From Sinohyriopsis cumingii (lineage: Eukaryota; Mollusca; Bivalvia; Unionida; Unionidae): a DNA stretch of 64,000 nucleotides. Position 1 is the first letter of the stretch, and each line of letters begins with the position of its first letter. The notes below the pieces were generated by a model. That model saw nothing but the letters and a program-made list of their open reading frames with translations. It had not been told where the DNA came from and made no database searches. The stretch spans positions 59,085,180-59,149,179 of the forward strand of contig CM068831.1 in the NCBI GenBank assembly GCA_028554795.2, read 5' to 3'. The translations under genes were made by a program, and so were the position numbers. Positions 1-64,000 of this stretch are shown here, one piece after another.

Positions 1-991
1 AACCTGATGTGAAAATTGTAAAACATTTTAATTTTTCTTTCTGGGAATATTCTACAATAGATCCATATACAAGACACTTCACAAACATGGGCAAACCCTA
101 GCCAGTACAGTAGCTCTTCTCCACTGCATAGGGGAGCTAAAAAGTAAACATAATCGAGTACATGACTTTATTCACAGATGAAAAGCTGATGATATAAAAC
201 TACAAATGCTAACATAAAAATACGTTGAAATGAGCACAGTTTTATAAAAGCATACCATTTAACCATCTGGTATTTCCAAGATATAGCTTACCAACGCAAT
301 GGACTCTGATGATTATTTAATCAAACAACAAATTTCACCTTATCTTCAGCATACTTTTCATCCAGACATGTATAAACAACTGTATTCTTAATAGATGTGA
401 CATCTAAAAAAACTAAGACTTTAAGACGTCCTGGTATAGATCAATTTGTTGTTGATAATAATGCATACATCAATGTATTTCAGTCAGAAGTCTGTAATAT
501 TATATGCAGGGTCTAATCCCTGAGAACAAAGAGCAAGCCTGAGACAAGTCTGTGACAGAAAACTGAACTGAAGATTTGAAAGGCAAAGTTTGCATGAAAA
601 GATCAACTAGACGAGGTAGATATCTGCCAAAGCAAACATCCTTCCAATGGAATGTCAAGGTAAAGATTATGGAGTCTGCATGATAAACACGAATGAAGTT
701 CAGATCCACCATGAAATGAATTTATGGCATTGATCTCGGAATTTATTTCTCCCCCACAATCTGTCTTCTCACAACCAAAATTTCATTATTAAAATTTCAA
801 CCATTTCTCGAAATGGATGTAGCCTTTCAGGGTCTTCATTGAAGAATGGTGTGAAGACAATCTAGAAAAGATGGGACATGGACAATACAGCATTGACCAC
901 GGCAGGATAGTTGAAGGCTTGCTGACTGGTTCGATGGATTATGATATGCTCTGAGGACACAAGGAACATGTACACTTATATAGAAGGTGGG
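1..991 (-). other. HMGB 3' UTR and downstream flank
   Basis: No coding signal is seen below the HMGB stop codon. Two candidate AATAAA signals read on the minus strand: 747-742, about 245 nt after the stop and the better placed, and 172-167. The 71-aa plus-strand frame at 941-1156 is only the antisense of the acidic tail codons. Confidence 0.4.
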
Positions 992-3628
992 TTACTCGTC
1001 ATCATCCTCATCATCATCTTCCTCTTCTTCTTCCTCCTCTTCATCCTCCTCATCCATTTCATCCTCATCATCATCTGTGCCATTTGCGTTCTGCTTGGCA
1101 CCAGCACCACCCTGAGATACAAAAACAGCGAGTTAAAAAACAAATTTCCGATTTAAGATCACACCAAAAATCTATCTGCCTAATGGTTTAGTGAAAGTTC
1201 TTTTGGTCAAGAACTAAGAATGTGACCATATAAACAGCTGCCAAAGTTTAAAGAAGCTCAACCCATTAGATGTGTAATCACTCCAACATTTTGCATGGAT
1301 TGAACATGTTAATTTAAGCTTTTTTACCTAGTGTGATAAAAACAGAACAGCACAAAGTTCAGCAAATCACAAGTGTAAATATTTAATTGGCAATCTTCAC
1401 AGAAATGATCTGTTTGACTTAAATGAGATGTGTCATACCTTCATCTTACTTGACCTTACAACCAGGTAAGCAAATAAAACTGCCACATTTTAAATGCAAA
1501 ACGTTTTTTTTTTAAAATGCAGTTGGATTTTTCATACTGGTACAAGATATAATATTTTATCCACTTCAAATCATGTCCAATACTGAAAATATACTGTCTT
1601 AGTAGAGAAAGTGGATCAACTTGAAACACACCTTTCTCCAATCGGATAAAGCTGCTTCATACTTCTTTTGTTCCTTCTGACTCGCATTTTCATAAGGCTG
1701 CTTCTTTTCCACCGTCAGTTTTCTCCATTCTTCACCAGCTGTGACAGAAAGAAACTTTTGTCTGAAAATCTGTATTCATTAATGGATGGATACATCATAT
1801 ATGCCACCACTTAGGAATGCAATTATGACCAATTTCAGAGGCAAAAATGCAGAACATGAAGAGCATGAAAGTGTAACCTTTACATTGCATCCATTATTAC
1901 AGGATGAAACTATTTTTTGTCAGATGCAGATAAAACCAGTACAATACTACAATACATACACACTTGACTAATTTATATACAATGCTTTAAGTAATCAACA
2001 CCAAACTGCACGATTGTAAAGTTGACAAATTCTACAATGTCATCGACATCAATGATTTTTATTAATAAAGATTTTTCTGTATTTTAGCATGCATATTTTG
2101 CTTATTATGTAAAAAAGTGTAGAATGATCCTCTACAACTAAAAAAACAATAAATCCCTGAGGCACGTCTCAAAGAAACAGTTCTTTTCAGTTTCAACAAA
2201 TATGAAAGTACACAGCTCTAAGAAGGACATCTTAAGCATCATTGATTTAGACTCTTCAATTGATACATGTGATAAGACTTTTCACTGCTTATTTACATTT
2301 CTTAAAGGTACCAAAACGTGTAACTTGGGGATGGGGCTGGGCTTCACAAATTGTATTATTTTTTCTGGTGACAAAATATACCATCTGATGATTGCTAGGC
2401 AACAACATTTTTGGCTGTTAAAACTTGCACATACAATTTTGGGTTTGAAGTTGAGAAATTCAAAGGCACCATACATGGAAGCCATGATAATGAATATATA
2501 ATGCACTGTAATCTGTTACATAAAACCTTTGTTAATACTGTCAAACAACCGTAACAGAGCTTTGTTGTGAAATAATCCATTTAATGCCGATGTCTGGCCA
2601 TGGCACTGTATTGCTGTGATACAGACCTGCCAACCCCGACGAGTCCATCTCATTAAGGCAGTTGATATTCTTCTGTAAGATTGACCAGTTTTCAGTAAGG
2701 TGCAAGAAAATATCAACTGCTATTATAAAGTTGGAAAATCTCATTAAAAGTTTGATGCATCGACGATAAACATTATGTTCAACTGAAAAGTTTCTAAAGT
2801 ACACGTAGACTTTATTTACCACTAGTAAAAGATTCACAAACCCTATGCAGTTTAATGGCTAGTTTCTATCTCTCAACTTGACATAATTCTTGCCTGGTAT
2901 TAAGGTTAACTGAAGGTGGGATATCTCATTCAACTTTGTTAATGTTTTTATTTCCCTATGAATAGCCTCAACAAGATAATCTGCGTTTGGTTTAAGAATT
3001 TTTAGGAAATAAAAATATCAAGCAAAAAATATATGAATTAGACTAACAAAAATTTGCTTCATGACGACTTTTTTAAAGCCAGTGAATCCAAATACAGACA
3101 AGTGCAAGATGTAATTAGGTAATAATTAGCAAATACATTACAGGCATAATGCTTGGCAACTACAATACGACACAATATTACAATTACTAGTAGCCAATCA
3201 ACTTGGGATGGAAATATAAATTTAGTACCGGTCCTTGGTTCCCTTAATTCTGTAAAATTCAGGTGTCAAAGTTTTCAATTTAGTAAAAGCTAAAGCATGC
3301 CTCCATCTTTCATGCAACATGTTTTGAGGTGTCAAGATATTCATCTACCAGCCTCTGATCACTTCCTGTACACATTTGGTCCAACCATGGTTTTGCAGGA
3401 CAGGCTTTTGTGAATTCTTGCAACTGAAATTCTGATGAAAACCAAAATGAAACAAGCTAAGCAAGGTACAGCACTGCACTGAATAGATGTCAGCTGTATA
3501 GCAACTGAACTGGAAAGCTGAGGTAAGGCAACTTGTTTTATTTTTATTAGCAGCACAAAATCCACATCCAAACCCCTATCCAAAATATTTGCTTCCCAAT
3601 TGATATTCTTCTTCACGATGTGCGTGTT

Positions 3629-3684
<56 letters not shown>

Positions 3685-6600
3685 CTTACCCAATTTGAGA
3701 ATTTCTTTGTGATCTATATTCTTTCCTTTCATCTTTTGTCTGAAGTCTGCCAGGAAAAGGAAGTAAGCAGATTGTGGTCTTTTAGGTTTGCCCTCATCCT
3801 TCTTTGATTTACCCGAATAGCTGGCCATCTGTAAAGCAAGTTGATATATTGATGGATAATGCTGATGACAAGATACGAGATCAAAAACCTGCACAATGGC
3901 TGAGAAAATGACATCAATCTTACCATTATTTACCCAGAGGTGCAACAATGCAACTGTTCTTATTAAATCAAAAGTTGCAACATTTTTCTGTTCAATATGC
4001 CAAGTTCATATGTAGCCCTAAACATGACTTGGCTTTGCAAAGCAGTTAATAAGCCATCATATGGACACTGAAGACAAAACGAGACAAAAGTACCTCCCAC
4101 AATGAACACAATTTGTGTTAAATGATGTTCCCTTTCTTAAAATCTTCAACAATAACATTTCTTTTCTAAAAATTCTATCTTCTGTATTTAGCACTAGCAA
4201 AGCTCAGTTTTATCCTGAACAATGCTGCAATCTTTTTTTTTTTTTATATATGTCCTTTATTAAATTATCTTACCTCTCTGGTGTATCTTGCCTTGTCCGT
4301 CGCTGCTTTTTCTTCAAACGGCCTCTTTGTTGAATCTGTCATGCACTTCCATTTCTCTGAGCATTCCTTTGTGAACTCCGCAATCTGAAGTTATACAAAT
4401 TGTCTAGTTTGGTTATCTGCAAAAATCTTTTATTGGTGAAACTATGAGCATGATATAACTTGTGCATGGAATAAAAAATGCCTTTCGACCCCGGGTTTAA
4501 TTATTTCATTTCACTTCCTGCATGACATTAGAAACAGTTTCAGTTCCTTAAAATGTATTAAAACTGATCGATCAAGATGCCAACAAATATCCACCTGCTG
4601 ATAATCCATGTGATAAAGTGAGCCATAGTATACCCATTTACTGTCCAAAAGAGTAATCCGAGCAGAAAAAGGGTAGTCCGCATGTGATAAAAATTCAAGG
4701 GGCACATGTACAAAATGATATATTTATCTCTCTGGACCTTATCAGTTAGTTTTCGTATAGAACACTTCGAGCGTTAAAAAGCAACAGACCCTCATAACTA
4801 GCTGAGACAATGTTTTGCACACCAGTAGATCACAAAGTGATGGGTTACAGAGCCTGGATCTTAATTCAGTTTTATTTTTGTTAACTGTCTCTCAGTCAGC
4901 ATTAGAATGGTGTAAAAAACCAATATTCCTTTCCTAACCAGACAAAGAGGAAATTTATATCTTTCAGTTGCTGGGTCTTGTGTCTTAGCTGGGGAAATAA
5001 GATGAAGAAAAAAAAAATAAACCATCCGCATGAAGTACTTTCTCAGGTACAGTGCCAAATTGATACATCAGGAGTTCTTCCAATTTATGAGCAGCTTTTC
5101 CTGCAAAGTTCATCATGTGACAAAGACAACCTGATGTGTACAATGATGGAGACATTTTTCAACATTTAGAATACAATTCCAGTCATCACTGATGCAGCAT
5201 CAGCTGAAAACCAACATTATCAAGCAAATAAAAAGTTTCTCCACTGGAATCTACTGTTAATGAAAAGAAGAGCACTTACTTGTCCCTTTTTGTTGTCAAA
5301 CTCTATTACAGAGTGCACCATTTTGTCATCATAATCACTACTCCTGTCTGTTGCAATACTAAACGGCCCAATTTTCATGACTTGTGCAATTTTACTTTGA
5401 TTTGATTTTGTTCCTGAACATGCACATTTTCTGTGATTTTGTTGTCATGAAACATCAATTTTAACAAAAGACCAATGAAATCTGCTACCGCTAAGGGTAC
5501 TCAGTTGACATCACTTTTCTTCCAAAAATAGCACAAGAATTGTGGATTTCTGCATGCCCGAGAAGATGTATCGACAAAATGGGAATGGAAATATCTTCCC
5601 AAATTTTTCATTCTTGTCATCATTAGAGACCCAAAAAACAATTATATGCAGAATGAAATCAAAATAACTAACCTTTGAAATGCTCCTTCCGGCTTTGTTC
5701 GCTTCCTCTCTGCAATGTGCCAAAAAGTAAAAATATGCAGATGTTGATCGTTTGGGCTTGTTGGGATCTTTACCTTTCTTGGTAGTACGACGCTTTTGTA
5801 CTTCTGCGGCCTTTGGACGACCTGTGCAAAAGAAGCAGATATCGATAATTTCACCAACTCTGGGAACCAACTTGCATCCATACATCTTATTCTTTTAGTG
5901 ACAGCAGCAAAACTGTCGAATGCAAATGTTCATCCATTTCATTTTATGTACATGCCAGTACACAATATACTACTCTACTATTTGAGCTTTCTGAAGGATT
6001 TAATGCCAATGGTCAAAACAGTCCTACAATGTAATAACTCGTCCCCAATTTGTTTTGGTCATCGAGATTTTAATGTCTTAACGATGGTGTGTACTGTTTT
6101 GATTTTGACCAATATCGTAACGAAAGTAAAATGTTCAGGAATATCTTGCACTTGACAGCCCATAATGACAATTTACTACAAATTAAAGTCATAATGTTTT
6201 AGTCAGACTTTGATATATCGGATTAAGTTGAATACTTCTTTATCTTAACAACAAAAAAATGAAAAATTTAATATTGAAGTGTTTAGATGGCAACATTTCA
6301 GTCAAGATTCCCGCCATCCTTTTAACCACTTTCCTTGTTCCCTTCTTCATCACATTCCAGCCAACTTAAATGTAGGCCAATGGAACTTGAAAATGTGTCC
6401 AATTACATGTGTGGGAATTTAAATTTTTAAGTCAAAATACATCCAATTAAGTCAGTCTAAACTAACTTGTAGAAAAGCACCAGAGATATTCGTAAAAATT
6501 TGACTCGTCTTTCTGATGTTGATCAGTAATATCTCAATGCCCAAAATGGGTTGAGGTTCTATATTGTAGGATTAGGTCACAAGAATTGAGATTTTCACTT

Positions 6601-7840
6601 ATATCAGCAAAGGTCAGTCTAAATAAATTTGTCAATTATTTTTGAGCTGCCAATGTTCATACCTGAAAAGAGGCTGCAATGAGGCCCAAATTGTTCCTAG
6701 TATACTTGGTTTCTGCTACCAGTTATATTGGGGGGAAAAAAGGTTGGGTACTTTGTCTATTTAGAACCTATGAACAAAGGCTGTTTTTCTTATAGGATCT
6801 CAAAAATATAATCCCAGAAATAACATTTTACATAGGCTCAAACTTTATACTTGTTCCAACATAAATATATATTAAAAAAAAAACAAGTAATTTCTAGAAA
6901 CAACTAGTTTCAAAAATGTAGTTTATGCAAATGCTTTTGTAAAAAAACAATATATAAAAACAAAAATAATGCATCATTCATGTATGTAAATGTTGTAGTA
7001 AAGTCTACATTCCTGTAAATTTATCATACAGTTAATCAATTTTGTTATTGTTCAAGTCAATGGAGTATACACGGCTTGAACAACGTCCCAAACCCCGCCA
7101 AAATAAATTTAAATGGTTGGTCCCGAACAAAGTTTTCATACAGTGGAATGACCATATACAAATTTAATTCCAAGTCAGCATCAGTTCTAGAACTTTATTT
7201 GTAACTGAGATCTATAGCAATCGAACGGCTCCGCTTTGGAAACACGATGGCGTACAAAGAACAGTAAGTACGTCTTCCATCGCGCGGGAAAAAATGCGGG
7301 TTGCATCCCTTTGTAAGGTGCGGTTTAAAAATATCGATCTTTTAATTTTGTCTCGCAAATTCATTCTGCGTGAATGTTAAGCTTTTTGTCTCGTTACTGG
7401 ACAAAATGCACATGTAATGGGATAGGAATGTGAAATGCAAAGCCAATGCCCGTGCCTTTCTTTGTATAGCAAATGGCGTGCTCGGGCATTTTTGTTCACC
7501 ACGAGAACAAAGACCACCAACGTCTGAAAGTTTTAAATCATACTATTGAATGGCTTGACATCGTTGACAAATGCTATTAATGGCTAATCATTTTGAATAT
7601 CAAGGAAAATTATATTCCTCTACTGCTATTATTTTCGTTGAGAAAAACAGTTTTAAAAAATTCAACCTGCACCTATTGTAAAACAAAATGGCATCCCATT
7701 ATCCAAGCTTGCTCCAAGAAAAGACATTAAACAATCGCATATATGCCTTGTATAAGCAATCTGAGGTTGCTAAACAATGAAAAATAACTGAAACTTGCAA
7801 CATACTATATAACTTACTATGAAATAACGTACTTACCCAT
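992..7840 (-). CDS. HMGB: HMGB-type two-box high mobility group protein, 209 aa, six coding exons
   Basis: Architectural chromatin protein of the HMGB (HMG1/2) family, which binds and bends DNA without sequence specificity in the nucleus. Coding exons on the minus strand are 7840-7837, 5821-5673, 4384-4274, 3828-3690, 1738-1632 and 1111-992 (TAA at 992-994). They sum to 630 nt with phases closing, and every intron is GT-AG. The first coding exon is only ATGG; G plus GT of exon 2 makes codon 2. Residues 3-20 are a basic leader (GRPK, RRTTKKGK). HMG box A is about 21-90 (PKRSTSAYFYFLAHCREE, KWKC, RPFEEKA), box B about 101-170 (KPKRPQSAYFLFLADFR, AGEEWRKL, KKYEAALSDWRK). Residues 183-209 are 27 residues, all D or E except one M. 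C38 and C59 align with the HMGB1 redox cysteine pair C23/C45. The length is normal for the family. The exact ortholog within HMGB1-4 cannot be assigned. Confidence 0.95.
1739..3689 (-). other. HMGB intron 4 (2.0 kb) with (AT)n beside its donor
   Basis: The intron lies between the box B exons, with donor GTAAGT at 3689-3684. It is AT-rich and holds no exon-like block that I can support. Its main landmark is a dinucleotide tract that begins two bases beyond the donor hexamer. Confidence 0.7.
3633..3681. repeat. (AT)n microsatellite, about 49 bp
   Basis: An uninterrupted AT run. Its edge is three bases from the donor GTAAGT (3689-3684) of HMGB exon 4, so length variation would directly alter the early intron sequence of this gene. 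Confidence 0.95.
5822..7836 (-). other. HMGB intron 1 (2.0 kb)
   Basis: The intron separates the ATGG exon from exon 2 (donor GTAAGT at 7836-7831; acceptor CAG at 5824-5822). It is mostly AT-rich. A local CpG-containing patch at about 7225-7320 includes the plus-strand string ATGGCGTACAAAGAACAG followed by TAAGT, a possible start-plus-donor for which I see no continuation. Confidence 0.6.
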
Positions 7841-7946
7841 TGTGATCTGTTTGAAACTTGTGTGGACGTAAAACAACGCTGTACAGTATGCCGACTAGCT
7901 CGCTTGTCTAACCGCCTTATGTGGTTTAGTGCTTGTTAAATTGCTT

Positions 7947-8000
7947 CACGTGGTACAGTACTACAATAACCCGTATGAAGATTCCCGCCAATTATTTATA
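7947..8000 (-). promoter_or_regulatory. HMGB core promoter: TATA box, E2F-like site, E-box
   Basis: Reading the minus strand, TATAAATAA lies at 8000-7992, followed at once by TTGGCGGGAA (an E2F-like motif) and, about 35 bp further on, a perfect CACGTG E-box at 7952-7947. A start near 7965 would give a 5' UTR of about 120 nt with no upstream ATG before the HMGB start at 7840. An E2F-like site suits a proliferation-linked chromatin gene, but that is inference. Confidence 0.5.
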
Positions 8001-9195
8001 GAAGGGAGATCACTCAAATTAATTACGCGTGTTCTGCATTTCTGAGTTACGTAACGAGTTACATTGTATAGACTTCCGCGGTGATTATATCAGCTTAGGT
8101 AATTAATAGTAGAGCTAACCATAAAGTGAATAGATCTGTCTTTGGATAAAGAACTTCCTTTTGTTCCGATGAGACGTAGATTTTGAGACATGCACATGCG
8201 ACACAAAGAGCAGGAAACCATAAGGCTTAGAGCTTTATTACGATATACACTGCATACAGATAGAACCAGATTAAAAAAATCAAATGCCCGAGTTGAGTCT
8301 TTTCTCGTCTTTTATTTATTGTTAAAATCTTTGTTCTCATCAAAGACCCCGCCTCTCCCCAGGCAAACGACTGTGGACTGATATTAGTTAATCTAATTAT
8401 AAGAAAATTCCTTCAAAGTTTATAATATGCACTATTGTAAAAGAATCTAATATCAGAAAACCTATGTCTAATATAAAATAAATTTCAAGTATAGGAACAT
8501 CTTTGCTAACGTTCAGATATCAGTCTCAAATATTCTAAAATGGTTGGCTAATATTTTAATAATATAAAATATGCCCATTTCTATTATTAGAAAATGATTG
8601 TTTTCGAAGTCAATAATAGGTACAAAACGGTCATTTAGGATATTTATATTATACCCATCCCTAACTCAAAATTGTAAGGGCTGTTTGTATATTTGCTTGA
8701 TTTTGATGAATTAGGTAAGTGGGAACAGCCTGGGTAGAGAATCAGAAAATTACTGTTTTGAATCTAGTAACAAAGAAGAGCTCGTTATACATATAAAACT
8801 GTATATAAAACTTTAAAGTATATACATCTAGATAATTACCAGAATACTTTTATTTTATATTTTGGCATTTTGAGACTGGCATGGTGAATGGTGCTTTAAG
8901 GAATTAATAATAATGACGGCAAGAAAACACACACACACACACACACACGCGCAATTACATGAAATGTTAATAATATGCAACATGTTTTTGGTTTAATTTG
9001 TCTATAATTTCAGACCGTAAGTTGCCATTATAATTGTCAGTTCCGTATGTTTATCTTTTTAAACTGTTATCAGTTGGTGTCTTCATATTAACCCATCCTT
9101 TTCGGTTTTCTCTAAATCTGAACTAAGATGGAGTCCCTTTTAAAACATTTGTTGAAACAATGACGAACCAAAATATGTAGTCATATATGTAGTCA

Positions 9196-9197
<2 letters not shown>
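8001..9197. other. Upstream intergenic DNA, no gene seen
   Basis: AT-rich sequence upstream of the HMGB promoter. It holds a (CA)n tract at 8927-8951 and no exon-like block. Open frames here are short and low in complexity. Confidence 0.5.
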
Positions 9198-9231
<34 letters not shown>

Positions 9232-9250
9232 TATTATTGTTGTTGTTGTT
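9198..9250. repeat. (TTA)n / (TTG)n trinucleotide microsatellite
   Basis: About 17 trinucleotide units, TTA passing into TTG at the right end. They create a poly-Asn shadow frame on the minus strand that should not be read as protein. Confidence 0.9.
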
Positions 9251-9414
9251 AAAGTTTTGAACGTAGACCCAAAAGTGTTTGACATACCAAAACTCTTGAA
9301 ACTTACACATATTATAAATACGAAAACTGTCAGAAAAATGTAAAACTTTCAAAACAAACAAATTGGTTTAATTATAGTTCAGCTATACAATTTTAGTCCT
9401 GTTATGTTCATTTT

Positions 9415-10275
9415 TGTGTGGGGCACCAGACAGACCCCCCCCCCCAAAATTGCCAGAAAAAAAAAGGAAAATATGTTTTACGTGTATGTGTGTCCCCCAA
9501 AGGTGTGTTGTTTGTTTATTTTAATAAAAGGATTTCGATCAAAAATTTATTTGATTCAATTTTTTATGGGGTATTTATAATTTTCCTAGTGTTTTTTATA
9601 GGGCTGTTCATCCGAGCCAGGTTTCCTTCACCTTACTGGAATTCCCACCCCTAGATCTTTTTGTGACCTTTGCTAGAGGTCTCCTAAATCCCGTATTTGC
9701 TATGTGTGTATTTGCTATATTGTGCGAGTGCTATAGTTTTCATGTTGGGACAGCAATACTAGTCAAATTTCCCCCGTTTTCTCTGTAACATTTCTTTGAT
9801 ATTAATAGAAAATTTACTTTATTTAAAATTTTGAATTTGGACGAGTGAGCGGTGTACTATGTATGATTACCAAAAAGAAAGCCTATTGTTCTGTGTGCGT
9901 GGTTATGTGTGTCGCTCCTCGCATGATTTATTTCTTAAAATGAGGTGGGATGTACTCGAGTGAGGGTCCATACTTTATTTATTTATTTGTATTTCTCCCG
10001 ACTCGAGTTTGGCCTCCTCTTTAATTTAGATTATTGGCCAAAGTTTCCAAATGGGTTTAGATTTGACTATACAGTACGGGAGCTGTATAGTTGTTAGAGA
10101 AAAAATGGAGTGCTAGATTCTAATACCTAAACCCTGTGTTTATGTTTGCGTGTGTGCTAGTGTTCCATATGGGGTGTTTTTCTTAGGCTCTTTTATGGGC
10201 CTGTCCTCTTCGCGTGGCGCCATATGACATAGCCTCATGACGTCAGTACCTCTTACTTTCCCCATACGGGTACCC
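9415..10275 (+). repeat. Interspersed element A, copy 1
   Basis: Shares several blocks in the same order with 15947-17542: GGGGCACCAGACAGA near the left end, a GGTGTGTTGTTTGT block, GTTGGGACAGCAA, and near the right end CTTTTATGGGCCTGT followed by TGACATAGCC. No protein frame survives. It contains a perfect CRE palindrome TGACGTCA near 10239, absent from copy 2. The class is not known; a solo LTR or a non-autonomous DNA element both remain possible. Confidence 0.55.
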
Positions 10276-11235
10276 TGTCCCATCCATCTTTAAACTGGAG
10301 AAGGAAGGAGAATTTTTTTTTAACTACAGATATTAGTGAAGTATTTATTTTAAAATTTGAAAACCTGAGTGTTAGAGACTATTTAACCGAGTTTCCAAAA
10401 AGGTTTAAATTTTAACAGTACATAAAATTTATTTATTTATAGAGTTACCATGTCCCAGGGATAAAGGGGGTGGGACCGAGGGCTCAGCCCGCATCTGCGT
10501 GAAAGCTTCTGTAAAAGCTACATTATCTAGCACTGATAGTACACATATTCTGCTATGAACGAACTTCAGTCTCAGTTAAATTTAATGAATCTATATCTAT
10601 TAGATTGCTCAAGTAATTAGCGAAAGACCAGGTGTCCATGTGAGAAAGCGAACAGGTAATTAATTAAGGTATAAACACGTGTAATTGGCTCAAACAATAT
10701 TGTCCAGCCTTATCTGGCAGATAAACAATAGGCATTAGACACAAAAATAACTGAAAGGTTTCAATAGGACTTGTTGCAAACAGGTACAACATTCAGCCAA
10801 TGGCAAAAATAATATGATTTCCCTAGAAGACACTCTTTCCATGAGACCGATAACACAAATATTAACTTACACCATTTCTCAGAGCTATTAATTTTGACAT
10901 CGCTCTTAAATCAATCATTTAATGTCTTGTTTCAAAATATAATTTGTCTTCGTTCCAAGTTTTAATGAAATTTGACCAAGCAGCTTCGTCTAAATGAAAT
11001 TTTTTTGAAAGATCGAAGTCGCATTTCTTGCACAAGTGTTGTGTATCGATATTGGTAGTTTAACCATTTTTTTTTAGGCCATATCTAATGACCATATAAG
11101 AATCTAAATATAGTAATTCATTCTAACTGAAAAGAGTAACCAGATTGCAGTAGAGTAATTGCTAATAGGTAAAATACTTATTAAGCTGTCACTAGAACAA
11201 CTTATTTATTTATTGCTAGTGTCTAAAATTTAAAT
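10276..11235. other. Intergenic DNA, nothing recognised
   Basis: AT-rich stretch between element A and a repeat-R5 block. No exon-like frame, RNA gene or tandem repeat is seen. Confidence 0.4.
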
Positions 11236-11800
11236 AAACAAGAGCCCATAGAAGAGACTGATGCTCTACTGGCTGAAAATAATCTAAAGGAATCCAGGAT
11301 ATCACAATTTATTTTTTCAACTGCTGGGTGTTGAAACTACTTTTAAAATCTTCTGCGATAACTATATTTTAAAACTGGCCGCTCTGCAGATCAGTACCAT
11401 TTCATAGTAGCAAAAATATGTCAGGTCGGCACCATTGAAAATATTGTTAATGATCCTCCTGCTGAAAGTATGGTCATATCACCGAGGGGTATGTCTAGTT
11501 AATCCTAAGTGTATTATGATCAACTAGACATACCCCACGTTGGTATGACCATACTTTCAGCAGAGGATCAATAACAATATTTTCAATATGGTTACAGTGG
11601 CAGCTAGGTTGTAAGTCATATCGGCAGCATTTTCATTTTATGAACAGTTAGATATGGCAAGTTATCTGGTGAAAAACCTCATGTTTACACGACCTTCCGT
11701 AAAAGGTAAAAGCGATGTTCCGATAACAAGATTTTCAAGATGGCTGCTGTAGCAGCCATATTGGATTTCAGAAAGGCATTTGTTTCTTTCATTTACGAAC
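11236..11800. repeat. Dispersed repeat R5 (AAGATGGC-type), copy 1, containing a long hairpin
   Basis: Starts with a CAAGAGCCC...CTCTACTGGCTGA block also seen at about 22058, and ends with units containing TTTTCAAGATGGCTGCTG, GCAGCCATATTGG and AACTAGACAT-like strings. The same modules recur at 20160-20950, 22058-22420, 23130-23450 and 34255-34530. No coding frame. An inverted pair at 11431-11592 lies inside it. Confidence 0.6.
11431..11592. repeat. Long near-perfect inverted repeat (hairpin)
   Basis: The left arm 11431-11504 and right arm 11519-11592 are reverse complements of about 74 nt with only a few mismatches or indels (shared core GCTGAAAGTATGGTCATA), separated by about 14 nt. RNA from either strand would fold into a stem of roughly 70 bp. 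Confidence 0.85.
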
Positions 11801-12255
11801 AACAAGACTTCATAAGAACACTTCTACTAAAAATTCTTTCCAGCATTCCACTTAACCAACGTTCAAATGGACAACAGCTTGTATGATCCAGTCCAAATAT
11901 TTTCTGAAACAATCTCTGTAAAGTGTACATGGCAACGCGTAGTACTAATGCAGTCCAACAATGGTGATAAGGTGAGTAACCTCAATTTTATGAGTATATT
12001 TTGAAGGGGCCAATTCATACACGAATATGGATTGTTTTACACTGGTCAGTTTTTACTGATGTTTTGGAAACTAACAAAAATCTTTTCTTTCTTTTTGTTT
12101 TGTTCTTATGGCATTTGAATAACTATTTTGACCTATCTGTGATTACAATAACGTACTTACGGCACTCCTAGCAGTTAGTATTAATTACAATGTTTAGTTT
12201 CGGTTTAGCTCATTTGAAGTCACGTGGCCAAATGATCTCTTACAATGACCAAAAA

Positions 12256-12530
12256 GACCGCTCTGGTGGAATAATGCTTAGATCGTCCGCCTCGGATGGG
12301 AGGTCGCGGGTACGAACACCGGCCGAGTCATATCAAAGACTTATAAAAATGGTACTAGCAGCTGCCTCGCTTGGCGCTCAGAATTAAGAGGTTAGTGTTA
12401 GGATTGGCCGGCCTGGTGTCAGGATAACGTGACTGTGGGACATGATGCTACATTTCTGCGACATGATGCACCCAGTGCTAGACATCGGTATAAACTGCCA
12501 CACTGCAGCCATTGCAGCGATGTGACTAAG
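12256..12530 (+). mobile_element. SINE1 copy 1 (tRNA-derived)
   Basis: The head looks like a tRNA promoter: CCGCTCTGGTGG, then an A-box-like stretch and a degenerate B box (GGGTACGAACACC). The body contains GTCATATCAAAGACTTATAA, CAGCTGCCTCGCTTGG, GAGGTTAGTGTTAGGA and CCTGGTGTCAGGATAA. These body strings occur in all longer copies of the family in this window. The 3' tail is missing. Confidence 0.8.
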
Positions 12531-13662
12531 CAGTAGTCCGTTTTGGTTGAGGGCCCTTTCGGTACCGGTCCGTTTTGACTCTATAATATTGTACCAAAAA
12601 AAGGGTGGCTTTGACAAGAATTTAGCAGGTAAAAATGTCTAAATTTAAAAACTAGATTTAGTAGGACAAATAAATAATTATTGAGTGGAGATCCTCGTAT
12701 GCAACACGAGTGGTTCGAGCTTTGTTATGATGGCTACATATTACGTAAACTAAACAATTGATGCAGAGGCATTTTTATGTTAATATAATACAACAAACAC
12801 GAAAGAACAAAAAAAAAAAATGAAAATGTTTCACATATTGTATCAGTAAATGTAAATTTTTAATTGTTTTCAAAACATTTAAGCAAATTGAATATTAAAT
12901 GTTGTTAAATAAAGAAAGTAGGAAGGGACTATGATAATCATGGTCCTAATTTATGTAGCAAGATGTCTTGTAAATTATATAATCATACTGTAGCTTGTTG
13001 ATCTACGTCGTTTTCATAAATTCATTAACATTAATTGTGACATTATGTTCGGTGACCTTTTATCATGTGTGAAAATCAGAATTGTGATGCTCTGTCCTAC
13101 AATCGATAATACTGTTATGCATATGTCAGATTTAATATATTTACACTGAAGGGCGACATTCAAGGATAACTCAGATAAGCATTATCAAGTAACGCAACTT
13201 AATTAACAAACGGGTATATTGATGTATTAATGTGGATAGTGGAACAGGGAATTAAATAACACGGGAAATGGAAACAACCCAGGGATATGTCTCGGACTAG
13301 GTGCGAATTTTCACACCTGGGTGTAACAGCAAAACCAACTTCTGTTGGAAAGGGCAGAATACCTGCCAGGTATTCCTAAGTACGGCCTGATATCCCTACT
13401 TTAACCTCTCCTACCTCGGTACATTGTATGTTTATTTCACTCCATATTTATAGTTTTAAATATGAAATCACTTTAAACGAGTTATATAATCATAATTATT
13501 TAATAATAACCCCATTCGAAGCAGCCAAAGATAAAACAATGTACATTGCAATATTATTTTTAAAAACTACTGCAAATTTGGCAATTCCCAAGATTTACAA
13601 AGTATTTTGAAACAATTATTAATAAAGCACATGTGCTTATAGCCTTTGATTCTCTGTCCAAA
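12531..13662. other. Intergenic DNA, nothing recognised
   Basis: AT-rich sequence with no exon-like frame. A 60-aa frame at 13428-13610 has no splice or family support. Confidence 0.4.
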
Positions 13663-13736
13663 CATCTTCGCTAGCAGATTCCAATGTTAGCCTTATCTAC
13701 AGGGTTAACATATCGAAACCTTGGCTAGCGAAGATG
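13663..13736. repeat. Mini-palindrome P, copy 1 (74 bp)
   Basis: Begins CATCTTCGCTAGC and ends with its exact reverse complement GCTAGCGAAGATG (13724-13736). Related strings with CTAGCCAAGGTTC and CCTATCTAC recur at 14072-14138, 26821-26878 and 53744-53789, so this is a small repeated foldback unit and not a unique hairpin. Confidence 0.7.
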
Positions 13737-14071
13737 AAACCACATTGGTTGCTGACGTGACTTGCGATTAACACGTGTCTCTGGTCAGTACACCATATAT
13801 TATGGTAGTTTTCTAATGAGCCCAACAGTAACTATCCATTGTAGATAATTATTTATACCGTAATTGTTATGGGAACCTATATTATTGTTCGAATTACAAA
13901 TAAGTATCAGTAGTTAATGAGCTACAACTAGAAAAGGATTTTTTATTATTATTATTTAGTTGTCCAAAGATCAAGGTTTAGTTTTGAATCAGCGCCCTAA
14001 ACACCAAGTCGTGCTGTCGGGGTTACTCGTCCATGTGCATTCATTACACTAACAACAACGTTCTTGGCCCA

Positions 14072-14138
14072 TATTCGCTAACCAAGGTTCCAATAACCAT
14101 GTGCAGATAGGGTTATCGGTACCTTGACGAGCGAAGAT
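14072..14138. repeat. Mini-palindrome P, copy 2
   Basis: The left arm TTCGCTAACCAAGGTTCC pairs with right-arm sequence ending CCTTGACGAGCGAAGA. The arms are about 26 nt with a few mismatches. Same family as 13663-13736. Confidence 0.6.
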
Positions 14139-15548
14139 TTTCTTGGCCCTTTTCCATTACTGGTGATGTCAGAAAGAAAAACTTGGCATCGTGTCTTCAT
14201 TTAGGTATATGAGGATGGCGTGGAAATGTTTTCGACTTGGTTTCTGATGAGGTTTCAGAAACTTAAAAAATGAGATTACATTGCTTGTTTAAGTGGCAGT
14301 TTATAATTTTTTGACCTATTTGTAATCACATTACTGTGGTCTAGGTATTTCTATAAATTAAAATTAATTTCAGCAGTGCTCATGGGAAATCATATGGTCA
14401 AAACTCATGGTGTAATGGCCTAGGGCTCATAATGGCAATGGCCAAATCAGACACATAAATTATTTGTACATAAGACACCAATACATTTTTATGTTTTGAA
14501 AGACATTTAAACGAATGGACAACGCAGTCTGAAATAAAGAGTTCTTGTCTTTGTGATTTTGTAAACCTTTTACTGCCCTAAGCATTTTAATAATATCACG
14601 GCAGTGTACAAAAGAGAAGTGTAAACCCCACAGTACAGCCGAGTATTATCCGGTTCTCTGTGACATGCATAATGGGGTTCTCAGCGTGTGCTAGATTTTG
14701 AGATCGGATGTACAGCTGGGGTAAATATGCCCTCAGGCTGAACACCTAGCTTAGCATAGGACCATACCATTTAATTTTCAGGGGTGGCAATAATGGAAAG
14801 GGTCTGCACTTTTCTTTTCAATCAGGACATTTTATATTTGATTTTACCCCACGAAGGCTTATTTCTTTCGATAAATGTAATCGATATAAATAGCCCTGTG
14901 TTTACACAACTCAGAGGAAGAATAATATTGTATTATTATTAAAAAGAATCTCAAACATACACCTACTCTAGAAAAGTCGGTCCTTTATCATAAACAAACT
15001 TTGGAGGTAGGGGCCAACCATATATATTTATGAAAAGAACTGGGGTTTTGATTACAAATTGCATCAAGGTCTTTTATTATTCTTACAGCTCAAGACAATT
15101 TGTTCCCCTAACTAATATGAAGGTAAAAATTCTCTTTTGCCCCTGCAAATCTGAGCAAGAGTATTTTTTTCCCCAAGTTTCTTGGAGACTGGAAAGTTTA
15201 TTTAAGCAACCACACACACACACGCACACACACACACACACACACACTGTAATATTAAATGGTTGGTCCCGTAGCTGCAACAACTATCGGTTGGAAAGCA
15301 ATGTTCTACTGAAGATTTAAATGTCTGCTATACAATACATTATAATACACGCTATATACAAGAATGTTCATTTTTCGCTAATAACTCAGAAATGTGCTTA
15401 AAAAATGTATATTTTAACTCACTGAGAAGAAAATGAAGATAATTTGTGAATTTATCGATGTTTTACGGAAAACGCTCCGGAAATATTTTTATACTTTCGG
15501 TGATAAATAGGATTTCTGGAAGTGCCAATACCAGAACGAACCGAAACA
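14139..15548. other. Intergenic DNA with a (CA)n tract
   Basis: No gene is seen. A (CA)n microsatellite occupies 15210-15247. The overlapping 96-aa and 66-aa frames there simply read through that tract. Confidence 0.45.
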
Positions 15549-15946
15549 TCCTTTAGGGGGCAGGGGCCAGTTTTTATGTACAAATTTAATGCCACAAATC
15601 AGCGAGCTAGTTTAAAAATCATTTAAAAAAATCAAATACTGTTTTATACACAAGTGAGGTCAAAAAGGTCCATATTTTGGGATACCTATATTAAAACAAA
15701 GTATAAGAATATTATCTACTTGAACAAAGAAGTCAATGGCAGTTCATAGCAGAAGTTTATGCACACCAATCCCAAATTTATACCTGCAATTTTCATGTCT
15801 GAAGGTCATTTTTGACACCCTGTGATGCTCACGTTGCAAACACAAGCCTTTTTCCTGGATGACAATTTGGCTAAACAGTGCTTACTAAACAAGCTGATGC
15901 AGTTGAAAATAGTTGTTGTCCAAGCCGTTTTTGAGATCGTTTACTT

Positions 15947-17542
15947 TGTGGAGGGGGGCACCAGACAGATGCCCAGCCCCAGCTACTTAGCCAAAGCTTA
16001 TAAAAGATTTATGTGTGTTTGTTACCTCCGAAGGTGTGTTGTTTGTGTTGTTTTTAAAAGTTTTTTAAAAAAAAAACTTTTGGTTTAGAAATTTGGAGTG
16101 GGGTATTTCTAAGTTTCCCTAGTGTGTTTATAGGGTTGATCATCCGATAATGATTTCTATTATCCTCTCGGAATCTCTTCCCTAGTAAGTCTGTCGACCT
16201 TGCTAGGGTCACCTACGTGCCATGTTTGCTATATATGTGTGCTATATGTTTTGGGTGCTATTTTTGTTTCCACGTTGGGACAGCAAAGTATGCCAGATCT
16301 AACCCAGTTGTCTTATCTTTTCCCCGTGTTTATGTTTAGGTCTCACTGGACAGTTTATCTGGTGAATTTTCATCCGACGATGGCCAATTACAGAAAAATG
16401 AGAATAATTTTACACTGAAGATACAAATAAAAACAAATTAATGATTTTTGTAGAAAGCATACATGTGAGATTTTGACTGCAGTAATCAGGTTAATTCCTG
16501 ATGCAACTGGTTTTTATCCTGAACCAACACTGCCACCAACCCCTAAATGTTACATTCATTTTTGACAAGAAATAGCTATTTTGAATATTTTCCTGTGACA
16601 AGGCAGCTAAAAGAATCAGTATGTACCTTATGCATGAATAAAGTTCACTAGTACTATAACAAATTAGCATACTTTTCATCACCCCTCAACCACCTAGATT
16701 TTTAGAAATTTACCTCTGTAGCAGACACATATAAATACGTAAGCCAAGTCGACAGCTCATTTGCAGCCCAAGTTACGCATTTGATCTCCAATGCAAATCT
16801 AACTGTGACAGGCAGTCACCAACAAGCCAACCTATTTCCAAGCCTAACTCAAAGTAAATCTGAACCACATTATAGATTTAGCTTATGTGTGAATTTATAA
16901 ATGCTAGGCTTGTGATAATTAGGTTCATGCCTTCTACCTTAAAAATTAGGGGGTGTCAAAATACGAAACTATTCAGTGAGACCTTACACCGGGAGTGTCC
17001 ATTTAATTTTGAAATTTGGCGAGGAGTGTTCTTTATATGTATAATTTTTAAACCTTATTGGTTTATATGTGTGTATTAAATGTATCACTCGTATAAAATT
17101 AAGATTCAACTGTGCTCGAGGTGGGGTTTATACTTTCTTTATTTTTTGTATGTCTCCCATCTCGAACAGGTCTATCTTGTATTTGAAAGTTACGCCAAAG
17201 AGCCAGAATGAATCTATATGAAAATTGTCTTCCCTTTTGGGGTGGTTTGTACAGTAGATCTGTACTATTGTTAGTAATGAGAAATGAAAGGTAGTAAAGG
17301 GTAATATTTAAAACTGTAATATTGTATAAAAGTCCAAGCCATAAGGGTTCCTTTTCCTGATTCTTTTATGGGCCTGTTCACTTCGTGTAGCGCCATGTGA
17401 CATAGCCCCATAACGTCCTTATCTGTACTTTTCCTTATGGTAGAATTTATCACTTTTTGTCTATTATTATAACTTGACCGCATGCTTTCATTGTTGTAAC
17501 TATAAAGTTTGTAATTTTGTAAAGTGTGTTTTTGTTAAAGTT
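15947..17542 (+). mobile_element. Element A copy 2, 1.6-kb insertion in R3
   Basis: Flanked by TTACTT at 15941-15946 and 17543-17548; the empty site near 60780 carries one copy of the related string. The ends are TGTGGAGGGG... and ...GTTAAAGTT, not a clean TG...CA pair. The blocks match 9415-10275, but about 650 bp in the middle (about 16325-16970) is absent from that copy. No transposase or polyprotein frame is seen. It is mobile by the empty-site test; the class is undetermined. Confidence 0.65.
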
Positions 17543-17766
17543 TTACTTGCCCCAAATCCATGTGTTTATTGCTATGGGAGGCTAGCTCTTCTTCCTAGCC
17601 GACTAGTGATATTTCACTATTTACATACTGCAAAGTAACTATGGACAGTGTACATGCCTGACATCAATTTCAAGAACAACACAGGCCCAAAACACATAGT
17701 TCACAGATATATCCATTGCCTTAAATAGTAAACAATTAGCTGAAAAGTCACACCATAGCCTTAAGT

Positions 17767-17930
17767 TGTTGTTGTTGTTGTGGAGTTTAACGCCATTTTT
17801 CAGCACAGGACAAGCTATATATGGCGGCCAGTATTAAGGTGGAGGAAGAACCCGGGAAAACCCCAGAAAGAACCACCGACCCACGAGAAGCTACTGACAA
17901 GCTTTCTCACATACCCACATTGGCTGAATT
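17767..17930 (-). mobile_element. SINE2 copy A, 5'-truncated, with 10-bp target duplication
   Basis: A (GTT)n tail at the left end is followed by GGAGTTTAACGCCATTTTTC, ATGGCGGCCAGT, AAGAACCACCGACCCA and GCTACTGACAAGCTTTCT. The flanks are identical: TAGCCTTAAG at 17757-17766 and 17931-17940. The R3 copy at 61 kb has a single TAGCCTTAAG at the same place, proving the insertion. The tRNA-like head present in the 26018-26258 copy is missing. Confidence 0.88.
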
Positions 17931-17985
17931 TAGCCTTAAGTTAAGAAATTTGCCTGGGGACAATTTACGAAGCTGGACCCTGGCA

Positions 17986-18870
17986 CCATTTCCCTACATT
18001 GGATAAGTTTGTAATTAAATGATACAAAGTGACAAATATAATGTCACTAAAAATGTCTCTTTCACTGTTAAATTATGGAGTTGAAATTATGTTTTTTTGT
18101 AGTATGTGCAAAGGATTAATTGCCTGTCCCCCACATTTTTATTTTGCTGGGCTGCTTCACAAAGTAAAACTCCATCAACCAGTCCTGAAATATATTTTTG
18201 TTGGGCTCTGCTGATAATACTGATGGCTACATGTAATTGCTACCTAAATTGGTTTTAAACATGAATCACACTTAACACTACTCTGACAATTGAAATGATC
18301 ATGCATTGTGATTTATAAATTAAGTAAAATCTGAAAGACTTTTCTACTAAAATCTACCTCGTGCTAAAACTAGGCCATGATGTCATTGTACCCTGCTGCT
18401 TCCATGTTGTTTTCGGACAAAGCACCGAGATCTGCTTAGAAACACATAGTAATTCCTGACGTATATGCAAACATAAAATTATTTTTATTTGCACTTCCCT
18501 CATTAAGTAATGTTTTAATATAACCAGCTATAATATAAGTGTGTAAAAAAATAATTGTGTACATTTTATTTCTTTGTCCTTCATTTGTCTTGTTTTCAAA
18601 CCAATAAATAAATGAATAAAACTCTTTTATGGACTCTAAAAAGAATAATTAGTTTCTCTGGAAATATTATTGCATTCATACAGAATTCTTGAACAAGGAC
18701 ATTTATTGAAAATTCTGTTTGATTTCCAAGACCAGAGGATAAATTATTGTGTTTGTACAAGGAAATGTAGACGTCGACACAGTACAGGCTACAGCATACG
18801 TCATTGCCTGGATTTTTCGTTGGGACTCAAACTTGAAATCATTAAAACATTTCAATATTAGGACTTCAGT
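17986..18870. other. Intergenic DNA, nothing recognised
   Basis: AT-rich. The small frames at 18029-18214 and 18670-18861 lack splice or family support. Confidence 0.4.
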
Positions 18871-19186
18871 ACACTGCTCTGGTGCCTAAGTGGGTAGAGC
18901 ATCGCCTCAAATGCTGGAAGTTGCAGGTTCAAACCTTGGCCTAGTCATACCAAAGACTTATAAAAATGGTATCTGTAGCTGTCTTGCATGGTGCTCAGAA
19001 CTAAGTGTTTAGTGTTAGGACTGGTTGGACTGGTGTCAGGATAATGTGCCTGGGTGGGACATGATGATACCTGTCTGTATGATGCACCAGGGCCAGTACT
19101 AGACATCACAATAAAATGTCACACTGAAGACTTCATAGCGATATGGTTGGAAAATTGTTAAAACTTAAAAATCCAGATCACACATG
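18871..19186 (+). mobile_element. SINE1 copy 2, near full length
   Basis: The head ACTGCTCTGGTGCCTAAGTG with GGGTAGAGC (A box) is followed by a good B box, GGTTCAAACC. The body matches the family (GTCATACCAAAGACTTATAA, GGTGTCAGGATAATGTG, GGTGGGACATGATG) and the tail is AAATTGTTAAAACTTAAAAA plus ATCACACATG. Confidence 0.85.
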
Positions 19187-20159
19187 CTTCAATAAATTTA
19201 AAAAATAATTTTGACAATTTTTAAAAAGAAACTATTCTCATTGAAGAGTTACACATTAAGTAAATATTTAAATTAATATAATTACATGTATGAAAATTGA
19301 AATTTTGGAGTTTTATATTCAGATACTTGCATTATGAAAAGTACAAGAAGTTCTTGTTGAACATTATGATCCATTTTACATAAATATTGTTGGTACAGAA
19401 TTTGCACATACCATCTATCTATTACTGTTAAATTATTTGCAACAATTTTTCAACCAGCCACAACATTGTATGTATAGTCCATAAATTGCTGTGATTGTGT
19501 TTTAAAATATTTTTCACTATCTTAAAAAATATTGGTGAATATTAATGTTTTCGACATAAAACTTATCTGATGTTGATACATGTATGTAATTTTATTAATA
19601 CAGTGAAAAAATTGAGATTTTATCTTGATTTTTAAAAAATATAACTTCTTTTGTAATACTTTTAAAAAAAACTTTCAATTAAGTACATAAATTATTACTG
19701 GTCCAAACATTACCCGCCAAAGTGGAAGGAAACATAGATCTACACCTTTCATTTCAAAATCAAGCTTTGTAGTCTGAAGTTCTTTTTATTTTAAAGCATT
19801 TATAAACATTCTATAGGAGGGTCTCTGATATTTCTGTATTCAACAGGTGCTTCTTGTAACGTATCATTCATTACAGCAGTTTGTGGGATACACCATGTCC
19901 CTATATTATAATTCCTTTGATGTCTGCCACCATTTCCATTCCGTGTTTAGTTTTGTGCTGGAGTCTGGAATTTTATGTCTGGAGTTGGATATTGTAGTCG
20001 GTAGCCAACACTTTATCATAATGTAGTATACTGACTTAATCTTATGACCATAACAAAAATAACCGTTTGTCTAAAGGGAATGATTATCCACTGACCTAAA
20101 ATAATTTCCATTAATCAAAGATGGACTGTTTCTTCCTTTCAACCCCTGAAATTTCAAAA
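19187..20159. other. Intergenic DNA with one coding-like block
   Basis: Mostly AT-rich and featureless. The minus-strand stretch 20009-19800 reads as 70 codons ending at TAA, with one internal stop, and contains a protein-like run (TWCIPQTAVMNDTLQEAPVE). I cannot assign it to a family. It may be a mobile-element fossil. Confidence 0.3.
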
Positions 20160-20950
20160 TATCTCCAATATTTTCAAACGATAGCAGGATTTTTCAAATT
20201 GGTCACTCCTGTGGTAGCCATTACCAATACGGAATGGGCACTGTTTTCATCTAGAACCAATTAGACATGTTAAAACATTTTGGTGAAAACTCCATGACAA
20301 TATGACCATCCATTAACAAGAATTTCAAGATGGCCATCATATAGTGTCCATATTTTATGAAAGATTGCAACCATTTTGATTTAGAACCAACAATATATAT
20401 AAGAAGTCTTTAGATGAAAAACCTTTGTTGGTATAACTCTCTGTTTGGGAGCAGTAGTGATAACAAGATTTTAAAAATGGCAACATAGTGACCATGTTGG
20501 ATGTCAAATGGGAATCATTTTCATTTAGAACCAACTAGATATCAAGTTGTCCAGCAAAAGCCACATGTTGATAGGACTTTCGTATAGGATGAGTAACAAT
20601 AAAAAGATGATGGCTGCCATGGCAACCATATTTGATGTCTGATAGGCACTGTGTTTATTCAGGACCAATTAAATATAAGACATTTTCTGGTGAAAAGCCA
20701 ATGTCAATATGACTTTCTGTTTAAAATAAGTACTGATAAAAAGATTTTCAAGATGGCTGGATGTTGGATTGGCACCATTTTCATTTATGACCAACTAGAC
20801 ATTATAAGAAGTCTTTTCACGAAAATTCCATGTTGGTATGACAATCCATTCTTCTTGAGTAGTGACAGAATTTTCAAGACAGCCATTGTGGTGGCTATAT
20901 TGGGTGTTCAGACCTCGGGATGAGTATATATGTTAAGTTTCATTGCATTC
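20160..20950. repeat. R5 repeat block, several tandem units of about 150-160 bp
   Basis: Successive units each contain a TTTTCAAGATGGC-like string, a GCCATATTGGATGT-like string, TTCATTTAGAACCAACTAGA and TGGTATGAC-like strings. At least four units can be recognised, quite diverged. The frame at 20651-20923 is one such unit read through and is not a gene. Confidence 0.65.
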
Positions 20951-21136
20951 CTCTAAATACTTTAGGGACTGGCCTTTTTCAAAGGGAGAGGCTGTCATAA
21001 AAAATGTTTTGACTTGCATACAGGTTGAAATTTTTTTCTTGCTCCAACTTACGCAACATAAATATTGTATAACCATTACGGGTAGATTAGTAGATACAAA
21101 TTATATTGAGGTTATTATTAAAATATTATATTTTTA

Positions 21137-21866
21137 GTACTGCCACTCACTGAGCACCACCACTAGCATGCGTCTATGTTGATTGAGTACAAACACTAGA
21201 ACATGCATCTATGTTGATTGAGTACCACCACTAGCACATGCATCTAAGTTGATTGAGTACCACTACTAGCACATGGATCTAGATTCATTATCACCACTAG
21301 TGCATGCATCTAGATTCATTGAGTGTACCACCACTAGCACATTAATCTATGTTCACTGAGTGTACCACCACTAGCATATTAATCTAGGTTCATTGAGTGT
21401 ACCACCACTAGCATATTAATCTAGATTTGTTAAGTACCATCACTAGCAAATGCATCTAGTTTCATTGGGTACCACCACTAGCACATGCATCTAGTTTCAT
21501 TGGGTACCACCACTAGCACATTCGTCTAGTTTCATTGGGTACCACCACTAGCACGTGTCTAGTTTCATTGGGTACCACCACTAGCACATGCATATAGTTT
21601 CATTGAGAAATACCACTAGCACATATGTCTAGTTTCATTGGGTACCACCACTAGCACGTGCCTAGTTTCATTGGGTACCACCACTAGCACATGTGTCTAG
21701 TTTCATTGGGTACCAACACTAGCACATGTGTCTAGTTTCATTGGGTACCACCACTAGCACATGCATCTAGTTTCACTGGGTACCACCACTAGCACATGCA
21801 TCTTGTTTTATTGGGTACCACCACTAGCAAATGCATCTAGTTTCATTGGGTACCATCACTAGCAAT
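21137..21866. repeat. 35-bp satellite array 1, about 20 copies
   Basis: The monomer core is GTACCACCACTAGCACATG followed by CATCTAGTTTCATTGG. Units in the second half are nearly identical, those on the left edge more diverged. The same core recurs in the arrays at 27113-27790 and 27790-29125. Confidence 0.92.
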
Positions 21867-21886
21867 TGAATGAAGTACATTTCTTC

Positions 21887-22045
21887 TTGGGAAGCTGAGG
21901 TAGCTTTGGTGGTAGAGCATCAGATTAATGATCCAAATGTCTCATGTTTGATGATTGCCCAGGCTAGCATGTGTGTCCTTGGGTAAGGCACTTTATTACC
22001 ATTTCCTTAGCATGATATAGCCATTGTGTTAAAAGTTTCATTAAA
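21887..22045 (+). mobile_element. SINE3 copy 1
   Basis: A tRNA-like head (GGTGGTAGAGCATCAGAT as A box, a degenerate B box) is followed by GTGTCCTTGGGTAAGGCAC and TTCCTTAGCATGATATAG. The same tail is present at 31492-31745 and, inverted, around 35231. Confidence 0.65.
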
Positions 22046-22057
22046 ACAAACAAAAAC

Positions 22058-22420
22058 ACAAGAGTCCCTCAAAGGGATGAACACTCTACTGTCTGACAAG
22101 AATTAAGATGGAATTAAGATAGGACCATTTATCCTTTTTGACAGCTAGGTGTTGAAGCCATCTCTGATATTTTTGAGATTTTTAAATTAGGCACTGTGAC
22201 AGCCATACTGGATGAAAAGATGGGTACCATTTATTTTAGGTCAAACTAGACTCCATTCAAGACTTTTGGTGAAAATGACATACTGATATGGTCATCCATT
22301 CAGATTTTGAATGTGTTCAATGTAGCTAACATATTTAAGGTCATACAAGCACCAAAGCACCATTTTCATTCAAGACGAACTAGATGTCATAATCAGTATT
22401 CTGGTGAAAGCTGTTAATAC
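22058..22420. repeat. R5 repeat, copy 3
   Basis: Begins CAAGAGTCCCTCAAAGGGAT and CACTCTACTGTCTGA, matching the beginning of the block at 11236. It continues with CAGCTAGGTGTTGAAG and weak AACTAGAC-type modules. It is followed by an AAC/AAT-rich simple stretch at 22443-22480. Confidence 0.5.
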
Positions 22421-22529
22421 TTCTATTACTGATATTAAAGGTAACAACAACAGCAACAATAATAACAATCGTAATAATGATATGGATGATAAATTATTCT
22501 TCTAAATTCTTCTGTTAGAAATCTGCACC

Positions 22530-23090
22530 ATCACAATGGAACATTCTTCTCAAAGAAAATAGTGGGGGCAAAAAAATTGTGGAAATAGAACTTTTGGAGA
22601 CAAAAAATAAAAACAAATTTAAATATATTGAGTTTGGAGGTGCGTGAAGATTTGAAAATTAAGCTTGAAATGAAAAATTCAAAAGGGATGATTATTCGAT
22701 CAAAAAGTAAATGGATAGAAAAAGGAGAAAAACAACAAAATAAGTGTGAAGCTTGAAAAAAAGATGTTAACAAAACAATACTAAAAGTGATAGATGAGTT
22801 AGGGAAAATAATCACTGATCAGTTCAACATTTTGAATGAGATGAAAACGTTCTATGATACATTATTTAGTAAACAAGATCTCAAATAAAACTAGATGGTA
22901 TACTGGGAATATCTGAGGTTCCTAAATTTACAAATCATGAACCAAAACAATGAGGGTGAAATAACTCTTTCTGAAGCTTCAAAATACCTAAAGACCACAG
23001 GTAATGATAAAAGTTGAGGAAGTGATGGATTCACTATTGAATTTTATAAATACATCTGGAATGATTTATGACAGTCATTATTACAGTGTC
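22530..23090 (+). pseudogene. L1-like (L1/Tx1) reverse transcriptase fossil
   Basis: Conceptual translation gives two segments typical of L1-type ORF2 around the start of the RT domain. At 22690-22885 it reads GMIIRSKSKWIEKGEK, then NKTILKVIDELGKIITDQFN and LNEMKTFYDTLF. At about 22957-23080 it reads LKTTGNDKS, stop, GSDGFTIEFYKYIWNDL, stop. Family knowledge: L1 elements carry a similar IRSKA.W.E.GEK stretch and a K.SPGSDG..AEFYK motif here. At least three in-frame stops are present. The YADD catalytic region and the 3' end are absent, so the element is dead. It lies between two R5 blocks. Confidence 0.75.
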
Positions 23091-23129
23091 CCAAGCCTCA
23101 AGAATCCTTTTTTTAAATATTAAATTCGA

Positions 23130-23450
23130 CGTTCAGAAAGACATGGTTGTCATTATATGTTAGATTGGACCCTTTTTCATTCTGGATCAACTAGACATCA
23201 TTGGTCTCCATCTTGAGGTGGATATGACAATCCATTTGCATTAGCGATAAGATTTTCAAGAAGGATGCTGTGATGGCAAAATTTTATATTGTATTAGCAC
23301 TATTTTCATTCAGGCCACACTAGATGCAAACAGAAGAAGTCGTTTAATGAAAACCCCACTGATTTAACCATCCGTTCAGGAGGAATAGCAATAATATTTT
23401 CATGCCTGTGCAACACAAGTTTCATTTAGCCTCAGCTAGACTCTGAAGTA
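23130..23450. repeat. R5 repeat, copy 4
   Basis: Contains TGGATCAACTAGACATCA, GATAAGATTTTCAAGAAGG and AACCCCACTGATTTAACC-like modules of the R5 family. Diverged. Confidence 0.45.
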
Positions 23451-23653
23451 GTATAGGAAGAGGAGCAATAATAAATGTGTGGTAAAAGACAGAAGATGTC
23501 AACAGGTTATCATGTAAGCTCTCCTGGACTGTGACCAGTCAATGAATAAAATGCATTTGTACCTAATTGAATTCACAGGGGCTCATATTGTTGCTTACAA
23601 TTTGCCTGTAAATAATGCAAAGACTAAATACAATTAAATATACATATATAGTA

Positions 23654-24210
23654 CGTTTTGTGGTTTTTGGGGTTCAACACCATATTTAGCACATGACTGG
23701 CTGTTTATTTGGTGGAGGAAGAGCCTGGGAAGACCCTGGAAGGAACCACCAACACATGGGAAGCTACTGGCAAAATTTCCCACATGAGTGTGGGATTTTG
23801 ATTTTTAATGTAGCCTTAACAATTTGCAGTCATATCGCTACGATGTCTGCAGTGTGGCAGTTTATAGTGTGATGTCTAGCACTGATGCATCATGCCGCAG
23901 ACATGTAGCATGTCCCATCCAGTCACATTATCCTGACACCAGGCCGACCAGTCTTAACACTAACCTCTTAATGCTGAGCATCAAGTGAGGCAGCTGTTAC
24001 TAACATTTTTATAAGTCTTTGGAATGACTTGAACGGGGTTAGAAAGCAACCTCCTGCATCTGAGGTGGACGCTCTTACTGCTTAGGCCACCGGAGCGGTC
24101 TTCCCACATGCAATGTACCTGTACTGCTTGAACCCAGACTTTAACCTATGTGGATGGAGGCGAGATGAGACTGATCTGTTATGGTGAGTGCCTTGGACCA
24201 CTTGACCATA
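23654..24210 (-). mobile_element. SINE2 copy B, interrupted by SINE1
   Basis: Left part 23654-23786 (tail side: GGGGTTCAACACCATATTTA, GGAGGAAGAGCCTGGGAAGA, GAAGCTACTGGCAAAATTTC) and right part 24101-24210. Reading the minus strand, the right part is the tRNA-like head, with TGGTCAAGTGGTCCAAGG (A box) and GGGTTCAAGC (B box). The interruption is exactly SINE1 23787-24100. Confidence 0.8.
23787..24100 (-). mobile_element. SINE1 copy 3, nested in SINE2 with 10-bp target duplication
   Basis: Flanked by identical TTCCCACATG at 23777-23786 and 24101-24110. On the minus strand the head is CCGCTCCGGTGGCCTAAG and the body carries the usual family strings. SINE1 therefore inserted after SINE2 here. Confidence 0.92.
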
Positions 24211-25382
24211 CAGTACATGTATTACTGGTAGACTATGCAATAACATGAACACCTATGACTTAGCTATATAAACATGCAGGGCATTACTTTTAAAATATGC
24301 TTTCATCCCTACTTATCTCTGACAATGAGAATATAGATCCAAATTTCAGGTTTGTTTCATTGCTGGATTTTAAGGGACACATCCATATATTTTTAACACA
24401 TTACCACTGGCATCCAAGTATATAAGTTCCTCTATCTACTTTCTCCTTGCTTCCTTAGGTAACTATATCATCCAAGAACTTAGCTGACATGGTTTATTAT
24501 TCCAATTAATACCGGTGTTGTGGGGCATTTTTGTTATATTTTATACCCATGTACAGAATATTTCCTGTACTTCCAATATTTGAGATATGCAAAGTACAGC
24601 CAGTGATGTTGAATGGGCTGTCAGTTGCTGAACCCGTCAATAAATTTGCAGGACTAACCTGACAAAAACAGATATATCGGACAGATTTGCATAAAAATAA
24701 ATTAATCATGAAATTGTTCTAAAAGCTATAAATGTCAAATTTTGAACTGTAACAGTACCTTGCCCCATTTGCACTTTCAAATTATACACATTAAATAACC
24801 ATAATGATCCCAGTAATCAATAATTATATTACTTTCCTACATGAAGCCTGGAGTAGTCTCCAACAGCCATTGTCAACTTTAATTATCACGCAGGAAATAA
24901 ATTCAGATCAAAGAGATAGTGACAATGAAAAGTTGGTTTTCATCATGGCATAAAAGACATAAAATAATGAAGGTATTTAAAACGATAATAACTTGTAGTT
25001 ATACTAATTTATACTAAGATCAGCTGGAAGAATACAATCCTTTATGCTCTCTAAACAGACAGATCTGAGCAATCTTAATAATATTAGTCTAACTTTTCTT
25101 TTTTTGCATGCCATTTGCAAATTTGAAGAATTATTGTGATTTCATTTTAAAAGCATTTCTACTATTGTTGCAAGTGACATACATCAATGGAACAATATCC
25201 AAGGGAGGTAGTTAGTATAAATTCCAATCCTCTACATAAATCTGAGTTGCCTCATTTGAAGAAAAAAAAAAGACTCAAAAAGCAAGTGAATCTGTATTTC
25301 TTGCTCATACAAAAAGACGTTATAGTGTGTTACTAATTTTAGTAAATTAATACAGTCTGTACTTGGTAAAAGTGAATGAACA
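24211..25382. other. Intergenic DNA, possible 3' part of an unidentified minus-strand gene
   Basis: Mostly AT-rich. On the minus strand, 24658-24506 is a 50-codon frame preceded by a good acceptor (TTTTTGTCAG) and followed within 10 nt by AATAAA (24496-24491). It could be an alternative last exon for the fragment at 25383-25758, whose phase it fits. This is unproven. Confidence 0.25.
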
Positions 25383-25758
25383 CTATGCCAAAGCCATGGA
25401 CAGATTGAAGTCCCTCCAAGTCTTAATGAACTTTCTTTCATATGGCCTCTGAACATATATAAACTTGAAATAAAAGTACTAATGTACATTGGATGTACTG
25501 TTATGAGATCTCAGAATATAAAACTTTCAGAAGACAAAGCATTACAAACTGCACGTGACCTCTCTTTGGATTTACCTGTGGGCAAAAATGAGCTTGCCTG
25601 AGCTGAATTCGAGCTAGTCCTGGGCATTGGGTAAGTGGATTTGTAAAGCCCAGCAGTGACAGTGGAACACATTCATCTTGAGTGTACTGACTTCCACCCT
25701 GTGCTACAGAAGTATTTGAATGTGAACTCACTAAAAAAGTTTTCTGACTATGCATCAC
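25383..25758 (-). CDS. Unidentified gene fragment, two candidate exons
   Basis: I do not recognise this protein. Exon a, 25758-25576, is 183 nt and open in one frame, with acceptor TTTTTTCAG and donor CAG/GTAAAT. It is visibly richer in G and C than the surrounding DNA. It includes GGSQYTQDE, PLSLLGFTNPLTQCPG and ARIQLRQAHFCPQ, with clustered SQ/TQ dipeptides. Exon b, 25448-25383, follows a TTCAG acceptor in the same phase, encodes 21 residues beginning RPYERKFIKTWRDF, and ends at TAG. No upstream exon was found between 25.8 and 32.5 kb, which is mostly SINE, satellite and LINE. It may be a remnant or a chance frame. Confidence 0.35.
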
Positions 25759-26017
25759 CTGAAAAAATCTCAGTTTCTAAAAGAATGTGGTTTGTATAAC
25801 CTTACCTGATCATCTCTTTTTATCCTTGTGTTTTTGTTTGCACATTGTTAAAGAATTTTAACATTTTTACATTTAGTACTGTTACACTATCCTTTTGTTT
25901 CTTGGGAAGGGTTTATGTACCTAAAGTTTGTGCATCTTTTACCTTTATGTTCTTGGAACAATTTACTATCATGACTGTATAGCAAGAGATGTTTTAAGTT
26001 ACATTAAGCCCTATACA

Positions 26018-26258
26018 GGGTGGTGGAGTGGTCTATAGCGCTCAACTATGCAAATCACTGCCATCTCGTCTGTCAGCGTGGGTTTGAGTCTTGGGCTCAG
26101 CTGATGTGGTCATTGCAGAAAGCTTGCCAGTAACTTCCTGTGGGTTAGTGGTTCTTACCAGGCTTTTACTGGGTTCTTCCGCCACAAGTTCTACTGGCTG
26201 CCATGTACAGCCTTTTATGTGCTGAAATGTGGCGTTAAATCCCCAAAACAACAACAAA
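26018..26258 (+). mobile_element. SINE2 copy C, full length with 9-bp target duplication
   Basis: Head GGTGGAGTGGTCTATAGCGC (A box) and GGGTTTGAGTC (B box). The body contains GAAAGCTTGCCAGTAACTTC and GTGGTTCTTACCAGG, and the element ends with ATTTAACGCC-type sequence in reverse and an (AAC)n tail. Flanked by CCCTATACA at 26009-26017 and 26259-26267. This copy shows the whole family structure: a tRNA-like head and an AAC tail. Confidence 0.9.
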
Positions 26259-26454
26259 CCCTATACATGAATACAGACATACATATGCTTAATCTCATAT
26301 CTTCTTTCATTTTCGTTGTTAAACCTATCATTCCTAATCTTATCCACTACTTGGTCAACGTTTCAACAAATCCAAATTTTGTCTTTTCATCTTTTCATCA
26401 TTTTTACTTTACTATTCAACTGCTATCATATGTGGAATATAGCTTACTTAGGAG

Positions 26455-26640
26455 ATGGGCACTTTTAATACTGAACTTTTGATGGTCACTTTTAAAACTG
26501 AACTTTTGGTGGGCATTTTTAACAGTGAACTTCTGATGGTCACTTTTGAAACTGGACTTCTGATGGTAACTTTTGAAACAACTTCTGATGGGCATTTTAA
26601 CAGTGAGCTTCTGATGGTCCCAGACTTAAATGACTTCTGA
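26455..26640. repeat. Tandem repeat of about 30 bp, about 6 copies
   Basis: Units of the form GAACTTCTGATGGTCACTTT plus TGAAACTG, somewhat irregular. The opposing open frames here are repeat artefacts. Confidence 0.8.
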
Positions 26641-26820
26641 CAGTTCTTTGTACTGCATCTGTCCTTCATCCATCAACACTCGTTAATTAAACCACTTATC
26701 AATACGATCTTCTACTGACCTTCAGAGTCGCTATTTCCACATGGTCTTTTGATCTCCTTGCACTTGTTTGGTCAGGAATGAAATAGCCGTATCACATTAT
26801 TGACATACATCCCTTTCCTG

Positions 26821-27118
26821 ATCTTTGCTAGCCAAGGTTCTGATAACCCTATCTACACCTTGGCATAACGAGTAGACATTTCTATGCTGTAGGTCTGTGA
26901 ATTTCATTGGATGCGGCAGGAAGCCACTGCATCCAATCAAAATTAAGTTGCTCAAATTTGGACAATGTTCCTATGTGCTCGAGACAAGGGGAGTACACAA
27001 TTTGAATGGTCGGATAAATAAGCAATTTTTCAGTGCCGGTCCATGCTTGCACAAATACCTTTCACTCAAATACACATGCATTGGCTTCCCTCTGGTACAT
27101 AGTCATACTTTCGATGAG
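26821..27118 (+). repeat. Repeat R4 copy 1 with a P terminus at its left end
   Basis: Starts with the P motif (TTTGCTAGCCAAGGTTCTG, CCCTATCTACACCTTGG), then from about 26930 matches 53399-53583 (ATAAATAAGCAATTTT, CACAAATACCTTTCACTCAA, TTCGATG). Its right edge runs directly into the 35-bp satellite. Confidence 0.6.
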
Positions 27119-29125
27119 TACCATCACTAGCACATATAGCTAGTTTCATTGAGTTCCAACGCTAGCAAAGCCTGTTGAATCATGGAGTACTATCACTGGC
27201 ACATATAGCTAGTTTTATAGAGTTCCAATACTAGCAAATGCCTGTCGATTCATGGAGTACCACCACCAGCACATATAGCTAGTTTTATAGATTTCCAACA
27301 CCAGCAAATGCCTGTCGATTCATGGAGTACCATCACTAGCATATATAGCTAGTTTTATAGAGTTCCAACACTAGCAAATGCCTGTCGATTCATGGAGTAC
27401 CATCACCAGCACATACAGCTAGTTTATAGATTTCCAACACTAGCAAATGCCTGTCGATTCATGGAGTACCATCACTAGCACATATAGCTAGGTTTATAGA
27501 TTTCCAACACTAGCAAATGCCTGTCGATTCATGGAATACCATCACTAGCACATATAGCTAGTTTTATAGATTTCCAACACCAGCAAATGCCTGTCGATTC
27601 ATGGAGTACCTTTAATAGCACATGCAAGCAGGTTCAATGGAAGTACCATCACTAGCGCATATACATGTAGCTAGGTTCATAGAGTCCAACACTAGCAAAT
27701 GCCTGTCGATTCATGCAGTACCATCACTAGCACATATATCTAGGTTCTTGAAGTACCAACAATAGCAAATGTATGTTGAATCATTGTGTACCACCACCAC
27801 AAACATATGCATGTAATATCTATGGTATACCATCACAAGCACGTACATGTAGGTTCATGGAGTACCGCACTATGACATGAATGCTGGTTCCATTGTGTAG
27901 CAGTACTAGCACATGTATATAGGTTCATGGAGTACCATCACTAGCACATACAAGTAGGATCCATGGAGTACTACCACTAGCACATACAAATAGGCTCCAT
28001 GGAGTACTTGCACTAGCATGTTCATGTAGGTTCCATGGAAATACCATCAAAAGCATATAGAAGTTGGTTCTAAGAAAGTGCCATCACTAGCATATACATG
28101 TAGATTCCATGGATGTACCATCACTAACACATACAAGTAGTTTCAATGGTGTACTAGCACTAGGTCATATATTTAGAGTTCATGGAGTACCATCATTAGC
28201 ACATGTAGATTCCATGAAGTACTAGCACTAGCACATATATGTAGATTCCATGTAAGTACCATTACCAGCACGCACATGTAGTTTTTATAGAGTATCAGTA
28301 TTAACACACATATATTCTATGGAGTACCAGCACTAGCGCATGCATGTAGATTCCATGGAGTACTAGCACTGGTACATACATGTAGATTCCATGGAAGTAC
28401 CATCACCAGCACATACATGTAGGTTTCAGAAAGTACCAGCACTAGCACATACATGTAGATTTTATGGAGTACCAGCACTAACACATGCATGTAGATTCCA
28501 TGGAGTACTAGCATTAGCACATGTAGATTCCATGGAGTACTAGCACTAGCACATGTATATTCCATGGAGCACTAGCACATGTAGATTCCATGGAGTACTA
28601 GAACTAGCACATGTAGATTCCATGGAAGTACCATCACCAGCACATACATGTAGGTTTTATAGAGTACAAGCACTAGCACATACTTGTAGATTCTATGAAG
28701 TACCAGCACTAGCACATGCATGTAGATTCTATGAAGTACCAGCACTAGCACGTATATGTAGATTCCATGGAGTATCAGCACTAACACGTACATGTAGATT
28801 CCATGGAGTACTAGACTATCACATAATGTAGATTCCATGGAGTACTAGTGCTATCACATACATATAGATTCCATGGAGTACTAGAACTAGTATGTGCATG
28901 TAGATTCCATGGAGTACTAGCACTATCACATATATGTAGATTCCATGGAGTACTAGCACTAGCATGTACATGTAGAATCTATTTAGTACTTGCACTATCA
29001 CATACATGGGGATTCCATGGAGTACTAGCACTAGCATGTACGTGTCGGTTCCATGGAGTACTAGCACTATCTCATACATGTATATTCCATGGAGTACTAG
29101 CACTAGCACATACATGTAGGTTCCT
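27113..29125. repeat. 35/36-bp satellite arrays 2 and 3
   Basis: Between 27113 and about 27790 the unit is a 70-bp dimer: one half has GTACCATCACTAGCACATAT, the other GTTCCAACACTAGCAAATGC. From about 27790 to 29125 the unit is 36 bp, with GGAGTACCAGCACTAGCACA and TGTAGATTCCAT. Both share the core of the array at 21137-21866. Long frames on both strands (28317-29213) are artefacts of the 36-bp (12-codon) period. Confidence 0.93.
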
Positions 29126-29307
29126 CTGCACATTACTCAGCAACATCAACTTACAAGGTTGGGCCAAATGGAGTTTATATGTAAGAAATATTTTCTTCCA
29201 TACCTGTATTTAACAAGGAGAATAGTGATAACATATTTGATCTCTTTAATCCAGTGTTAATGACTGTAGAAATTTACTTAGCAACAGTTTTATGCAGAAT
29301 TTTTTCT

Positions 29308-30046
29308 GAGTTTACATGTTTGTTGAATGCCAGCAGAACAACGTCCTGGCAGCCATATCAGCACAGGTTGACCTCAACATCCACAAAGACAGACTAAGAT
29401 CCTCAAGATCAGTTATGTCAGTAACAACCCAGTCACACTGCAGGGAAGTCACCTGGAAGAGGTGGAGTCCTTCATGTACCTGGGCAGCATTATCAACCAG
29501 CAGGGTGGCACAGATACAGACATCAAAGCAAGGATCGGAAAGGTGAGAGGAGCTTTCAAACAGCTCAAGAACATCTGGAGCTCCAACGAAATATACTTCC
29601 TTGACTACCAAGATCAGACTGTTCAAATCCAACGTGACGTCAGTCCTACTGTATGGAGCAGAGACCTGGAGAACCACCAAGCCGACCGTAAAGAGAGTTC
29701 AGACCTTCAGCAACAGCTGCCTAAAAAGAATTCTCCAGATCTGCTGGCCAGACACCATCAGCAACACCAACCTGTGGCAGAGTACCTCCCAGCTTCTGGT
29801 AGAGGACGACATTAAGAAGAGAAAGTGGGGTTGGATAGGACATGCACTGAGGTTGAACCCTCAAGGCAAGCGGAGAAGGGGACGACCAAGAAACACCTGG
29901 TGACGCGACCTTGAGGTGGACATCACTAAGCTGGGTCACACCTGGAGTCAGCTCGAGGGGATGGCACAGGACAGAAGCCTCTGGAGATCTTTTGTGGGCA
30001 GCCTATACCCCTGCAGGGGTGACAGGCAAAACTGAACTGAACTGAT
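29308..30046 (+). pseudogene. Non-LTR retrotransposon (RTE-like) 3' fragment, broken
   Basis: C-terminal part of a LINE reverse transcriptase. Readable pieces are [49 protein letters not shown], then in another frame [41 protein letters not shown] and [12 protein letters not shown]. Breaks: a frameshift near 29392, another near 29600, and TGA at 29901-29903 where the family normally has Arg (a likely CGA to TGA change). Translation resumes to a terminal TGA near 30033. The element ends in a short ACTGA repeat (30031-30045), as RTE-type LINEs often do. It is 5'-truncated and certainly inactive; the clade is inferred. Confidence 0.85.
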
Positions 30047-31491
30047 GTGTTCTTTCATTTAGCTTTGTTTGCCTTGTGAGAGTTCAACTTTGACAAAGGG
30101 ATATGATGGTCCCAAATATGCTAATGATAGTTCAACACTAGTATAGCCTATTTTTCAGAATGATGTATGCTTGTTTGTTTGTATATGTGTGTATGTGTGT
30201 GTGTGTAAACTCTTCAATTCAGATTAATAACTGAAAAGAAAAGACCAGGTAGCAAGCTAAATGAGAGTACTGACCATTCCTTTCCTCAACCCAACCCATG
30301 GTGATGGTGTGGAATGTGTGGTTATGGTATTGGAGAGGAGGGAGGTCCACTACTGAAAAGAACTTAATAAGAATTATCAGGAAGTTTTGTTCTCTTTACT
30401 GAATATTATTCTTGCTGAGTCTTTGGAAAAATGCAGCTTTTATTAGAATTGCCAATTTTAATTTTCACCCTGCTGTTTTGTTTTGGTCTTTACACCTAAA
30501 ATATCACAAGTCTGTATGCTAGTAAGAGTTGAGCGCATCAACAAAGAGTAAAGTTTGAAAACAAAAAACAAATATTTCAGATACTTTCCATAAAATCCAA
30601 CCCAATATGCAATAGAAAGGCTCAACAAAAGATGTTTGCAGATATTGTACTTAATAGGTTTTAATAATAGCTCTCTGACAATATCTTATCCCATCTCTAC
30701 TGCATTGTCCATAGTCTGATTAATAGAGCATGTTTTGTTGCTGGCTGCAGGAATTGAATCTTAATGGAATTTGGTTAGGCTATTTCTCACAGCAACTGGA
30801 AACACTTCATGGAAAAGAAGGTAACACTGGCCGACTTTTTACACCAATGACTTTATTATGCAAGGTTAAACCCATTGTAAAAGGCATTCTGTTACTGGTA
30901 AATCTCTAACTGTACATGTTTAAGAGGTCTGGGTGTTTATAGCATCACTATAAACTATTTGTTGACAAACAGACAGACAGACAGATAGATAGATATAAAA
31001 AAAACATTTAAAATGACAACTGTGTACGCATTATTAGATGTTGTTTATTTGCAATGAATTATATGGGTGTAATGATAATCAGAGATTCATAATCATTCCT
31101 GTTCTAAATTATTCAGAGGTGAATATTGATTCCTCCTTTAACTATTCCAATGTTAACATTCATTCCTGTTCTAAATTATTCAGACGTTAATATTCATTTG
31201 TTTACTAAACTATTGACTGACTAATAATTACCACTGTTGTAAAAGATTCATTAGTTTAAATTTATTCATTTAAAAAGGAGGCAACATGTTCCTTGCTAAT
31301 CCCTATTGCTCCAGTTGCATCATAATGATAAATACGTTAAAGAAGGAAACACTCACTTTCTGTAAAAAGCACTGTTTTCTAATTTAGGGTGCACAATTTA
31401 AAACAATCTGGTGATTACTGACAAAGAGATTTTTGCAAATGAGTGAAACAGTTAAGTAAACCAAATGTTTACACCAAAAGCAGGATTTTGC
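30047..31491. other. Intergenic DNA, nothing firm
   Basis: A (GT)n tract near 30180-30208 and a GACA/GATA tract near 30969-30996. A 70-nt plus-strand block, 30751-30820, has consensus-like splice edges but no partner. Confidence 0.4.
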
Positions 31492-31745
31492 GCCATACAT
31501 GAGCCACATTAGCTAAGTGGTTAAGGCTTTGTGCCATACATGGGCCACATTGGCTAAGTGGTTAAGATTTTGCGCCTTACATGGGCCATATTAGCTAAGT
31601 GATTAAGATTTTATACTTTTACTAGAATAGCATCAGTTCAATTCTCAATGCTGGAATAAACTGGATCAGCTACCATTGTGTGTCTTTAGGCAAGACAATT
31701 TATTCTAATTGCCTTAGCATGATGTAACTTTTATGTTTTGAAAAT
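31492..31745 (+). mobile_element. SINE3 copy 2 with a triplicated A-box head
   Basis: Three tandem 41-bp units, 31492-31614, each carry GGCTAAGTGGTTAAG-type A-box sequence. They are followed by one B-box-like AGTTCAATTC and the SINE3 tail (TGTGTCTTTAGGCAAGAC, GCCTTAGCATGATGTAA). The other SINE3 copies do not show the triplication. Confidence 0.65.
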
Positions 31746-32563
31746 TCACAATTAGCTTGTATCTTCTGATAACTAAAATTAAGAATTTTTAAACAAGGCC
31801 AAGTCTTTTCAAGTTCCATTTTTTGAATACAGTGAAACTGATCCAGCGCTTACTATTGTATTTATTATCATGGGTCTCAATTTTGCATATTTGTAGGTAT
31901 TTATTTTTGTGGATTAACCTTAAAAATACCCCATATAAATACCAAAAAAGAATGAAACTATGATGAAAACAAGAGATGGTTGCTTCGATGGTTAAAAAGG
32001 ACTACTACCTGTATGAGCACAAATCAAACACCTGTCATGATCAATCCTTTACACTCAACATCAATGGCAACTGAAGCAGCCAACAACACTAAGCAAATCA
32101 GTTACTGAAGAAAATGTGTATGATCTCTTCCTCAAAACACTCTCCATAAAGTTGCACCATCAATTACTTTCGGATGATCGTGGTGTTAACACTGGGTTAA
32201 GAGTGATAAAAATCAACTTAGATCCCTGTCTGATGTGATACTGTCATCATTTTACATTTGAACCAAATACTTCAACAGCTGTAACTTCCTCAACGCAATT
32301 TGCAAGCAGTATCAACATTTGATGTGTTCAGTGTCCACCAAAGTGCAAAGATGCTAACTAAACTGAAAAATGATATAAATGCTTTATAATACTTGTTTTA
32401 AAAGGGTGAAAATAAAATGTGCAAAATCTAACAGTTTTAACCAGATTACAGAAATAATATTGATTTACAAAATAGCTTTGTTGATCTCTGGGAATGAAAC
32501 ACAGCAAAAACAGGTGTGTATCTGTCTGTCTGTGTGCATGTGTGTGTTGGATGGACTAGTAAG
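31746..32563. other. FMO 3' UTR and flank
   Basis: Lies downstream of the FMO stop at 32564. A CTGT/TG-rich stretch (about 32518-32550) follows the stop directly. I see no canonical AATAAA on the minus strand close by; a TATAAA variant sits near 32387-32382 and a canonical AATAAA only near 31866-31861. Confidence 0.4.
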
Positions 32564-34567
32564 CTATTTGCATCTCTGAATGGGCTTAAACGTTTTATCA
32601 TCTATAAGCTCATAATCCATGTCCTTGTATATGGGAAGGTGATTTTTCCGATAATCATGCACATAATCATAAAGTTCCCGCACCACTCTGGGAATTGGTT
32701 CAAACTTGGCTAAGCTAGATATATCATCATTGTAGTTCCACTGACGAGGCCCCATAGTGTGGGCATGTCGAGGAGGCAGCCCTTCTTCAAGACGAGCTTG
32801 ATAGTCCCTTTCTGTATCACGATCCATTTCCTCTCGACTTGGGAGCACCAATGAACCATTAAGAACTGACAAGACAAACCTGACCTGACAATGGAATAAT
32901 GGGAAAGGGCAGATGGTCTTACAAATGCCAATGAAAGACAATGTATGGAACTGTGTATGAATAAGGTGCTTATACAGTGGAGTTATCCGTTCTTCTTCAA
33001 GCCTCAAATTACACTCCTCTGTGAGGAAAGGGAAGTTATACCTGTAGCCAGTGCAAAGAACCAGGGCATCTATCTCAACTTCCTCATTGTTACTGAATAC
33101 CACAGAATTCTTTCTTAGGTACTTGATGCTGGGCCTCTGCTCAACATTGGATGGAAGATCTGTTGTAAGGAAAGGCTTGTCATGACTGAGATAAACCTGA
33201 AAAAATAATTTCATTCAAGTAGATTTTGTATACATAAAACTAGCATACTTGCAAACACACTCCCACCCACCCCTGGTATAAATAAAAAATGTAGAAAAAT
33301 GTGAAAAATTGTTACTATGTCAAGAAAAATCTAACTTGGTCATTTACATATGCATAGAAACATATATACCCAGCTCTGATGGTCAGATATAAATGAACTT
33401 TGGTTATCTGTGTTAAAAAGTTTTTTCAAAACAACATACAAACTTGTTTTACTTGAGTATGAAGAGAAAAGATAAGGCGAGAACTGCACTTGTTTTTTTT
33501 CTTCAATCTACGCAAAACATATAAAATAAATGTCAATAACAAATCTAATGGTTTAGAATCCAATCTATTGATCAAGATTTGTAAATTGGCTGGTCTGATG
33601 TCATGGTTCTGTCACACATATGCTGCATATATTTAGTCTCCTATCAAGGGCTTCTTCTTAAGGACCACATTATAGACTTCATTAGTCTCATATTAAGGAT
33701 TTCTTGAGTACCATATTATGGACTTCATTAGTCTCATATTAAGGATTTCTTGAGTACCATATTATGGACTTCATTAGTCTCCTATTAAGGATTTTTTGAG
33801 TACCATATTATGGACTTCATTAGTCTCATATTAAGGATTTCTTGAGTACCATATTATGGACTTCATTAGTCTCATATTAAGGATTTCTTGAGTACCATAT
33901 TATGGACTTCATTAGTCTCCTATTAAGGATTTCTTGAGTACCATATTATGGACTTCTTTATTCTCATATTAAGGACTTTTGCATTGTAAATAAAAAAACA
34001 CAAGTGCAACTCTACTATGATTACTAATACTAAAGAAAAATGCAACATGTACAAAACAAGAACAAAACTGTATAACTCTACTTGGCTTACACGATCTACA
34101 AACCCTTAAATTATTGTTTAATCTGCTATATAGCGACATCAGGGGAAAAAATGCACAAAAATTTACAGAATGGTGAAAGATACATGGCTTGAAACCAGAA
34201 GCCTATCATTATGTGTTAAACATTTACCAAAATACAAGATTCACACCAAAAAATTCCCAATTCTAGGAATGGCTCTACCCTCCATTTTATTGCTGGAATC
34301 ATTCTTGTCCTACGTCAATATGAACATCATCCAGGATGAGTAGAAATGGAGATATTTAAGATGTCACCATGGCAGCTGTATTAGAAGTCAAATTAGCAGA
34401 AGTTTCATTTGAACCAACTAGACTTCATAAGATGAGAATAGTTTGGAAAAACTCTATGTCATTAAACTTTCCATTTAGGAGGAATAGAGATAATAAGACT
34501 TTCAAGATGGCCACCTTAAAAAGTTAATAGTTTTCACTATACCAGTTTTGTATGTTATGCTATTCAG

Positions 34568-34633
<66 letters not shown>

Positions 34634-37600
34634 GCTCCATACATATCATGGTTATGGACACCAACTGCTGCATTATAACGAGGTAGTGCTGCAATGAGCA
34701 ATTTTTGTACTTGGCCAAGATCATTAAGTTTGCATACTACCAACAAATGTGCCTGCTATGCAGCACTTGACATTCTCTACCTTGTTCAAAACCAGACTAG
34801 CATTTTCTGCACACTAATCCTTGTATATGCAACAGTGGCGTTTGTCAAATTGTCAAATGCAAAACTACAAAAATGATGTATACCTGTGAACGAGGAAAAA
34901 AGTTAAGGAACAATAGGTAATATATGTTCCGATAACTATGATGTAGATTAAAAAGAAACAGGTCTTCTTGGTTTTTGACGACTAACTCTTTTATGCCACA
35001 AAAGCTGTAAATATGATCAAGTAACAAAATCCTGAGATCATATTTGCAATTAAAATATAGAGCAGATCATCACCTCAGCTGTCTGGGGGACATTTTTTAT
35101 GGTGGTCCCATTTCCACAATTACAAAATGGGAATTAATCAAGTTTTGGCCTGGTTTTGTGCTTTATGGCACAGCAACACATGTTGGTTATTTGTGCCAAG
35201 GCAATTGGAATAAAGTGCCTTGCCCAATGGATGTGTGATGTGATGTGATTTTGATTTTTAACATAGTTTTAACAATTTTTCAGTCATATCACTACAATGT
35301 CTGCAGTGTGGCAGTTTATAGTGATGTCTAGTACTGGGGCGTCATGTTGTAGACATGTAGCATGATGTCCCACCCAGTCACATTATCCTGACACCAGGCC
35401 GACCAGTTCTAACACTAACCTCTTAATGCTGAGTGCCAAGCGAGGCAGCTGTTAGTACCATTTGTGTAAGTCTCTGGTATGACTCGGCTGGGAAGCGAAC
35501 TCACGACCTACCACATCCGAGGCAGACGCTCTAACCACTAGGCCACCGGATCGGTTGCCTTGCCCATAGGACACAAGTGTAGAGCAAATTATTATTCTGT
35601 GCATGTTTATAGGCTGATTGCTGGAAAAAATAAATAAGTTTGTGTCCTTTTTCCTTCATGTAAAAGTAGGCCAAGATAATTCACATCACAGAATGTCAGT
35701 GACACTTCTATAGGTGGCTCTCACCAGATAATATGTACTTTTGAGAGAGTGATGTATGTAAGGTGAAGTAGTTCGCATTTAAAACATGCACAGTGGAGAG
35801 AATGTTTGCATACCTCTATGCTACATTAATGTAATGTGGATGATATTTCTTTTGGATATTGTACTTTTGGAAATTTTACATGATTTAAGCACACTGCTAA
35901 CTAAAATGACTGCTCCCTTGTGTTAAAAAAATCAGTCTGAATTAGTCTAAAGTACACTATACATAGCAGCTATTAAAATAGGGAAAATGCAATGAATGAA
36001 TTACCAAATATATAAAATGTAAAAAAAGTTATCGGCTTTTTTATACAATTTACCTCTGAAGTTCAGGAAGTGAAAATGACCAAGTAGAGCTAGTACTTTT
36101 TTGAAAGGTGCACATTTGAAGTAAGGCCAAGCTGTATACTCTATAACTCATAGTACACCCATCAATCATACACCAAAATAAAGGGAATTAAAGGTTCTTT
36201 GCATTATACCTAAGATATACAAGGTCTTTTTTAAATAGCCAGTATAACCAGTGAGGAAAGTCAGGGACATTCTTTTTCTTTAAAATCCTAACTCTATGCA
36301 AAATGCGAAACTGTATAGTGCCACCTTAAAGAAATATAAAAATGTTTGCAATTATTTTTTTTTATTTTCATATAATTATGTATGATGTTCTGAATAAAAT
36401 GGTACATTCATATTGATGTTAAGCATGAAAATAAGCTAATTATGATCATTTTTCTCTTGCTTACATAATTTGCCATGAGGTATGTTTGTGTGAGTAGTGA
36501 CCTTAATTATGGGGAAATTAGAAGTCTTAGAATATAGGAGTAGAGTCAATTTAAATTTAAAACTGTTGCAGTAAGTGACAGAAATATATGGTGAAAATGT
36601 TTCTTTTCATTTATTTGCAATGAAATAAAAAATAAATGAAGAGAAAGTGAATTCGCTTCTTCCATATTAAACAGTAGGCAAATATTTTACACTTTGACCT
36701 TTATGAACCTGATGAGTTACCTCCCTTATCTAATTGTAAAATTCATTGTTGATATCTCAGAAATAATTCTGGCTAGTTTCATGTTCCTGTCATTCAGCAT
36801 AACATTGGTTGCTATGTTTACAAAATGTAATGTGCATTCTTAAAATAGCTCACTTTTATCATGGGGGGGGTAGGCTGGACTTGTTAGAGACTCTGACACT
36901 CATAAATACTGTTCTGTGGGGGAAAAGGAAGGAGGATTATTCAAAAGGATTGTTTTGATGCTTGCAACTTAAATGTTTCAGCCATATAAACATAATTAAA
37001 TCATACAAAAATAATACCTATATCTTCTTTATGGTGGCGCTCACCAGATAATATGTACTTTTGAGAGAGTGACGTATGTAAGGTAAAGTAGTTCGCATTT
37101 AAAACATGCACAGTGGAGAGAATGTTTGCATACCTCTATGCTACATTAATGTAATGTGGATGATATTTCTTTTGGATATTGTACTTTTGGAAATTTTACA
37201 TGATTTAAGCACACTGCTAACTAAAATGACTGCTCCCTTGTGTTAAAAATTCAGTCTGAATTAGTCTAAAGTACACTATACATAGCAGCTATTAAAATAG
37301 GGAAAATGAATTTTGCCAGACTAGACAATACCAGCTTCTGAAAGTGCAATGAATGAATTACCAAATATATAAAATGTAAAAAAAGTTATTGGCTCTTTTT
37401 TATACAATTTACCTCTGAAGTTCAGGAAGTGAAAATGACCAAGTAGAGCTAGCACTTTTTTGAAAGGTGCACATTTGAAGTAAGGCCAAGCTGTATACTC
37501 TATAACTCATAGTACACCCATCAATCATACACCAAAATAAAGGGAATTAAAGGTTCTTTGCATTATGTCTAAGATATACAAGGTCTTTTTTAAATAGCCA

Positions 37601-40600
37601 GTATAACCAGTGAGGAAAGCCGGGGACATTGTTTTTCTTTAAAATCCTAACCCTATGCAAAATGCGAAACTGTATAGCGCCACCATAGTAACTCTAATTT
37701 TGAGGTAACTATTTGACTGAAGACAGCAATTTCACAAAATCATAGCAAGACAATTTTTAAAATTTCATAAAGTTTAATGAGGATTTCTTTTCATTTCAAA
37801 CATGTAGTAAAATAGCTGTTTTAGGTAAATGTTTTGAACATGCTCAATATTTACCTCCCTATACTTACTTTTCCTTTTGCCCCCACCATTTACCCTATTC
37901 AGGTGGTGGAAACAAGTCACCCCACTGTAAACTTTTAGTACAGTATGGACCCTGTTATTTTTCTGCTTGTTTAGCAAATAAAGGAAATAACACTTAAGGA
38001 TTAGATTTGAAACAGATATAAGACTTAAATATTCCATGCTATCTATGTTGCTTTGTACTTTAATTCTCTTGACTAATCAAGCTTCCTTTTGGCATTCCTT
38101 GTGAATCAACTTTGATGACTGACATACCCTGTCAATCAATCTTGATGACTAGCATTCAATGTCAATGAACCTTGATGACTGGTATATCCTGTCAATCAAC
38201 CTTGATGATTGGTATACCATGTCAATCAACATTGATGATTAGCATACCTTGTTCATCAACTTTGATGATTTTCATTCCTTGTCAATCAACTTTAATGACT
38301 GGCACACTCTATCAATCAACCTTGATAACTGGCGTACCCTATCAATCAACCTTGATAACTGGCGTACCCTATCAATCAACCTTGACAACTGGAATATCCT
38401 GTTGATCAACCATGATGATTAGCATACCTTGTCAATCAACCGTAATGACTAGCATTCCTTGTCAATCAATGTTAATGACTGACACATGGAATATCCTCTG
38501 GATCAACTTTGATGATTGGGATGATGCAATATTGTCCCACTGTCCAATTTCAAAGCTAATGAAAGAAATACAAACTTGTTGACAAGCCCATGTTTCTCAG
38601 TCAACATGTCTCCAGCAGGTGCAGCAAGCAGACCTGGTTATTTTTAACCTGTATACACATGCCACTTACCTTGCTCTGCTTAGTTGTTGTAGTACTGATT
38701 CAGCCACATATAGCCAAACCTGTAAATAGCAGCCACCCACTGAGAAAAGGCTAGAAGTGACATTTGTACAAAGGTGACCTTTGTATGAAGGTTCACCTTT
38801 CAATCTTGGTTTATGAAGAAATTTAGCACACTAAATACTATTATTATTTTGTGCACTAATCAACAAAATCAAACATGTATATATGTATATTTTTTTCTCT
38901 CACAAAGTTATATTCCATTCAATATTACTGTATTCTGCTTACTTTGATCCATGTCATAAATTAAATCAGTGACTCTTTTAAAAAAAATCACTGATCTTTT
39001 TTTTTGCAAAATGACAAAACACTTATTTCAAATGACACCTAACATATGATTGTGAAAGATTGAACTGACTCTTTACTCTGCTAAGGTGTAATTAGGCTCA
39101 GAAACAGCTGTTTACACTTCAAACACTATCTGGATTAACCAGTTCTTCAGCTCACTAAGATCAAAAGACAGTTGGCTCATGTGAGAGGTCCGTGATGAAT
39201 GAAAAGAAGCTTCATGTTGTTATTGTTAGTAACCCATGAACCAAAACTTCGCCTGCACTAAAGACAAGTTTTGTAAATACTGAATGACCCCTGACCCTTT
39301 ATAAAAAGGGATGCATGTTGTATCTCTCAAAGGATGAATTCTTATATTGGAGATCTTTAATTTGCAGGCATATAAAACAGATGCAGATACTGAATTATAC
39401 CGGATACATTGACACAAAAGGTACTCCTGTTTATGCTACGACAGCATGAATACTTGTACCCACCATCCAGCAAACAAACTGTTTTATACCCTATCTTCTA
39501 ATAATAAAAACATCCTGGCTTTCGAATCTGACTGGTGACCACGATATGATGGTGACCCATTTGAACAGGTTTGACGATATTTCTAAACTTGATAGAGTCA
39601 AGTTAGATTTACCCCCACTATCTTGATAAACTTTACAAATTAAATGTATGTGTGATTGGGAGAGATAGAGATAAAGGCTGGTGGTCATTAACTTAAAGAT
39701 ATAGAGCACAGATTTACATAATACTGACTTTGTACAGTGGTTGCTGTAATCCATCTATTTCATCTTTAACAACTTTGAAATTCTTTTAATTATGGTTCCT
39801 ATGATATAGTCTGATTTCAAAATAAAACAAAATGTAAACTTTTGTGTAATGATGTTATTTTGAATACTGTATTTGTCACCTTATGAACTGAGAGAGAGAA
39901 AGAGGCATGGGGAGTCAATAATTTATATGCCAAAAGCAACAAAAACTACTGATGAACATTATAAATGACTTGTCTTGGAAACCTTGAAAGATTCAATGTT
40001 GCCTAAAGAATTTGTGGTTTTTCATATATATATTGTACACACACACACACACACACACACACAATAAAACTGAAGCAACATCTACCCGAAGCAGCAAAGT
40101 ATTTGAACCTGTCTCTCTTGTTGTTGTTGTTGTAGATTTTAACACCATTTTTAAGAACAAGACAGGTATACATGCATGGTTCCCACACTTTTCTAAAGAT
40201 AAATTTCCAGGTCATTTCCAGGATTTTTTCCAGGATGAAATTACTTTTTCCAAGGTTCAGATATCATCATTACTGAATGGAATTAATGAACATTTTAGAT
40301 TAAAAACATGCATTTTCTAAATCTAAAGATGTTTCTCTTTCAAGGCTCTCCAAAAACGCCGAAGTCAGAAAAGATGATCATGTACAAAACCACAAAATGT
40401 ATCACATGAAACGAGTTTGATTATATTCCTATTAACTGGCACGTAAAGTCATTTCAGTGTACAGAATAAAAATTCTAACTTTATTTTGCTACATTATACT
40501 GCTAAACAGGAACAACATAATGAACATAAATTATGTTTTGTTTCCTTTCAAACATTTAATTCTAAAGAATTCTATAGCAATATATATATGCATCTCATAG

Positions 40601-43600
40601 CAAGTAACATTTCCTATTACAGTATAAAAGAAAACAATAAACGCAAATAATTATGATCTTGTAACAAAGAGTTTAACCCTGAATTTATCTGTGCCAATAA
40701 AATCCCAAACAAGAGTTTTCAAAGAACCTAATCTCCTTAACCCTTTACCTCATGCAAGCGTCTTTGGACGCCTCTACTCCATTCGTATGGAAGCGCCTTC
40801 TGACACCTCTATTCCATTCGCATGGAAGCGCATTTTAATGCGTGCTGTAAACATCAGCCCTTTTGAGCTGGTTTTCGTTGCGCCACCTTCAGGGAAAAAA
40901 CCCCTATTAGATACTACATTCATTTCTGCGAATGACAATTATGTCAGATCACGTGGTCACTGCTTATGCACTGATCGATATCTGCTATTTAAAGTAACTG
41001 GGTCATAATCTCCACTTTCCAAAATGGCGGTCACGGATTTCATTCAGTACTTACGAAGTTCTCATGATTAGAATCACAACTATGAAAGATTCAATAACTT
41101 AGGTAAAGGCTCTGATATTGATGTAGGCAGCAATTAGATTTTATAAATTATCAAATTTAGATGACTTAGTGATGTAGACACAGATGAAAAACTTGTAAAT
41201 TTCGAGTATGAGAAATGGCAGCTATGGTTGGTCACGCGGCCTCACTGACATGACGGTGAACGAGTTCTCTCAAGATTTTAAAGCACAAAAAATTCTTCCA
41301 TGAAAAATAATTACATAGCTATAACAATCAGACTTTATTCTTAAATTTTTCCACATATAATAGATGTGTATCAAAAATGTAAAATGGTTAAAACTGCTGT
41401 TAAATGTAACATATACTACATTGCTTAACAGTTCACAGGCAGGCCTATGCATATGGAGTCGACTAGGTAACAAGTGTTCTATTTATAGCGTGCTGCACTA
41501 TGTAACTATGCTCTATGAGGTAAAGGGTTAAGACGATCTGGTTAAAAATCCATCATTTAAAAAACATTTTCAAAAGGGTTGATTTAAATTTTGACAAAAG
41601 ACCTTCAACATTATATACTGTTGTATAAACAAGGATTGCATTTTCTGTAAAATCAACTTATCTTCTTATAATTCTTTAAACCAGTCCCCAAACCTGTACT
41701 GATACAGGGGCTCATATTGTTTTATAATATATAATACAAAAAAACGACAATTTGTCATTTCAGCTCTGAGATTCAACAATTTGGACTACAAATTTGGCTT
41801 AAAACATACAGCAGTCCGTTTTCTAATCTGAATTTCCTCCGAATATTCGCACCCCATTTTTCATATTTGGACATTTAGTTTGGGGTGTGGGTTCATTGCA
41901 ACTACATATTGAAAATTTGGAATTTGCTGCCACCATGCGGTAGTGACATATGGTAGTCACTTACCAGCCGGCCTAGACAATTTAAATTTGTTATATCAAC
42001 TCATACTGCATAAAATGGATAGGAAAATGATTTATTTTCTCAGAAATGGCAAGTATTATAATTGTTATGTCATTAGTCCACTGACAGACAAGATGAAACT
42101 ACGGCTTAGATGAAACCTGATCCAGTACTCGCCATTTGCATTACTAGTCACATGACTTCACAAATCTCAAATGACGACACTGGAAGTCCAATAGTCACGT
42201 GATATCAACAACAAACTTCTTTATAATGTTGTTGTACAGAAATTCAATTATATTGAATGAAAGTTAGATACTTTTTGTAAAAACCAGCAATCTGGCCAGT
42301 CTGATTTATCAAGCAGAGAGCACATGTCAATGTGGTAGTCACGTGATACAGCAAAACTCCAGAAGTTTTTCTTGGAATATATAAATATGGAGAATTTTGT
42401 GTTCTTTCATTTTTGTATTTTTATTACAACCAGTAAACAACTTTTCTTTAATATTTTTTTCTTTCTCTACAACATTTGAAAATGTGGGCTGTTAGATTTG
42501 TGTACTCATGAGACTAGCAATGCAAATCGCGAGTACCAGGTCACATTTCATCAATGATGTAGTTTTATCTTGTCTTTTAGCATATTAAAGACATAACAAT
42601 TTTAATACAAATTCTGAGAAAATAAGTAATTTTCATATCGATTTTATGTATGTATCACTTCATCTAACAATGTTTAAAGTTTGCTAGGCCATCTGGTAAG
42701 CGGCTATGCTTTGTCACCACCATGTTGGTCTCTTGTGATGCTAGACTGGTTTTCATACCTTCCATGTAAGGAAAGATATGGATATCGAGCTGACTTTGAA
42801 AACAAAAGTCTAGCAGACGAATCTAATCCACTGGGCATTTGGATTGACCAGCATATATGCTTATTGCAAGAAACCAAATGACTCATATTGCACCCTCCGA
42901 ATATTCTGGTTAGAACTTGAAAAATTTAACTCAACGATCAGTTTAGTTATGACTCAATTATGTGACTGTTTCGGGTATCAAGTGGTGGCAGAAAATTCCC
43001 AGGTTCTTCCTGACTTTCATCAATATGCGAAATTCAAGGACTTTTCACGGCCAGGAATTTTTTTTATCATTTCTCCTGACTTTTTCCTGATTTCCTGGTA
43101 GTGTGGGAACCCTGTACATGGCGGCCAGTATAAATGGTGGAAGAACCCTGGAAACCCCAGGAAGAACCACCGACACCGCGAGCTACTGGCAAGCTTTCTA
43201 ACAAACCCATGTTAGCCGAGCCTGAGACTCAAACCCATGCAGACAAAGTGGAGATGGGATGATCTTGGTAAATGTTTTTTTTTAATATGGAAGTAAACTA
43301 TATTCTTCTGTGCAGAATTTTAGGATGATCAAACCTGCAGATTTTTAAACTGTTTGCTGATTTGTGGCAGATTAGGCAATTTTTTTATTTTCTTATCCTT
43401 TGTACAATTTTTGGCAGTCATGATTTTTTCAAGGAATTTTCAGTATAATAAAATCATAATGTTGAATCCTGAAACGGACACTATGAATGACTGATGAAAG
43501 ATTATAAGTAGATCATGAAACAAACATCCACCTTAAGTCAGTCGAGAAACAGTAATTGCAAGAATTTCTTTGTATAAGGGACAACAGTTTTTAGCAAGCT

Positions 43601-46600
43601 TTGTTCTCTACTGAATCCCCAGAGACTGCATTCTCTTGAATAATGACCATTAACAAGTCCACTCTCTGTACCTGCTGGGGACAACCTGATGTGAAAGCAT
43701 GCTGGCTAGTAAAAATGTTAGCCCTACTAAATTTGAAACTGCTGCAGTAGGTACAACAATGCTGCATCGGCCAATTGGCAAGGCTGACTGACAGGGTAAG
43801 CCAAAACGAAGCTAGTGGGCAGTCATGGGCAACATAAATATAGCCCAATACCCTGCACTGCTAGTATCAACAATGAAATGTTCAAGCCTTTATTGCTGTA
43901 GTTTTAGATCTTCCACCTGTTTAGCTTTCAGTGCTATGTCCATGCTGATATCTTGTCCTGAGGCAGCAGCACCAAGACAGACAACACGAAGATCTGCATA
44001 ACTCTCTGGCTCTCGATAGTCATGACTGTGAATCACTTGACCAGCAAAATCCTTCAGTCCCACAATATCTGGATACAGAGGCACAGAGTAATGCCTGGAA
44101 AAATAAAACAGGTTTTGGATCACATGACCAGCAAGTCCTTCAGTCCCGCAATATCTAGATACAAAGGCACAGAGTAATGTCTTGAAGAAAAAAAAGGGGC
44201 CTTGAAGATGTTTTCAAAATCAGCTGTAGTGCAAGAAAAGGGTGCACAAATTTAGTGATAAATAATTACCAGACTCTATTTCTTCTGCACTCTGGTCAAC
44301 CTATATGTACTTGTCTTGCATTTATGTTGAAGACGAGGCAAAAATGTACCTAGTATCAATTTACAAGGAAAACTAATATTTGTACTTATTGCCTTTTGGT
44401 TCTGAAATATAGCCAACACATGATTGTCCATTTTTTTTTGTTCATGGGAAACTGCTGTCTGAATGTCCTGTTAAGTTTATAAATGCAATATTTCTCAACA
44501 GAAACATTCAACAGTAACATTCAAACAAATTGGGGTATTTTTGATGTCATTGTGTAGTGATACATTCAATCTCTGAGATTATAAATGATTCCTGTATAAA
44601 TTTAACATCTATAAACTAAACTTTTCATTTTCTTATCATAATATAGTCAAGATATTAGTATTGTATATTAATATATTTATGGGAACATGCTTTCTATGAT
44701 AAAACATTCTTTCAAAAGATTATATGTTGATCAAAAAGGAAGGTTTTGGTGGGTTTTGATTTTTTTCTGTGGGACTGCAAAGGAAAATTTTACTAAATGG
44801 TGAGAAGGTTGAATGTTCCTTGACCTAAATGTATGTTGTATACATACTGATTAAATAACAAGTTTATTTTTCAATGCAATGGAAAAACATTCTGTTAAAT
44901 TCCAGTGTTTGAAATTGATTCAAGTTGATTCATCACTGCAAGCTGACACAAGTTTGCAGAAGTTTTAGAGATTCCCCTACTTGCCAAAGCCTGCATTATT
45001 TGTACAAGCTAGTGCAAGCAACTTTGTTAACTTAAAAGAAAGATCAGACAAGATCATCATAATAAGCTTACCAAAAAACTTGCAACAAGTGTTCTGCAAG
45101 GATGCATTTTGGTTTTGGTTAAAGCAAAATTGTGATATTTTGAGAACTCCTCCATTCTGGAACAAAAGAGCTGTTTCTGAGCATCATGCAGATAGAGTCT
45201 TGTATGTAAATAACTGCACTGATCCATGTCAGTCTGTGTCATGTAGATAGAGAATTGTATGCAATAATCTGTACCTATCCATGTCAGTCTGTGTCATGTA
45301 GATATATAACTGTATGTAATTATCTGTACTGATCCATGTCAGTCTGTGTCATTTAGATACAGAATTGTATGTAATTATCTCTACTGATCCATGTCAGTCT
45401 GTGTCATGTTGATACAGAATTGTATGTAATTATCTGTACTGATCCATGTCTGTCTGTCATGAATACACAGAATTGCATGTAAATATCTTTACTGATTCAT
45501 GGCAGTCTTTGTCATGTAGATACAGAATTGTATATGAATATCTGTACTGATCCATGACAGTAAATGTCATGCAGATACATAATTGTATGTAAATATCTGT
45601 ACTGATCCACTGTCAGTCTATGTCATGTAGACACAGAATTGTATGTAAATATCTGTACTGATCCATGTCAGTCTTTGTCATGTAGATACAGAATTGTATG
45701 TAAATATCTGTACTGATCCATGTCAGTCTTTGTCATGTTGATACAGAATTGTATGTAAATATCTGTACTTATCCACATCAGTCTGTGTCATGTAGATGCA
45801 GAATTGTATGTAAATATCTATGCTGATACAATGTCAGTCTGTGTCATGTTGATACAGAATTGTATGTAAATATCTGTACTGATCCATGTCAGTCTGTGTC
45901 ATGTTGATACAGAATTGTATGTAAATATCTGTACTTATCCACATCAGTCTGTGTCATGTAGATACAGAATTGTATGTAAATATCTGTACTGATCCATGTC
46001 AGCCTGTGTCATGTAGATACAGAATTGTATGTAAATATCTGTGCTGATCCATGTCAGTCTGTGTCATGTTGATACAGAATTGTATGTAAATATCTGTACT
46101 TATCCATGTCAGTCTTTGTCATGTAGATACAGAATTGTATGTAAATATCTGTACTGATCCATTTCAGTCTGTGTCATGTAGATGCAGAATTGTATGTAAA
46201 TATCTGTACTGATCCATGTCAGTCTGTGTCATGTAGATACAGAATTATCTGTACTGATCCATAACAGTCTGTGTCATGTAGGTACAGAATTGTATGTAAA
46301 TATCTGTACTGATCCATTTCAGTCTGTGTCATGTAGATACAGAATTGTATGTAAATATCTGTACTGATCCATTTCAGTCTGTGTCATGTAGATACAGAAT
46401 TGTATGTAAATATCTGTACTGATCCATAACAGCCTGTGTCATGTAGATACAGAATTGTATGTAAATATCTGACTGATCCAAGCCAGTTTGTGTCATGTAG
46501 ATACAGAATTGTATGTAAATATCTGTACTGATCCAGTGTCAGTCTGTGTCATGTAGATACAGAATTGTATGTAATTATCTGTACTGATCCAATGTCAGTC

Positions 46601-49600
46601 TGTGTCATGTAGATACAGAATTGTATGTAATTATCTGTACTGATCCATCTCAATCTGTGTCATCTAGATACAGAATTGTATGTAATTATCTGTACTGATC
46701 CATCTCAGTCTGTGTCATCTAGATACAGAATTGTATGTAATTATCTGTACTGATCCATCTCAGTCTGTGTCATCTAGATACAGAACTGTATGTAATTATC
46801 TGTACTGATCCATCTCAGTCTGTGTCATCTAGATACAGAATTGTATGTAATTATCTGTACTGATCCATCTCAGTCTGTGTCATCTAGATACAGAATTGTA
46901 TGTAATTATCTATGCTGATCCAATGTCAGTCTGTGTCATGTAGATACAGAATTGTATGTAAATATCTGTACTGATCCATCTCAGTCTGTGTCATGTAGAT
47001 ACAGAATTGTTTGTAATTATTGTACTGATTCATGGCAGTCTGTGTCATGTAGATACAGAACTGTATATAAATAATAATGTGACTAGGTGGGACATGATGC
47101 TACACGTTTGCATCATGATGCCCAAGTGCTAGACTTCATTATAAACTGGCACAAAGCAAACACTGTAGCAATATAACTAAAATTGTTAACGCTACATTAA
47201 AAATCTAAACCACACATGTACACACATATGTGATGTGATTGATTTCATTGAAAGAGAAGTATTTAACAGTGATGAAAAGGATATTATATCTAATGAAGGT
47301 AATCCTTCATTGATATCTTCAAGAATTTAAGAGAACATCATCAAGGTACAGAATAATGCTTCAGCTGACATTTTCATGTTAAGTGGGCCATAACACAATG
47401 TAAATTTGAGTGACTTAAATGATTACCCATTACAAACTATTACAGCATCAAACAATTCCCTGCAGCTCTGATCCCTCTCTTTCACAGGGCAATAGGTTAC
47501 CTCCCATGAAGTAAAATTATCTCCCTTCAAAGGACGAACTGTCTGGACTATTGTCTGAAACTGAAATACAGTAATTTTCATCAGTGTTAAGTCCTGTTTA
47601 CATGACAGAACTTTAAAACTAAAGTAATATTAACTGAAAATCAAGTTTTTGTAACAAAACAACGATCAGATTTTTGAATTATAAGGGGAAGCAATATCTA
47701 GAGCATGGCTGTCAAAAGTCACGAGTTATATATATTACACAGTATACAGCAATTACTTTTACTTAATGATGTAAAGTATATCCCTGCGGAAGTTCCATGA
47801 CATTAGTTTTGACAACAAAACATGTCCCTATTACGTTCCATGATATAATGTTTCATAACAAAACATGTCCCCCATAGAAGTTCAATGACATTAGTTTTCA
47901 TAACAAAACATGTCCCTGTCAAAGTTCCATGATGCAAGTTTTCACAAAAAATTATGTCCCTGTGGAAGTTCATGACATTAGTTTTCATAACAAGATATGT
48001 CCCTGTTAAGTTCCATGATGTTAGTTTTTATAACAAAACATGTCTCTTTTGAAGTTCCTTGATGTAAGTTTATTACACAATATATCCCTGTGGAAGTTCC
48101 ATGATGTAAGTTTTCATAACAAAAGATGCCCTGGAAGTTCAATGACATTAGTTTTTATAACAAAATATGTTCTGTTAAGTTCCATGATGTCAGTTTCTAT
48201 AACAAAACATGTCCCTTTTGAAGTTCCATGATGTAAGTTTATTACACAACATATCCCTGTGGAAGTTCCATGGTGTAATTTTTCATAACAAAATTGTCCC
48301 TGTGGAAGTTTATGACATTAGTATTTTTAACAAAATATGTCCATGTTAAGTTCCAAGATGTTAGTTTTTATAATAAAACATGTCCCTTTTGAAGTTCTAT
48401 GATGTGAGTTTATTACATAACATATCCCTGTGGAAGTTCCATGGTGTAAGTTTTCATAACAAAACATGTCCCAGTGGAAGTTCCATGATGTAAGTTTTCA
48501 TAACAAAACATGTCCCAGTGGAAGTTCCATGATGTAAGTTTTCATAACAAAACATGTCCCAGTGGAAGTTCCATGGTATAAGTTTTCATAACAAAACATG
48601 TCCCAGTGGAAGTTCCATGATGTAAGTTTTCATAACAAAACATGTCCCCATCGAAGTTGCATGATGTGTACGTAAGTAACCTTTAGTATAAGTACTTGCA
48701 TCCTGGACACCTGAAAATACCTAGCCTCGGATCCTAAATTTTTTAATCATGAATCATGTGGACCATTATTAACTAAACCTGATCCAAATTGTTTTCAAAT
48801 ACCACAATTCCTGAGAAAACATATTTTTCTCAAGTAGTGATTTTATACATACATAAAATAAAGTGGCAATAAAAGAATAAAATGAACATGAAATATGTAA
48901 GAATCATATTCACACAAAATCAAATGCACTACCATAATATTTGTATTATTCTGGATTCAAATGTGCATAATAAACTGCCCCAAAATGCATTTTTTAAAAA
49001 TGAAAATCACTGCAGCATAAAATCTAGTTCACATGACCTAGTTTTGGCAATATGGTGTTGTGTTCATTAAGATGCTTCTACAGACCAAGCTGCATAACTC
49101 TGCTTGTAACTGTGCCTGAGAAACTAATCAAAATGCAAAACTTAATAGCAATAAATCAAGCATGAAATTCAGGTCACAGTTTACGTACATTTTGTAACAT
49201 GGTGTTCTACCCATGGCACCATGATGCACATACACGCCAAGTTGCACAACTGGGTCTAATAATGTTCCCAAAACATCAATAAATGCAAAACATAATTGAA
49301 ACAACTGGAAAGTGAGCTTCACGTCAAAGTGATCTACATTTGCAAAGATGGTGGTGTTCCCAGCAAGATGCATAAACACACCAAGTTAAATGACTCTGGT
49401 TTAACAATGCCAGAGAAACTGACCTAAATGCAGAGCTTGCCAAAGTGTGATCTATTCATATACTGTATATATGGATGGATATGGGTAACACTATATTCCC
49501 CCTTGAACATACTGTACATATGAATGAACAAGGGTAACAGTATATTCCCTTGAACATACTGTGCATGTGGATGAAGAAGGGTAACACTATATTCCCTAGA

Positions 49601-52067
49601 AACTGCTGTACATTTGAATGGACAAGGGTAACACTATATTCCCCCTTGAACATAGTGTTCATATGGACAAGGGTAACACTGTATTCCCTTGAAACTATTG
49701 TACATATGGATGGACAAGGGTAACACTATACACCCTTGAAACTACTGTACATATGGATGGACAAGGGTAACACTATTCCCCCTTGAACATACTGTACATA
49801 TGGATGGACAAGGGTAACACTGTATTCCCTTCAAACTACTGTACATATGGATGTATCTTGAATATACTGTACATGTGGATAGACAAGGGTAACATTACAT
49901 TCCCTTCAACATACTGTTCATGTGGATGGACAAGGGCAACACTACATTCCCTTGAACATACTGTACATATGGATGGACAAAGGTAATACTATATTCCCTT
50001 GAACATATTGTACATGTGGATGGACAAGGGTTAAGCCACCCTTATTCAGTTTGCAAGTGATGATGTAAAATACAGTTAGCAGTCACTGCCCTGACTTTTG
50101 ATAATGTACTGGTATTCAGTCAGAGAAAATATGGTCTCATCCACAAACAAAACAAGCCTTGTTTTTAGAAGTGAACGTCAAAGCAGTTCTAATGCTGTAA
50201 AATCAAAAAGGTGAGTTTGTAAACACAGGCTTAGAAGTGAAATTCAATTTTAAAATATTAGGGTTTTTTTAAGTTTTTTTTCAAAGGTTTCAAATTTTGT
50301 ACAACATTATCTCCATGTTGAGTATAACATTTATGAAAAATCTGATCAAGTATGCTTTGATTTTGTTTCTAAATACAGTGAAAATAAAGACAAAATGAAA
50401 ATTAATAAATAATTTAAAAAAATAAATACCTGCAGGTGCTAAAAAATTTGCATGCTTTCTTTACCGCAAAGCTAGCCTTATGAAAATTGTGTAACAAAAA
50501 GCATTTTTGTGTGGTCATTTTCCCTCCCACAAAACCAGAGAAGTCATAAAGCCACATTTTATGATGTTATCAAATGACCTGGGAAGGTGGCCTGTTGCTG
50601 CACAGCTAAGGTCCCCACCTGATCGAGTTGAGTCCTTTGGGATGAAAGATCTCTCTGGTAAATATCAGAGAATGTGGACTCAGATTTCCATCCCAAGGCA
50701 TGGATAAGGTCAGTTTGAGAATTGTTCCAGTCAAAGGCAATGCTGGTGTCAACCTCATGAGCTGAAATGTGTAACAAATTCATCTGTGTTGGAGTTATTT
50801 CTTTATATTCAGAGCGAATAATCCACTTAATTCAAGATGAGAGCATCTGTGCTGTTGTATCATCCTGACCCTCTCTGAGAAGTAAAAACAGGTGTGATAT
50901 TACTCGATGCAATGGCTCTGTCTTATTAGTGTAACACTTCAGGGCTTGTACTGGTACCTGTAGATGGCCATGAGTGGAAATGTCCAGTGTAATCGGTGAT
51001 TTCAGTACAAAGGACTAGTTGCCTATGGATGGAAACCTGTTCTTGGCAATGAAAAAAGGAACCATCATAAGTGAAACTGGCCAGTCATGTCGGGCCTGTG
51101 TGTACTTCAGGTCCCCTGCAGGGGCATTTATTTCAATGATTTTGTCTGCAGTCACCAATGTAATAAGGAAGCAGGTCTTGTATGAAAGGAGAGGCAAAGA
51201 TGCATTTGAAATTGGTTAAATGGTGTTTTGGTCAATCAGGTTAGTGCCCATGATAAGTTCCATTTGGACACAGGGCCAACATTTATAATGAAAGTTGGAA
51301 AGAAAGTCAAGTAAGTTTTTGTTTTGTCCAATATCTTCTCTTCCATGATGACAAAAGGTGTCAGCGATTGTGGAGCGATAACCTTTGGTTGTGCTTGGTG
51401 CTAAATTTTTCTCATCGAAGAGCCAGAGAGGGTATTAGCTATTTCAGGTATAGATGTGTTCTTGTGTCCACCATTGTGTAAAGAGTTTCTATTTGCCTTC
51501 ATACACTTTCAGAGTGGAGAACCTTCTTGCTTGAGCAATTCGTTCCATGACTGGTTGCAAGAACTGTCTTAGGGCCTGTCTGATATGATCCAGATGCACA
51601 GATTCAATGGGTTTGGGCTGGGTGTGAAACATCCACTGTCATGGTTGTTTGAAGATACAAGGGAAATTCATTACTTTTTGTAGAAGTTCCATTGCAAGAA
51701 TGAGGAGGTCGTTCATCCACAATTTCTCCAATCTGAGTTGAGTAATGAGAATGAGGCAACACATTGCTTCTCATGCTTTTTGTATCAGCTTTGGAGTCAG
51801 AGGTGTTGGAGGTTAGGCATATGCATTGAGGCCATTCCAATCTATGGGTAGTACCTCAACTGTCCAGGCTTGGGATCTGGGACTAGTGAGACAAAGGATG
51901 GGAGCTCAGAATCTGACCTTTTCCCAGCCATAATAACTGAAAAAATCCAGTTAATCCATAACCTAATTAACTCACTGTTGATGCAGAAAGCATTTAACAT
52001 AAAGCCCTTTTTCTTTAGGTGGAGGTGAATACATACATGCATGATTTAAATTTAGAACTGGTATAAT

Positions 52068-52099
<32 letters not shown>

Positions 52100-55000
52100 T
52101 GGGGAAGCCCTCTGACCTTAATATACTGGTAAAGTTTGTAGTGTGTAGCATAATCCTCCAGGTACTGGAGCACCTCTTCATGACTGATAAAAGATGGGGG
52201 ACCTTTCTTGAAAGGAAAATCTGGGAATGCCATCACCTCCTTTGGCAGATTGGTTCTGAAGATAGAAATTTGACTACCTGTATATAAATATACAAACATT
52301 ATGTAGACAATAATGTATCATTCTGGGTGACTTCAGTTTCTCAGCTGACAAAAAAGGGTATCAGTGACCTTTTAGTTTTATACAAAACATGTACAGTAAT
52401 AAATCAGTTGTGCAAATGACACTTTTTCAGAACAACAAGGTTTCCCAAAAATACATCACCTACTCTGTACATATTTATGTTGTCTGGAAAGCTAAATATA
52501 TGGGTAAAACCATATCTGCAGGTTAGTTCAGAAAATCTAAGTTTTAATGAACCATTCTTATCATCATGTTATTTTTTATATTAATGCAACAAATCCTGCT
52601 GAAATAGGGGTGTATAGATATGAAAGAGAAAAAGTTCCTGATTCCACAGTTCAAGTACAATAAAATGCCATGTATAATACTCGGCCATAAATAATATTCC
52701 AATATATTTGGGAGTAACAAATATGGCAACATTGTACAATTAAACATCACTAGCTTGTTTCCAGATCTTTACTAGCTGAGTAGGTATTGCTCATTATTGC
52801 ACAATACCAGACAGAAGTAACAGCGTGTTGTGTAAATGTATTGTCATAAAGATTTCATACTTACATACACAAATGTCATTTTTATTATTATGTACATGAC
52901 TATAAAATTTGCCTGTCAATGATGTATATTTATTCCCTGAGGCACCAGTTCTCAGCTTATTTTAAGTGACAATAATTTACCAGATCAAATAAAATGTATT
53001 TATTTCGTAGCAACAGTACCTTGGTTGCCTGTCAAAGGGGGAATTTTATGTGTTTCTGCCTCACCCCACCAGCTGTAATGATTCAAGATATAGAGATTTG
53101 CTAAAAATGTAGGGGGACACTTACAATTTGGAGTGTGAATTTTGTTTGGGATTCCTCTAAGTGCAAAAATGCAGCATGCCTAGCTATTTGAAAATATTTC
53201 ATAATGTTCAATATATACTTGAAATGATTACTTCATATTAATTCAAGATGGTAATTTTTAGTTCTCCATGCCAGAGATATGATTTCCCCTGAGATGCCTC
53301 AACTGTAACCATGCATGTGTTACATGGCAATAATTATCTTTATTGTCTGTAAATATAAGGATTTTGACTTTTACACAAACAATAAAAAGCCACATCATCC
53401 AATCAAAATAAAGAAGTTAAAATCTGAACACTCTAACTACGTGATCGAGACAAAGGGGAGCACACAACTTGAATGGACTGATAAATAAGCAATTTTCCAG
53501 TGACGGTCCATGTTTGCACAAATACCTTTCACTCAAATACCCCTGTAATGGCTTCCCTCTTATACAATGTCATATTTTCGATGTTAAACTTACAAACTAT
53601 CCCTTTTAGATCAATTGTCACCACTGTTTTCGGTCGCTGTACAATGCAACACACAACTGGTTCATTAGCATTACATACTAAGGGAGGCAACTCATGAAAT
53701 GTAATAGATGTCGCTAGGACAAAGCACCAATATAGCTGTTCGATCCACCAAGGTATAGATAGGATTCAGAACCTTGGCTAGCGAAGATGGTTTGGGAATG
53801 AATTTAAATACATCTTAAAATGGAATCGTTTAAATCTGTACCTACTTTGAAGGAGACAGGTAAAATGTAATATGTCCATGCACAAGTGGTATGATCCAAG
53901 AAAAAACAGCATGTTTCTCACTGCCATAATTAATTTCAGACATTACTGGTCATAGCAGAGAACAGTTGTGGAGTGACAAATTCAATGCAGGACTATGCAT
54001 ACATGCTGCACAGAACTTGTTGGTCTAGGTACAAGACTGCAACTGGATATGTGTGGACTGCTGGGGTAGTTTATGTACATGACTCCCTCAGACATAAGCA
54101 TTAGCAAAGCAAAAGGGCATGTTAACAAACATTTGTGCCATGCATCATTGCAATCTTCTGTCTTCACATCTTTATGTAGATTATTACTGTTTGGGTAGGA
54201 CCTATTAGAAGGATGCTCTCTCTGATTAAAACTGATTTTGACAATCAGCTCTTTGAAAACACTATGTTTTCATTGACTTCAAAATATTTTAGAAAACCTA
54301 TCTTTAAACTGTTAAGAAACCCAGTTTGTAATAGTTTTGTGTTTACACAGTAAACATTATTTAATTTCAATTTACAAGCATTTTCTACACAAGTCAAACA
54401 ATCTTGTGAGTTTGACCAGATGTCAAATGATACCAGTTGGTTGCAAAAATGTATAAAAATTCTGTCCCTATTTATAATGTGCACAGCTTAATTCTGAGGG
54501 AATTTTTTGAGAATAAATATTTGAAAGTTTTACATTACGAAAGCCTTCCACACTTGTGCATTTGGGACCTATGATCATATAGGAAAACTTAACAAAGAAT
54601 TCAAATGAAATTATCTTGCATGAGAGGCAAATGGAGAATAAGGATGATGGATATGAAGGGGGCAGAGATTTCATATCAATCCAAGTATGGTAGCCTTTCA
54701 TCTAAGACTCAGGACCATAAACAAAAAATTGTAACCACCAACTTTGCCAAGATCTTCAAATGAAGAGGGTCAAATGGAGGGCTGGGGTCAATGAATATGA
54801 CATGATAGGGTAATATGGAGGGCTGTGGTCAATGAATATGACATGATAGGGCTAAATGGAGGGCTGGGGTCAATGAATATGACATGATAGGGCTAAATGG
54901 AGAGCTGGGGTCAATGAATATGACATGACAGGGCTTCTTTTTTACAATCCAAGTATGATAGCTATCCATCCATTTGGTTGATACTTTTATGACCATACTG

Positions 55001-55435
55001 AAAAACCTTCAATAAACTGTAACCATTGATGATACTACTGCTGTTGCCAGAATAAATAATATCCATGCAATGCTTATGCCAAAGTTGGTTATGCTTATGC
55101 CAAAGTTGGTCATGCTTATGCCAAAGTTGGTTATACTTATGGCAAAGTTGGTCATGCTTATGCCAAAGTTGGTTATGCTTATGCCAAAGTTGGTCATGCT
55201 TATTCCAGAGTTGATCATGCTTATGCCAAAGTTGATTATGCTTATGCCAAAGTTGGTTATGCTTATGCCAAAGTTGGTCATGCTTATGCCAAAGTAGGTC
55301 ATACAAAATCAGCAGTTTCTTAATTCTGACAACAGACCTTCACTAAAGAATTCCTTGACCAGAAGAACAACAGGCAAATTTAATTTATCCCTTATGTATA
55401 CACCAATCGCTCATATAGCCCCCAGACTTTTAGCT

Positions 55436-55530
<95 letters not shown>

Positions 55531-58321
55531 GAGGGCTGGCACAAGCTTTGTGCAAGCAACATGCTTGCACAGTTGAGCTGTTACAGAGGGTTGCCAAGAG
55601 AAGTTGCGCAAAAACAAAGACAAGGCAGCTAAAATGAAACAAAACCTTAGTTTCTTCTTCATTTTTTTTGGGTCATCATTTACATCAATTTTTTATGAGC
55701 TTTCTTATCAGCAAACATTTTAATGGGGGGAGGTGCCAAATATATGTTTTACAGAAAGTGCCATATTGCATCAAGCTGACCCTAAATTCACCAAGCAAAG
55801 GAAATTACTGATTTAGCTAACCAACATTCAGTAAAACCCTTCCAGATTTTTAAAAGAAAATGTCCTTCTTTTAAAACTCATTCCAAGAAATTTCCAGGAC
55901 AATTAGACACAAATTCATTCAAACCCTTCCAGGTATTATTCAGTAAAAGTGATGATAAGCTTCCACCTAATCAAACATATCTCAAAATACCTCTTTTTCA
56001 AAAATATTTGATGAAATTTCAGCTTGATGAGCACAAAATTAAGACGTAATTTTGCATTTTCATCTGCCATTTATTTAGTTTAAAAGTGTCAATATAATTC
56101 CCCTCAAATTGAGAAAATAATTAAATCTTATATATGTAAGCCAACAATATTTTGCATACAAAGAGTTTTAATAAAATCCTTCAAACAATTTATGAATAGA
56201 AGCAATGACAAGAAAATAGTTTTTGTTTTGTTTAGAATTTTCCCTAAATTTAACAAAGAAAAGAAGCTGAGGAAAAGCTACTACCTTTTTGCACATCTAA
56301 AGCATCTATTAAACCCCAAAATACTTCAATAAAATCTATTAAACCACTCAATCTAACACATTTGAATGCACTTGTACACCAACCACTTAACCTAACACAT
56401 TTGAATGCACTTGTATACCAACCACTCAATCTAACACATCTGAATGCACTTGTATACCATCCACTTAACCTAACACATTTGAATGCACTTGTACACCAAC
56501 CACTTAACCTAACACATTTGAATGCACTTGTACACCAACCACTTAATCTAACACATTTGAATGCACTTGTACACCAACCACTCAATCTAACACATTTGAA
56601 TGCACTTGTATACCATCCACTTAATCTAACACATTTGAATGCACTTGTATACCATCCACTTAACCTAACACATTTGAATGCACTTGTACACCAACCACTT
56701 AATCTAACACATCTGAATGCACTTGTACACCAACCACTTAATCTAACACATTTGAATGCACTTCTACACCAACCACTTAACCTAACAAATCTGAATGCAC
56801 TTGTACAGCAACTACTCAATATAACACATCTTAATGCACTTGTACACCAACCACTTAACCTAACACATTTGAATGCACTTGTACACCAACCACTTAACCT
56901 AACACATTTGAATGCACTTGTACACCAACCACTCAATCTAACACATCTTAATGCACTTGTACACCAACCACTTAACCTAACACATTTGAACGCACTTGTA
57001 CACCAACCAATCAATCTAACACATCTTAATGCACTTGTACACCAACCACTTAATCTAACACATTTGAATGCACTTGTACACCAACCACTCAATCTAACAC
57101 ATCTTAATGCACTTGTACACCAACCACTTAACCTAACACATTTGAATGCACCTGTACACCAACCACCTAACACATCTGAATGCACTTGTACACCAACCAT
57201 TTAACCTAACACATTTGAATGCACTTGTACACCAACCACTTAACCTAACACATTTGAATGCACTTGTACACCCACCACTCAATCTAACACATCTGAATGC
57301 ACTTGTACACCAACCACTCAATCTAACACATTTGAATGCACTTGTACACCAACCACTTAATCTAACACATTTGAATGCACTTGTACACTGACCACTTAAC
57401 CTAACACATTTGAATTCACTTGTACACCAACCACTTCATCTAACACATCCGAATGCACTTGTACACAAACAACTTAAGCTAACACATTTTAAAACACTTG
57501 AACACAACCACTTAAGCTAACACATTTTCATACAATTGTACACCAACCACTTATGCTAACACATTTTAATGCACTTGTACACCAACCACCTAACACATTT
57601 TAATGCACCTGTACGCCAGCCATCTAACACATTTTAATTAAATCCTTTATGTATCTAGGAACAGCCAGGACAAGGTTGATTGACTGATTATGAATTAACA
57701 ACATGAGCTACTGGCCATGTACGATGGAGCAATGACAAGCTTGACCGATTTTTAATTAATATTGTGTGTGACCAGATGGCCATGTATGATGTTGCCATAA
57801 CAAGCTTAGTTGTAAGATCTGACAAACATTGTCAAAATTTTTCTTTTCCAAATTTGTTCAAAAGTATTCAATAAGATTATAAAAATGAAAAAGATGATTA
57901 AAAAAAAAGATGATACAAATTAAAAAATCCTTACTGCAAATCTACAACATACTATTTACTAGTTTTTAACCAGCAATGTTTCACAAAAGTTATTTAAGCA
58001 TGGGAGATGGAATGGAAAGCTCTTACAACATTAGATGTATTAAAAGACTGACAGATGGGGGCAACCAGAAAACCTCCACTCTTCGATGAAGTGTAGGTAC
58101 AATAATAAAACTAAATACCGTAGGTTCTTGTACATGCTGGAGAATACAGGAAGTCCATTTTCATCTTTCCCAATCTTGGTGGTGAAGATCCATGTCCCAC
58201 CCACTCGATGGTTTTGTTCAAATGCCACTGCTTGAAACTGCTCAGGTCTGGCAGTCAAATGGCGAAGTGCACACAATCCTGCTGCTCCACCTCCTATTAC
58301 TGCTACCCTCTGTACCATCAT
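32564..58321 (-). CDS. FMO: Flavin-containing monooxygenase (short, soluble type), 428 aa, five coding exons
   Basis: NADPH- and O2-dependent flavoenzyme that oxygenates N or S atoms of small substrates. The relatives I recall are invertebrate senecionine N-oxygenase-like and plant FMO GS-OX-like proteins. Exons: 58321-58119, 52255-52117, 47560-47427, 44094-43917, 33196-32564 (TAG 32564-32566), total 1287 nt with exact phases. FAD motif VAVIGGGAAGL (residues 6-16), E35 at the end of the second strand, GGTW 41-44, LRTNLPKEVM 67-76. The FMO signature is FAGQVIHSHDY 175-185. The NADPH motif GAAASG (200-205) has Ala where GxGxSG has its second Gly. LCTGY is at 265-269. There is no C-terminal membrane anchor, and it is shorter than vertebrate FMOs of about 530 aa. 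The donor of exon 4 (GTGGAA) is weak. MetMet at the start leaves two start choices. Substrate unknown. Confidence 0.95.
33632..33978. repeat. 46-bp tandem repeat in FMO intron 4, about 7 copies
   Basis: Unit contains CTTCATTAGTCTCATATTAA and GGATTTCTTGAGTACCATAT. Units alternate between CTCATATTAAGG and CTCCTATTAAGG variants. Confidence 0.92.
33979..34570. repeat. Intronic sequence with R5 repeat copy 5
   Basis: The first part is plain AT-rich intron. From about 34255 to 34530 there are R5 modules (AGGAGGAATAGAGATAATAA, TTTCAAGATGGCCACC, GAACCAACTAGACTTCATAA). Confidence 0.5.
34571..34630. repeat. (TA)n microsatellite, 60 bp
   Basis: Uninterrupted TA run inside FMO intron 4, joined to the R5 block. 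Confidence 0.95.
35100..35600 (-). mobile_element. SINE3 copy 3, interrupted by SINE1
   Basis: Minus-strand reading gives CTTGTGTCCTATGGGCAAGG and CACTTTATTCCAATTGCC, the SINE3 tail region, with SINE1 35231-35555 in between. The outer limits are approximate. Confidence 0.55.
35231..35555 (-). mobile_element. SINE1 copy 4, full length, nested in SINE3
   Basis: Flanks TGCCTTGCCCAATGG (35216-35230) and TGCCTTGCCCATAGG (35556-35570) are a slightly diverged target duplication. On the minus strand the head is CCGATCCGGTGGCCTAGTGG with TTAGAGCGTC (A box) and GAGTTCGCTTCC (B box). The tail is TTAAAAATCAAAATCACATC. This is the best full-length copy in the window. Confidence 0.92.
35712..36326. mobile_element. 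MITE-like element M, copy 1 (about 615 bp)
   Basis: Ends AGGTGGCTCT and AGTGCCACCT are short inverted termini. The interior is nearly identical to 37032-37685 and non-coding. It lacks 38 bp present in copy 2 near 37310-37347. Confidence 0.75.
36327..37031. other. FMO intron 4, plain intron between the two M copies
   Basis: AT-rich, with a G run near 36860. No repeat or exon recognised. Confidence 0.5.
37032..37685. mobile_element. MITE-like element M, copy 2 (654 bp)
   Basis: Termini TGGTGGCGCT and AGCGCCACCA are perfect 10-bp inverted repeats flanked by TA on both sides, consistent with a TA target duplication. Direct orientation relative to copy 1. Confidence 0.78.
38081..38520. repeat. 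30-bp tandem repeat in FMO intron 4, about 14 copies
   Basis: Unit contains CCTTGTCAATCAAC and TTGATGACTGGCATA, with frequent point variants. The 30-bp period (10 codons) gives a spurious 77-aa repeat protein at 38172-38405. Confidence 0.9.
38521..40117. other. FMO intron 4, no feature beyond a (CA)n tract
   Basis: AT-rich intronic DNA. A (CA)n tract lies at 40037-40063. The frames at 39226-39754 lack support. Confidence 0.45.
40741..41527 (+). mobile_element. piggyBac-like non-autonomous element (787 bp)
   Basis: Perfect 13-bp terminal inverted repeats CCCTTTACCTCAT and ATGAGGTAAAGGG, flanked on both sides by TTAA (40737-40740, 41528-41531), the hallmark target of piggyBac elements. The interior has a short start-like frame (ATGGCGGTCACGGATTTC at 41023, reading MAVTDFIQYLRSSHD then stop) and acidic fragments that could be the remnant of a transposase N-terminus. 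The catalytic part is gone. Confidence 0.85.
41930..42724. repeat. Long imperfect inverted repeat, arms about 240 bp
   Basis: Arms 41930-42170 and 42491-42724 align in inverse orientation (shared cores include TTATTTTCTCAGAA, ATTGTTATGTC, AGTACTCGC and ATTTGCATT), separated by about 320 bp. The arms end at CACCATG-type sequence. This looks like another foldback or long-TIR element inside the hAT-like element. Confidence 0.7.
44117..44192 (-). pseudogene. Duplicated fragment of FMO exon 4 in intron 3
   Basis: About 75 bp matching 44030-44104, i.e. the acceptor region and first codons of exon 4, placed tandemly upstream of it in transcript order. It would read HYSVPLYLDIAGLKD, then a one-base deletion shifts the frame and reaches a stop. 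The acceptor is degraded to CAAG/A. Non-functional, but a possible cryptic splice target. Confidence 0.85.
44193..45160. other. FMO intron 3, plain intron
   Basis: AT-rich with no recognised element until the 55-bp array begins. Confidence 0.45.
45180..47070. repeat. 55-bp satellite array in FMO intron 3, about 34 copies
   Basis: Unit contains GATACAGAATTGTATGTAAA, TATCTGTACTGATCCATGTC and AGTCTGTGTCATGTA. Local subfamilies are visible: a run of units at about 46630-46920 shares TAATTATC and CATCTAGATAC, while most others have AAATATC and CATGTAGATAC. This points to local homogenisation. Confidence 0.95.
47077..47218 (+). mobile_element. SINE1 copy 5, 3' fragment
   Basis: Only the distal half remains: ATGTGACTAGGTGGGACATG, GTGCTAGACTTCATTATAAA and ATTGTTAACGCTACATTAAA. 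It abuts the 55-bp array directly. Confidence 0.75.
47785..48660. repeat. 44-bp tandem repeat in FMO intron 2, about 20 copies
   Basis: Unit contains GGAAGTTCCATGATGTAAGT and TTTCATAACAAAACATGTCC. The last five units (about 48430-48640) are nearly identical, with CCCAGTGG replacing CCCTGTGG, suggesting recent expansion at this edge. Confidence 0.93.
48661..49449. other. FMO intron 2, plain intron
   Basis: No repeat or exon recognised between the 44-bp and 47-bp arrays. Confidence 0.45.
49450..50035. repeat. Tandem repeat of about 47-49 bp in FMO intron 2, about 12 copies
   Basis: Unit contains ATGGATGGACAAGGGTAACA and CCTTGAACATACTGTACAT, with length variants in the C run. Confidence 0.92.
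50552..51935 (-). pseudogene. DIRS-like retrotransposon fossil: RNase H tail plus tyrosine recombinase
   Basis: Read on the minus strand. Near 51935-51830 are ELPSFVSLVPDPK and degraded sequence typical of the end of DIRS-type RNase H. Downstream come ESVHLDHIRQALRQFLQ, RFSTLKVYEGK, LAPSTTKGYRSTIADTF, LPLLSYKTCFLITLVTA, GDLKYTQARHDWPVSLM, FFIAKNRFPS, ITPTQMNLLHISAHEV and LGWKSESTFSDIYQRDL. This is the recognisable order of a tyrosine recombinase core. Several stops and frameshifts interrupt it. The first catalytic Arg region reads ADKII where KRR is usual, and HEV is followed by DTS where Arg is expected; the Tyr (SDIYQRDL) is kept. DIRS assignment follows from the RNase H-recombinase pairing. 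Confidence 0.8.
52073..52099. repeat. (TG)n microsatellite
   Basis: 27-bp TG run starting 11 bp inside intron 2 from the donor hexamer of FMO exon 2 (GTCAGA, 52116-52111). Confidence 0.93.
52256..53383. other. FMO intron 1, plain intron
   Basis: AT-rich with no exon or repeat recognised. Confidence 0.45.
53384..53789 (+). repeat. Repeat R4 copy 2 with an inverted P terminus at its right end
   Basis: 53399-53583 matches 26930-27118. The copy continues about 200 bp beyond the homologous end of copy 1 and finishes with AACCTTGGCTAGCGAAGATG, the reverse complement of the P motif that starts copy 1. This fits an element with P as terminal inverted repeats. Confidence 0.6.
53790..54766. other. 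FMO intron 1, plain intron
   Basis: No supported feature. Frames at 53982-54701 are short and unconnected. Confidence 0.45.
54767..54940. repeat. 40-bp tandem repeat, 4 copies
   Basis: Unit contains AATGGAGGGCTGGGGTCAAT and GAATATGACATGATAGGG. Nearly identical copies. Confidence 0.93.
55068..55303. repeat. 21-bp tandem repeat, about 11 copies
   Basis: Unit GCTTATGCCAAAGTTGGTTA plus T. The period is seven codons, so both strands show open repeat frames with no biological support. Confidence 0.95.
55439..55531. repeat. (AT)n followed by (CA)n compound microsatellite
   Basis: About 70 bp of AT followed by about 20 bp of CA. Confidence 0.95.
55532..56339. other. FMO intron 1, plain intron
   Basis: AT-rich, nothing recognised. 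Confidence 0.45.
56340..57640. repeat. 39-bp satellite array in FMO intron 1, about 33 copies
   Basis: Unit contains ACTTGTACACCAACCACTTA and ACCTAACACATTTGAATGC. The first 27 or so units are very uniform; the right end (after about 57450) decays. The period is 13 codons, so long open frames appear on both strands (316 and 280 codons). They are artefacts. Confidence 0.96.
57641..58118. other. FMO intron 1, donor-proximal part
   Basis: Plain AT-rich intron up to the donor of coding exon 1 (GTATTT, 58118-58113). Confidence 0.5.
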
Positions 58322-58349
58322 CAGGTTTTACTTTGCAGCACATCAACTG
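58322..58349 (-). promoter_or_regulatory. Probable 5' UTR splice acceptor and overlapping upstream ATG of FMO
   Basis: Minus-strand CATACTTTTCAG ends at 58347, 25 nt before the FMO start, so a non-coding first exon further upstream is likely. Between them lies ATG at 58343-58341. It opens a 33-codon frame in a different phase that overlaps the FMO start, and could lower translation if it is present in the mRNA. Confidence 0.4.
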
Positions 58350-59662
58350 AAAAGTATGATGAAAAGATTTAGTGTTTATGTGATGTGCATCCTTCCCTTC
58401 CTCTGTCACTAAGATAACATCTGAGACCTCCAAAACCATTACTGCGAACAATACTGGAACTAATGGTAAGGAAATTGTTTTTAACCACTCTGGGATTCGT
58501 AAACCTTTACATGTATGAGACATATATTTCACAGACATTTGCAATAATCAATCGGATATTTTGTTACCTAAAAATCTTGGTAACATCATGTGGCATTGCA
58601 TGATTAAGTGAGGCTACTTATCTGTGTTGATACTGATGGACAATTTGTGGGTCTGATGTTACCTATTCATTAAAATGTGCAGTTTTGCTGCATGCAAATC
58701 TTTCCAGAGCAAACCTGCATACTCTTTACACACATACCAGAAATTGGTAACAGCCATATCTAGCACAAAATTCAAAATGGCCACATGACAGAGGTTTGTG
58801 CTATTCCATGTGGATTTACAAGTCACCAAACATAGGATTTCTTCCAGATATATAATGTACATGTCACCAAAAGAACCCTTCAGCCAACAGTAGCTCCACA
58901 GCCATGAGAAAAAACGATAAGAGTATACAATGTATATTGTTGTGTGCAGCCAAAATTTCCTGCCGATTTTTGCAGCTTTTAATGAATAGGTCATATTAGC
59001 CCTTAAACTGAAAATCAATATCATCATGTGTGAGGGGCTGATTTATTGGCCTACTACTGGGGCAGATATATTTTGAGTCTACCACCAAAAAAAACACATC
59101 TTCATACTGCAGGTCAAATTCAGTTTGATCTTCTTATTCTGTGAAAACTCTTGGATATATCATCAATATTTAACACAAAAAAAACAACGTATTATCGTTT
59201 ACATCTATTCACTGAAAGTTTTGTCATGAAAGGAATTCAGTATCAAGTAATGAGTCCAAAAGAGCCAAAGGGTCACATGTTTATGTGACAAAGATAGTCA
59301 AACTGACAGGTAACATCTCCATTGCCTAATTTTTATTCATTTCTTTATCTAGCATTAAATGATGTCATATTTGGTTATCATTTAAAAAGGTAAACACATT
59401 TTCTGCTAATTTTCTCAAAATTGTCAACAAAACGTTTTACTAAAACCAACTCATTACTGTCAAATGGTCACTCTTTGGAACAAGTGGCTAAAGTATCATC
59501 ACCTATTTGCTACTACACATACGGTTATTGGTAGTTTACATCCCTGACTTGTTAGCTCCAGCACAGTCTGAAATGGCCCCTAACCTGAACACTCATCACC
59601 AGCATAAAAAGGATGCCATTAGATAGTACAAAGATGGTTGGGTGTTGCCAATCTATGTGCAA

Positions 59663-59666
<4 letters not shown>
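58350..59666. other. Upstream of the FMO start, no firm feature
   Basis: Probably 5' intron of FMO. A 122-codon minus-strand frame (59027-58659) shows no clear domain. Confidence 0.4.

Positions 59667-59729
<63 letters not shown>
59667..59729. repeat. (TA)n microsatellite
   Basis: 63-bp uninterrupted TA run. Confidence 0.95.
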
Positions 59730-59732
<3 letters not shown>

Positions 59733-59973
59733 ATTGTTTCTGTGTGTCTGTATTGAAATGTGAATAATATTTAAAAAAATAGAGTTGCAAACCTTGACAA
59801 CTACAGAAAGATCAAGAAACTACATCGTGGTCACCATTTTGTTCTCATATTTAGTAAGTTAAGTCCAAAATATGCTACTTTGTCATGATGTAAACAGTTC
59901 CCACACTGAGGTACAAAAGACAGTTACCTCCCTCTCCAAAGAGCATTACATACAACACTAAGTGATATAAGGA

Positions 59974-60283
59974 TGTGTTGTGATGTGATTTGGATTTTTA
60001 ACATAGCTTTAACAATTTTTCAGTCATATCGCTATGATATCTGCAATGTGGCAGTTTATAGTGATGTCTAGCACTGGGGCATCATGCCGCAGACATGTAG
60101 CATGATGTCCCACCCAGTCACATTATCCTGACACCAGGCCAACCAGTCCTAACACTAACCTCTTAATGCTGAGAGCCAAGCGAGGCAGCTGTTAGTACTG
60201 TTTTTGTAAGTCTTTGGTATGACTCGGCCAGGGATCGAACCCACGACCTCCCGCATCCAAGGCGGACGCTCTAACCACTAGGT
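59974..60283 (-). mobile_element. SINE1 copy 6
   Basis: Minus-strand head CTAGTGGTTAGAGCGTCCGC and an excellent B box, GGGTTCGATCCC. The body and the tail (TTAAAAATCCAAATCACATC) are complete. The first few bases of the head are missing. Confidence 0.9.
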
Positions 60284-60394
60284 AAAAAGGAAGGAAATAT
60301 AATGAAACTAATGCATACAAATTATTTAAAGATACACAAAGAAACAGAAAATAATAATAAATGTGAATCACTGCACAGACAAAAACTAACAGTT

Positions 60395-61114
60395 TTCCTT
60401 AAGGGGGCAGGGACTAGTTTTATGTACAAATTTAATGCCACAATTAGCAACCTAGAATAAAAAATCATAAAAAATCAAATGCACAACTGAGGTCAAAAAG
60501 GTCTATATTTTTGGATACCTATTATAAAACAAAGCATAAGAATATTATCCACTTTACCAAAGAAGTCAATGGCACTTCATAGCAGAAGAAATTTATGCAC
60601 CCTGATCCCAAATTTCTACCTGCAATTTTCATGTCCAAAGGTCATTTTTGACACCATGTGATGCTCACAGTGCAAACAAAAGCTCTTTTCCTTGAAGACA
60701 ATTCAGCAAAACAGTGTGTACTAAACAGGCTGATGCAACTGAAAATGGTTGTCATCAAGGTCATTTCTGAGATATTCTACTTGCTCCAAACCCATGTGTT
60801 TACTGCTATAGGAGGCTAGCTCTTCTTCCTAGCCAACTATTGGTATTTCACTATCAACCTACTGTAGAGTGACTATGGAAGGTGTACATACATGACATCA
60901 ATTTCAAGAACAACACAAGCCCAAAAAACCTAGTTCACAAATATATTCATAACTTTAAATAGTAAACAATAATAACTGAAAAGATCACACCATAGCCTTA
61001 CAAAATTTGACAGGGGACATCTTTAAATAGTAAACAATAATAGCTCAAAAAGTTACACCATAGCCTTAAGTTAAGAAATCTGAAGGGACAATTTATGAAA
61101 CTGGACCCTGCTAC
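60395..61114 (+). repeat. Repeat R3 copy 2 (empty-site copy)
   Basis: Collinear with 15549-17985 but without element A and without SINE2. It has an internal tandem duplication: TTTAAATAGTAAACAATAAT plus the CACACCATAGCCTTA region occurs twice (about 60953-61000 and 61024-61072). Non-coding. Confidence 0.75.
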
Positions 61115-61370
61115 TTAACACTAACCTCTTAATGTTGAGCTACAAGCAAGGCAGCTGTAAGCACCATTTTTATAAGTCTTTGGTATGACTCGGCCTAGTC
61201 CTACAATGTAAGACACATCACCCGATATTTTTTTTTGGGGGGGGGTAGGGATGGCACTAAAACAAAAATGTGCTATGTCTTACATTCTAGGACTAGACTT
61301 GCCAGGGATCAAACCCAAGACCTCCCACATCTGAGACATAGGCTCTAACCACTAGGCCACCAGAGCAGTC
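61115..61370 (-). mobile_element. SINE1 copy 7, truncated, containing a small MITE
   Basis: Proximal half of SINE1 on the minus strand (head CTCTGGTGGCCTAGTGGTTA, B box GGTTTGATCCC) interrupted at 61198-61293. The distal half is missing where it meets R3. Confidence 0.8.
61198..61293. mobile_element. 96-bp TA-flanked MITE inside SINE1
   Basis: The termini GTCCTACAATGTAAGACA and, inverted, GTCCTAGAATGTAAGACA differ at one base in 18. TA flanks both sides (61196-61197 and 61294-61295), as in mariner-type insertion. The centre is a T/G homopolymer stretch. Confidence 0.8.
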
Positions 61371-63449
61371 AGGGTCATATTAAGTAAAAAATCTTTGGTA
61401 TCAAAACTGGGGGTCAAATAAAAAATCTGGGGGTCTCTGAAGCACAAGTAAAGTAGTGATAACAACGTAACTAGAGAGTGCTCCAGTCAGGCCAAGTGTC
61501 ACCATCTTACTATTTTAGTACACAGAGTGTATCCCTCTTTACGGGCTCCCATTCTTTTAACTCTGATTGGATAATTTCATGATTAGTATGAAAAGATGTG
61601 CCAAAAAAAAATTATTTGGCTTTTCTTTTAAACTATATGTTATTGGTAAGAATTTGATATGGCTCAGAGAATAATTTCATGAAAAGTCCAAAAAATGTGT
61701 GGATCATGGAGGGTTTCATGTGGGAGAGGTTTTATTTAGTATCTAAATATAGAATGGGCCAAAAATATTGTGGTACTTATCTTTGTATCATGGGAATAGG
61801 GTTGTATTATAACATGCCTTCTGTCTCATCTTTAACATAAATGTGTCAGTTCTCTCCCTTGAGCACCTGGTAGAGGTAGCAACCACAGAGTTTGACATTT
61901 TATCAATAAAGTACAAGGAAATCTGTGACAACATGCAATCAACTTATCAGTATAATAAATATACATAGATTTATATTACATTAAAGTGATATATTGTAAG
62001 GTACTTTACTGTCAAAACGTCACATCCCTTTGGTAGCAGCTATATACACAACGAATATAAATATCGCTGCAACTGCTACCTGTAACCAGCAGTTTGTTTT
62101 TATTATTACTGCTACAAAATAGTATAAAATCTGCTTGATACCTTTGGATATGAAATTAATGTATTAGTAAAAAAGATTAATACAAATTTATACTTGTATC
62201 TTCACAGATGAGATGTGATTGTTTTCTGTTTCAAGAATAAGACCCCTCAGCCTGTAATAATTTAAAAGAAACTTTTGAAGTTTTTAAGGTTACTCACAGC
62301 TCAGGCTGTTGTGGCATCCAAACCCCCTGCATAAACATCTTCATTTGTCTGTGATTTTATTGTTATTTTACACTGTTTAAAAAAATAAGTTCATATTGTT
62401 ATGACAAAAAAATGCCAGCACAATCAAACTATGCAATAGAGCAACTGCAAAATAAATTAAAAAATAAAAATAAAAAGTACATATAGTATTGTATTTAACT
62501 TTTCACAGGAAATATTAGAGAAGAATAAATATTTTATGTAAACTTTCAGTCATAAAAACAATATTTTTAAAACAAATTCTAATACAGGTAGGCATTTCAA
62601 AGTTATAAATACATGGACTGTCTTGTTACAGTGTCCTTATAGATTTCTTTTGAAAAGTAAGGAGGTAAATTATTCCAATCCCTTTTATTTTTAACTTTCA
62701 CATGAATAAAACATTAATAAAAGCAAGCTTTACACATAATTTGGCTTTTGGATTGGACATACACTCATAATTGTAAATTCTGAGTAATTAAAGCTGCAAA
62801 TTCTGGATTGGCTGAGGCATATTTACCCATAAATTTCCTTTTATATACCACATACATTTGTAAAGTATGCCTCAAGAACAGTCTGGTTATATACTCTAGT
62901 GACTGCTTCATTGATTAACCTACCAAAATAACTTTCTATTACGGGATTTGTTTTCAATATAAACACTACAAAAAAATGCTCACTTTTTGGAGAATTCTAT
63001 GTTTTTGTTTGTTTGTTTGCAGGCAATAAAATAAATTGTTTGCACTTGCTATGAGCAAAGACCATGAAAAGGAGTATACTTTATTTGCTAATTTGTTATT
63101 TCTGATGCTCTGACCTTCGCAAAAATACCATATTTACTAACCCTAAATGAAATTTTAAATATGGCCTGTTATCCCTAAATGAAGGTAAAGGGAAACGCTG
63201 TTTAAGTGAAACATTTAGTAAATTTGCACTATTATTTAAAATAAGTGTTCATTTTTTATGTTGTTTTAACTTTGTCACCAGAAATCATATTTAATTCAAA
63301 GAGTCACGTAGCAGCAGTGTTAATATACAATTTATTTCATTGCATACTTTACTTCTATTGTGTTCCGTTTTTCCGTTTCGTATTTTAGTCATACCGCTAA
63401 TTAACCTGTATTAACATCTTCAACTAAAATCATGTACAAAAACTAGGTT
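61371..63449. other. AT-rich flank, nothing recognised
   Basis: No exon-like frame, RNA gene or tandem array seen. Confidence 0.45.
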
Positions 63450-64000
63450 TTAAGATTTAGCTGATTTTAGGCGCAGTCAGTATATCTATGGTAGGAATTA
63501 ATCCACGGGTCACAGGTTTACCATCTTGCCCAATTAAGTCCCCCAGTTCCAATTTGACGTCATGTCCAAATTCGTTGTAATTGGATCGGAACTATCTGAA
63601 TATATCATACTTCCGCTTCCGTTGCGGCCTTGTACAGGTGATTAACAACATGTATAATATGTCGTCCTAGTTTTCCTAATAACAGAATTATTCGTCTCAC
63701 GAGCTGGTTGTTAAGAGAAATTAAATATAAACTGTATACGCCTGCGACATGAATACTTTGTATTTTCCGTTCAATCAAAATCAAGAAGAATATTCATAAT
63801 ACAACATATCACCACATAAGTGTCGAACCTTCCTATCATCTATTTCCATAAACCAACAAGAAGGTGGTCTACTATTTCCAGTGTTCAGTGCTTGCAGCGT
63901 CTATGCTGTGATCACATGACTCGTATACATTTGATAAATGTTGCATATTGGAACGTCCTGGAGATGTTAATGGTCACGTATAAAACACCTGGTCGAATCG
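63450..64000. promoter_or_regulatory. Candidate promoter-like patch with a CRE
   Basis: CpG dinucleotides become more frequent here than in the preceding 2 kb. A perfect CRE, TGACGTCA, is at 63555-63562, and ETS-like GGAAGCGGAAGT reads on the minus strand near 63625-63610. It could hold the non-coding first exon and promoter of FMO, or belong to a gene beyond the window. Speculative. Confidence 0.2.

Follow-up and report, generated by a model that had tools for sequence, protein, structure and literature searches.

Three successive insertions into a single intron of an animal FMO gene are the best explanation of the stack described here, and we give this reading a probability of about 90%. 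A piggyBac-like element lies inside a hAT-like element and this inside a SINE, all within FMO intron 4, and the arrangement looks real. An earlier note on this DNA had claimed three mutually nested layers, and boundary evidence for each was recovered, by a SINE profile together with the TACATG flanks, by TIRs, and by TTAA. The relative insertion order that it had drawn for the three families, with the SINE first, the hAT-like element second and the piggyBac-like element last, is also supported. The parts of the stack are as follows, numbered within the window (the whole stretch of 64,000 nucleotides that was analysed):

40118-40174, minus strand: 3′ part of the SINE, with a tail of CAA units in the SINE sense, ending in one TACATG (profile match 40121-40174; outer end approximate)
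40169-40174, unstranded: left copy of TACATG, likely target-site duplication (junction alignment, profile)
40175-43114, unstranded: hAT-like non-autonomous element spanning 2,940 bp, or 2,149 bp once its insert and one TTAA are subtracted (TIRs, exact 6-bp flank)
40737-40740, unstranded: left TTAA target-site duplication (terminus search)
40741-41527, unstranded: piggyBac-like non-autonomous element, 787 bp, with perfect 13-bp TIRs CCCTTTACCTCAT (TIRs and TTAA)
41528-41531, unstranded: right TTAA target-site duplication (terminus search)
41919-42167, plus strand: long imperfect inverted repeat, left arm (77% like the right arm, E 1.35e-43)
42494-42999, minus strand: right arm, 42494-42728 and 42983-42999, interrupted by 254 bp at 42729-42982 (alignment)
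43115-43120, unstranded: right copy of TACATG, likely target-site duplication (junction alignment, profile)
43115-43268, minus strand: 5′ and central portion of the SINE, with the second TACATG at its start and a box B-like stretch (profile match 43112-43219; end near 43268 uncertain)

How can the two halves of a broken SINE be recognized as one? The profile was built from the window copies at 17.8, 23.7 and 26 kb only, and the copy in the stack was left out, against circularity. With this three-copy profile, the left half (40121-40174) corresponds to model positions 19-74 at 23.2 bits and the right half (43112-43219) to positions 66-178 at 69.8 bits, while the top score in the reversed window was 5.2 bits. 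The two matches are in register and have nine model columns (66-74) in common; the final six columns read TACATG in each match, and the three ahead of them differ, with GTA on the left and CTG on the right.

The join itself was then a matter of alignment. Rejoined with one TACATG kept, the halves run without a gap through the junction against both the 17.8-kb copy (129/152, 85%) and the 26-kb copy (148/201, 74%); the left half by itself matches 17766-17823 at 84.5%. The 23.7-kb copy has a gap across the junction, so that only two of the three proposed copies test the join, and in both of these the rejoining that had been claimed passes. Because the halves are in register and the common TACATG flanks the insert, the most economical explanation is that an insertion interrupted one SINE and duplicated TACATG. 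The limits of 40118 and 43268 proposed for this SINE held less well than its halves: both halves are confirmed, and the outer ends are approximate, with the profile reaching just 40121 and 43219. No target-site duplication was found round the SINE, whose outer 5′ end is uncertain; the only exact match of at least six bases between the compared flanks was CAAAGT, which is ill-placed.

Judged by eye from the 26-kb copy, the SINE looks tRNA-derived (SINE2). Common features with this class are the box A-like TGGTGGAGTGG and box B-like GGGTTTGAGTCT of that copy, both read by eye against the consensus, together with the conserved middle and the CAA-rich tail; the stack copy shows the box B-like part only. 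The fullest copy in the window, with both box-like stretches, spans 25990-26285. The SINE is dispersed, with three further copies in the window, and a profile that includes the stack copy gave two weak extra matches, one near 61.1 kb (E 0.005) and one near 24.2 kb (E 0.008). Within the window, a tRNA search with ARAGORN and an Rfam search at gathering scores each returned nothing. In viral contigs a SINE-core pattern had 0 matches; the looser pattern finds two of the four window copies and misses the one in the stack.

The element that split the SINE is called hAT-like from its terminal sequence and flanks alone. Its left terminus, 40175-40189, reads CATGGTTCCCACACT, and its right terminus, 43114-43100 on the minus strand, reads CAGGGTTCCCACACT; these are the TIRs that had been claimed, 15 bp long and alike at 14 of 15 positions, and they directly adjoin both copies of the exact 6-bp flank. 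With up to three mismatches the terminus has four occurrences in the window where 1.07 would be expected, and the two occurrences with zero or one mismatch are the ends of the element. Elements of the hAT superfamily end in CA...TG and frequently carry subterminal motifs in opposite orientation; here, the left side has TYCCAGG at 40205, 40216 and 40228, and the right side has CCTGR at 43009, 43075, 43086 and 43094, in opposite orientation. The short TIR CAGGGTTCCCAC is one that we take to be of the kind typical of hAT. The available text of PMC3942097 gives hAT TIRs as short, 10-25 bp, and the pair CATGGTTCCCACACT / CAGGGTTCCCACACT is short in this sense.

Are three layers the full count? Three nested layers stand, and the number may be too low, given that the hAT-like element contains a long inverted repeat that had been overlooked. 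Its arms, 41930-42167 and 42494-42728, agree at 77% across an alignment of 232 columns (E 1.35e-43), and the outer 17 bases of the left arm (41919-41935) pair with 42983-42999, beyond the 254-bp break. For this arm-end match the best ungapped score was 29, and none of 300 dinucleotide shuffles exceeded 22; the test was chosen after the match had been seen, which counts against it. The inverted repeat is either the hAT-like element's own or perhaps the remnant of a further insertion. There is a real chance, falling somewhat short of even, that it is a separate long-TIR or foldback element inserted there and that the 254-bp break is yet another insertion, giving four or more layers; the likeness of the arms, the recurrence of the outer 17 bases past the break and the presence of CCACCATG at both arm ends all speak for it. 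However, the CCACCATG pair follows in part from the near-palindromic arm end and hence makes no clean duplication, and a scan for such a duplication round the internal inverted repeat found none. The boundary 41919/42999 gave just 5-7-base matches at ill-fitting ends (e.g., GAAAATT for 41918/42990), and the window holds no other copy of the inverted repeat. An inverted-repeat pattern had 0 matches in viral contigs. The 254-bp stretch at 42729-42982 has TGTTGG and TGGTGG at its edges.

A second question concerns the length of the duplication at the ends of the hAT-like element. According to the accessible part of PMC12730594, hAT duplications are usually 8 bp, and groups with 5, 6 and 7 bp have been described. 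In the single copy at hand, 6 bp are exact and 8 bp are reached only with one mismatch. An ordinary hAT element whose 8-bp duplication would read TATACATG to the left and TGTACATG to the right is a doubtful alternative, which draws on the three letters ahead of the duplicated site: the three-copy SINE profile carries CTG before TATATG, and the right SINE match also covers the CTG before TACATG, so that TG at 43113-43114 could belong to the SINE, whereas the 6-bp reading gives CTG to the transposon. Against this, the 8-bp reading costs the right TIR its terminal CA and leaves the ends unequal, and the 6-bp flank is exact. The 6-bp duplication is the simpler reading, with one copy insufficient to decide.

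Kapitonov and Jurka reportedly dealt in 2007 with a hAT6 group of hAT transposons. If its flanks are read as an exact 6-bp duplication, the outer element has this in common with hAT6 as presented in the available text of PMC12730594; it differs in that no transposase was found, so that it cannot be assigned to a group, and the 8-bp reading with its mismatch stands beside the 6-bp one. It is improbable that both departures from the simple picture combine, with a hAT6-family element carrying an inserted long-inverted-repeat element that was in turn broken by the 254-bp insertion, making at least four and perhaps five nested insertions.

The innermost element was given in the earlier note as a TTAA element at 40741-41527 with 13-bp TIRs, and this was borne out by perfect TIRs with TTAA on both sides. 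The sequence TTAACCCTTTACCTCAT is exact at 40737-40753 and at 41531-41515, and a window search with up to three mismatches returned these two matches against 0.19 expected, with two or more in 3 of 100 shuffles. The window contains 2,123 perfect inverted pairs of 17-mers no more than 5 kb apart (the first 30 listed were all AT runs), and the single pair that begins with TTAA is that of the 787-bp element. TTAA is the target site of piggyBac and is also targeted by Kolobok. The insert is called piggyBac-like, again from its ends and flanks only: it has the TTAA duplication and a TIR that begins CCC, with CCCTTTACCTCAT at both ends.

Close comparisons come from corals, whose piggyBac-like TIRs, as given in the accessible text of PMC2872659, measure 13-16 bp and begin with CCCTTT (several), CCCATT or CCCTTA. 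As far as that text describes them, AmiPB1 and the CMITEs share with the inner element a 13-bp TIR beginning CCCTTT at TTAA and a non-coding interior, but the remaining TIR bases differ, the CMITEs measure 96-108 bp rather than 787 bp, and the element here carries a 35-bp tandem repeat close to the left end (40751-40831). That the inner insert is Kolobok-like rather than piggyBac-like is very unlikely: Kolobok is known from molluscs and other animal phyla, going by the available parts of PMC9587614 and PMC10294476, but the CCCTTT terminus and the 13-bp TIR are those of the piggyBac-like elements described in PMC2872659.

A non-autonomous copy need not carry a transposase. In the six read-through frames of 40100-43300, Pfam matches with E up to 1 included no transposase remnant and consisted of two weak, unrelated matches only (E 0.13 and 0.41); the whole-frame Pfam scan of 43950-53940 overlooked FMO exons 2 and 3, so that such scans are insensitive here, perhaps the transposase scan too. 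As no transposase domain was found in the stack, the hAT-like and piggyBac-like elements are non-autonomous or decayed. The family names proposed earlier fit the termini and flanks and are yet unproven, since neither a transposase remnant in the stack nor a second copy of either element within the window was found.

The mechanism would then comprise three steps. First, a tRNA-derived SINE would have landed in the intron by target-primed reverse transcription, as its class suggests. Second, a non-autonomous hAT-like element would have been pasted into the SINE, presumably by a hAT-type transposase acting in trans; the doubling of TACATG is seen directly. Third, the 787-bp non-autonomous element would have been pasted into a TTAA site within the hAT-like element, probably by a piggyBac-type transposase, and here the TTAA and the TIRs are what is observed. 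All layers are probably now inert passengers that are removed with the intron by splicing.

What can such a stack be used for? It places three element families of this genome in a relative order, and the termini of its elements are usable for annotating these families. No general open question hangs on it; the nesting of transposons is common, and this is ordinary genome layering. The TinT approach is said to work for dating through the nesting of transposons. Nested transposons have already been used for dating in the available portions of PMC3014933 and PMC2517846; TinT, as set out in the former, shares with the present case an activity order obtained from interrupted elements, and differs in using genome-wide counts rather than one stack.

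The host gene lies on the minus strand, with the following parts:

58321, minus strand: ATG of FMO exon 1 (Pfam profile 2-47)
near 52.25 kb, minus strand: FMO exon 2 (FMO-like motifs in translation only)
near 47.5 kb, minus strand: FMO exon 3 (FMO-like motifs in translation only)
ending at 43917, minus strand: FMO exon 4 (Pfam profile 158-209)
33197-43916, minus strand: FMO intron 4, site of the stack, 10,720 bp (donor AAACAG/GT, acceptor TTTTTTCAG/G)
33196 to the TAG ending at 32564, minus strand: FMO exon 5 (Pfam profile 294-415)

These exons carry the FMO domain and lie to either side of the stack, all on the same strand and in the order of the profile, and the best PDB match of exon 5 is 5nmw, named flavin-containing monooxygenase (E 1e-29). 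With splice sites at 43917/43916 and 33197/33196, exon 4 ends and exon 5 starts on either side of the stack, which therefore lies in intron 4, in agreement with the location claimed before. The SINE and the FMO gene run in the same sense. Together, the gene and the elements point to an animal host.

The window also contains other repeats. An 86-bp unit is present in 1.9 copies (87% matches) at 44032-44195, taking in the beginning of FMO exon 4 together with the bases ahead of it, so that a second, altered exon-4 start stands just upstream of the one read here. In FMO intron 3 a 55-bp unit is repeated in tandem about 34 times (45184-47073), and further tandem arrays occur near 21.2, 27.1, 47.8, 49.5 and 56.3 kb.
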